Positions 1 through 37,822 of a DNA stretch of 37,822 nt are shown one piece after another. Position 1 is the stretch's first letter. Every line of letters starts with the position of its first letter. Origin of the DNA: an uncultured Alphaproteobacteria bacterium (GTDB lineage Bacteria > Pseudomonadota > Alphaproteobacteria > Micropepsales > Micropepsaceae). Under the pieces are notes generated by a model. That model searched no databases. It was not told the origin of the DNA and was given only the letters and a program-made list of their open reading frames with translations. The stretch lies in assembly GCA_903837555.1 (NCBI GenBank), contig CAILUV010000025.1, positions 1 through 37,822 of the forward strand, in the 5' to 3' direction. A program made the translations under genes and the position numbers.

Positions 1-46
1 TCCACGGTCTTAGCCTTCTTCCCACTCTTAAACGTTCCACCCTTCG

Positions 47-1393
47 TTAGCTCTGCGGCTGAGGCGACGTATCTTCACTGTTCGCTTCGCCATCATCCTT
101 TAGCCAAGCAAAAGCCTCTTTAGGTTTCTTCTCGCCAGCGCTTTTCTTCTTCTTTGGCGTGAACTTTGTGAGTTCGTCCACCGAAGTCACATTGCTAGTG
201 TGCCCATAGAATGCCTCCAGCATCGCCACTGAAGTCCCCATATTCTTGGCTAAGATGTATTGATTGACGCCTTCTTGAAGTCTGGCAGTGGCATAGGTGT
301 GGCGTAGGGAATAAATTGATCGCCTCTGCCCATAGCTATCAGTAAGCACTTTGGCTTCGGTCAACAGCGTAATGAATGACTTCTTGAAGGAGTTGATCGG
401 CTTTCCATCGACCCCGCAAAATACATAGCTGTCACTCGGCACATCTTTCTTCTCAAAAAGATCTGACTTGGGATTCGTTATATCCAACTTTCTCAGCTCA
501 AGAATTCGAGCGAAGTAGCCTTTCACTTCAGCTTTGCCAGCTACAACTTCCCGCTTACCCGTCTTGCCGTTAACAGTAAGCGCAAGGTTGATGACTGATG
601 GTTCTTCTGGGCTATAGATCGGTCGCAGATCACGCCATTTCAGAGTCCTAGCCTCCCCTACTCTGATACCGGTATTGGCTAGGATCAGCACATAGTTCAT
701 CACCAGAGTCCGATCTCTGACGACTGCTGGGTTAGCGTGCTTTACATATTCCCGCAGATGACGTGTCAGCTTCCGATAATCGTTGATGTCAAAATGGGGT
801 CGGCGTGATTGTTCCGCCTTGACCTTAGGAAACGTCGGTACCTTTGGCAGGTAACCTTCCTCAACACACCAATTCAGAAATGTCCTAAAATCAGCAAAGA
901 TCCGTTTGATGGTGTTTGGTGAAAGCTTTTCTTTTGATGATGCCTGATTTAGCTCGGTGACCATCTTAGAGATCAGCGCGGTATCAAGATCCTCAAAGGT
1001 TTTGCCCTGAAAAATGGGCATCAGCCTTTTAGCCAAGAAGATTTTGTATTTTATGGAGAGGCGGCTTTGCTCGGACTCAAATCGCCTGATGTAGCTGTTA
1101 AGGGCATCGGTGATTTTCTTGGAGCCAAGCTTCCCGCCGCCAAGCACCTTAACTAGGGACTTGTTGAAGAGGTCGTCCGCTACCTTGTAGGCGGCGTGCT
1201 CTTCGGTGGTCTTGCTAGATTGCCAAATGTAGCCCTTGGCACCCGGTATCTTGAGCCGGATAAACCAGGTCGGCTTTTTGTAGTCGGACCGGCGGTAGAG
1301 GTAGATCGCCCCATCCCTGAAGGTTTTCGCCTCCAAAACCTTGGCGGATGACCGTTTTTGGGCGGAAGCCCTACCCACTAGATCTATTGGCAT
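47..1393 (-). CDS. Tyrosine-type site-specific integrase of a tRNA-Gly island
   Basis: A 448-residue phage-type tyrosine recombinase, expected to insert and excise a genomic island by strand exchange at the neighbouring tRNA-Gly gene. The N-terminal half is an arm-binding/SAM-like region. The C-terminal catalytic domain shows the first Arg in NTGIRVGEA (near residue 240), SLRHTYAT with Arg364, and the nucleophile Tyr396 in AFYGH. Two usual catalytic histidines are replaced, by Tyr in YSLR and by Thr in NMGTS; as far as I recall, a recognised integrase subgroup carries this MGTS...YGH pattern. The C-terminus is Lys-rich, then acidic. The ATG at 1393 has a GGGGG-type ribosome binding site at proper spacing. 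Base composition is visibly more AT-rich than the rest of the window, consistent with transfer. The gene lies between the tRNA 3' end and the left edge, so the rest of the element is outside the window. Confidence 0.93.
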   Translation of the reverse strand: MPIDLVGRASAQKRSSAKVLEAKTFRDGAIYLYRRSDYKKPTWFIRLKIPGAKGYIWQSSKTTEEHAAYKVADDLFNKSLVKVLGGGKLGSKKITDALNSYIRRFESEQSRLSIKYKIFLAKRLMPIFQGKTFEDLDTALISKMVTELNQASSKEKLSPNTIKRIFADFRTFLNWCVEEGYLPKVPTFPKVKAEQSRRPHFDINDYRKLTRHLREYVKHANPAVVRDRTLVMNYVLILANTGIRVGEARTLKWRDLRPIYSPEEPSVINLALTVNGKTGKREVVAGKAEVKGYFARILELRKLDITNPKSDLFEKKDVPSDSYVFCGVDGKPINSFKKSFITLLTEAKVLTDSYGQRRSIYSLRHTYATARLQEGVNQYILAKNMGTSVAMLEAFYGHTSNVTSVDELTKFTPKKKKSAGEKKPKEAFAWLKDDGEANSEDTSPQPQS

Positions 1394-1403
1394 AGACGCC
1401 CCC

Positions 1404-1423
1404 TAAACGGGAAAATCCGTTTA
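1404..1423. promoter_or_regulatory. Inverted repeat in integrase leader (candidate operator)
   Basis: TAAACGG (1404-1410), spacer GAAAAT, CCGTTTA (1417-1423) form a perfect 7-base inverted repeat ten bases ahead of the integrase ATG. It overlaps the ribosome binding site. By position it could bind an integrase/excisionase repressor or hide the ribosome binding site in a hairpin. The function is inferred. Confidence 0.5.
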
Positions 1424-1431
1424 CGATCCGT

Positions 1432-1437
1432 ATATTA
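1432..1437 (-). promoter_or_regulatory. Candidate -10 element of the integrase promoter
   Basis: On the minus strand this reads TAATAT, a near-consensus -10 box. The -35 position (TTTATT at about 1455-1460) is weak. A start near 1425 would put the inverted repeat at 1404-1423 in the untranslated leader. Confidence 0.35.
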
Positions 1438-1463
1438 CCTTTTTGGGGAAATTAAATAAAGCT

Positions 1464-1480
1464 AATGACGCTAAGTCATT
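1464..1480 (-). terminator. Small hairpin downstream of tRNA-Gly, possible weak terminator
   Basis: AATGAC (1464-1469) and GTCATT (1475-1480) pair around a 5-base loop. On the minus strand the hairpin is followed by AGCTTTATTT. It lies just after the tRNA 3' end and could end the tRNA transcript. The stem is only 6 pairs and not GC-rich, so this is weak. Confidence 0.3.
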
Positions 1481-1497
1481 GATTTTACTTAGAGACT

Positions 1498-1524
1498 TGG
1501 AGCGGGCGAACGGATTCGAACCGT
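1498..1524. other. Probable attachment site (tRNA-Gly 3' end)
   Basis: Integrases of this kind usually recombine in the 3' end of the adjacent tRNA (T arm, acceptor strand, CCA). The integrase starts 105 bases beyond the CCA. The partner repeat that would prove it must lie left of position 1, so the exact core cannot be set here. Confidence 0.5.
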
Positions 1525-1572
1525 CGACCCTAACCTTGGCAAGGTTATGCTCTACCCCTGAGCTACGCCCGC
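1498..1572 (-). tRNA. tRNA-Gly (anticodon GCC)
   Basis: A 75-base cloverleaf on the minus strand. It has a 7-pair acceptor stem (GCGGGCG/CGCCCGC), a D arm GCTCAGGGGTAGAGC, an anticodon stem AACC/GGTT with loop TTGCCAA (anticodon GCC), and a T arm with GGTTCGAATCC. The discriminator base is T, and CCA is encoded at 1500-1498. The intact 3' half next to an integrase indicates that the element restores the tRNA on insertion. Confidence 0.97.
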
Positions 1573-1587
1573 ACTCCAAGACGGCGG

Positions 1588-1616
1588 GTTATGGCTGATC
1601 GCCTCCGGCGATTCAA
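1588..1616 (-). promoter_or_regulatory. Sigma70-type promoter of tRNA-Gly
   Basis: On the minus strand TTGAAT (1616-1611), a 17-base spacer and CATAAC (1593-1588) match the -35/-10 layout. The implied start is about 10 bases before the mature tRNA 5' end at 1572. Confidence 0.5.
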
Positions 1617-1727
1617 GCGGGGATTATGCGGCCAATCCCCCAGCAATCTCCGGGTCTTGGGTTGCACCAGACCTGTTAATTTCGCCAAATCACGCGGGCG
1701 GCCCAAAGGGTGCGCGAAAGGGGCGGC

Positions 1728-2588
1728 GTGGCGGACAAGGGGCGGAACGTGCGGCAAGGTTATGCCCTGCTGGCCCCCACCCTGGTGGTGGTGGGACTGA
1801 CCCTGGCCGCGCCCCTGGGTCTGCTGCTGATTACCAGCCTGAAAAGCCAGTCCGGCATTGGGTTTGAGGCCGGCTGGACCCTGGCCCAGTACAGCGAGGT
1901 TCTGGGGCGCGGCAGCTACCGCATCCTGTTCGCCCGCTCGGTTGTGGTGGCCGCTCTGGTGACGGCGCTGACCGTCGCCCTGGCCTATCCCATGGCCTAC
2001 TTCGTGGCCTTCCATGCCCGGCGCAAATTTCTCTGGCTGATCCTTCTGACCATTCCCTTCTGGACCTCGTACCTTCTGCGGGTCTTCGCCTGGAAAATCA
2101 TCCTGGGCTATGGCGGGGTGATCAATTCGGGGCTGCTGGGCCTGGGGCTGATCGCCGAGCCGCTGGGCTCTCTGCTCTACAATCCCTTTGCCGTGGTGGT
2201 GACGCTGGCCCATGCTTGGGCCGCCTTCGCCATCCTGCCCATCTATGTGAGCCTGGAGAAAATCGACCGCTCGCTGCTGGAGGCCGGCAGCGATCTGGGC
2301 GACAGCAAGCTGCGCCGCTTCCTGCGCATCACCCTGCCGCTGTCGATGCCCGGCGTGATCGGCGCCGCGATCCTGATCTTCGTGCCCACCACCGGCGACT
2401 TCGTCACGCCCGAGCTGGTGGGTGGGCCCGCCGGCGCCATGATCGCCAACATCATCGAGACCCAGTTCACCCAGGTGGGCAACTGGCCGCTGGGCGCGGC
2501 CCTGGCCCTGGTCAGCATGACCATGGTGGCGGTGCTGGCCGGATTGTTTGTGGCGGCAGCGCGCGCGGCAGCGAGGGCGGTGCGATGA
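1728..2588 (+). CDS. potB: Spermidine/putrescine ABC transporter permease PotB
   Basis: An inner-membrane permease of about 286 residues, one half of the channel of a polyamine-type ABC importer. The first membrane helix is YALLAPTLVVVGLTL, followed by further helices. The cytoplasmic EAA-type loop that docks the ATPase is visible as LLEAGSDLGDSKLRRF followed by TLPLSMPG. The GTG at 1728 is preferred because AAAGGGG precedes it at good spacing; an in-frame GTG at 1710 would add six residues. It overlaps potC in an ATGA. No periplasmic binding protein (potD/potF) precedes it. Instead the tRNA and island edge lie upstream, so the ligand is inferred from the family only. Confidence 0.9.
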   Translation: MADKGRNVRQGYALLAPTLVVVGLTLAAPLGLLLITSLKSQSGIGFEAGWTLAQYSEVLGRGSYRILFARSVVVAALVTALTVALAYPMAYFVAFHARRKFLWLILLTIPFWTSYLLRVFAWKIILGYGGVINSGLLGLGLIAEPLGSLLYNPFAVVVTLAHAWAAFAILPIYVSLEKIDRSLLEAGSDLGDSKLRRFLRITLPLSMPGVIGAAILIFVPTTGDFVTPELVGGPAGAMIANIIETQFTQVGNWPLGAALALVSMTMVAVLAGLFVAAARAAARAVR

Positions 2589-3373
2589 AAAACCGGACGC
2601 TGCTGGCCTATGCCTGTTTCTATCTGGCGTTCCTGTATCTGCCGGTGCTGGTGCTGCCGATCTTCTCGTTCAACAACTCCGCCTTCATCGCCTTCCCGCT
2701 CACCGGCTTCACAACGCGTTGGTACGAAGCGCTGGCCGACAGCGCGCTGCAGCAGGCTCTGGTCAACAGCCTGAAAGTCGGCGTCGTCACCGCGCTGCTG
2801 TCCACCCTGCTGGGACTTCTCGCCGCCAAGGCGGTGACGCAATATCGCTTGCGCGGCCGCGGCGTGGCGCTGGGCATGATCTCGCTGCCGCTGTTCATTC
2901 CCGACATCGTGCTGGGCATTTCGCTGCTCTTGCTGCTGGGCACCATCGGCCTGCCTTTGTCGCTGGCATCGGTGGTGCTGGGCCATCTGCTGATCTGCGC
3001 ACCCTTCTCGCTGGCTGTTCTGGTGGCGCGGTTTGAAGGCTTCGATCCCAATTTGGAAGAAGCGTCCGCCGATCTGGGCGAGGACCGCTGGATGACTTTC
3101 TGGCGCGTCACCTTTCCGCTGATGCTGCCGGGCATCATTGCCAGCCTGCTGCTGACCTTCATCACGTCTTTCGATGAATTCCTGGTGGCCTATTTCCTCT
3201 CCGGCACGCAGGCGACGCTGCCGGTCTATATCTGGAGCCAGCTGCGCTTTCCGGCGCGGCTGCCGATGGTGCTGGCGCTGGGCACCATCATCCTGTGCGT
3301 CTCGGTGGTGCTGGTCGTGCTGGCCGAGAAACTGCGCAATCAGGGCGTCAAGAAACCGATGGTGGGTGCGTGA
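2585..3373 (+). CDS. potC: Spermidine/putrescine ABC transporter permease PotC
   Basis: The second permease subunit, 262 residues. An N-terminal helix begins at LLAYACFYLAFLYLPVL. The PotC-type start FSFNNSAFIAFPLTGFTTRWY is followed by membrane helices and the EAA loop NLEEASADLGEDRWMTFWRV. The conserved SFDEFLVAYFLSG stretch near the C-terminus is typical of PotC/PotI. The ATG sits in an ATGA overlap with potB, and the stop overlaps the potA start in TGATG, so translation of the three genes is likely coupled. With PotB it should form the heteromeric pore for polyamine uptake. Confidence 0.92.
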   Translation: MKNRTLLAYACFYLAFLYLPVLVLPIFSFNNSAFIAFPLTGFTTRWYEALADSALQQALVNSLKVGVVTALLSTLLGLLAAKAVTQYRLRGRGVALGMISLPLFIPDIVLGISLLLLLGTIGLPLSLASVVLGHLLICAPFSLAVLVARFEGFDPNLEEASADLGEDRWMTFWRVTFPLMLPGIIASLLLTFITSFDEFLVAYFLSGTQATLPVYIWSQLRFPARLPMVLALGTIILCVSVVLVVLAEKLRNQGVKKPMVGA

Positions 3374-4425
3374 TGAGCTTTCTGTCGGTATCGCAGGTCA
3401 GCAAGGCGTTCGGCGGCGCGCGTGTGGTCGATGCGGTCGATTTGTCGGTCGAACGCGGCATGTTCTTTTCGCTGCTGGGGCCATCGGGCTGCGGCAAGAG
3501 CACATTGTTGCGCATGATCGCGGGCTTCGAGACGCCCGATCATGGCATCATCACCATCGACGGAGTAGCGATGAACGGCGTGCCGCCGAACCTGCGGCCG
3601 ACCAACATGGTGTTCCAGTCCTATGCGATTTTTCCGCACCTGAACGTGTTCGACAATATCGCCTACGGACTGCGAAAATCCGGCCTTTCCAGCGACGAGC
3701 TGCGCCGCAAGGTCGAAGCCATGCTGGCCACGGTGCGGCTGGAAGGGCTGGGCGCGCGCGCAGCCGACCAGCTTTCCGGCGGCCAGCGGCAGCGCGTGGC
3801 GCTGGCCCGCGCGCTCGTGCGCGAGCCCAAGGTGCTGCTGCTGGACGAGCCGTTGGGCGCGCTCGACAAGCGGCTGCGCGAGGCGATGCAGATCGAGCTC
3901 AGGGCTATCCAGCGCAAGGTCGGCATCACCTTCGTGCTGGTCACGCACGACCAGGAAGAGGCGCTGTCGCTGTCGGACCGGGTTGCGGTGATGAGCGGCG
4001 GCAGGATTTTGCAGGTCGCGTCCCCGCGCGAACTGTACGACCGGCCCAATTGCCGCGAGGTCGCGGACTTTATCGGCGAGATAAACTTTTTCCACGCCAC
4101 GGTAAAAGAAGTCACCGAAAGCAGCGTGACGGTGAATGGCGGACTTCTGGGCATCGTCGCACTGCCCAAGACCAATGTGGCGAATGGCATTACGGCCGGC
4201 GATCATGTGCTGCTGGCGATCCGCCCCGAACATGTGGGCATCGCGCCGCAAGGCCTGTCCGGCACCATCGCCGCCGCAACCTTTCTGGGCGAGCGCAGCC
4301 ACTTCCATGTGAAAATTCCGGGGCGCACGGAGCCGATCGCCGTCAGCGGCCAGGCGCCGGCGGGCGAGTCCGTGTCGCTGGAGTTTCCGCCCGAAAAGCT
4401 TATTGCGCTGCCAGCAACCGGCTGA
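3373..4425 (+). CDS. potA: Spermidine/putrescine ABC transporter ATPase PotA
   Basis: The cytoplasmic ATPase that energises PotBC, 350 residues. Walker A is GPSGCGKST, the Q-loop lies in MVFQSYAIFPH, the ABC signature is LSGGQRQRVALARAL, Walker B is VLLLDEPLGALD, and the switch His is in LVTHDQEEA. A C-terminal TOBE domain (from about residue 260, with LAIRPEHVG) is typical of the PotA/MalK branch. The start overlaps the potC stop by one base. The 3' end overlaps the convergent glnE by 26 bases, so no terminator is visible between them. Confidence 0.95.
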   Translation: MSFLSVSQVSKAFGGARVVDAVDLSVERGMFFSLLGPSGCGKSTLLRMIAGFETPDHGIITIDGVAMNGVPPNLRPTNMVFQSYAIFPHLNVFDNIAYGLRKSGLSSDELRRKVEAMLATVRLEGLGARAADQLSGGQRQRVALARALVREPKVLLLDEPLGALDKRLREAMQIELRAIQRKVGITFVLVTHDQEEALSLSDRVAVMSGGRILQVASPRELYDRPNCREVADFIGEINFFHATVKEVTESSVTVNGGLLGIVALPKTNVANGITAGDHVLLAIRPEHVGIAPQGLSGTIAAATFLGERSHFHVKIPGRTEPIAVSGQAPAGESVSLEFPPEKLIALPATG

Positions 4426-7264
4426 AGATTTCCCGCGTCTGGCCTTGCAGTTGCGCAAGCAGCTTTTGCGCCTGCGCAAAGCTTTCGACTTCCGCCGCCC
4501 GCGTCAGCAGCGCCTTCAGACCCGGCGTCGCCTCTTCGATCTTCGGCGTTTCGTCCAGCGCGATGCGCAGCACCTGTGTCAGCGCGTGCTGCAGCCGGGC
4601 GGAGGCGATCAGCGTGTCGGCATCTTGCGCCGGCAGCGCGCCCGCGCCCTTCAGCATGATCAGCGCGCCGATGGTGTTGGTGTCGAGCACGGTGGGACGG
4701 GCGGGCGCGTGCACCAGTTGCAGCGCCTGGGCGATGAACTCGATATCCACCAGCCCGCCGGGCGCGTGCTTGAGGTCCCACGGATTGGCGCCGGGAAAGG
4801 TCAGCGCCATTTTCTCGCGCATGTCGCGGGCGTCGTTGATGATGTCCTGCGCCGGACGCGGCTGGGTCAGGCGGCGGCGGATTTCGCTCTCCACCCGCGC
4901 GCGCAATGCGGGGGTTCCCGCCACCAGCCGGGCGCGGGTCAACGCCATATGTTCCCAGGTCCAGCTTTCGCTGGCGTGATAGACCGCGAAGCTTTCCAGC
5001 GACACCGCCACCGGCCCCTTGTTCCCGGTCGGACGCAGCCGCATGTCCACTTCGTACAACGTGCCAGCCGCCGTCGGCGTGGTGAGGGCCGATATCAGCC
5101 GCTGCGCCAGCCGCGCAAAGTACAGCGTGGGTGACAACGGCTTGGCGCCATCCGAGGCTTCCACGCCCGGCGGCGTGTCGTAGATAAAGACGAGATCAAG
5201 ATCGGAACTGGCGGTCATTTCCCGCCCGCCCAGCTTGCCCATCGCCACCACCACAAAGCCCGCGCCCTTGATGCGGCCATGGGCGGCGGCCATCTCGCCT
5301 TCCACCTTTGGCAGCAGACCTTCGATCACCGCTTCGGCGATGTCGGTCAGCGCCGGACCGGCCTGGTCGGCGCGCGCCGCGCCTTCGACGATCTGCACCC
5401 CGACGCGGAAAATCGCTTCGCGGGTGAAGCGCCGCGCCGCATCCAGCACCTCTTCATAATCGCCGGTGACGAACTGGGCGAAGCGCGCATCAAGCTGCTG
5501 GCGCGGCGGCAGGCTGGTGAGGAAATCGGCGTCCAGCAGCGCATCCATGATGGCGGGATTGCGCGCCAGGTAAGTGGCCAAGCGCGGCGTCGAACCCACG
5601 ATCTTGGCCAGCAGGTCCAGGAACTGCGGCCGCGCCAGGAACAGCGAGAAAAGCTGCACGCCCGACGGCAGGTTGGAGAGAAACAGGTCGAACTGCTTGA
5701 AGGCGACATCCGGATCGGCGGCGGCGCCCAACGCCTTCAGAATGACCGGGATCAGCTTGGTCAGCAGCTCGCGCGCGCGCTGCGAGCGCATGGCGCGGAT
5801 GCGGCCATGATGCCAGCCGCGAATGGCGGCCGACACATGCGCCGCATCGGTGAAACCCATCGCCTCCAGCGTCTTCAGCGTTTCGGGGTCTTCTTCCACC
5901 CCGGTAAAGACCAGATTGCCCTGCGCGCTGGTCAGGTCGGGCTGACTTTCAAATAGCTTGGCATAATGACCCTGCACATTTTCCAGAACGCCCGTCAGCG
6001 CCTTGCGAAAATCCTCCGCGCTGTCATGGCCCATGAAACAGGCGACATGCGCGATATCCGCGTCTCTGTCGGGCAGCGTATGGGTCTGCTGGTCCTCGAT
6101 CATCTGCAGGCGATGCTCGAGCGTGCGCAGGTAGCGGTAATCGGCCTTCAGTTCCTCGGCCACCTGGGCATCGACCCGCCCCTCGCCGACCAGCGCGTCC
6201 AGCGCGCCCTGCGTGGTGGGCACGCGCAGGACCGGATGCCGCCCGCCCAGAATGAGCTGCTGAGTCTGGGCGAAGAATTCGATCTCGCGAATGCCGCCGC
6301 GCCCCAGCTTGATATTGTGTCCCGCCACTGCGATCTCGCCATGACCGACATGGGCGTGGATCTGGCGCTTGATGGACTGGATGTCCTCGATAGCCGCAAA
6401 ATCCAGGTAGCGCCGCCAGATAAAGGGTACCAGGTTCTTCAAGAACATCGCGCCGGTCTCAGGATCACCCGCGCAGGCGCGCGCCTTGATCATGGCGGCG
6501 CGTTCCCAGTTCTGGCCCATAGCCTCATAGTAATCCAGCGCCGCATCGGTGGAGATGGCGATCTGTGTGGCGCCGGCATCGGGACGCAGGCGCAGATCGG
6601 TGCGAAAGACATAGCCGTCGCTGGTGACTTCGCTGAGCAGTTTGACCATGCCGCGCACGATATCCACCGCCGCCCCGCGCATGTCGCCGCGCTTGGAAAA
6701 TGGAAATTTCTGCGCGTCGTAAAACACCACCAGATCGATATCGCTGGAGTAATTCAGCTCATGCGCGCCGTACTTGCCCATCGCCAGCACCGTCATGCCC
6801 AGGCTTTGCTCGAGCCTTGCGCCGTCGCGCTCTTCCATGCCGGCACGCATCGCTTCCTGCCGCAGCAAGAAACGCAGCGCGCCGCTGACGCAGGCATCGG
6901 CAAAGCGCGTCAGCCCGGCGGTGACCTGGCCCACATCCCAGCGACCTTCGACATCGGCCAGGGCGATGGTCAGCGCGGCGCGGCGCTTTGCGATGCGCAG
7001 TTCCGCCATGGCGCGGCTTTCGCTATCAGCATCCGCCACCGCCAGTCCTTGCGCGATGGCCGCGTCCAGCACGGCCTGCGGGCCGGCGGTGAAATAGTCT
7101 CCCAGCACCGCCGTCTCGCGCAGCGCCAGCCGCCCCAGAAAGGCGCTGTTGCCGAACACCGAGTCCAGCAGCGGATCGGTGCGGGTGAAGCCCTGCTCGG
7201 CCAGGCCATCACGAATGCGGGCGGCGCGGGCGGTATCGAAAGGCTGGGGCGGAATACGAAGCAT
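4400..7264 (-). CDS. glnE: Glutamine synthetase adenylyltransferase/adenylyl-removing enzyme GlnE
   Basis: A bifunctional regulator of glutamine synthetase: one domain adds AMP to the synthetase tyrosine, the other removes it by phosphorolysis, under PII control. Two nucleotidyltransferase domains are visible. One has MGKYGAHELNYSSDIDL near residues 162-178 and the other MGKLGGREMTASSDLDLVF in the second half, each with the GS...D-x-D metal site. The length of about 954 residues is normal for the family. The ATG at 7264 is chosen because the only upstream start is a TTG inside a palindrome at 7319-7343. Its ribosome binding site is weak. It lies 100 bases after the histidine kinase in the same direction and may share its transcript. 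Confidence 0.96.
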   Translation of the reverse strand: MLRIPPQPFDTARAARIRDGLAEQGFTRTDPLLDSVFGNSAFLGRLALRETAVLGDYFTAGPQAVLDAAIAQGLAVADADSESRAMAELRIAKRRAALTIALADVEGRWDVGQVTAGLTRFADACVSGALRFLLRQEAMRAGMEERDGARLEQSLGMTVLAMGKYGAHELNYSSDIDLVVFYDAQKFPFSKRGDMRGAAVDIVRGMVKLLSEVTSDGYVFRTDLRLRPDAGATQIAISTDAALDYYEAMGQNWERAAMIKARACAGDPETGAMFLKNLVPFIWRRYLDFAAIEDIQSIKRQIHAHVGHGEIAVAGHNIKLGRGGIREIEFFAQTQQLILGGRHPVLRVPTTQGALDALVGEGRVDAQVAEELKADYRYLRTLEHRLQMIEDQQTHTLPDRDADIAHVACFMGHDSAEDFRKALTGVLENVQGHYAKLFESQPDLTSAQGNLVFTGVEEDPETLKTLEAMGFTDAAHVSAAIRGWHHGRIRAMRSQRARELLTKLIPVILKALGAAADPDVAFKQFDLFLSNLPSGVQLFSLFLARPQFLDLLAKIVGSTPRLATYLARNPAIMDALLDADFLTSLPPRQQLDARFAQFVTGDYEEVLDAARRFTREAIFRVGVQIVEGAARADQAGPALTDIAEAVIEGLLPKVEGEMAAAHGRIKGAGFVVVAMGKLGGREMTASSDLDLVFIYDTPPGVEASDGAKPLSPTLYFARLAQRLISALTTPTAAGTLYEVDMRLRPTGNKGPVAVSLESFAVYHASESWTWEHMALTRARLVAGTPALRARVESEIRRRLTQPRPAQDIINDARDMREKMALTFPGANPWDLKHAPGGLVDIEFIAQALQLVHAPARPTVLDTNTIGALIMLKGAGALPAQDADTLIASARLQHALTQVLRIALDETPKIEEATPGLKALLTRAAEVESFAQAQKLLAQLQGQTREIFSRLLAAQ

Positions 7265-7318
7265 CACGCACTCTAGCGGGAACGTGGCGCCTCGCCCAAG
7301 CTCGGCGCGCTCGCCGCT

Positions 7319-7357
7319 CAAATCGGTCCACCGGACCGATTTGCCGGGCTACGCCCG
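7319..7357. repeat. REP-like double palindrome
   Basis: A perfect 11-pair stem (7319-7329 with 7333-7343, loop ACC, arms CAAATCGGTCC/GGACCGATTTG) is followed at once by a 5-pair stem (CGGGC 7345-7349, GCCCG 7353-7357). It sits between the histidine kinase stop and glnE. Neither side has a T-run, so it is not a standard terminator. The two-hairpin layout resembles repetitive extragenic palindromes. Only one copy is seen in this window. Confidence 0.5.
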
Positions 7358-7364
7358 CCGCGCC

Positions 7365-8786
7365 TCACTCAGCAGCAGCCTTTAACGGCGAAGCCCGCAA
7401 CGCCGCCTTGGGGAAACGCAAGATCGCCCTCAGCCCGGTGGGAACATTGTCGTCCAGCACCAGCGCGGCATTGTGGAAATGCGCCACCGCCGCCACCAGC
7501 GAAAGGCCCAGCCCAGTGCCGGGCGAGTTGCGGCTCGCTTCCAGCCGCACGAAACGGTCCACCACCCGCGTCCGGTCCTCGCGCGCGATGCCCGGCCCGC
7601 TGTCGCTGACCCACAGATCGACGCCCAGCGGCCCGATATCCGTGCCGATGCGCACATGGCCGCCGGGCGGGGTGTATTTGATGGCATTGTCGGCCAGGTT
7701 GGCCAGTGCCTGGGCGATCAGGCTGCGATTGCCCTCCACCGCGATATCGCCTGCCGGTGCGAGCGTGAGCGTCACATTGCGCTCTTCCGCCAGCGGTTCG
7801 TACAACTCGGCCACATCGGCGGCGACCGACGGCAGGTCCAGCACCGTCATCGCCGCGCGCGTGGTGCCGGCATCGGTTTGCGCAATCAGCAGCAGCGCAT
7901 TGAACGTGCCGATCAGCTGGTCGGTCTCGGCGATGGCGCGCTCGATCTCGCCCGCAAGTTCTTCCTTGCTGCGCATGTCCCCGGCTGTGAGCCTTTTGGC
8001 GGAATCTTCCAGCCGGTTGCGAAGGCGGTTGAGCGGCGTGCGCAGATCATGCGCCACTGAATCGGTCACCTCGCGCATGCCGCGCATCAGCCGTTCGATC
8101 CGGTCCAGCATGCGGTTGAGATTTTCCGCCAACGTGTCGAACTCATCGCCCGATCCGGTCAAGGGCACGCGCCGCGTCAGATCACCGGCAATGATCTCGC
8201 CGCTGGTGCGGTTGATCGCATCCAGCCGGTTAAGCATGTTGCGGCTCATCACCGCGCCGCCCGCAAGGCCCAGCAGCAGGATCAGCCCCACCGTCCAGGG
8301 CAGGGTGGTGGTGAACATGCGGGTGGTGAGAAAGCGTTCATGCACGTCCTGGGCGACCAGAAGCACAAAGCCGCCGGTCACCGGAAACATGCGGCCACGG
8401 GCGCGGCGCGATTCCAGCTTGCCATCCACCGGGCGCTCATAATCAAACTCGACGAAATTCTCGGCCGTCACCACCGTCTGCGGCCAGGAATCCAGATTGC
8501 CGGCGATGCGGCGGCGCTGACTGTCGGTGAGGAGATAGAGCGACTGCCCGGCACTCGCCGAACGCGCATGCACGCTCTCGGCCAGGCCGCGCAAGCCCAG
8601 GTGATGATACTGCTCGGACAGGCCGGTAATTTCCGCGGCGACGATCTGGTCGGTCTGCCCGTCCAGGGTGCGTACCGTGTTCCAGTAGGTAAAAGCCATC
8701 AGCGCCGTCACCGAAAGGGCGAACAGCAGCACATAGCCAAGCACGATGCGAAAGGCCTGGGTCCGAAGCAGGTGGCCGATGCGCAT
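7365..8786 (-). CDS. Two-component sensor histidine kinase (DegP-linked)
   Basis: An inner-membrane sensor kinase of 473 residues. Helix 1 is at about residues 13-33 and helix 2 is the hydrophobic stretch from [17 protein letters not shown], with a periplasmic domain of about 130 residues between them. A HAMP linker follows, then the DHp helix with His246 in [18 protein letters not shown]. The ATP-binding domain shows [13 protein letters not shown] (N box), [11 protein letters not shown] (G1) and GTGLGLSLV (G2). It follows the response regulator by 31 bases and is surely its partner. In many Rhizobiales the same pair sits between degP and glnE. The signal sensed is unknown; an envelope role is inferred from degP. 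Confidence 0.93.
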
Positions 8787-8817
8787 CCGCGTCCCCCGCC
8801 CCTAGCCGAATTTTCGC

Positions 8818-9492
8818 TTAGTGCGCACGGATCATGTAACCCGCGCCCCGCACCGTGTGCAGCAAGGGCGCCTGGAAGCCCTTGTCGATCTTGGCCCGAA
8901 GACGGCTGATATGAACGTCGATCACGTTGGTCTGGGGATCGAAATGATATTCCCACACGCTTTCGAGCAGCATGGTACGGGTCACCACCTGGCCGGCATG
9001 GCGCATGAGATATTCCAGCAGGCGGAATTCGCGCGGCTGCAGTTCGATATCGGTGCCGCTGCGCTTGGCAGCACGCGTCAGCAGATCCAGTTCCAGATCG
9101 CCCACGCCCAGCCGCGTCTTGATGCCCGCGGGCGCACGGCGGCGCAGCAGCGCGTCGATGCGGGCGAGCAGTTCGACAAAGGCATAGGGCTTGGCGAGAT
9201 AATCATCGCCGCCCGCCTTGAGGCCCTTCACGCGATCGTCCACTTCCGACAGGGCTGACAGGAACAGCACCGGCGTCTGGTTGCCATGCTCGCGCATTTC
9301 GCCAACCAGCTTCAGGCCGTCCATCTTGGGCAGCATGCGATCAATGATCGCCACGTCATAGGCCCGCGACAGCGCCAGCGACAGGCCGGTTTCACCGTCG
9401 GAGGCTTCGTCCACCACATGGCCCGACTCTTTGAGACCCTGAACCAGATAGCGCTGCGCTTCCAGATCGTCTTCGACTACGAGGATTCGCAT
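8818..9492 (-). CDS. OmpR-family response regulator (DegP-linked)
   Basis: A DNA-binding response regulator of 224 residues. The receiver domain has the acidic pair VVEDD near residue 8, phospho-acceptor Asp51 in AIIDRMLPKMDG and the conserved Lys in LAKPYAF. A winged-helix domain (about 130-222) ends with the typical DVHISRLRAKID and VRGAGYMI. The ATG at 9492 follows GGGAG at six bases. It is transcribed after degP, but a GC-rich hairpin with a T-run (9528-9550) lies between them, so it may have its own promoter or be expressed by read-through. Likely targets are envelope stress genes, possibly degP, but this is inferred. Confidence 0.94.
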   Translation of the reverse strand: MRILVVEDDLEAQRYLVQGLKESGHVVDEASDGETGLSLALSRAYDVAIIDRMLPKMDGLKLVGEMREHGNQTPVLFLSALSEVDDRVKGLKAGGDDYLAKPYAFVELLARIDALLRRRAPAGIKTRLGVGDLELDLLTRAAKRSGTDIELQPREFRLLEYLMRHAGQVVTRTMLLESVWEYHFDPQTNVIDVHISRLRAKIDKGFQAPLLHTVRGAGYMIRAH

Positions 9493-9527
9493 TCATTCTC
9501 CCGATAAATGCTGGAGGAAGGCAAAAG

Positions 9528-9550
9528 GGGCGCGGGAATCTCCCGCGCCC
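9528..9550 (-). terminator. Rho-independent terminator after degP
   Basis: On the minus strand GGGCGCGGGA pairs with TCCCGCGCCC around loop GAT (10 pairs) and is followed by CTTTTGCC. It lies 9 bases after the degP stop and before the regulator gene, so it likely lowers transcription of the two-component genes from the degP promoter. Confidence 0.7.
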
Positions 9551-9558
9551 GCAAACCA

Positions 9559-11157
9559 TCACGACTTCTCGATGTCGATGGCGACGAAGCCCGTGCCGCC
9601 CTGGGTGCGCGCCACCAGCAGCAGCACGCTGGAACGGCCGCCCTTCTTGGCGTCGCTCACGCCCGACTGGAAATCCGCCGGGCTGCGCACGGTGCGGTTG
9701 CCGACCTTCAGCACCACGTCGCCCGCCTGCAGACCCTTTTCGGCAGCATCGCTGTCGGTATCCACCTTGGTGATCACCGCGCCGCTGGTGACGGCGTCGG
9801 CGACGTTATAGGTGCGCTTGGTTTCGGGCGTGAGCGAGGACAGGGCCAGGCCTGCGGCCGTGGCGCTGGCCGCCGCCGCGCCGGGCTTGCCGGCCGGGGC
9901 GTTGGAGGCAACACGGTCATCCGGGCGCGCCCCGATGGTGACGCGGATTTCCGACGGCTTGCCGCCGCGATTGACCGAGAAGGTCGCGACATTGCCAGCC
10001 GGCACGGTCGCCACCTTGCGGGTCAGGTCGGTGGAATCTTCCACCGACTGACCATTGATTGCGGTGATGATGTCGCCCTGCTCGAAGCCCGCCTTGGCGG
10101 CCGGACCATTGGCGACCACTTCGGCCACCAGTGCGCCCTTGCTTTCCTTGATGCCGAGCGAGGCGGCGATTTCCGGCGTCACGCTCTGGATATTGACGCC
10201 CAGATAGCCGCGATTGACCTTGCCGTGGTCCTTGAGCTGCGCCACGACGTCGTGGATCAGGCTGGCCGGAATGGCGAACCCGATGCCGACGCTGCCGCCG
10301 GAAGGCGAGAAGATCATCGAGTTCATGCCGATGACCTGGCCGCGCAGGTCGAAGGTCGGCCCGCCGGAGTTGCCCCGGTTGATGGGCGCATCGATCTGGA
10401 TGAAGTTGGTGTATTGCTGGCTGCTTTCGATGTTGCGGCCCAGCGACGACACGATGCCGGCGGTCACGGAGTTGGACAGACCGAAGGGATTGCCCACGGC
10501 CACCACCCAGTCGCCCACGCGCAGGCGCTTGTCATCGCCGAAGTCCACGAACGGCAGCGGCTTGTCGCTCTCCAGCTTAAGCAGGGCGATGTCGGTCACC
10601 GGATCGCTGCCCACCAGGCGGGCGACGAATTCACGCTTGTCCGGCAGGGTGACGGTGATCTTCTTGCTGGCGTCGACCACGTGGTTGTTGGTCACGACAT
10701 AGCCGGCCTTGTCGATGATGAAGCCCGAGCCGGCGCTGAGCGCGCGGCGCGGCGCCTGCTGCTGCGGCGGGCGCTGGCCGAACTGCTGGAACAGGTCGCG
10801 GAACTGCTGCGGGATATTGTCCATGCCTTCGGGTTCGGCCTGCGAGCTTTCCGACTTGATCGACACCACCGCCGGGCTCACCCGCTCCACCAGATCGGCG
10901 AAGCTGTAGGGCGCGCTTTCGAGCATGCGGGGCGTGGCGCGCGGCGCGCTGGACTGGGCCAGCACGGTCGAGGACTGGGCCTGGATTTTCTGGACCGGCG
11001 GCAACAGCGCGAAGGCACCCAGGCCGACCACCACAAAGGACGCGGCAGTGGTCATGGCAATCATGCGGCGCTGGCGCAGGGTCGGTTTGGGAAGGCGGGA
11101 GAAAAATCCTGAGTCCGACGTGACGATATCGGGCGTGTTGTTCTTGGGATCTTGCAT
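9559..11157 (-). CDS. degP: Do/DegP-type periplasmic serine protease
   Basis: A 532-residue HtrA-family protease/chaperone for misfolded envelope proteins. An uncleaved-looking N-terminal helix (AASFVVVGLGAFALL, about residues 39-53) follows a basic cytoplasmic segment, so it may be membrane-anchored. The catalytic triad is visible: His159 in TNNHVVDAS, Asp189 in TDIALLKLE and Ser264 in GNSGGPTFD. Two PDZ domains follow (about 300-400 and 440-525). Typical bacterial DegP is about 450-500 residues; the extra length is the N-terminal tail and an Ala-rich linker between PDZ domains. The ATG at 11157 has GGAG at seven bases. About 97 bases separate it from ccmH, enough for its own promoter. Confidence 0.95.
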   Translation of the reverse strand: MQDPKNNTPDIVTSDSGFFSRLPKPTLRQRRMIAMTTAASFVVVGLGAFALLPPVQKIQAQSSTVLAQSSAPRATPRMLESAPYSFADLVERVSPAVVSIKSESSQAEPEGMDNIPQQFRDLFQQFGQRPPQQQAPRRALSAGSGFIIDKAGYVVTNNHVVDASKKITVTLPDKREFVARLVGSDPVTDIALLKLESDKPLPFVDFGDDKRLRVGDWVVAVGNPFGLSNSVTAGIVSSLGRNIESSQQYTNFIQIDAPINRGNSGGPTFDLRGQVIGMNSMIFSPSGGSVGIGFAIPASLIHDVVAQLKDHGKVNRGYLGVNIQSVTPEIAASLGIKESKGALVAEVVANGPAAKAGFEQGDIITAINGQSVEDSTDLTRKVATVPAGNVATFSVNRGGKPSEIRVTIGARPDDRVASNAPAGKPGAAAASATAAGLALSSLTPETKRTYNVADAVTSGAVITKVDTDSDAAEKGLQAGDVVLKVGNRTVRSPADFQSGVSDAKKGGRSSVLLLVARTQGGTGFVAIDIEKS

Positions 11158-11234
11158 AAAAAATCTCCTTGGGCGGCTTCGTGCCTGCTGACGCTACTCA
11201 TACCCGCACAGCATGGCCGGAATATGTCCCAAAG

Positions 11235-11250
11235 ATTACATAACCGTAAT
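11235..11250. promoter_or_regulatory. Inverted repeat upstream of degP
   Basis: ATTAC (11235-11239) and GTAAT (11246-11250) form a short dyad with a 6-base spacer, in the AT-rich stretch about 80 bases before the degP start. It may be a regulator site within the degP promoter region. The stems are short and the role is unproven. Confidence 0.3.
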
Positions 11251-11254
11251 TCGA

Positions 11255-11677
11255 CTAAGCTTTTCGCGCGGCGGCTTTTTTCACCGTCACCCAGGCCACG
11301 GCACCCGCCCCGCCCAGCACCAGAAAGGGCGCCAGCCACAGCAGCCAGGTGTTGGGCTGCACCGGCGGCTTCATCAGGATGAAGTCGCCATAACGCGCCA
11401 CCAGGAATTCGCGGATTTCGTCGTCGCTCTTGCCCGCCACCATCTGCTCGCGCACCAGGCGGCGCAGGTCGGCGGCCAGCGGCGAATTGGATTCATCGAT
11501 GCTCTCGCCCTGGCAGACTAGGCAGCGCAATTGGCGCTGCATGTTGCGGGCGCGGCTTTCCATTGCCGGATCGGCGAAGGAGTCGCCGATCGTGGTGGGG
11601 ACGACGGGCTGGGTCTGGGCCAAGGCGCCGGGCACACCTGCCAGCATCAGCACGACAAGAAGCGCGGCGCCTTTCAT
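11255..11677 (-). CDS. ccmH: Cytochrome c maturation protein CcmH (CycL)
   Basis: A 140-residue membrane-anchored periplasmic thiol protein of the system I heme ligation complex; it handles the CXXCH thiols of apocytochrome c. It has a signal peptide (residues 1-20, ending GALAQ), the signature LRCLVCQ with Cys52 and Cys55, the conserved DLRRLVREQ helix, FLVARYGDFILMKPP, and one C-terminal membrane helix (LLWLAPFLVLGGAGAVAWV). Its length matches the short CycL type without a fused CcmI-like TPR domain. The ATG at 11677 overlaps the ccmF stop in an ATGA. It is the last ccm gene of the block. Confidence 0.95.
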   Translation of the reverse strand: MKGAALLVVLMLAGVPGALAQTQPVVPTTIGDSFADPAMESRARNMQRQLRCLVCQGESIDESNSPLAADLRRLVREQMVAGKSDDEIREFLVARYGDFILMKPPVQPNTWLLWLAPFLVLGGAGAVAWVTVKKAAARKA

Positions 11678-13590
11678 TCGGCAGCCACGGTTTCGGAGGC
11701 ACTCGCGCGCGCGCCGACGCGCACCCGGCCCCACAGGCTCAGCATGCCGCCCAGCGCCATCACCAGCGCGCCCAGCCAGATCAGCGGCGCCAGCGGCGAG
11801 ACGTAAACCCGGATCGCATAGCGTCCATTGCCGCGATTGTCGCCCAGCGCCAGATACAGATCACGCAAGCCGGTGGTGCGAATGGCGGTGTCGGCCACCG
11901 ACTGGCCTTCGGCGGTGTAGAAGCGCTGTTCGGGTCGCAGCATGGTTTTCACCCTGTCGCCGTCCATCAGCGCGATGCGCGCCTGATCGGCGACATAGTT
12001 GGGGCCTTTCACTTCGGTCACGCCATCAAAGCGCAACCTGTACGGCCCCACCGTGATGATTTCGCCCGGCGCCATCACTGTCAGCGCTTCGCTGCGCCAG
12101 GCGGTGGCCCCAGTCACGCCCAGCAGCGTCACGCCAAGACCGGCATGGGCCAGCGCGGCGGCAAAAGCGGACGCGCGCGCGCCCTTGCGGGAACGCACAT
12201 CCAGGATCGACGCGCCGATCAGCCAACCGGCAACGGCAAAGGCCAAAGCCGCTGTGAGCCCGCGCGGTGTGATCAAGGCCAGCACCGCGATGGCCGCAAC
12301 CGCCGCAAGCCCCAGCGCCGGGTAAAGAGAACGCCAGGCGGCTTTCAGGTCGCCGCGCTTCCAGCCCAGCTTCGGTCCCAGCGGCACCAGCAGCAGCAGC
12401 GCAAAAAAGATCGGCGAGAAGGTCAGCATGTAATAAGGCGGGCCGACGGAAATCTTGGTGCCGTTAAAGGCTTCCAGCACCAGCGGATACAGCGTGCCGA
12501 CAAAGACGCAGGCGCAGGACGCGATCAGGAAGACATTGTTCAGAAGCAACGTGGTTTCGCGGCTGACGGGCTCGAACGCCGCGCCGCCTTTCAGTGTGGG
12601 CGCGCGCCAGGCGAACAGCGCCAGCGCCCCGCCAATGGCCAGCGCGATCAGCACCATGATGAAGAAGCCACGGGTGGGATCGCTGGCAAAAGCATGCACC
12701 GACGAGGTCAGGCCCGAGCGCACCAGAAACGTGCCGATCAGCGACATGGAGAATCCGCCGATCGCCAGCAGCAGCGTCCAGGTGCGGAAGGCGCCGCTGC
12801 GCTCGGTGGCCAGCGCCGAATGCAGAAGCGCGGTGGCGATCAGCCAGGGCATCAGCGAAGCGTTTTCCACCGGATCCCAGAACCAGAAACCGCCCCAGCC
12901 CAGTTCGTAATAGGCCCACCAGCTTCCCAGCGCGATGCCGGCGGTCAGCGCGATCCAGGCCATCAGCATGAAGGGCCGCGCGGCGCGCACCCAGCCTTCT
13001 TCGCCCACCATCAAGGCGGCGGCAGCATAGGAGAAAGACGCCGACAGGCCGACATAGCCCGCATAGAGCATGGGCGGATGCAGCGCGAGGCCGATGTCCT
13101 GCAGCAGCGGCGTCAGGCCATTGCCTTCGAACGGCATCGGATCGAGACGCGCGAACGGGTTGGAGGTGAACAGCAGGAACAGGAAGAACGCTGCCGCCAT
13201 CAGGCCCTGCACGCCCAGCGCGGCGCTGGTCAGCCGGTCGCCACCGCGCTGCAGCGCCGCCACCAGCGCGGCATAGATCGCCAGCACCAGCACCCACAGC
13301 AGCATCGAGCCTTCATGGTTTCCCCACACGCCGCTGATTTTGTAGATCAGCGGCTTGGTGGTGTGGGAATGGCTGGAGACCAGCGCGACGGAAAAATCCG
13401 AAACGATAAAGGCGTAGGTGAGGACGCCGAAGGCCAGCGCCGTGAACACCAGCATGCCCATGGCCGCGCCATTGGCGATGCTGCGGGACGCCGCCTGGTC
13501 GGCGCGCGCGCCCCAAAGGCCCGCGCCCGACATCACCAGCGAAAGAGCCAGCGCGAAGCAGACCGCGATCTGGCCCAGCTCGCCGGTCAT
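11674..13590 (-). CDS. ccmF: Heme lyase subunit CcmF (CycK)
   Basis: A large inner-membrane protein of 638 residues, the core of the system I holocytochrome c synthase. It accepts heme from CcmE and attaches it to apocytochrome c. The tryptophan-rich WWD region is clear (WWAYYELGWGGFWFWDPVEN, at about residues 223-245). The adjacent ALHSALATERSGAFRTWT region and conserved His residues (for example NHEGSMLLW near residue 93) fit heme-ligand positions. Many transmembrane helices and a periplasmic C-terminal domain are visible. It is coupled by ATGA overlaps both to ccmE upstream and ccmH downstream. Confidence 0.97.
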   Translation of the reverse strand: MTGELGQIAVCFALALSLVMSGAGLWGARADQAASRSIANGAAMGMLVFTALAFGVLTYAFIVSDFSVALVSSHSHTTKPLIYKISGVWGNHEGSMLLWVLVLAIYAALVAALQRGGDRLTSAALGVQGLMAAAFFLFLLFTSNPFARLDPMPFEGNGLTPLLQDIGLALHPPMLYAGYVGLSASFSYAAAALMVGEEGWVRAARPFMLMAWIALTAGIALGSWWAYYELGWGGFWFWDPVENASLMPWLIATALLHSALATERSGAFRTWTLLLAIGGFSMSLIGTFLVRSGLTSSVHAFASDPTRGFFIMVLIALAIGGALALFAWRAPTLKGGAAFEPVSRETTLLLNNVFLIASCACVFVGTLYPLVLEAFNGTKISVGPPYYMLTFSPIFFALLLLVPLGPKLGWKRGDLKAAWRSLYPALGLAAVAAIAVLALITPRGLTAALAFAVAGWLIGASILDVRSRKGARASAFAAALAHAGLGVTLLGVTGATAWRSEALTVMAPGEIITVGPYRLRFDGVTEVKGPNYVADQARIALMDGDRVKTMLRPEQRFYTAEGQSVADTAIRTTGLRDLYLALGDNRGNGRYAIRVYVSPLAPLIWLGALVMALGGMLSLWGRVRVGARASASETVAAE

Positions 13591-14030
13591 ACGCCGCCTT
13601 CCTTCCAGTGGCCGCTGCGCTTGAGCGAATCCACCACTTCGGGCGGCATGTATTTCTCGTCGTGCTTGGCGAGAACTTCATTGGCGACGAAGGTGCCGGT
13701 TTCGTTCAGCGCGCCGGTGGTGACCACGCCCTGGCCTTCGCGGAACAGCGCCGGCAGCACGCCGGAGAAATTCACCGGCACCGTGCTCTTGCCGTCGGTG
13801 ATCGCAAAGCGCACCTCCGCGCCCTTGCCATGCGCGACGCTGCCCTGCTGCACCAGTCCGCCCAGGCGGATCGACACGCCGGGCTGAATCCTGTGTTCGG
13901 CAATGTCGGTGGGGCTGCGGAAATACATGGTGTTCTGGCCAAGGCCATAGACCACGATCACGGCAAGCACCGCGCCCACCGCGACCAGCGCGGCGGCAAA
14001 AGCAAGACGGCGCTTTTTCTTGGCGTTCAT
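13587..14030 (-). CDS. ccmE: Heme chaperone CcmE (CycJ)
   Basis: A membrane-anchored periplasmic heme carrier of 147 residues. The N-terminus is basic (MNAKKKRR), then one membrane helix (about 9-29), then an OB-fold domain with ITDGKSTVPVNFSGVLPALF. The C-terminal motif LAKHDEKYMPPE carries the heme-binding His123 and Tyr127. The length is standard. Its start codon follows the stop of the His-rich protein directly (TAG then ATG). The stop overlaps ccmF in ATGA, so ccmE-F-H and the small upstream gene look like one translational unit. Confidence 0.97.
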   Translation of the reverse strand: MNAKKKRRLAFAAALVAVGAVLAVIVVYGLGQNTMYFRSPTDIAEHRIQPGVSIRLGGLVQQGSVAHGKGAEVRFAITDGKSTVPVNFSGVLPALFREGQGVVTTGALNETGTFVANEVLAKHDEKYMPPEVVDSLKRSGHWKEGGV

Positions 14031-14375
14031 CTAGTGGTGTCCGCCCTGGTGCAAGATCTGGTCGGCGATGCCGGTATCATACGCCATGCCGGCGGGGGTC
14101 AAAGCGATCTGGTGGGGCCATTCGCACTTGGCCAGGCCCTTGCGGGACAGCGCGTTCCACACATTCTCGTTTTCCAGGCCGGTGGCGTCGCTGCCGCGCA
14201 CCGTGGCGTCGCCCAAATGGAAGTGATCGCCATGGGCGTGCGGGAACTGGGTGATGGCGATGTCGCCCTCCGGCGTCGCGGCGGCCGCGCCCGGAATCCG
14301 CGCGATCGCCTGCAGCAGCGTCAGCGTGCGCAGTTGCAGCGGATTCAGCTTGGACGGATTGGCTTTGGGCGGCAT
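14031..14375 (-). CDS. Uncharacterised His-rich protein coupled to ccmE
   Basis: A 114-residue protein of unknown function without signal peptide or membrane helix. The N-terminal part is a helical segment (LNPLQLRTLTLLQAIARI). The centre holds a striking histidine cluster (FPHAHGDHFHLGD), and the C-terminus ends HQGGHH; one Cys is present (KCEW). Such spacing could bind a metal or heme, but nothing here proves it. The stop codon is immediately followed by the ccmE start, which implies coupled translation and a possible role beside heme delivery. The ATG at 14375 has AGG at six bases. I do not recognise a named family with certainty. Confidence 0.8.
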   Translation of the reverse strand: MPPKANPSKLNPLQLRTLTLLQAIARIPGAAAATPEGDIAITQFPHAHGDHFHLGDATVRGSDATGLENENVWNALSRKGLAKCEWPHQIALTPAGMAYDTGIADQILHQGGHH

Positions 14376-14392
14376 GACGGACCTGAAAATGA

Positions 14393-14423
14393 AAACGGCC
14401 GGACCTTAACAGTCCGGCCGTTT
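14393..14423 (-). terminator. Strong hairpin terminator after the glycine-zipper gene
   Basis: A perfect 12-pair stem (14393-14404 with 14412-14423, arms AAACGGCCGGAC/GTCCGGCCGTTT, 7-base loop) is followed on the minus strand by TCATTTTC. It sits between the glycine-zipper gene and the His-rich/ccm genes, so these are likely separate transcripts. Confidence 0.75.
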
Positions 14424-14448
14424 CGATAGCAAAGACCAGTTTGCCGCG

Positions 14449-15213
14449 TTAGCGGCCCCGCCAGCCGCCGCGGTAACCGCGATGGTGACCACCGCCCCAG
14501 CCGCGATGACCGCCGCCGAACCCGAAGCCCAGCGAAATGCTGGGGCCGTAATAGGGCGCGTAGCCATACGAGCCCCAATAAGGACGATAATATGGCGGCG
14601 GGGGCGGAGGCAGCGGGCCATAGGCATAGTCCGGGCCGTAATCATAACCATAGCCACGCGGCGGCGGACGATCGTCATAACGGTCGTCATAGTTGTAGGC
14701 GCTGCGGGAACCACCATCGGCCTGATGCATGCAGGCGTAATAGGCGGCGGAATAATCCGCTTCCACATCGCGCGCCGCCTGGCGGGCGTTGCTCGAACCG
14801 ACTGCGGTGCCGGCAAGCAGGCCGGCGCCCGCGCCGATCGCCGCGCCCATGCCGGCATCGCCGCTGGCGCCGCCGATGATCGCGCCCAGCGCCGCGCCAC
14901 CCAGGGTTCCGCCGATGCTGCCGCGCGCCTGCTCGTCACGCGCCGCGTCGCGCGGATTGGTGTAGCCGGTGCGCGCCGCCGCATCGCGGCGGCAGAACAT
15001 ATCGCGGTCGCGCTGTTCGTTGGCGGTGGCCTGGGCGCGCGGATTGGCCTGACGGTCGGAAACCGGCGGGCCGTAACGGTCATCGGCATCAAAGTCCGGG
15101 GCGCTGCGCGCGGTGCCGGACAGATCGGTGGGCGGCGAATTCGCCGGCTGCGCCAGCGCGGTTCCGCCCAGCAGGGCGACCGTCAGGGCGGCGATAAGCG
15201 GGGTGCGGAACAT
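14449..15213 (-). CDS. Exported glycine-zipper protein with Tyr/Gly/Pro-rich tail
   Basis: A 254-residue exported protein. It has a signal peptide (cleavage likely after LGGTALA), then a polar region with one CRRDAA motif. A glycine-zipper segment follows (IGGTLGGAALGAIIGGASG and GAAIGAGAGLLAGTAVG, about 97-137), the kind that packs into membranes in the SlyB/Rickettsia 17-kDa antigen-like group. A Cys sits in YYACMHQ. The last 80 residues are rich in Tyr, Gly, Pro and Arg. The ATG at 15213 is preferred over an upstream TTG because GGAGA precedes it at about ten bases. A hairpin terminator follows. An outer-membrane or periplasmic structural role is plausible; no enzyme motif is seen. Confidence 0.88.
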   Translation of the reverse strand: MFRTPLIAALTVALLGGTALAQPANSPPTDLSGTARSAPDFDADDRYGPPVSDRQANPRAQATANEQRDRDMFCRRDAAARTGYTNPRDAARDEQARGSIGGTLGGAALGAIIGGASGDAGMGAAIGAGAGLLAGTAVGSSNARQAARDVEADYSAAYYACMHQADGGSRSAYNYDDRYDDRPPPRGYGYDYGPDYAYGPLPPPPPPYYRPYWGSYGYAPYYGPSISLGFGFGGGHRGWGGGHHRGYRGGWRGR

Positions 15214-15321
15214 CGTCAAACGTCTCCAAAGAAATTCTTCTTGCCCCTACGCAAGAGGTAAGTAGGAGACGATGCAGACCGTTCAATGTCTATCGGTTTA
15301 TTTGTGCGGAACCAGCCCGCC

Positions 15322-15339
15322 GTTCATCCGCCGTTCAGG
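15322..15339 (+). promoter_or_regulatory. Weaker GTTCAT-type 11-base direct repeat
   Basis: GTTCATC (15322-15328) and GTTCAGG (15333-15339) repeat with an 11-base period, like the boxes at 19488 and 29154. It lies about 109 bases before the glycine-zipper start, in the opposite orientation to that gene, and the second half has one mismatch in the hexamer. The 244 bases between 15213 and 15458 hold no convincing gene. Confidence 0.35.
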
Positions 15340-15457
15340 CTGGATTTGAAACTTTCGATCAAGCTGCGGCAGCAGCCTCCGCAGCTTTGCCGCCCCCGGC
15401 GGCGGATGCGGCCCTTAAACAAAGGCGCGGCGGCTCGCGATACAGCAGACGAATGTT

Positions 15458-16834
15458 TTACGCTGCGGCTGCAGCCTGCGCCGCTTTTCCGCGCCGCCGC
15501 ATCATGGCGGCCTCTTCTTCGCTGAATAGGATGGCGGTGAGTTCCGCGCACAGTTCAAACTGCGCACCCACGATTTCGGCGCGCGCCGGATCGCTTTTAA
15601 GGCCTCTGATGACGTCTTCATTGTAGCGCTGCAGCGTGGTGCAGAGATCTTCGTAAGTGGTCTTCTGCTTGGCGGCAAAAGACGCGGCGGCGGCGAAGTT
15701 ACGGCTGCCCGTCACCAGGCGCGCATAGCGCTTGGCCATTTCGTGCTTTTCCGCGCCTGGATGCTTGCTAAAATCCGCACCGGTGCCCTTGGCCATCGGC
15801 AAAGCGGCGTTGAACTCCTTGGGGGCGCGGTCCATGAAGCCTTCCATCACCTTGCCGATCTGTACCCGCTCGGCCAAGAGCCGCTTGCCCCATTCGCCAT
15901 CGCGCTTGAGTTCGATTTCCTTGACGATATGGCTGGAAAGGTCTGCGAAGGTCTTCACCTCCTCCATCAGCACCTCGGCGTCGAACAACGGGTGGCGCGT
16001 CTGCTGGATCGAGATCTTGAGGACCTCCATGCGGTCGAACAGGATTTCGCCGACCAGACCCATATCGGTCTTGGCGATCAGCGTTTCGTCCTGCTTGCGC
16101 GAAATCATCATCGGCAGACGCAGTGCTTCCCATGGACGGCTGAGCCGGTTCATCGCGATCACCGCGATGTAGGGCGCCACATCGGGATAACTTTGCATCA
16201 TCGCGTCATAGACCGCGCGCACATCCCACAGCAGCGTTTCATGGAAGGAAGGAACGGGCTTGGGCAGCAGCGCCGCCAGCTTTTCCAGCGTTTCGCCGGC
16301 AGCCAGCAGCGACGTCATTTCGTCGGCATCTTCCACCGCCAGCGCATCGCCCAGCGTCTTTTGCAGGATCTTGCGTGTGTTGGGATCCTTCAGCGCCGTG
16401 GCCATGGCGGCGGAGGCGACCGGCCAGAACTGGCCGGCGCGGATGATCGCGTCTTCTTCCTTGTGCTGCAGCACCAGCGCCTTGGTTTCGGTGGCGTAGC
16501 GGGCCGCCTCTTCGGGGATCAGCGTCAGCGACACCCAGTTCCACACCGGCACCAGGCTGCCGCGCGCGATGCAGCCCTTCTGCTTGGCCTTGCGCGGCGC
16601 GCAGGTGAGCAAATCCTGGAACGGCCGGCAGAACAGGCGCAGCGGCGTCAGGGTGCGTTCATGCGCGTCGCGGCGCAGGACGGGACGCAAGCCTTCCAGG
16701 ATTGTCGCATGCGGCAGCGCGCGTCCATCCATCAGCCGGTCGACTTCGACCGCCATGGCAAGACGCGCGGCGACATGACCCGGCAGGCCGCCGAGAAACG
16801 CCTTCAGCAATCCGGTTTTGTCCGGTGACAGCAT
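15458..16834 (-). CDS. Uncharacterised 458-residue soluble protein
   Basis: I do not recognise this protein. It has no signal peptide and no clear membrane helix, and it looks largely alpha-helical. It has a Cys/Lys-rich patch (LLTCAPRKAKQKGCIARG, about 75-93), a conserved-looking VPVWNWVSLTLIPEEA region, a possible coiled region around EVKTFADLSSHIVKEIELKRD, and a poly-Ala C-terminus (AAQAAAAA). The ATG at 16834 is preferred over GTG at 16840 because AGGA lies six bases ahead. It follows the feuQ-like kinase by 67 bases, in a position where related genomes with feuPQ-cycHJKL order carry ccmI (cycH). It shows none of the membrane/TPR layout of CcmI. Confidence 0.85.
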   Translation of the reverse strand: MLSPDKTGLLKAFLGGLPGHVAARLAMAVEVDRLMDGRALPHATILEGLRPVLRRDAHERTLTPLRLFCRPFQDLLTCAPRKAKQKGCIARGSLVPVWNWVSLTLIPEEAARYATETKALVLQHKEEDAIIRAGQFWPVASAAMATALKDPNTRKILQKTLGDALAVEDADEMTSLLAAGETLEKLAALLPKPVPSFHETLLWDVRAVYDAMMQSYPDVAPYIAVIAMNRLSRPWEALRLPMMISRKQDETLIAKTDMGLVGEILFDRMEVLKISIQQTRHPLFDAEVLMEEVKTFADLSSHIVKEIELKRDGEWGKRLLAERVQIGKVMEGFMDRAPKEFNAALPMAKGTGADFSKHPGAEKHEMAKRYARLVTGSRNFAAAASFAAKQKTTYEDLCTTLQRYNEDVIRGLKSDPARAEIVGAQFELCAELTAILFSEEEAAMMRRRGKAAQAAAAA

Positions 16835-16907
16835 CGACACTCCTGCTCCGGACGGGCGCCCGGACGCGTGTCAACACTAGGGGATCGTAGTTAATACCCT
16901 GTTTCTT

Positions 16908-18293
16908 TTACACAATTGCCGGCAACTCCAGACAGGCCATCATCCCCCCCATGGGGCTGGCGTCCAGGGCGAAAAAACCCCCGTAAAGCTTGGAAATATC
17001 CCGGACGATGGCCAGTCCCAGGCCCGAGCCGGGCACGCTTTCGTCCAGCCTTTCACCCCGCTCGCCCACCTGAGTCCGCTGCTGGGCCGACAGGCCCGGC
17101 CCGTCATCCTCTATAGTCAGGGACAGCCGTCCGGCGGCGCTCTTGCAGCGCACCCGCACCCGCGCTCGCGCCCACTTGCAGCCATTGTCGATCAGGTTGC
17201 CCAGCATCTCTTCCAGGTCCTGCCGCTCGCCGCGGAAATAAATGAGGTCCGAACATTCCGCGTCGATCACGATGCCGCGCGGCGCATGAATGCGCCCGAT
17301 CACGCGCGCCAGATCGTCCATCACGGTGGACACCTGCGTGCGGTTGCCCAGCACGTCCAGCGAACCGGCGGCACGGGCGCGGGACAGATAGTGGTCCACC
17401 TGACGCCGCATCGAAAACACCTGGCGCTTGATGCTGTCGGCCAGGGGACCAGGCTGGGCGTCGGCTTCCGCCGCCAGCACCGACAGTGGCGTTTTCAGGA
17501 AATGCGCCAGGTTGGAAACATGGGTACGGGCGCGGCCCACCACTTCCTCGCTGTGCTGGATCAGTGAATTGAGCTCTGTGGCGAGCGGTTCGATCTCGGT
17601 GGGGAAATGCCCGTCCAGGCGCCGCGCCTTGCCGTCGCGGATTCGCGCCAGCGCCTCGCTCACCCGGCGCAGCGGCAACAGACCGACACGCACCTGAAGC
17701 AGGATGGCAATGATCAGGCCAAGCCCCAGGATGACAAAGGACCAGATCAGCACGGTGTTGAACTCGCCTGTCTGGCGCTCCACTTCCACCATGTCGCCCG
17801 CAACCACGAAGGTGAATTCACCGGCCGGCTGGTTGGGCGCCAGATCGACGCGGCGCGACACCACGCGCAGATGCTGGCCTTCGGGCCCATCAGCCTCACC
17901 CCAGGTCAGCGCGCCTTTGCGCTCGGTATTCCTGATCTCGATCTCGCGGTCGAACAGCGAGCGCGAAATCTGGCCGCCCGTCGTGCCGGCGCGTATCTGG
18001 TAATAGAGCCCCGAATAGACGCGGTCGAAATTGTGATTGAGGAAGCGGCCCTGCAGCATGACGCCGCCGTTGGGATCGGGCTCAGCGGCAGCGATCAGCC
18101 CGTCCATGTCGCTGGCCAGCGCCATGTCGAAGCTGTTCTGCGCCGCCACGCGGAAGGCGTTGGACAGCACCGCGCCGCCCACAAGCAAGGCCAGGATGGT
18201 CCATATCGCCGCGACCGCGATCAGTCGCGACGAAAGGGACTCAAACCTCAGCCGGCTTGCCGCCCAGTTTCGGATCTTCAAGGGAATAGCCAA
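16908..18293 (-). CDS. feuQ: FeuQ/PhoQ-like sensor histidine kinase
   Basis: An inner-membrane sensor kinase of up to 461 residues. Helix 1 is LIAVAAIWTILALLVGGAV, helix 2 is LIWSFVILGLGLIIAILLQ, with a periplasmic domain of about 140 residues between. HAMP follows, then the DHp helix with His264 in NLAHFLKTPLSVLAAEAD (the PhoQ/FeuQ-type variant with HFLKTPL). The ATPase domain has LGNLIDNGCKWA, EDDGPGLSAQQ and GSGLGLAIV. The start is uncertain: no ATG or GTG is in frame, and TTG at 18293 or 18281 would overlap the regulator gene by 53 or 41 bases. It pairs with the FeuP-like regulator. In rhizobia this pair controls envelope/osmotic-adaptation genes; here the stimulus is unknown. Confidence 0.9.
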   Translation of the reverse strand: MAIPLKIRNWAASRLRFESLSSRLIAVAAIWTILALLVGGAVLSNAFRVAAQNSFDMALASDMDGLIAAAEPDPNGGVMLQGRFLNHNFDRVYSGLYYQIRAGTTGGQISRSLFDREIEIRNTERKGALTWGEADGPEGQHLRVVSRRVDLAPNQPAGEFTFVVAGDMVEVERQTGEFNTVLIWSFVILGLGLIIAILLQVRVGLLPLRRVSEALARIRDGKARRLDGHFPTEIEPLATELNSLIQHSEEVVGRARTHVSNLAHFLKTPLSVLAAEADAQPGPLADSIKRQVFSMRRQVDHYLSRARAAGSLDVLGNRTQVSTVMDDLARVIGRIHAPRGIVIDAECSDLIYFRGERQDLEEMLGNLIDNGCKWARARVRVRCKSAAGRLSLTIEDDGPGLSAQQRTQVGERGERLDESVPGSGLGLAIVRDISKLYGGFFALDASPMGGMMACLELPAIV

Positions 18294-18927
18294 GCCCGCG
18301 CACCGTCTGAATGAGGCCTGCGTCGGTCTTCTTGCGCAGGCGGCCGATGAAAACCTCGATCGTGTTGGAATCGCGGTCGAAGTCCTGGTCGTAGAGATGT
18401 TCGACCAGCTCAGTGCGCGACACCACCTTGCCGCGATGATGGGCGAGATAGGCCAGCAGGCGGTATTCCTGGCTGGTCAGCTTGACCGGGTTGCCGTCAT
18501 AGGTGACGCGGCTGGCGCGCGGATCGATATGCAGCTTGCCGATTTCGATTTCGGCGGTGGCGATGCCGACCGCGCGGCGCAGCAGCGCGCGCAGGCGGGC
18601 CAGCAGTTCCTCGGTGTAAAAGGGCTTGGCGAGATAGTCGTCGGCGCCGGCATCGAAGCCGGCAACCTTGTCGCTCCAGCGGTCGCGAGCGGTGAGGATC
18701 AGCACCGGCATGGTCTTGCCGGACTTGCGCCATTTCTCCAGCACGGTGACGCCGTCCATCTTGGGCAGGCCAAGATCCAGGATCACCGCGTCATACGGTT
18801 CGGTATCGCCCAGGAAATGACCTTCCTCGCCATCGGTGGCCAGATCGACCACGTAGCCGGCGTCCCCCAGCACTTTTTTCAAAAGGCGCTGAAGATCCTT
18901 TTCGTCTTCCACCAGCAGAATGCGCAT
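18241..18927 (-). CDS. feuP: FeuP/PhoP-like response regulator
   Basis: An OmpR/PhoB-family regulator of 228 residues. The receiver has LVEDEKD near residue 6, the stretch EEGHFLGDTEPYDA, which I recall as characteristic of FeuP, phospho-acceptor Asp51 in AVILDLGLPKMDG and Lys in LAKPFYTEE. The winged-helix domain ends in NTIEVFIGRLRKK and TVRGLGYSL. The ATG at 18927 has AGAGGA at seven bases, and starts ten bases after the PepSY-like gene, so the three genes PepSY-feuP-feuQ form an operon. A GTTCAT-N5-GTTCAT direct repeat upstream of the operon (19488-19505) fits the site type expected for such a regulator, suggesting autoregulation. Confidence 0.93.
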   Translation of the reverse strand: MRILLVEDEKDLQRLLKKVLGDAGYVVDLATDGEEGHFLGDTEPYDAVILDLGLPKMDGVTVLEKWRKSGKTMPVLILTARDRWSDKVAGFDAGADDYLAKPFYTEELLARLRALLRRAVGIATAEIEIGKLHIDPRASRVTYDGNPVKLTSQEYRLLAYLAHHRGKVVSRTELVEHLYDQDFDRDSNTIEVFIGRLRKKTDAGLIQTVRGLGYSLEDPKLGGKPAEV

Positions 18928-18937
18928 GCCGTGTCCT

Positions 18938-19465
18938 CTAGCGATCGCGCCGCCAGCGGCCGCGCCTTTCCCCGTAAGGGTTATCATAGCGCGGACGCGG
19001 GACGAAGCTGGGCGCATAGCGCTCGCGTTCACGCGCGCGTTCGCGGCCGAAGCCCCGGTCATAGGGATCGGCCATGTAGGGCGGATAGCGGTCGATATAG
19101 GGACGCGCGCCGCCTTCGCGGCGATAGCTGCGTCCGGCGTCGAAATTTTCGCGTCCGGGCGAAGAGCGCAGGACGCGGCCCGTGCGCGCATCGGCATCGA
19201 ACCAGATGATGCGCCCGTCCGGCGTCATCCATTTGAGATTGTAGTGCGCGTCCCCGTTCGGCCCATAGGTCGGCCCCTGGGCGTCATAGAATTCGCCCGG
19301 ATGGGAACGGCGAATGCCCGGCAGCAGCCGGTCCAGCGGCTGCACGCCATCGGCGCGCTCACGGCGGGACTGGGCCTGGGCCTGGGCCTGGGCCTCCTGA
19401 ACCGGAGCCAGGGCGGTCAGGCCGCAAAAGGCCAGAAAAAGAGCAAAGAAAATACGGGCAAACAT
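18938..19465 (-). CDS. Exported PepSY-like protein, first gene of the feuPQ operon
   Basis: A 175-residue exported protein. The signal peptide spans about residues 1-28 (FARIFFALFLAFCGLTAL...AQA), with a run of Ala-Gln dipeptides at the expected cleavage site. A PepSY-like core follows: HYNLKWMTPDGRIIWFDADA then TGRVL, a beta-strand pattern ending in a vDa-tG motif. The tail is very rich in Arg, Tyr and Pro. It precedes the regulator by ten bases. In Sinorhizobium meliloti the gene before feuP encodes FeuN, a small periplasmic inhibitor of FeuQ. Position and location suggest a similar modulator here, but the protein is longer and homology is not shown. Confidence 0.88.
   Translation of the reverse strand: MFARIFFALFLAFCGLTALAPVQEAQAQAQAQSRRERADGVQPLDRLLPGIRRSHPGEFYDAQGPTYGPNGDAHYNLKWMTPDGRIIWFDADARTGRVLRSSPGRENFDAGRSYRREGGARPYIDRYPPYMADPYDRGFGRERARERERYAPSFVPRPRYDNPYGERRGRWRRDR
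19371..19394 (-). repeat. Four tandem TGGGCC hexamers encoding Ala-Gln
   Basis: TGGGCC repeats four times without change. In the minus-strand gene it encodes an alternating Ala-Gln run at the signal peptide cleavage region. Because the unit is six bases, slippage would change length without a frameshift. Confidence 0.8.
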
Positions 19466-19487
19466 GGGCTTTTTCTAAGGCAAAAGA

Positions 19488-19505
19488 CATGAACCACGCA
19501 TGAAC
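19488..19505 (-). promoter_or_regulatory. PhoP-box-like direct repeat upstream of PepSY-feuPQ
   Basis: On the minus strand this reads GTTCATGcgtgGTTCATG: two identical heptamers with an 11-base period. It lies 22 bases before the start of the PepSY-like gene and about 91 bases before the divergent gene at 19597. OmpR/PhoB-family regulators bind such one-turn direct repeats, and the enteric PhoP box has the same hexamer-N5-hexamer layout. Direct autoregulation by the FeuP-like protein is inferred. Confidence 0.6.
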
Positions 19506-19596
19506 ACCCCGTCCAGACCCGGTTCAGTTTCCTCCCCCTAATGTCGGCTCATGGACGGCAATCAACACCGCCCAGTCGAATGAGAAGGAGACAGTC

Positions 19597-19917
19597 ATGT
19601 TTAACACCAAAACGCTTCTGACGGCAGCTTCCTTGGCGATCCTGACGGCAGTGGGCATCGGCTCCGCCTCGGCCCAGCCCTGGGACCGTGGTCATCGCGG
19701 CGACCGTCACTTCAACGATCACGGCCGCTATGACCGCCATCACGGTTATGTGAACCGGATGCATGTCCACCGCAGCCTGCGCAATCACCGCCTGTCGGTG
19801 ATCAGCGAGCCGTTCTTCATGCGGGGCCGCTATGTGGTGCGCGCCCATGACCGCTTCGGCCGCCTGGTGCTGGTGCAGGTCGATCCCTACAGCGGCCGGT
19901 TCATCCGCCGCCTGTAA
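19597..19917 (+). CDS. Small exported His/Arg-rich PepSY-like protein
   Basis: A 106-residue exported protein. It has a signal peptide with cleavage near SASAQP (about residue 26), then a His/Arg/Asp-rich stretch (HRGDRHFNDHGRYDRHHGYV). The C-terminal half (VISEPFFMRGRYVVRAHDR, then VLVQVDPYSGRFIRR) follows the same strand pattern with a vDp-sG ending as the PepSY-like protein across the divergent promoter. The ATG at 19597 has AAGGAG at good spacing. A perfect terminator hairpin ends the transcript. It could bind metal through its His residues or modulate the neighbouring sensor; both are guesses. Confidence 0.88.
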   Translation: MFNTKTLLTAASLAILTAVGIGSASAQPWDRGHRGDRHFNDHGRYDRHHGYVNRMHVHRSLRNHRLSVISEPFFMRGRYVVRAHDRFGRLVLVQVDPYSGRFIRRL

Positions 19918-19981
19918 GCAACAGTCTTGAGGAGCAAGGTCCGTGGTATGCCCCTCCCCATAGGACCCCAGCCCGTCAAGT

Positions 19982-20017
19982 GGAGCCCGCGTCGCAAGAC
20001 GCGGGCTCCTTCTTTTC
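19982..20017 (+). terminator. Strong rho-independent terminator
   Basis: A perfect 12-pair stem GGAGCCCGCGTC/GACGCGGGCTCC (19982-19993 with 19998-20009) with a GCAA tetraloop is followed by TTCTTTTC. It ends the transcript of the small exported protein gene. The T-run just touches the stop codon of the convergent gene at 20016. Confidence 0.9.
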
Positions 20018-20594
20018 AGGGGATGCCGACATCGTTGCCGGTATGGGTGATCACCGCTGGTTCATGGTCGCAGCCGCGCAGCACTTTCACCGCCGCTTCC
20101 AGCCCGTCCTTGATCAGGCCGCGTCGGATGAATTCCAGCATTTCCTCGGTGTTGAGCGAGGTGGTCACCGCCTGGTGGCCGATGGGGCCGGGCAAGGACA
20201 AAAACAGCGGCACCGAATTCATCACGCCGGTCTCGACGAAATCCTGCAGCCATTTTTGCCGCACGGTCTTGAGCGGATTGCCCACCAGCATCAGTCCGAT
20301 ACCGGTGGAAAGATCGAAATCCTCGGAAACGCCTTCGGTTTCGACATAGGGCATGACGCCCGTTTTGTCGGGCCGCCAGTCGGCGTCGAAAATTTCCACC
20401 GTGCGCCAGGCGCAATACCAGGAACGGCAGACCGGCGGGCGGCTGTCATAGATGGCGCAGCCGGTTGCCTTGCAGTGGCGGCAGGTGACGCCGGATTCCT
20501 TCTGAATTTCAGGCTTGTTGATGGTCATCACAGTGCAGCACACGGTGCAGTCGCCGCAGTCGCGTCCCGCCACCAATGTCATGCCGTCCCACAT
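20016..20594 (-). CDS. YkgJ-type cysteine-cluster protein
   Basis: A protein of about 192 residues with the Zn/Fe-chelating cysteine cluster of the YkgJ (CxxCxxCC) family. The motif CGDCTVCC lies near the N-terminus, followed by CRHCKATGCAIYDSRPPVCRSWYCAW. The C-terminal half is a plain alpha/beta region (SLPGPIGHQAV, GCDHEPAV). The family is thought to bind a metal; substrates are unknown. The start is uncertain: ATG at 20594 or 20585 gives the usual short lead before the cluster, while GTG at 20666 would add an unlikely Trp/Arg-rich tail. It converges with the gene at 19597. Confidence 0.85.
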   Translation of the reverse strand: MWDGMTLVAGRDCGDCTVCCTVMTINKPEIQKESGVTCRHCKATGCAIYDSRPPVCRSWYCAWRTVEIFDADWRPDKTGVMPYVETEGVSEDFDLSTGIGLMLVGNPLKTVRQKWLQDFVETGVMNSVPLFLSLPGPIGHQAVTTSLNTEEMLEFIRRGLIKDGLEAAVKVLRGCDHEPAVITHTGNDVGIP

Positions 20595-20704
20595 GGGCGC
20601 CAGACTGACAGCTTCGGGAAAAAGCCGCCAGAGAAACCAATAAGTGCAACGGCTTCGCGGCCACACCTTGAAACTGCCGCAAATATCGGTCAGCTATCGC
20701 GCCA

Positions 20705-22747
20705 ATGTCCGACTGGCAAAACCGCCTGAAAACCGATACGGCGCGAAAGATAGCGGACCGCTACGCCCCGGCCTTCGCCATTACCATGGCGGTAATCTCC
20801 GTTCCCCTGGCGCTGCTCTATCTGGGGCCGGTGGTGCTGGGCCTCTTCGCGCCGGCGCTGGATCCCAAGGTCGACCTTTACGCCGTCAATCGCCCCCTGG
20901 CCTTCACCTTCCTGGACGCCAAGGGCAACGAAGTGGGTCATCGCGGCGCCATCGTCGGCGCGCGGCTGAAACTGGAGGAGATGCCAGCCTTCCTGCCAGC
21001 CGCCTTCATCGCCATGGAAGACCGGCGCTTCTATTCCCATAACGGCATCGATCCGCGCGGCCTGGCGCGGGCGATCATCCTGGACCTGAAGGCGCGCGAT
21101 CTGGTGGCCGGCGGATCGACCATCAGCCAGCAGACCGCCAAAATCGTCTACACCCAGCAGCAGCGCACTTTTTCGCGCAAGCTCAGCGAGCTGGTGAGCG
21201 CAGCGGGCCTGGAAAAATCACTGACCAAGGACCAGATCCTCCAGCTTTACCTCAACCGCATCTATCTGGGCAGCGGCGCCTATGGCGTCGACGGCGCTAG
21301 CCGCGTCTATTTCGGCAAGAGCGCGAAGGATCTCAATCTCGCTCAGGCCGCGATGCTGGCGACGCTGACGCGCGCGCCCTCGGTTTTCTCGCCGCGCCGC
21401 GATCTGTTGCGCGCACAGCAGCGCGCCAGCCTGGTGCTGGATTCGATGGTGGACAATGGCGCCATCACCGAGGAGCAAGCCGCCGAAGCGCGCGCGCATC
21501 CGGCCGTGATCGTCGACCGCACCACCAGCAACGCCCGCAACTATTACCTGGACACCGCCGCCGACGAGGCGCTGAAGCTGGCGACCATCAACGGCCAGCC
21601 GCCCGCGTCCGACCTGGTGGTCTACACCACCATGGAACCGGCCATTCAGGAAGCCGCGCGCCTCGCCGCCGTCAACACCATCACCAAATACAAAAAGCGC
21701 ACCCGCGCCAGCGAAGCGGCGGTGGTGGTGATGAAGCCCGATGGCGCGGTCAGCGCGCTGCTGGGCGGCGTCGATTACCGCGAATCCGTTTTCAACCGCG
21801 CCACCCAGGCCAATCGCCAGCCCGGCTCGGCCTTCAAGCCCTTCGTCTATCTGGCGGCACTGGAAGCGGGCATCTCGCCCTGGGAAACGCGCGACGATGA
21901 GCCGGTCGATATTGCCGGTTACACCCCGACCAATTTCGGCGGCAAGTATTTTGGCACCGTGACCCTGGCCGACGCGCTGGCCCACAGCGTCAACACCATC
22001 GCCGTCACGCTGGCCCAGGAAGTCGGCATCCGCAATGTGATCGCGGTGGCCAGGCGCGTGGGCATCCATTCGCCGATGCAGGCCAATGCCAGCCTTGCGC
22101 TGGGCACCGCCGAAGTCACGCCGCTGGAACTGACCGCCGCCTATGCCGTGTTCGCAAACGGCGGTTATCGCGTGCAGCCCTACATGGTGACGCGCATCGA
22201 TATCAGCGGGCGTCCCGTCTACACCCGCGCCGCGCCGCAGCCGCAGCGCGTCCTCGATCACGAAGTGGTGCAGGATCTCAACGCCATGATGTATGGCGTG
22301 GTGATCGGCGGCACCGGCGGCAACGCCTCGCTGAAGGGCCGCGAAGCCGCCGGCAAAACCGGCACCACCCAGGATTCCAAGGATGCCTGGTTCGTCGGCT
22401 ACACCACCGACTATGTCGCCGCCGCCTGGATCGGCAATGACGACGCCAAGCCCACGCGCAACGTGACCGGCGGCACGCTGCCCGCCTATATCTGGCGCGA
22501 CACGATGCTGGCGGCAGAAAAGGGCTTGCCCTTCAAGCCGCTCGACAAGTCCGAGAAGCCGCCGGAAGCCGACCTGCTGATGGCGTCGGATGTGATCTGG
22601 GGCGGCCCGGACGAGGAATCGCTGGCGCGCGCGCCCGACCTGCCCGAAGAACCGGTAGAGGAACAGCCGCGCCGCCGGCGCGGCGGCCTGCTGGGCTGGC
22701 TGTTCGGTGACGATGCGGATGACCAGCCGCCTCCACCGCCGCGCTAG
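20705..22747 (+). CDS. Class A penicillin-binding protein (PBP1A family)
   Basis: A 680-residue bifunctional cell wall synthase. It has a short cytoplasmic N-terminus, one membrane helix (about residues 22-44), and a GT51 glycosyltransferase domain with catalytic Glu105 in MEDRRFYSHNGID and GGSTISQQTAK. The transpeptidase domain has nucleophile Ser375 and Lys378 (GSAFKPF), SVNT, and KTGT at 551-554. A Pro/Arg tail ends the protein (EEQPRRRRGGLLGWLFGDD). The family is usually 650-850 residues, so this is a compact member. It makes and cross-links glycan strands in the periplasm. The ABC transporter begins 19 bases later and may be co-transcribed. Confidence 0.95.
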   Translation: MSDWQNRLKTDTARKIADRYAPAFAITMAVISVPLALLYLGPVVLGLFAPALDPKVDLYAVNRPLAFTFLDAKGNEVGHRGAIVGARLKLEEMPAFLPAAFIAMEDRRFYSHNGIDPRGLARAIILDLKARDLVAGGSTISQQTAKIVYTQQQRTFSRKLSELVSAAGLEKSLTKDQILQLYLNRIYLGSGAYGVDGASRVYFGKSAKDLNLAQAAMLATLTRAPSVFSPRRDLLRAQQRASLVLDSMVDNGAITEEQAAEARAHPAVIVDRTTSNARNYYLDTAADEALKLATINGQPPASDLVVYTTMEPAIQEAARLAAVNTITKYKKRTRASEAAVVVMKPDGAVSALLGGVDYRESVFNRATQANRQPGSAFKPFVYLAALEAGISPWETRDDEPVDIAGYTPTNFGGKYFGTVTLADALAHSVNTIAVTLAQEVGIRNVIAVARRVGIHSPMQANASLALGTAEVTPLELTAAYAVFANGGYRVQPYMVTRIDISGRPVYTRAAPQPQRVLDHEVVQDLNAMMYGVVIGGTGGNASLKGREAAGKTGTTQDSKDAWFVGYTTDYVAAAWIGNDDAKPTRNVTGGTLPAYIWRDTMLAAEKGLPFKPLDKSEKPPEADLLMASDVIWGGPDEESLARAPDLPEEPVEEQPRRRRGGLLGWLFGDDADDQPPPPPR

Positions 22748-22766
22748 AAGCGTGGTATAAGTGACC

Positions 22767-23750
22767 ATGCTTCGCCGGACATTCATCCTTTCCGCTGCCT
22801 CGCTGGCCGCCACCCGGCCCGCTGCCGCCGCGACGTCGATCCGCTTCGTCACCGACTGGAAGGCCCAGGCCGAGCATGGCGGCTTCTATCAGGCGGTGGC
22901 CGACGGGCTGTACGCCCAGGTCGGCCTGGATGTGAAGATCATCCAGGGCGGACCGGACGTGAACGTGCCGCAGCTTCTGGCGGGCGGCGCGGCCGATTTC
23001 GGCATGGGCTCCAACAGCTTCATTCCGCTCAACATGGTGCGTTCGGGCGTGCCGATCACGGCGGTGATGGCGATCTTCCAGAAGGACCCGCAGGTTCTGA
23101 TCACCCATCCGCGCCGCGACATGAATTCCATTGCCGACATGCGCGGCAAGCCGGTGCTGATTTCCGCCGCCACCATGACCGCCTTCTGGCCCTGGCTGCG
23201 CGCGCGGTTCGGTTTCACCGACAAGCAGACCCGTAAATACACGCACAACCTGGCGCCCTTCATCCGCGATCCCAATGCGATCCAGGAGGGCTATCTGACC
23301 AGCGAGCCCTACACGATCGAAAAGCAGGCCGGCTTCAAGCCCAAGGTCTTCCTGCTGGCCGACTTCGGCTATCCCGGTTACGCCAACATGGTGCTGGTGC
23401 CGCAAAAGCGCATCGATACCGACCGCAAGACGGTGCAGAGTTTCGTCAGCGCCACGCAGCTCGGCTGGCAGCGCTATCTGGTCAATCCCGCCAAGGGCAA
23501 TGCGCTGATCAAGCGCGACAATCCCGACATGACCGATGACATCCTCAAGCAGTCGCTGGAAAAGATGAAGTCGCACGGGATGGTGATGAGCGGCGACGGC
23601 AAGGCCTTCGGTCTTGGCAGCATGACCGACCAGCGCTGGAAACTGTTCTACGACACCATGGCGGGGCTGGGCCTGTATCCCAAGGGGATGAATTACAGGA
23701 AGGCCTACGACCTCACATTCGTCCGCCGCACCTTCCAGAACTTTCAATGA
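22767..23750 (+). CDS. ABC transporter substrate-binding protein (NMT1/SsuA-like)
   Basis: A periplasmic solute-binding protein of about 327 residues. The N-terminus is Tat-like (LRRTFILSAASLAA...AAAA). The mature part starts with IRFVTDWKAQAEHGGFYQAVADG, the pattern of NMT1/THI5-like proteins that bind pyrimidine (HMP), riboflavin, sulfonates or similar aromatic ligands. A second feature is YLTSEPYTIEKQAGF. ATG at 22767 and GTG at 22761 are both possible; no clear ribosome binding site decides. It overlaps the ATPase start in ATGA. No thiamine or flavin riboswitch can be seen upstream, since the PBP gene ends 19 bases earlier, so the substrate is open. Confidence 0.88.
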   Translation: MLRRTFILSAASLAATRPAAAATSIRFVTDWKAQAEHGGFYQAVADGLYAQVGLDVKIIQGGPDVNVPQLLAGGAADFGMGSNSFIPLNMVRSGVPITAVMAIFQKDPQVLITHPRRDMNSIADMRGKPVLISAATMTAFWPWLRARFGFTDKQTRKYTHNLAPFIRDPNAIQEGYLTSEPYTIEKQAGFKPKVFLLADFGYPGYANMVLVPQKRIDTDRKTVQSFVSATQLGWQRYLVNPAKGNALIKRDNPDMTDDILKQSLEKMKSHGMVMSGDGKAFGLGSMTDQRWKLFYDTMAGLGLYPKGMNYRKAYDLTFVRRTFQNFQ

Positions 23751-24490
23751 CACTGCTGTCGCTGTCTGCGGTCGCCAAGCGCTTTTCGAATGGCACGCAG
23801 GCGCTGCGCGATCTGTCATTCACAGTGGCGCCGGGTGAATTTGTTTCGCTGCTGGGCCCCAGCGGCTGCGGCAAGTCCACCGCGTTGCGGCTAGCCGCCA
23901 ATTTGCTGGCGCCCGATTCCGGCGCCATCACCTTCCCCACGGGTAAGCCGGAAATCGGTTTCGTTTTTCAGGAACCGACCCTGATGCCCTGGGCCGACGC
24001 GCTGGCCAATGCGCGGCTGCCGCTGGATTTGCAGAACGCGCCGCGGGGCCAGGCCACTGATCGCGCCGCATCCGCGCTGGCCCGCGTCGGGCTTGCCGGC
24101 TTCGAACGCGCCCTGCCCCGCGAATTGTCGGGCGGCATGAGGATGCGCGTGTCACTGGCCCGCGCGCTGGTGGCCCGGCCCAAACTGTTGTTGCTCGACG
24201 AACCTTTCGCGGCGCTGGATGAAATCACCCGCGCCCAGTTGGGCGATGACCTGCTGCGGCTGTGGCGCGAAGATGGGCTCACCATCCTGTTCGTCACCCA
24301 TAGCGTGAGCGAAAGCGCTTTTCTGTCCCAGCGCGTGCTGGTGATGACGCCGCGCCCCGGCACCATCACCGCCGACATCGCGCTCGACACCGATTTGGCC
24401 CGCACGCGCGACGGACGATTGTCGCCCGCCACCATCGAAGCGCAGCGCGCCATCAGCGCCGCGCTGAACGGCGCAGGAGCGTTGGTGTGA
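23747..24490 (+). CDS. ABC transporter ATPase (SsuB/TauB/ThiZ type)
   Basis: A 247-residue cytoplasmic ATPase driving the NMT1-type importer. Walker A is GPSGCGKST, the Q-loop lies in GFVFQEPTLMPW, the signature is LSGGMRMRVSLARAL (Met in place of the usual Gln), Walker B is LLLLDEPFAALD and the switch His is in FVTHSVSE. The EPTLMPW segment after the Q-loop is usual in the nitrate/sulfonate/taurine branch. It overlaps the binding protein gene in ATGA and the permease gene in GTGA, so all three are translationally coupled. Confidence 0.92.
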   Translation: MTLLSLSAVAKRFSNGTQALRDLSFTVAPGEFVSLLGPSGCGKSTALRLAANLLAPDSGAITFPTGKPEIGFVFQEPTLMPWADALANARLPLDLQNAPRGQATDRAASALARVGLAGFERALPRELSGGMRMRVSLARALVARPKLLLLDEPFAALDEITRAQLGDDLLRLWREDGLTILFVTHSVSESAFLSQRVLVMTPRPGTITADIALDTDLARTRDGRLSPATIEAQRAISAALNGAGALV

Positions 24491-25302
24491 CCCAGAGCGA
24501 CCAGAATAAAGTCAGCATGAGGCGTGCACCGGACATCCTGTTTCCGCTTGTGCTGGCGGCGCTGTTGCTGGGCGCATGGGAAGGCGCGATCCACTACTGG
24601 CAGGTGCCGCACTATGTCCTGCCCGCGCCCAGCGCCATCGCCCATGCCCTGTGCGCCAATTTCGGTTCGCTGATGGAAAGCCTGGGTTCAACGCTGGCCG
24701 TGACCCTGCAAGCTTTTGCCGCCTCGACGATACTGGGCGTCGCCACCGCCATCGCCTTCACCCAAAGCCGGCTCATCGAGCGCACACTGTATCCGTATGC
24801 GGTGATCCTGCAGGTGACGCCGGTGGTCGCCATCGCGCCGCTGATCCTGATCTGGGTCGGGTTCGAGCGCATCAATCTGGCGCTGGTGATCGTGGCCACC
24901 ATCGTGGCGTTTTTTCCGATCCTGGCGGGCGCGACGCTGGGCCTGAAATCGGCGGACTTCAATCTGCTCGACCTGGCGCGGCTGCATGGCGCCTCGCGCT
25001 TGCAGATTCTCTGGCGCATCCGCCTGCCGACGGCGCTGCCGTATCTGTTGTCGGGCATGAAGACCGCCGGCGGCCTGGCTTTGATCGGCGCGGTGGTGGC
25101 GGAGTTTGTGGCCGGCAGCGGCACCGCAACCGGCCTGGCCTGGCGCATCGTGGAATCCGGCAACCGGCTGGAAATCGCAACGCTTTTTGCCGCGCTGGCG
25201 TTGCTGGCCTTCACCGGCGTGATGATCTTCGCCGCGCTGTCGCTGCTGGAATGGACGCTGCTGCGCCGCTGGCATGAAAGCGCGCTCGGCGAAGCTACCT
25301 GA
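24487..25302 (+). CDS. ABC transporter permease (SsuC/TauC/ThiX type)
   Basis: A 271-residue inner-membrane permease. Helices are visible from residue 15 (ILFPLVLAALLLGAW). The HYVLPAPSAIAHAL segment is typical of the SsuC group. The EAA loop is DLARLHGASRLQILWRI then LPTALPYLLSG. It has a GTG start in a GTGA overlap with the ATPase gene. Its end overlaps the convergent MFS gene by 8 bases. With the binding protein and ATPase it forms a complete importer of unknown ligand. Confidence 0.92.
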   Translation: MTQSDQNKVSMRRAPDILFPLVLAALLLGAWEGAIHYWQVPHYVLPAPSAIAHALCANFGSLMESLGSTLAVTLQAFAASTILGVATAIAFTQSRLIERTLYPYAVILQVTPVVAIAPLILIWVGFERINLALVIVATIVAFFPILAGATLGLKSADFNLLDLARLHGASRLQILWRIRLPTALPYLLSGMKTAGGLALIGAVVAEFVAGSGTATGLAWRIVESGNRLEIATLFAALALLAFTGVMIFAALSLLEWTLLRRWHESALGEAT

Positions 25303-26542
25303 GTTTGACCGGCGCGGTTTCGCGCGTCAGCAACATGCCGCACAACCCCACCACCAGCGCCGCGCTCATGTACCAGGCCGGCGCCAGCGGCGAACCGCTG
25401 GCCGCCGTCAGCCAGGCGACCACGAACTGGGCCGTGCCGCCGAAGATGGAAATCGCCACGGCATAGATGATGCCGATGCCGCCGGATCGCATCTCCTGCG
25501 GCAGGCTCTCGCTGAGCGAACACATGATCGAGGGCAGGCTGAATGCCAGGCAGATCGCCATCAGCGCCGTGCCGGCATAAAGCGCCAGCGGGGTGCGCAG
25601 CTCCGACATCAGCAGGAAGCAGGGAATGCCGACCACGCACAGCAGTCCGGCGGCGGTGAGCATCACCGGCTTGCGACCAATCCGGTCGCTGAGCATGCCG
25701 CCAATGGGATTGAAGATGGTGCCGCAGGCGCCCGCCACCACCACCGCGCCGAAGGCGATCGACGAGGACAGGCCCAGCGTGTGAGTGGCAAAGATGTTCA
25801 TGTAGTTCATGGTGAAGGTGGCGATGGTGGCACTGGCCATCATCGCGATGGTCACCAGCGCCAGCCACAGATGAGCGCGGCTGAGTTTCTGGCGCGGCGC
25901 ATCGGGACGAAGCTCCAGCGTTTCGGGCAGGGTGCGGCGCATGACGATGGCGAACGGCACCACCGCCACGCCCAGCAGCATGGCCACGCGCCAGCCCCAC
26001 TGGTTGAGGTCTTGCGGCGACAACAGGCTGGACAGGACCACGCCCACAAGCCCGGCGGCCAGGATCGCAGCCTGCTGGGTGGCGAATTGCAGCGAGACAT
26101 ACAGCCCGCGCTTTTCGGTCGGCGCCGCTTCCATCAGGAATGCGGTGGCGGGCCCGACCTCGCCGCCCAGCGCGAAGCCCTGCAGCAAGCGGAAGATCAC
26201 CACCAGCACCGGCGCGGCCCAGCCGATGTTTTCAAAGGACGGCGTCAGCACCATCCCCAGAATCGAAAAGCCCATCAGCCCGAAGCAGAACAGCATCGCC
26301 GGCTTGCGGCCGATGCGGTCGCCTAAAGGCCCGATCACCATGCCGCCCAGCGGCCGGGTGAGAAATCCGACGCCGAAAACCAACAGGGTCTGCAGCAGAC
26401 TTGTGGTGGAATCCTGGCTGGGGAAGAACACCGCCCCGATCTGCACAGCGAAAAAGCCGAAGATCAGGAAGTCATAGAATTCCAGCCCATTGCCGGCCAT
26501 CACCGCAGCAAGCTGCGGCTTGGTCAATCGCGTCGACGCCAC
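25295..26542 (-). CDS. MFS metabolite:H+ symporter (MHS family)
   Basis: A 12-helix inner-membrane transporter of 415 residues. The N-terminal GNGLEFYDFLIFGFFA and FFPSQDS match the metabolite:H+ symporter group (citrate, alpha-ketoglutarate, proline/betaine carriers). The MFS loop signature appears twice: GDRIGRKPAM after helix 2 and SDRIGRKPVM in the second half. The start is GTG at 26542, with AGGGG nine bases ahead. It is divergent from the sulfite reductase operon across a 123-base AT-rich region. The substrate, likely an organic acid or osmolyte, cannot be read from sequence. Confidence 0.92.
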   Translation of the reverse strand: MASTRLTKPQLAAVMAGNGLEFYDFLIFGFFAVQIGAVFFPSQDSTTSLLQTLLVFGVGFLTRPLGGMVIGPLGDRIGRKPAMLFCFGLMGFSILGMVLTPSFENIGWAAPVLVVIFRLLQGFALGGEVGPATAFLMEAAPTEKRGLYVSLQFATQQAAILAAGLVGVVLSSLLSPQDLNQWGWRVAMLLGVAVVPFAIVMRRTLPETLELRPDAPRQKLSRAHLWLALVTIAMMASATIATFTMNYMNIFATHTLGLSSSIAFGAVVVAGACGTIFNPIGGMLSDRIGRKPVMLTAAGLLCVVGIPCFLLMSELRTPLALYAGTALMAICLAFSLPSIMCSLSESLPQEMRSGGIGIIYAVAISIFGGTAQFVVAWLTAASGSPLAPAWYMSAALVVGLCGMLLTRETAPVKLR

Positions 26543-26610
26543 GCAGAAAATCCCCTGTTTTCCTAACTATGCCGGGTTCCCGGCGCATTATTATACAATA
26601 GTTATATGTT

Positions 26611-26623
26611 GTTTTTGAAAAAC
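26611..26623. promoter_or_regulatory. Palindrome in the MFS/cys divergent promoter region
   Basis: GTTTTTGAAAAAC is a perfect 13-base palindrome centred on one G. It lies about 43 bases before the DUF2849 gene and 69 bases before the MFS start, in the most AT-rich part of the local sequence. It may be an operator for the sulfite reductase operon. The factor is unknown. Confidence 0.4.
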
Positions 26624-26665
26624 TACAGCTTCGGCGTGTTGAAGTCTTGATTTCGACCCTCGGTC

Positions 26666-27001
26666 ATGGTCTTTCCCGCACCCATGGCGCAACAAAATCA
26701 CGGCCCCCAAATGCTCACCGCCAATCGCTTGCGCGATGGCGACGTCCTGTACCGCAAAGGGAGCACCTGGGTGCTCGCCCTGGCTGATGGCGAGGTCTAT
26801 CCCGACCAGGCTTCCGCCGATGCGGCGCTGGCGGCGGCCCAGGCCGAAACCGTGCGCAACGAATTTGTCGCCCCGTATCTGTTCGAGGTACGCGACGTGA
26901 ACGGCGTGATCACGCCGGCCAAGGAGCGCGAGATCATCCGCGCCGCCGGTCCGACCGTGCGCGCCGACCTCGGCAAGCAGGCAGGAATGGTCAATGTCTG
27001 A
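26666..27001 (+). CDS. DUF2849 protein of the sulfite reductase operon
   Basis: A small cytoplasmic protein of up to 111 residues matching the DUF2849 pattern (LTANRLRDGDVLYRKGSTW, then DEV-like pairs and PYLFEVRDVNG). In Alphaproteobacteria this family sits directly before cysI. The start may be ATG at 26666, 26684 or 26711; none has a good ribosome binding site, and homologues usually begin close to the LTANRL segment. It overlaps cysI by 8 bases, indicating coupled translation. Its biochemical role is unknown; context points to sulfite reduction. Confidence 0.85.
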   Translation: MVFPAPMAQQNHGPQMLTANRLRDGDVLYRKGSTWVLALADGEVYPDQASADAALAAAQAETVRNEFVAPYLFEVRDVNGVITPAKEREIIRAAGPTVRADLGKQAGMVNV

Positions 27002-28664
27002 AGTCACCCCCAACATGTACCGCTATGACGAGTTCGACGCCCGTTTCGTCGCCGAGCGCACCGCCCAGTTCAAGACCCAGGTCGAACGCCGCCTGAAAGG
27101 CGAGCTGACCGAAGACCAGTTCAAGCCGCTGCGCCTGATGAACGGCCTGTACCTGCAGCTTCACGCCTACATGCTGCGCGTCGCCGTGCCCTACGGCACC
27201 ATCTCGTCCAGGCAGATGCGCATGCTGGCGCATATCGCGCGCAAGTATGACAAGGGCTATGGCCATTTCACCACCCGCCAGAACATCCAGTACAACTGGC
27301 CCAAGCTGGTCGATGTGCCCGATATCCTGAGCGACCTGGCGTCGGTGGAAATGCACGCCATCCAGACCAGCGGCAACTGCATCCGCAACGTCACCGCCGA
27401 CCATTTCGCCGGCGCCGCCGCCGACGAAATCGAAGATCCGCGCCCGCTGGCGGAGATCGTGCGGCAATGGTCCTCTCTGCACCCCGAATTCGTCTTCCTG
27501 CCGCGCAAGTTCAAGATCGCCGTCAGCGGCGCGCCGCAGGACCGCGCCGCGCTCGCCTATCACGACATGGCGGTGGAGATCGTGCGCAACGCGGAAGGTC
27601 GCACCGGTTACAAGGTGCTGGTCGGCGGCGGCATGGGCCGCACGCCCTATATCGCGCAGGTGCTGGGCGATTTTGTCGAAAAGCAGGACATCCTGGCGTT
27701 CATGGAAGCCGCCATGCGCGTCTATAACGAGCAGGGCCGCCGCGACAATATCTACAAGGCGCGCATCAAGATTCTGACCAATGCGCTGGGCATCAAAGAG
27801 ATGCGCCGCCAGGTGGAAATCGAATTCGCCGAAATCAAGAAGACCGGCGGGCTGCAGGTGCCGCAGGAAGAACTGGACCGCATCACCGCCTATTTCGCGC
27901 CGCCCGCGTTCGAAACAGGCCTGAGCGACGAAATCCCCGAAGCCGGCAAGGATTTTGCCAACTGGGTGAAGACCAATGTGCATGCCCATCGCCAGCCGGG
28001 CTATGCCATCGCCACCATTACGCTGAAGACGCCGGGCCAGGTGCCGGGCGACGCCACCGCCGACCAGATGGATGTGATCGCCGAGCTGATGGACACCTTC
28101 AGCGTGGGCGAAGTGCGCGTCAGCCACGAGCAGAACCTGGTGCTGCCGCATGTCCGCAAGAAAGACCTGCCCGCCATCTATGCGCGGCTGAAGGAACTGG
28201 ATTTCGCCTGCGCCAATGCCGGACTTATCACCGACATCATCGCCTGCCCGGGTCTGGATTATTGCGATCTGGCCAACGCCCGTTCGATCCCGATTGCCCA
28301 GAGCATCGCGCTGAAGTTTGAAGACCTGGCCCGCCAGCACGAGATCGGCGAGCTCAAGATCAAGATTTCCGGCTGCATCAATGCCTGCGGCCACCACCAT
28401 GCCGGCCATATCGGAATCCTAGGCGTCGACAAGAAAGGCGTGGAATTCTACCAGCTCCAGCTGGGCGGCAGCGGTGCCGAAGACGCCAGCATCGGCGAGG
28501 TGATGGGTCCGGGCTTCACCGAGCATGAGATCGCGGACGCGGTGGAGCGCGTCGTGAACCTGTATCTCAAGACCCGCCAGCCGGGCGAACGCTTCCTGGA
28601 CACCTATCGCCGGGTCGGCATGGCGCCGTTCAAGGATGCGGCTTACGAGAAAGAAGCGGCGTGA
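26994..28664 (+). CDS. cysI: Sulfite/nitrite reductase hemoprotein CysI
   Basis: A 556-residue siroheme and [4Fe-4S] enzyme that reduces sulfite to sulfide for cysteine synthesis. The cluster-binding cysteines are Cys418 and Cys424 (CPGLDYC) and Cys461 and Cys465 (GCINACGHHH); the second group also ligates siroheme. Two ferredoxin-like/NiR-SiR repeats are visible. The TTRQNIQYNW stretch (near residue 94) carries conserved basic residues of the active site. No flavoprotein cysJ lies beside it, so electrons likely come from ferredoxin or another donor. The gene overlaps DUF2849 before it and DUF934 after it. A purely nitrite role is possible, but the DUF partners favour sulfite. Confidence 0.94.
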   Translation: MSEVTPNMYRYDEFDARFVAERTAQFKTQVERRLKGELTEDQFKPLRLMNGLYLQLHAYMLRVAVPYGTISSRQMRMLAHIARKYDKGYGHFTTRQNIQYNWPKLVDVPDILSDLASVEMHAIQTSGNCIRNVTADHFAGAAADEIEDPRPLAEIVRQWSSLHPEFVFLPRKFKIAVSGAPQDRAALAYHDMAVEIVRNAEGRTGYKVLVGGGMGRTPYIAQVLGDFVEKQDILAFMEAAMRVYNEQGRRDNIYKARIKILTNALGIKEMRRQVEIEFAEIKKTGGLQVPQEELDRITAYFAPPAFETGLSDEIPEAGKDFANWVKTNVHAHRQPGYAIATITLKTPGQVPGDATADQMDVIAELMDTFSVGEVRVSHEQNLVLPHVRKKDLPAIYARLKELDFACANAGLITDIIACPGLDYCDLANARSIPIAQSIALKFEDLARQHEIGELKIKISGCINACGHHHAGHIGILGVDKKGVEFYQLQLGGSGAEDASIGEVMGPGFTEHEIADAVERVVNLYLKTRQPGERFLDTYRRVGMAPFKDAAYEKEAA

Positions 28665-29152
28665 CCAAACTCATCAAGAGCGGCGCGTATGCGCAGGACA
28701 ACTTTGTGCCCGTGGCGGATGATGCCGCCTTGCCCGACGGCGCCGTGCTGGTGTCGCTGGCGCGGTTCCAAAAAGACCGCGACGCGCTCTTGGCGCGCAA
28801 CACGCCCATCGGCGTGAAGCTCGCAAGCGACCAGAACCCGCAGGTGCTGGCCGACGACCTCAGCCGCCTTTCATTGGTCGCGCTGGAGTTTCCCAAGTTC
28901 CGCGACGGCCGCGCCTTTTCCTGGGCCCGCATCCTGCGCACCCGCCTGGGCTTCACTGGCGAAATCCGCGCCGTGGGCGATTTTCTGTTCGACCAGGTCA
29001 ATTACCAGCACCGCGTCGGCTTCGACGCCTGGGAAGTTCCGGATCATTTCACGGTCGAGATGTTCCACAAGGCGCTGAACGAAATGACGGATGTCTATCA
29101 GCCCTCCGCCGATGGCAAGAAGACCATCCGCGAACTCCGCGCCGCGAAGTAA
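28661..29152 (+). CDS. DUF934 family protein
   Basis: A 163-residue cytoplasmic protein matching DUF934: LVSLARFQKDRDALLARNTPI, FPKFRDGRAFSWARILR and GEIRAVGDFLFDQVNY are typical. It starts with GTG in a GTGA overlap with cysI. The family follows cysI in many proteobacteria and is thought to help sulfite reduction, but its activity is not established. cysH, which often follows, is absent here; the next gene is the Spy-like one, 96 bases later. Confidence 0.92.
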   Translation: MTKLIKSGAYAQDNFVPVADDAALPDGAVLVSLARFQKDRDALLARNTPIGVKLASDQNPQVLADDLSRLSLVALEFPKFRDGRAFSWARILRTRLGFTGEIRAVGDFLFDQVNYQHRVGFDAWEVPDHFTVEMFHKALNEMTDVYQPSADGKKTIRELRAAK

Positions 29153-29153
29153 C

Positions 29154-29171
29154 GTTCATCCTCCATTCATC
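29154..29171 (+). promoter_or_regulatory. PhoP-box-like direct repeat upstream of the Spy-like gene
   Basis: GTTCATCctccATTCATC has two near-identical heptamers with an 11-base period, starting two bases after the DUF934 stop and ending 77 bases before the Spy-like start. It matches the box at 19488 (GTTCATGcgtgGTTCATG) in spacing and in orientation toward the gene. A CCTTA element follows downstream at both places and may be part of the -10 region. Confidence 0.55.
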
Positions 29172-29248
29172 TAGATTGCGCCTTATTCAGCGGCGAAGCT
29201 GCGCCTTGGCCGTTAGGCTCTTGGTGTCTTTTCCCCAAGAGGACATTC

Positions 29249-29806
29249 ATGACAAGGATATTCATGCGCAAAATTCTTCTTTCGATGGCCGGATGCCTGG
29301 CCGTCTATGGCGCCGCCACCGCCTTTGGCGGCACGGATGCTCACGCCGAACAGTCCACGGCACGCAAGCCGGTGTTGCTGGCGCAGGCCGGTCCGCCGCG
29401 CGGCCAGGACATGGACCGCAAGCGCCAGCCGAGCTGCAACGACATCACCGCCGACAAGCAGGAAGAAATGCGCTGGCTGGAATCCCGCCTGTCGTTGACG
29501 GGCGCACAAGCACCGCTGTTCGCGCGCTGGCGCCAGGTCGCGCTGGACATCGCCCGCCGCAACCAGTCCGAATGCACGGCCCATCAACGCAATGCGAACC
29601 GCGCGCCCAGCCTGCTGGACGGCATCGCCGAGGAAGAAACCATGCTGCGCGGCCGCCTGGCCGACCTGCAGGCCGAACGCCCGGTGCTGGAGGCTTTCTA
29701 TCGCAGCCTGTCGCCGGGCCAGCGCAGCCAGTTGGAACAGCAGGACAACCAGGATGGCCCGCAGGGCGGCGACCAGTGGGATCGCCCGCCGCCGCCGCGG
29801 CGCTAG
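29249..29806 (+). CDS. Spy/CpxP-like periplasmic LTxxQ protein
   Basis: A 185-residue exported protein. The signal peptide spans about residues 6-33 (KILLSMAGCLAVYGAATAF...AHA). The mature part is helical with two LTxxQ-type motifs, LTGAQ at 83-87 and LSPGQ at 154-158, as in Spy, CpxP and ZraP chaperones. Two cysteines (63 and 109) could form a disulfide. It ends Pro/Arg-rich (RPPPPRR). The ATG at 29249 has GAGGA at six bases. It has its own likely promoter with a PhoP-box-like repeat and its own terminator. In E. coli such genes are targets of envelope stress systems; by the shared box this one may be controlled by the FeuP-like regulator. Confidence 0.88.
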   Translation: MTRIFMRKILLSMAGCLAVYGAATAFGGTDAHAEQSTARKPVLLAQAGPPRGQDMDRKRQPSCNDITADKQEEMRWLESRLSLTGAQAPLFARWRQVALDIARRNQSECTAHQRNANRAPSLLDGIAEEETMLRGRLADLQAERPVLEAFYRSLSPGQRSQLEQQDNQDGPQGGDQWDRPPPPRR

Positions 29807-29825
29807 CGTTTCGTCAAACAGTCAC

Positions 29826-29856
29826 AAAGGCGGCAGCAACCCTGCCGCCTTTTTTT
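29826..29856 (+). terminator. Rho-independent terminator after the Spy-like gene
   Basis: AAAGGCGGCAG (29826-29836) and CTGCCGCCTTT (29842-29852) form an 11-pair stem with loop CAACC, followed by further T residues to 29856. A classic intrinsic terminator, 20 bases after the stop. Confidence 0.92.
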
Positions 29857-29892
29857 ATTGCGATTTGCGGCCCAAAGCCCCAAAACGCGCTG

Positions 29893-31062
29893 ATGAACGC
29901 GCACGCCCGTTTCGACAATCTGCCGCGCTTTGCTTCGCCGCTGAAAGCAATCGAAGGCCTGAAGCCGACCGAACCGCTGTATCTGGTGCATCCGGAAAAA
30001 TTCGCGGGCGTCGCCAAGCAGTTCCTGGACGGCTTTGACGGTGACGTTTTGTATGCGGCGAAGGCCAACCCGCATCCCGTCGCGCTCAAGCAATTGTGGG
30101 CCGCGGGCATCCGCCATTTCGATACCGCCTCGCTGGGCGAAATCCAGTCGGTGAAAGATGTTCTGCCCGAAGCCATCTGCCATTTCATGGCGCCGGTGCG
30201 CCTGCCGGGCCAAGCCAAGGCCGCGTTCGAGCAGCATGGCGTCACCGACTTCGTGGTCGACAGCGAATCCGAGCTGGACAAGCTGCTGGCCGAAACCGGC
30301 AAGCCAGCCAGTTTGCGCGTCTTCGTGCGGCTGGTCGCGTCGCTGGGCGGCGCATTGCTGGAAATGTCCAGCAAGTATGGCTGCCGTCCTGAGGAAGCCG
30401 CAAAGCTGCTGGGGGGCGTTGCGCAGGCCGGCGCGCAGCCGTGCCTCACCTTCCATGTCGGCTCGCAATGCCTTTCGCCTTTCTCTTACGCCCAGGCGAT
30501 CGAAATCGCCCAGCGCACCATGGTGCTGTCGGGCATCGAGATCGTGGCGCTGGATATCGGCGGCGGTTTTCCCACCGCCTATGCCGGGCAGGAGCCGCCG
30601 CCCTATCACTGGTATTTCGACATGATCAAGGTCGCGGTCGACAATCTGGGCAAGCCCGGATTGAAGCTGATGTGCGAGCCGGGCCGCGCGCTGGTGGCGC
30701 AGGGCATTTCGCTGGTGACGCAGGTTGTGATGCGCCGCGGCGACCGGCTGTACATGAATGACGGCATCTATGGCAGCTTCGACGAACAGCGCTTTCTGAG
30801 CTTCGACGAAGACTATCCTCCCAGCGGCATCACGCTGGATGCCAAGGGCAAGGCGAAAGTGCTGAGCGGCGAGAAGCGCCCCTTCCGCGCCTATGGTCCG
30901 ACCTGCGACAGCGCCGATGTGCTGCCGCGCCCGGTGATCCTGCCCGACAGCATCGCCACCGGCGACTATGTGCTGTTCGACGCGATGGGCGCCTATACCG
31001 TGTCGTCGCGCTCGGCCTTCAATGGCTATTATCCGGACGGTTGGGCAACGATCGGGACGTAA
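29893..31062 (+). CDS. PLP-dependent ornithine/lysine-type decarboxylase (fold III)
   Basis: A 389-residue enzyme of the alanine-racemase-fold decarboxylase family. Lys57 in YAAKANPHP should form the PLP Schiff base. A glycine-rich phosphate site (DIGGGFPTAY) and EPGRALVAQG follow. Cys338 in GPTCDSADVL is the catalytic cysteine contributed across the dimer, and FDAMGAYT completes the site. The length fits bacterial ornithine decarboxylases, which make putrescine; lysine or both substrates are possible in this group. The ATG at 29893 follows the terminator of the previous gene. The window also carries a polyamine-type transporter (potBCA), but far away and not linked in an operon. Confidence 0.92.
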   Translation: MNAHARFDNLPRFASPLKAIEGLKPTEPLYLVHPEKFAGVAKQFLDGFDGDVLYAAKANPHPVALKQLWAAGIRHFDTASLGEIQSVKDVLPEAICHFMAPVRLPGQAKAAFEQHGVTDFVVDSESELDKLLAETGKPASLRVFVRLVASLGGALLEMSSKYGCRPEEAAKLLGGVAQAGAQPCLTFHVGSQCLSPFSYAQAIEIAQRTMVLSGIEIVALDIGGGFPTAYAGQEPPPYHWYFDMIKVAVDNLGKPGLKLMCEPGRALVAQGISLVTQVVMRRGDRLYMNDGIYGSFDEQRFLSFDEDYPPSGITLDAKGKAKVLSGEKRPFRAYGPTCDSADVLPRPVILPDSIATGDYVLFDAMGAYTVSSRSAFNGYYPDGWATIGT

Positions 31063-31163
31063 TTTACCCCTCGTTAAGCAACGGCGCACGGATCGCCGCG
31101 CTTTTCACGACAAACGAAACGTTAAACATCGCGCGTCAGGATGTGGGCAAAGGGAAACCACCC

Positions 31164-31733
31164 ATGCCCGCCTCGCAAAAGCTTTCGCACCTGCTGCAAC
31201 TGGCCGACCAGGGTCCGGGCTTGCGCGCCGCGCTGGCTGAGGAAGTGGCCGACCTTCTGGTTCACTGGCCCGCCGACTATCCGCAGACCATGCGCGCCAT
31301 CTGCGAAACGCTGCTGGCCAAAGCGGCGCGCGACGTCGATGCCGCCACCCGCGCCCGCCTGCGCGTGCAGCTCTATTCCGATCCCGAACTATCCCACCGC
31401 GTTTTGCCGCGCGAATCCGTGTCGCAGAACCTGGTGGCTGCCGCCCGCAGCGGCAACATCGCCACCGTTCTGGCCGACAGCCTGGGCGTAGAACCCGGCA
31501 TGGCGCAGCAGATCCTGAACGATGAAACCGGTGCCGCGCTGGCAGTGGCCTGCAAGGGCGCGCAGATCGACCGCGCCGCTTTTTCCGCGCTGGCGCTTCT
31601 GACACATCCCGGCCGCGATCTGACCGGCATGCATATCGTGCTGGATTCCTATGACAGCATGTCGCTCAGCGAAGCCACCCGCGTGCTGCGCGGCTGGCGC
31701 GAACCGGCACAAGATGCCCATGTCGCGGCGTAA
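31164..31733 (+). CDS. DUF2336-like helical protein
   Basis: A 189-residue soluble protein, almost wholly alpha-helical with short HEAT-like repeats (LAEEVADLLVHWPADYPQTM, VAAARSGNIATVLADSLGV). The GAALAVACKGAQIDRAAFSALALL segment resembles the DUF2336 family common in Alphaproteobacteria, which is often linked to signalling; the match is tentative. The ATG at 31164 has AGGGA nine bases ahead; a longer frame to 31041 overlaps the decarboxylase gene and is less likely. It converges with prfC, with 6 bases between them. Confidence 0.82.
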   Translation: MPASQKLSHLLQLADQGPGLRAALAEEVADLLVHWPADYPQTMRAICETLLAKAARDVDAATRARLRVQLYSDPELSHRVLPRESVSQNLVAAARSGNIATVLADSLGVEPGMAQQILNDETGAALAVACKGAQIDRAAFSALALLTHPGRDLTGMHIVLDSYDSMSLSEATRVLRGWREPAQDAHVAA

Positions 31734-31739
31734 AACGCC

Positions 31740-33275
31740 CTAGGCCTGAACTTCGTGGCGCTCGCGCGTTTTTAAAAACTTCACGTTGGGGAAGCGTTCG
31801 GCGACATAACCGATCTCCCACGCGCTTTTCGACAGGAACACCGGCGCGCCGTCGCGGTCGGTCGCCATGCCGCCGCGATTGGCGGCGGAAAATTTCTCGA
31901 TCTCGGCGTCCGTGCCCTTGAGCCAGCGGGCGGCGTCATAAGGCGAGGCTTCCAGATCGGCGTCCAGATCATATTCCGCCACCAGGCGTGACTTCAGAAC
32001 GTCGAGCTGCAATGCGCCGACCACGCCCACGATCCATTGCGAGCCGATCACCGGCTTGAACAACTGGGTGACGCCCTCTTCCGCCAGGCTTTCCAGCGCG
32101 CGCGCCAGGTGCTTCTGCTTCATGGGATCGGACAGGCGCACGCGGCGCAGGATTTCCGGCGCGAAATTGGGAATGCCAGTGAACACCACATTGCCCGATT
32201 CCGACAGTGTGTCGCCGACGCGCAGAACGCCATGGTTGGGAATGCCGATAATGTCGCCGGGCCAGGCTTCGTCCACCGTCTCGCGTTCGGATGCGAAGAA
32301 CAGGATCGGGTTGTGCACGCCGATGGTTTTGCCGGTGCCCGACTGTTTCAGCTTCATGTTGCGCCTGAATTCGCCCGAGGCCAGCCGCAGGAACGCCACC
32401 CGGTCGCGGTGGTTGGGGTCCATGTTGGCCTGCACTTTGAAGACAAAGCCGGTGACCTCCTTGTCGCCGGGCTCGGCGGACTTGCCCAGGGCAGCCTGGG
32501 CGCGCGGCGGCGGCGCATACCGCGCCAGCCCGTCCAGCAATTCGGCGACGCCGAAATTCTTCAGCGCCGAACCGAAATAGACCGGCGACAGATGGCCTTC
32601 CCGGTAGGTGGCGAGATCGAACACCGGCAGGCCTTCGCGCGCCAGGCTCACATCTTCCTCCAGCTTGGGCTTCAGCGTATCGTCCAGCTTGCCGTTGTTG
32701 TAGGCGATGAAGCGGTCATCCATCAGGCTCTGGACACCCTTGAAATTCAGACCCATGCCCGCCGGCCACATCATCGGCGCGGTCTCGATCTGAAGCTGGT
32801 CGGAAAGCTCGTCCAGCAGCTCGAAGGGATCGCGCGCCTCGCGGTCCATCTTGTTGACGAAGGTCATGATGGGAATGTCGCGCAGACGGCAGACCTCGAA
32901 AAGCTTGCGGGTCTGGGCTTCGATGCCCTTGGCGGCGTCGATCACCATCACCGCGGAATCCGCCGCCGTCAAAGTGCGATAGGTGTCTTCGGAAAAGTCT
33001 TCGTGACCGGGCGTGTCCAGGAGGTTGAACACCGCCTGCTCATATTCAAACGTCATCACCGCCGACGTGACGGAAATGCCGCGTTCCTGCTCGATCTTCA
33101 TCCAGTCGGACTTGGCGCGCCGCGCCTCGCCGCGCGCCTTGACCCGGCCGGCGGCATGGATCGCGCCGCCCAGCAGCAGCAGATGCTCGGTCAGGGTGGT
33201 CTTGCCCGCGTCGGGGTGGGAAATGATCGCGAAAGTCCGGCGGCGCGCGGCTTCGCTGGCAGGCGTCTTGCTCAT
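31740..33275 (-). CDS. prfC: Peptide chain release factor 3
   Basis: A 511-residue translational GTPase that recycles RF1/RF2 from the ribosome after termination. G1 is SHPDAGKTTLTE, switch I lies around ERGISVTSAVMTF, G3 is DTPGHEDFSEDTYR, G4 is NKMDREARDPFEL, and domain II starts near GFVFKVQANMDP. The length is close to the E. coli protein (about 529). It lies after the kinase and DUF1491 genes on the same strand, 41 bases from DUF1491, and may be read from the same transcript. Confidence 0.96.
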   Translation of the reverse strand: MSKTPASEAARRRTFAIISHPDAGKTTLTEHLLLLGGAIHAAGRVKARGEARRAKSDWMKIEQERGISVTSAVMTFEYEQAVFNLLDTPGHEDFSEDTYRTLTAADSAVMVIDAAKGIEAQTRKLFEVCRLRDIPIMTFVNKMDREARDPFELLDELSDQLQIETAPMMWPAGMGLNFKGVQSLMDDRFIAYNNGKLDDTLKPKLEEDVSLAREGLPVFDLATYREGHLSPVYFGSALKNFGVAELLDGLARYAPPPRAQAALGKSAEPGDKEVTGFVFKVQANMDPNHRDRVAFLRLASGEFRRNMKLKQSGTGKTIGVHNPILFFASERETVDEAWPGDIIGIPNHGVLRVGDTLSESGNVVFTGIPNFAPEILRRVRLSDPMKQKHLARALESLAEEGVTQLFKPVIGSQWIVGVVGALQLDVLKSRLVAEYDLDADLEASPYDAARWLKGTDAEIEKFSAANRGGMATDRDGAPVFLSKSAWEIGYVAERFPNVKFLKTRERHEVQA

Positions 33276-33316
33276 GAGCCGGGGGTTAGCAGGGCGGCGC
33301 TTTCAGGGCAATGGGA

Positions 33317-33655
33317 CTAGAGAATCGCCTCGTCGACAAAGGCGCGGCCCTCGCGGTCCTCGATCTCCACGATCCACAGATCGGGGTCGAAGCTGACCTG
33401 CTTGTCGCACCAGGCCTGGGCGCGGGCGTCCTCGCTCCAGCCGCCCAGCGCCTGGGCCCAGACCAGCTCACCCTTGGCATTGCGGGCCTGGTTCAGCACC
33501 AGCACTTCGTTATTCAGCTTGGAGACTTTCAGGATGATGGCGCCCGCTTCTTCCGAACCGCTGCGCACCACAAAGGCGCTAGCGCCATTCACTTCGACCC
33601 GGCGGATCAATGCGCGCACGAAAATGCCGGCCTTGAGGCGGGGCGTGGGTTCCAT
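33317..33655 (-). CDS. DUF1491 family protein
   Basis: A 112-residue cytoplasmic protein matching DUF1491, a small alphaproteobacterial family: RLKAGIFVRALIRRVEV, then GSEEAGAIILKVSKLNNEV, and the closing DPDLWIVEIEDREGRAFVDE. No catalytic motif is evident. The ATG at 33655 lies 18 bases after the stop of the histidine kinase, and prfC follows, so the three may be co-transcribed. Its function is unknown. Confidence 0.92.
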   Translation of the reverse strand: MEPTPRLKAGIFVRALIRRVEVNGASAFVVRSGSEEAGAIILKVSKLNNEVLVLNQARNAKGELVWAQALGGWSEDARAQAWCDKQVSFDPDLWIVEIEDREGRAFVDEAIL

Positions 33656-33661
33656 GCCCCA

Positions 33662-33680
33662 CTCTTAATCCAATTAAGAG
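33662..33680. repeat. Short palindrome between kinase and DUF1491 genes
   Basis: CTCTTAAT (33662-33669) and ATTAAGAG (33673-33680) form an 8-pair dyad with spacer CCA that covers the kinase stop codon and ends before the DUF1491 start. It is AT-rich with no T-run, so it may be an operator or mRNA processing hairpin rather than a terminator. Confidence 0.4.
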
Positions 33681-35416
33681 ACGGCGCGAAAGGGCAGCAC
33701 CTTGGCGTCCGCAATGCGCTCGCCCTTGGCGTCGACGCCGGCATGCGGCAGGCGCACTATTACGGTGGTGCCTTCGCCCAGCGCCGATTCCAGTATCGCT
33801 TCGCCGCCATGCAGCAGCGCCAGCGATTTGACCAGCGCCAGGCCGAGCCCCGTGCCTTCCTTGGCGCGGGTGTCGGCATTTTCCACCTGTTCGAACGGAC
33901 GGCCCAGCCGTTCCAGATTGGCCTTGGAAATACCGGTGCCGCTGTCCCTGACGATGATTTCCAGCCCATCGGCGATACGCGCGGTCACCCGCACCTCGCC
34001 GCCCGGCGGCGTGTACTTCACGCCATTGGACAGCAAGTTGACCAGTATCTGCTTGATCGCGCGGCGGTCGGCGAACATCAGCCGCGCATTGGGCGCGATC
34101 GACAGTTTCAGCGCCACGCCTGCCCGCTCGGCGGGGATCTTCAAAAAGCGCACCGCGGCCTGCGCGGTTTCTTCCAGGTCGAACAGTTCTTCGTTGAGCT
34201 GAAACTTACCGGCATCGATCTTGGACATGTCCAGCACCGAATTGATCAGATCCAGCAGATGCGTTCCGGATTCATGGATCAGGCGCGAATATTCCTGATA
34301 GCGCGGACCGATGGGGCCGAACATTTCGCGGTTCATCATTTCGGAGAAACCGATGATGGCGTTCAGCGGCGTGCGCAGCTCGTGGCTCATATTGGCCAGG
34401 AAGCTGGACTTGGCGCGCGAAGCGCCCAGTGCCGCGTCGCGCGCTTCCACCAGCGCCTGCTCCTGCAACTTGCGTTCGGAGATGTCGCGCGTCACCGCCA
34501 CGATGTCGCCGTCCTGCGCGGGGCGGCAGCGGAACTCAGCCCAGACATAAGTGCCGTCGCGGCGGCGCAGCCGCACTTCAGCGCTACCGTCGCGGCCGAA
34601 ATAGCTGGCTTCCATCAACGCCGCCTGCATCGCATTCACGTCCTCGCCATGGGTCAGCGACATCATCGCCTGGCCCACAATTTCTTCAGGCACCCGACCC
34701 AGCAGCGCCAGCGTGGCGGGGCTGGCATAGCGGATCAGCCCGTCGCCCGCATGACGGGTGATCAGGTCCATCGCATTGTCGGCCAGGAACCGGTACATCG
34801 CCGCGCCTTCGGCGGCGGCGGCGTCCGCCGCGCGCTGGCGGTCCTGCGCCGCAGCGGCGATCAGCACCGCCTGCACCAGCGCCGCCAGCACCGACACGGC
34901 ATAGACCTGCCAGATCGGCAGCAGCAGGCGCGACGCCGGCAGCATGCCCAGGGCTTCCATGCCAGCCACGGCGGCAAAGGCCGCGCCCGCCGCGATTCCG
35001 GCGCGGGTTACTGCGGGGCGGCCACCGGCCAGCGCGGCTTCGGCGGGCACCAGCGCGAACCAGACCGTCAGCGGCGACATCACCCCGCCGGTCAGCGACG
35101 CCAGATAGCCGATCAGCAGCGCGAAGCTGGCCAAGCCGATCTGCTCCAGCGCGGGCAGCGAGATGCGGGTCATTCCCAGCAGCGCCAGACCGGCGGGGGC
35201 CATCAGCCCGGCCATGGCGATGGCTTCGGCCAGGTCGGGCGTTCCCAGCACACCGAAAAAGCCCAGCCCCAGCACGGCGCCGACCGCGCCCTTGGCCGCC
35301 TGGATGGCGACAAAGCGGCGACGCTGGGCCCGCTGGTCCGAAAGCTGTGTGTTGACCGCCATGAAGGGTTTGCCGCTCGCAATGCGTCGATTGAGGCGCA
35401 GTCTCAGCCCGCACAC
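33674..35416 (-). CDS. Membrane PAS histidine kinase of the PleC/DivJ class
   Basis: A sensor kinase of up to 580 residues. The N-terminus has several membrane helices (about residues 40-190), followed by a PAS domain (MYRFLADNAMDLITRHA to ISERK, about 215-325). The DHp helix has His345 in FLANMSHELRTPLNAIIGFSEMM, then GPRYQEYSRLIHESGTHLLDLI and LDMSKIDAGK, a signature of the PleC/DivJ/PdhS kinases that act on DivK in cell-cycle control. The ATPase domain has LLSNGVKYTPPGG, RDSGTGISKAN and GTGLGLALV. The start is GTG at 35416 or ATG at 35362. It is divergent, by 55 bases, from a second kinase of the same class. No response regulator is adjacent. Confidence 0.92.
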   Translation of the reverse strand: MCGLRLRLNRRIASGKPFMAVNTQLSDQRAQRRRFVAIQAAKGAVGAVLGLGFFGVLGTPDLAEAIAMAGLMAPAGLALLGMTRISLPALEQIGLASFALLIGYLASLTGGVMSPLTVWFALVPAEAALAGGRPAVTRAGIAAGAAFAAVAGMEALGMLPASRLLLPIWQVYAVSVLAALVQAVLIAAAAQDRQRAADAAAAEGAAMYRFLADNAMDLITRHAGDGLIRYASPATLALLGRVPEEIVGQAMMSLTHGEDVNAMQAALMEASYFGRDGSAEVRLRRRDGTYVWAEFRCRPAQDGDIVAVTRDISERKLQEQALVEARDAALGASRAKSSFLANMSHELRTPLNAIIGFSEMMNREMFGPIGPRYQEYSRLIHESGTHLLDLINSVLDMSKIDAGKFQLNEELFDLEETAQAAVRFLKIPAERAGVALKLSIAPNARLMFADRRAIKQILVNLLSNGVKYTPPGGEVRVTARIADGLEIIVRDSGTGISKANLERLGRPFEQVENADTRAKEGTGLGLALVKSLALLHGGEAILESALGEGTTVIVRLPHAGVDAKGERIADAKVLPFRAVS

Positions 35417-35471
35417 TTAACGAAACCTGAAGAGGACCGGGGGCCGTTCAGTTTTCCACAAGGATTGGATC

Positions 35472-37175
35472 ATGCCGCGATTCGTGCCCGCATTCAGCGC
35501 CCTAACCAATCCGAAATGCCGCCTGCGCATAATCCGGCCATTATTGGGAGAAGCCGTCACCGTGGCGGCGCGAAGCGCGTTGGTCGGACAGGCACAAAAA
35601 CTGGGCATACGGGCAGAAGCGCCGGCGCTGCTGGCGTCGCTCGACGCCCTGCGCTCGGCCATCACCATCCTGGATGCCGATGGCAGGCTGCTTTACGCCA
35701 ACGCGCATCTCAATCACCTGCTGCGCTCTCTGCCGCCGCATGAAGCGCTGATCGGCAGCACATACGAAGACCTGATCCGGCTGGAGATCGAAGGCGGCGA
35801 AATCGCGCCCGCCGCGCTGGCCGGCGGCGTCAATGCCTTTATCGCGCGCCGGATGGCGCAACTCGAAGAACGTGCTTATGCGCCGCTGGACGTGCCGCTG
35901 GCCGATCACCGTGTGATCGAGATCAAGGCGCGCAAGGTCCGCAACGGCCACACCGTGCTGCTGTGGAGCGACGTCACGAGCGCCCGCGCCCAGCTTGCCC
36001 GGCTGGAAGAAGCCGTGGCGCTGTCAGCCGAAGCCTTCGCCTTTTTCGATTCCAACGACCTGCTGATCATGGGCAACGATCTCTACGCCCATCTGATCGG
36101 CATGCCGCTGGACCAGTTGATCGGCAAACCGTTCCCCGAAATTGCCGCCACTGTCGCGTACAAGGGCCGCATCCTGCTGGACGAGACGCCCGAAGCCTGG
36201 CTGGAGCGCCGGTTGAAGGGCCACCGCGAACCGGCAGGCGCCACCACGCTGCGCACCAATACCGGCGAATGCTATCTGGTGCGCGACCGCGGCCTGAAAG
36301 ACGGCGGCCGCGTCATCGTCTTCACGGATGTCACTGACAAATTCCGCGCTGAAACCGCGCTGGCCGAACAGCAGGGGGCGCTGGCCGACAGCCGCGCGCA
36401 AGCCGAAAAGCAGAGCAGCTATCTGGCCGACCTGACAGCGCGCCTGGACCAGGCCAGCGCCCGCGTCGACAGCGCAAAGACCACGCTGCTCCGCACCATG
36501 GGCCATGAGCTCAAGACGCCGCTGAATGCCATTCTCGGCTTTTCCGACCTGATGGGCACGCTGGCGGATACGCTCAGCCCTGACCAGATCCGCGAGTATG
36601 CCGGCCTGGTGCATCAGGGCGGCACCAACCTGCTCAAGATGATCAATCAGATCATGGACCTGACCAAGATATCGGCGGGCCGTTACGAGCTGCGCCGCAC
36701 CAGCGTCGATGCGGGCGGCGTCTTGTGGCTGACGCGCGATGTGTTCAACGCCCGCGCCCAGGCCCGCAACATCACCATCGATGCCGAGCGCTGCCCGGTG
36801 GGCCTGATGGTGGATGCCGATGAAGGCGTCTTCACCGCCATGATGCACAGCCTGGTGGACAATGCCGTTACCTACAGCCGCGCCGGGGGCATCGTCACCT
36901 TGTCAGCCGACATCTGCGAAGACGGCGTCGCGGTCACCGTGGAAGATGACGGCATGGGCGTGCGGGACGAAGATCTGGCCCGCATCCAGGAGCCGTTCGA
37001 GCATGGTGGCCAGGCGGCCGAAGGCTCCCAGCACACCAAGGGCGCCGGCCTGGGCCTGACGCTGGTGAAAGCCTTTGCGGAACTTCATGGCGGCAAACTG
37101 ACCCTGACTAGCCAGCTTGGCGAGGGCTTCAAGGCTACCGTCACCCTGCCCTCCGCGCCGCTTTGCGCCGCCTGA
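35472..37175 (+). CDS. Soluble PAS histidine kinase, PleC/DivJ-like
   Basis: A 567-residue kinase without clear membrane helices, so cytoplasmic. Two PAS-like domains are visible (about 54-165 from LDALRSAITILDADGRLLY, and 175-290 from AEAFAFFDSNDLLIMGNDLY), then a coiled coil of about 40 residues (EQQGALADSRAQAEKQSSYL). DHp has His345 in TMGHELKTPLNAILGFSDLM, then YAGLVHQGGTNLLKMINQI. The ATPase domain has LVDNAVTYSRAGG, EDDGMGVRDED and GAGLGLTLV. The ATG at 35472 follows AAGGA at eight bases. No partner regulator is adjacent. The shared class with the divergent membrane kinase suggests both feed the same phosphorelay. Confidence 0.92.
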   Translation: MPRFVPAFSALTNPKCRLRIIRPLLGEAVTVAARSALVGQAQKLGIRAEAPALLASLDALRSAITILDADGRLLYANAHLNHLLRSLPPHEALIGSTYEDLIRLEIEGGEIAPAALAGGVNAFIARRMAQLEERAYAPLDVPLADHRVIEIKARKVRNGHTVLLWSDVTSARAQLARLEEAVALSAEAFAFFDSNDLLIMGNDLYAHLIGMPLDQLIGKPFPEIAATVAYKGRILLDETPEAWLERRLKGHREPAGATTLRTNTGECYLVRDRGLKDGGRVIVFTDVTDKFRAETALAEQQGALADSRAQAEKQSSYLADLTARLDQASARVDSAKTTLLRTMGHELKTPLNAILGFSDLMGTLADTLSPDQIREYAGLVHQGGTNLLKMINQIMDLTKISAGRYELRRTSVDAGGVLWLTRDVFNARAQARNITIDAERCPVGLMVDADEGVFTAMMHSLVDNAVTYSRAGGIVTLSADICEDGVAVTVEDDGMGVRDEDLARIQEPFEHGGQAAEGSQHTKGAGLGLTLVKAFAELHGGKLTLTSQLGEGFKATVTLPSAPLCAA

Positions 37176-37225
37176 GGGCCGCTTTCGCGTCTCCTTGGTA
37201 AACGAATTGCGCGCCGGCCCGCACG

Positions 37226-37252
37226 GCGCCTGCCTGCAGCATTAACAGGCGC
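37226..37252 (+). terminator. Weak hairpin after the soluble kinase gene
   Basis: GCGCCTG (37226-37232) and CAGGCGC (37246-37252) pair around a 13-base loop and are followed by GAAATTTT. It lies about 50 bases after the kinase stop. The large loop makes it a doubtful terminator. Confidence 0.3.
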
Positions 37253-37281
37253 GAAATTTTCCGAAAATTTTAATCACAAGT

Positions 37282-37308
37282 GATTCAATCGCGCATCGAT
37301 TTTGAATC
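37282..37308. promoter_or_regulatory. Dyad with two GANTC sites in an AT-rich promoter region
   Basis: GATTCAA (37282-37288) and TTGAATC (37302-37308) form an inverted repeat with a 13-base spacer, each arm holding a GANTC site, the target of the CcrM methylase in Alphaproteobacteria. The whole 37176-37460 stretch is AT-rich with no gene; it also holds the palindrome AAACTAGTTT at 37360-37369. It probably carries the promoter of the gene at 37461. Confidence 0.35.
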
Positions 37309-37460
37309 GAAGCGGATCAATCCCGTCAGCACTGCGTTCGCTCTGTGATGAGGAACGGCAAACTAGTTTCAAATTTAAAGAAACAGTTTAGCGCCGGGCA
37401 ACAGGGCCCGGGCAAAGCTTCTCGCGTCGTAGCAACGACAGCAAACGCGAAGGGCTTGCA

Positions 37461-37760
37461 ATGATTTTCCGGGCTGCATTTTGGATCGGACTCGTGTCGT
37501 TGTTGACACCGCACGAACCCGATCTCGGCCTGGGACGCCCGGGCGCCGGCACACCTCTTTCCCCCTCCACCGTCCTGTCCGCCGCTAGCGGTCTCTCGCG
37601 GACGGATCGGGATTGTGGTTCAGCGTGTGCCGGCGGCCTCGGCCTTCTCAGCATCGTCAACCTCAACACCAACAGCAGCGTTGCTGCCGGGCTGGCGGAT
37701 GTGAAGGAACAGATCGCCGCCGACAGACGCGCCCGCGCACAGCGCCTTGGCGCCATCTAA
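37461..37760 (+). CDS. Small membrane or exported protein (DUF5330-like)
   Basis: A 99-residue protein. The N-terminus IFRAAFWIGLVSLLTPHEPDLG is a short membrane anchor or signal followed by a Gly/Pro-rich segment (LGRPGAGTPLSP). There are two Cys in DCGSACAGG and a helical C-terminus (GLADVKEQIAADRRARA). The opening resembles small alphaproteobacterial proteins of the DUF5330 type, but this is from memory and unsure. The ATG at 37461 has AAGGG at seven bases. It lies behind a long AT-rich promoter region and is probably transcribed alone. Confidence 0.75.
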   Translation: MIFRAAFWIGLVSLLTPHEPDLGLGRPGAGTPLSPSTVLSAASGLSRTDRDCGSACAGGLGLLSIVNLNTNSSVAAGLADVKEQIAADRRARAQRLGAI

Positions 37761-37787
37761 CAATCAACGGCCGGGCGCAATCTGGCC

Positions 37788-37822
37788 TCAGGCGGCGTTG
37801 ATCACCACCGGCTTCTTGATCA
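37788..37822 (-). CDS. 3' end of a minus-strand gene (partial)
   Basis: On the minus strand an open frame enters from the right edge and ends at a TGA at 37790-37788, giving the C-terminal residues IKKPVVINAA. It converges with the gene at 37461. With only about 11 codons, this rests on position and frame alone; no family can be named. Confidence 0.35.
   Translation of the reverse strand, partial: IKKPVVINAA

Follow-up and report, generated by a model that had tools for sequence, protein, structure and literature searches.

Introduction

The closest systems described for the locus analysed here come from Sinorhizobium meliloti, Salmonella and Rhodobacter sphaeroides, and we give them as they stand in the available portions of the papers cited. 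In S. meliloti, the periplasmic protein FeuN binds and restrains FeuQ (PMC12714254). In the same organism, Schluter et al. (2013) reported a Motif 3, TTCA-N7-TTCA, upstream of 12 genes, five of them FeuP-dependent, and also at six of nine other FeuP-dependent genes, feuN included; it is their candidate FeuP site, present by their own count (5+3+3) at 11 of the 14 FeuP-dependent genes (PMC3616915). Salmonella promoters of PhoP architecture I, that of phoP included, carry two hexamers in direct orientation with 5 nt between them, 12 nt (11 in one case) upstream of the -10 element, and a phoP or rstA box reversed in place has no function (Zwir et al. 2012, PMC3335776). Finally, the R. sphaeroides regulator CenR has been assigned the motif TGA-N8-TGA, which precedes six operons in four related species (Lakey et al., PMC9275681).

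The window, that is, the whole stretch of DNA analysed (37,822 nucleotides), comes from an uncultured alphaproteobacterium of the family Micropepsaceae. An earlier note, made from its letters, had proposed that a PhoP-box-like direct repeat controls a PepSY-feuP-feuQ operon and perhaps a divergent exported gene. In this work, we analyzed this repeat by sequence comparison at orthologous loci and across genomes. The features concerned are the following:

8818-9492: RR2, DegP-linked OmpR-type regulator, closest FeuP paralogue in the window, about 9 kb from the feu operon
16908-18293, minus strand: sensor histidine kinase, FeuQ-like, start codon uncertain
18241-18927, minus strand: OmpR-family response regulator, FeuP-like (Pfam receiver and winged helix)
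18938-19465, minus strand: first gene of the operon, exported 175-aa PepSY-like protein in the position of FeuN (PF03413 below cut-off)
19472-19477, minus strand: predicted -10 element of the operon, TAGAAA, with 11 nt between it and the 17-base box 1 (12 nt counted from GTTCA)
19488-19505, minus strand: box 1, GTTCATGCGTGGTTCATG, direct repeat of exact heptamers, GTTCATG-N4-GTTCATG
19500-19505 and 19489-19494, minus strand: half-sites of the box 1 core, GTTCAT-N5-GTTCAT, upstream of the PepSY-like/feuP/feuQ operon
19511-19527, plus strand: box 2, GTCCAG-N5-GTTCAG, outward-facing, 5 nt from box 1, before the divergent gene
19539-19544, plus strand: predicted -10 element of the divergent gene, TAATGT, 11 nt after box 2
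19597-19917, plus strand: divergent gene for an exported protein of 106 aa that contains a short PepSY-like beta domain
29154-29170, plus strand: related box, GTTCATCCTCCATTCAT, followed after 78 nt by an LTXXQ (Spy/CpxP-type) gene (29249-29806)

Results

The repeat and the products of the operon

The repeat lies where it had been reported, at 19488-19505 of the minus strand, 22 nt before the ATG of the first gene (19465-19463). The FeuP-like regulator is 67-77% identical to regulators of many Rhizobiales, with a small frame in front of the regulator gene at 55 of the 80 loci described below. The first gene had been called PepSY, a label that held in part: it found no Pfam match at E 0.001, and its score against PF03413 was 16.3 bits, under the gathering score of 24, while nine of 24 homologues matched this family at E ≤0.05 (best 7.5e-5). 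In the predicted structure, residues 41-100 form a block with pLDDT 90-94. A VIA-align comparison of residues 35-104, run for the first gene only, placed the CD1622 lipoprotein first (Z 8.5, rmsd 1.9, 65 aligned), followed by YpmB (Z 7.7), the C-terminal domain of YpeB (6.8) and UipA (6.2), a moderate match given that VIA-align Z values of 7-8 are common without true kinship. We take these four to be PepSY proteins. Since the sub-threshold sequence matches of the homologues and the fold agree, PepSY is the best label for the first gene. The protein ends in an Arg-rich tail.

As for the divergent exported protein, weak PF03413 matches were obtained with five of 20 homologues and none with the window's own protein, and its fold gave a weak match to YpmB (E 1.1). 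Foldseek returned no match with E below 0.001 for either exported protein.

Conservation upstream of regulator orthologues

We collected the best 80 regulator relatives from a search of named genomes and scanned their upstream sequence (up to 900 bases per locus), scoring each position as a pair of GTTCA[T/G] half-sites (maximum 12). With a gap of 5, 56 of the 80 loci reached at least 11, whereas each of the ten other gaps in the range 1-11 yielded only one to six such loci. The best gap-5 scores were 12 in 26 loci, 11 in 30 and below 10 in four. In the kinase coding region, used as a control on the same strand, none of the 80 loci scored at least 11, and on the reverse strand of the upstream region the five scores of at least 11 all belonged to the closest relatives of the window (L049-L053) and correspond to box 2. 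The unit conserved at these loci is GTTCA[T/G]-N5-GTTCA[T/G], not the exact heptamer. The 80 loci are not 80 independent events, because many are related to each other (Bradyrhizobium, Mesorhizobium). All 80 regulators carry the recognition-helix region DQDFDRDSNT[IV]EVF[IV]GR.

The position of the motif was also maintained. It lies more than 250 nt before the regulator in 55 of the 80 loci, where a small reading frame, in several cases evidently spurious, always separates the two, and in 42 of these 55 a start codon (ATG, GTG or TTG) follows the box after 22-24 nt. In the remaining 25 loci, mostly from Bradyrhizobium and relatives, the best match is at most 140 nt from the regulator gene, and 23 of these matches score at least 10 of 12 when T, G or C is accepted at the sixth base. 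This comparative evidence shows a real box that many alphaproteobacteria conserve, in particular upstream of feuP orthologues.

A bidirectional array in the family

Within the family, we searched 96 genomes, of which 82 had a match to the first gene, and examined the best 30 loci, the window's own included. The strict box 1 is present in 22 of them, and the other eight carry ATTCAT as the first half. In the 27 loci listed (24 distinct contigs, as three repeat contigs already counted), a -10-like hexamer invariably follows the box after 11 nt, and the ATG comes 22-24 nt past the box; in the eight loci with the weaker first half-site, inspected by eye, the ATG lies 22-24 nt from the box in seven and 25 nt in one. 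Box 2 occurs at the identical 5-nt offset in all 27 listed loci, with scores of 9-11 out of 12, and at the same offset, with the same range of scores, in the eight ATTCAT loci. At the place of the box 2 -10 element, TANNNT or CANNNT is found in 26 of the 27 listed loci and in seven of the eight further loci. Reading both groups together, every one of the 30 family loci examined contains four half-sites spaced with an 11-bp period, the two pairs pointing away from each other. A homologue of the divergent exported gene accompanies the array in 23 of the 27 listed loci (21 of 24 distinct contigs). Control of this gene, which had been put forward with a "perhaps", gains support since a conserved element of its own faces it.

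Boxes across genomes

The pattern GTTCAK-N5-GTTCAK was searched in 20 congeneric genomes, selected from the 96 family genomes and all with a first-gene match (66.7 Mb used; the rounded sizes sum to 66.4). It gave 132 matches, in comparison with 179 for the same half-sites at five wrong spacings together (gaps 6-10), about 36 per gap. We base the excess, 3.7-fold, on this control, because the reversed pattern, with five matches, is too lenient and overstates it. In the window's own genome there are eight sites of the form RTTCAK-N5-RTTCAK and one match to its reversed control.

A pooled set of 141 distinct sites was assembled from the 20 congeners, the own genome and further family loci, feu promoters included. 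The -10 signature (A at +13, T at +17) accompanies 79 of them, where 6.9 are expected. With exported-type frames called by a simple text pattern for signal peptides, such a frame lies within 130 nt downstream of 77 of the 141 sites, compared with 57 of 705 random positions; 64 sites have none, and at 35 of the 141 such a frame lies on the opposite side of the box. The targets that recur are Tyr/Gly-rich exported proteins, glycine-zipper-like proteins, an RcnB-domain protein, lipoproteins and an HlyD-type efflux adaptor. The related box of the window (29154-29170), one of the eight sites in the own genome, has a -10-like sequence that is one base off the exact register.

Several other sites were recorded along the way. 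At 15322-15338 (plus strand), GTTCATCCGCCGTTCAG lies between a glycine-zipper-like gene (14449-15219, minus strand) and a gene at 15458-16840 (minus strand); it points away from the former and is not explicable as a normal promoter box, and on the other strand it reads TGA-N8-TGA, the published CenR layout, pointing toward the glycine-zipper-like gene. Of the 20 congeners, 12 carry a box of opposite orientation on the contig of box 1, at a distance of about 4 kb from it, and in one genome lacking FeuP (G074) a box adjoins a glycine-zipper gene. Four places (G054:C58, G025:C242, G081:C20 and G077:C1) contain tandem clusters of GTTCAT half-sites with two full boxes within about 40 nt, possibly a repeat family instead of promoter boxes. 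One congener has a GTTCAGGCCCAGTTCAG box (L215, G048:C39:87200-89700) that precedes, by about 219 nt, a regulator which we take from its sequence to be CtrA-like.

Distribution of FeuP and of the boxes

Across the class, we compared 18 FeuP-positive genomes from outside the window's family (63-78% identity) with 20 FeuP-negative ones, named genomes taken from the 89 without a match; from the 26 genomes with a FeuP match we omitted the own genome, two congeners, four at 55-62% identity and one with 8% contamination. The former contained 68 boxes in 70.6 Mb and the latter 15 in 61.4 Mb (Fisher p 8e-4; rank test on density p 2e-4). The control in this comparison was the reversed pattern, with eight and 11 matches, respectively, together with the FeuP-positive/FeuP-negative difference itself. 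Three of the 18 FeuP-positive genomes, all outside the genus (G103, G133 and G203), showed no exact box. The tracking of box density with FeuP and the invariance of the recognition-helix region together indicate FeuP as the reader of the box.

The rule of no boxes without FeuP holds across the class and fails inside the genus. Five of 14 genomes searched, with a best regulator match of at most 46% identity, have no detected FeuP and contain 15 boxes in about 10.7 Mb, against 5.7 expected (p 9e-4); excluded from this count were G081 and G036 (paralogues at 53% and 50%), G078 (which has FeuP) and six genomes that had no regulator test. The completeness of the five is 100% (G074), 99% (G080), 93% (G079), 89% (G058) and 86% (G076). 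By eye, the -10 signature is present at seven of the 15 boxes (background 6.9 of 141), and several precede exported genes of the same kinds as elsewhere. In G074 (L320, G074:C18:8000-20000) the feu cassette is absent between otherwise syntenic flanking genes, the neighbouring 460-aa gene being matched in two partial pieces only, and in G080 it is absent between CcmE and a penicillin-binding protein. Because these five congeners keep boxes at other genes, FeuP is possibly not the sole reader: a second regulator or relict sites could account for such boxes, and in the two least complete genomes FeuP could have been missed.

The window also contains, after the ccm genes and about 9 kb from the feu operon (4400-11157, minus strand), a group of genes that we take to be degP, a second OmpR-type regulator (RR2), its kinase and glnE.

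Discussion

The results presented herein support the proposal that the repeat is a control element of the PepSY-feuP-feuQ operon, through its spacing-specific enrichment and its conservation upstream of feuP orthologues. These correspond, in some form, to two of the three checks by which the note could have been refuted, and neither went against it. Very probably, this is an operon of the FeuN/FeuP/FeuQ type in which the repeat serves as an autoregulatory operator, the FeuP-like regulator activating both transcripts together with a regulon of exported and envelope proteins. Most likely, it is through the repeat that the operon's own regulator switches on the operon, its neighbouring gene and the exported-protein set.

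The claim that no FeuP box had been described needs correction, because TTCA-N7-TTCA was published in 2013, with the same spacing, as a candidate FeuP site (PMC3616915). That motif is present upstream of the feu operon here, contained exactly in GTTCAT-N5-GTTCAT, and the two share the bases TTCA and the 11-bp period; unlike Motif 3 as given in the available text, the core is extended here to GTTCA[T/G], a second, outward-facing box serves the divergent gene, and the bacterium belongs to another order. In the literature covered, this is the only FeuP motif described. The order of small periplasmic protein, regulator and kinase also resembles that of S. meliloti FeuN-FeuP-FeuQ (PMC12714254); a difference lies in the 175 residues and Arg-rich tail of the first protein here, a putative counterpart of FeuN by position.

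The comparison with enteric PhoP stood for the layout and not for the half-site. Like architecture I (PMC3335776, in its available portion), the box has a 5-nt gap, direct orientation, a predicted -10 element 12 nt downstream and a place in the regulator's own promoter. In contrast to the enteric box, (T/G)GTTTA, the half-site is GTTCA in the window and ATTCA or GTTCA in relatives; besides, a PepSY-like gene precedes the regulator and the targets are rich in small exported proteins.

The sequence and spacing of the box, its conservation, its genome-wide enrichment and its tracking with FeuP across the class suggest how such a promoter may work. The phosphorylated FeuP-like regulator would occupy both GTTCA half-sites in head-to-tail order, on the same face of the helix, and, as in PhoP architecture I, would replace the -35 contact and recruit RNA polymerase to the predicted -10 element 12 nt downstream. 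With this element so near the ATG, the operon mRNA should start at or beside the start codon and is expected to be leaderless or nearly so; 171 leaderless starts have been reported in S. meliloti (PMC3616915, available part). Box 2, 5 nt away and facing outward, would take up a second dimer that fires the divergent exported gene, so that the bidirectional array of four half-sites with its 11-bp period may set both transcripts, and the same box would bring a set of exported and envelope proteins under common control. We infer from its position and predicted fold that the PepSY-like protein of the first gene probably acts in the periplasm to modulate the kinase, with a feedback role like that of FeuN.

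Judged by itself, box 1 is only mildly unusual. The exact sequence occurs once in the window and once in the 2.46-Mb draft assembly, and the six window matches with up to three mismatches (shuffle mean 2.74) were equalled or exceeded in eight of 100 shuffles; any exact 7-mer repeat with this gap has a chance of about 0.7% in a 131-bp stretch at equal base frequencies. These figures leave some room for a chance feature or by-product of base composition, and the proof against it comes from conservation across loci, not from the rarity of a single site: the position, the spacing and the distances to the -10 element and the ATG are kept in many families, and the preference for a gap of 5 in the spacing scan (56 of 80 loci, versus 1-6 at other gaps) rules out a chance repeat, a reading to which we attach practically no probability. 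A CenR site had to be considered because the reverse complement of GTTCA-N6-GTTCA includes TGA-N8-TGA, with the same 11-bp period, and CenR, like the regulator here, would be an OmpR-family protein reading a direct repeat at envelope genes (PMC9275681). In the available part of that paper, however, 28 of the 31 CenR sites are directly upstream of the -35 element and co-directional, and none of the 31 listed sites starts with TGAA, 16 of them having TGAC or TCAC at that place, whereas the TGA form here opposes transcription and the box overlies the -35 region, with 11 nt between it and the predicted -10 element. We rejected a CenR box on this orientation and position and regard it as highly improbable. 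The Pho box recognized by PhoB has half-sites TGTCA. A PhoB box was likewise discarded: the half-site here is GTTCA, and TGTCAY-N5-TGTCAY has no exact match in the assembly, which shows that the box differs and not where PhoB binds.

A less remote alternative, though still an unlikely one, is that the paralogous RR2 reads the box mainly or jointly, with FeuP sharing the site or having taken it over. Functional-looking boxes persist in the congeners without detected FeuP, and RR2 is present in four of these five. In S. meliloti, SMc02366 and SMc02367 form a paralogue pair with a similarity of 60% to FeuP and of 48% to FeuQ, respectively, and the regulon of SMc02366 was given as yet undetermined in the available text (PMC5539429). 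Against RR2 as the reader, its recognition-helix region is unlike that of FeuP (DPQTNVIDVHISRLRAK vs DRDSNTIEVFIGRLRKK), G079 (93% complete) has two boxes and no RR2 was found in it, the window's degP-RR2 genes have no box in front, and box density across the class tracks FeuP. We assume that SMc02366 is the counterpart of RR2. A paired arrangement may also exist in Brucella ovis, where feuPQ is BOV_0603-0604 and another adjacent kinase/regulator pair is BOV_0611-0612 (PMC10746171, available portion); this may be the same arrangement as that of the feu and DegP-linked pairs in the window. It is tempting to speculate, as a doubtful possibility, that in this family FeuPQ and the paralogous DegP-linked system, with about 9 kb between them, both read a single GTTCA-box regulon, that streamlined species can therefore lose FeuPQ and keep the regulon, and that the feu promoter is a rigid two-way switch built on the bidirectional array of four half-sites.

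Altogether, with control by the FeuP-like regulator as the preferred reading, these results connect a candidate motif published in 2013 for a single rhizobium with a testable promoter code that several alphaproteobacterial groups conserve. To that motif they add conservation across several orders, an extended core, a PhoP-like geometry, a bidirectional array, a family regulon and boxes that outlive FeuP. The predicted targets are small exported proteins, an HlyD-type efflux adaptor and an LTXXQ protein. The fixed bidirectional array would tie FeuP to the divergent exported protein, a connection that is directly testable, and the boxes in relatives without FeuP raise the question of shared operators.
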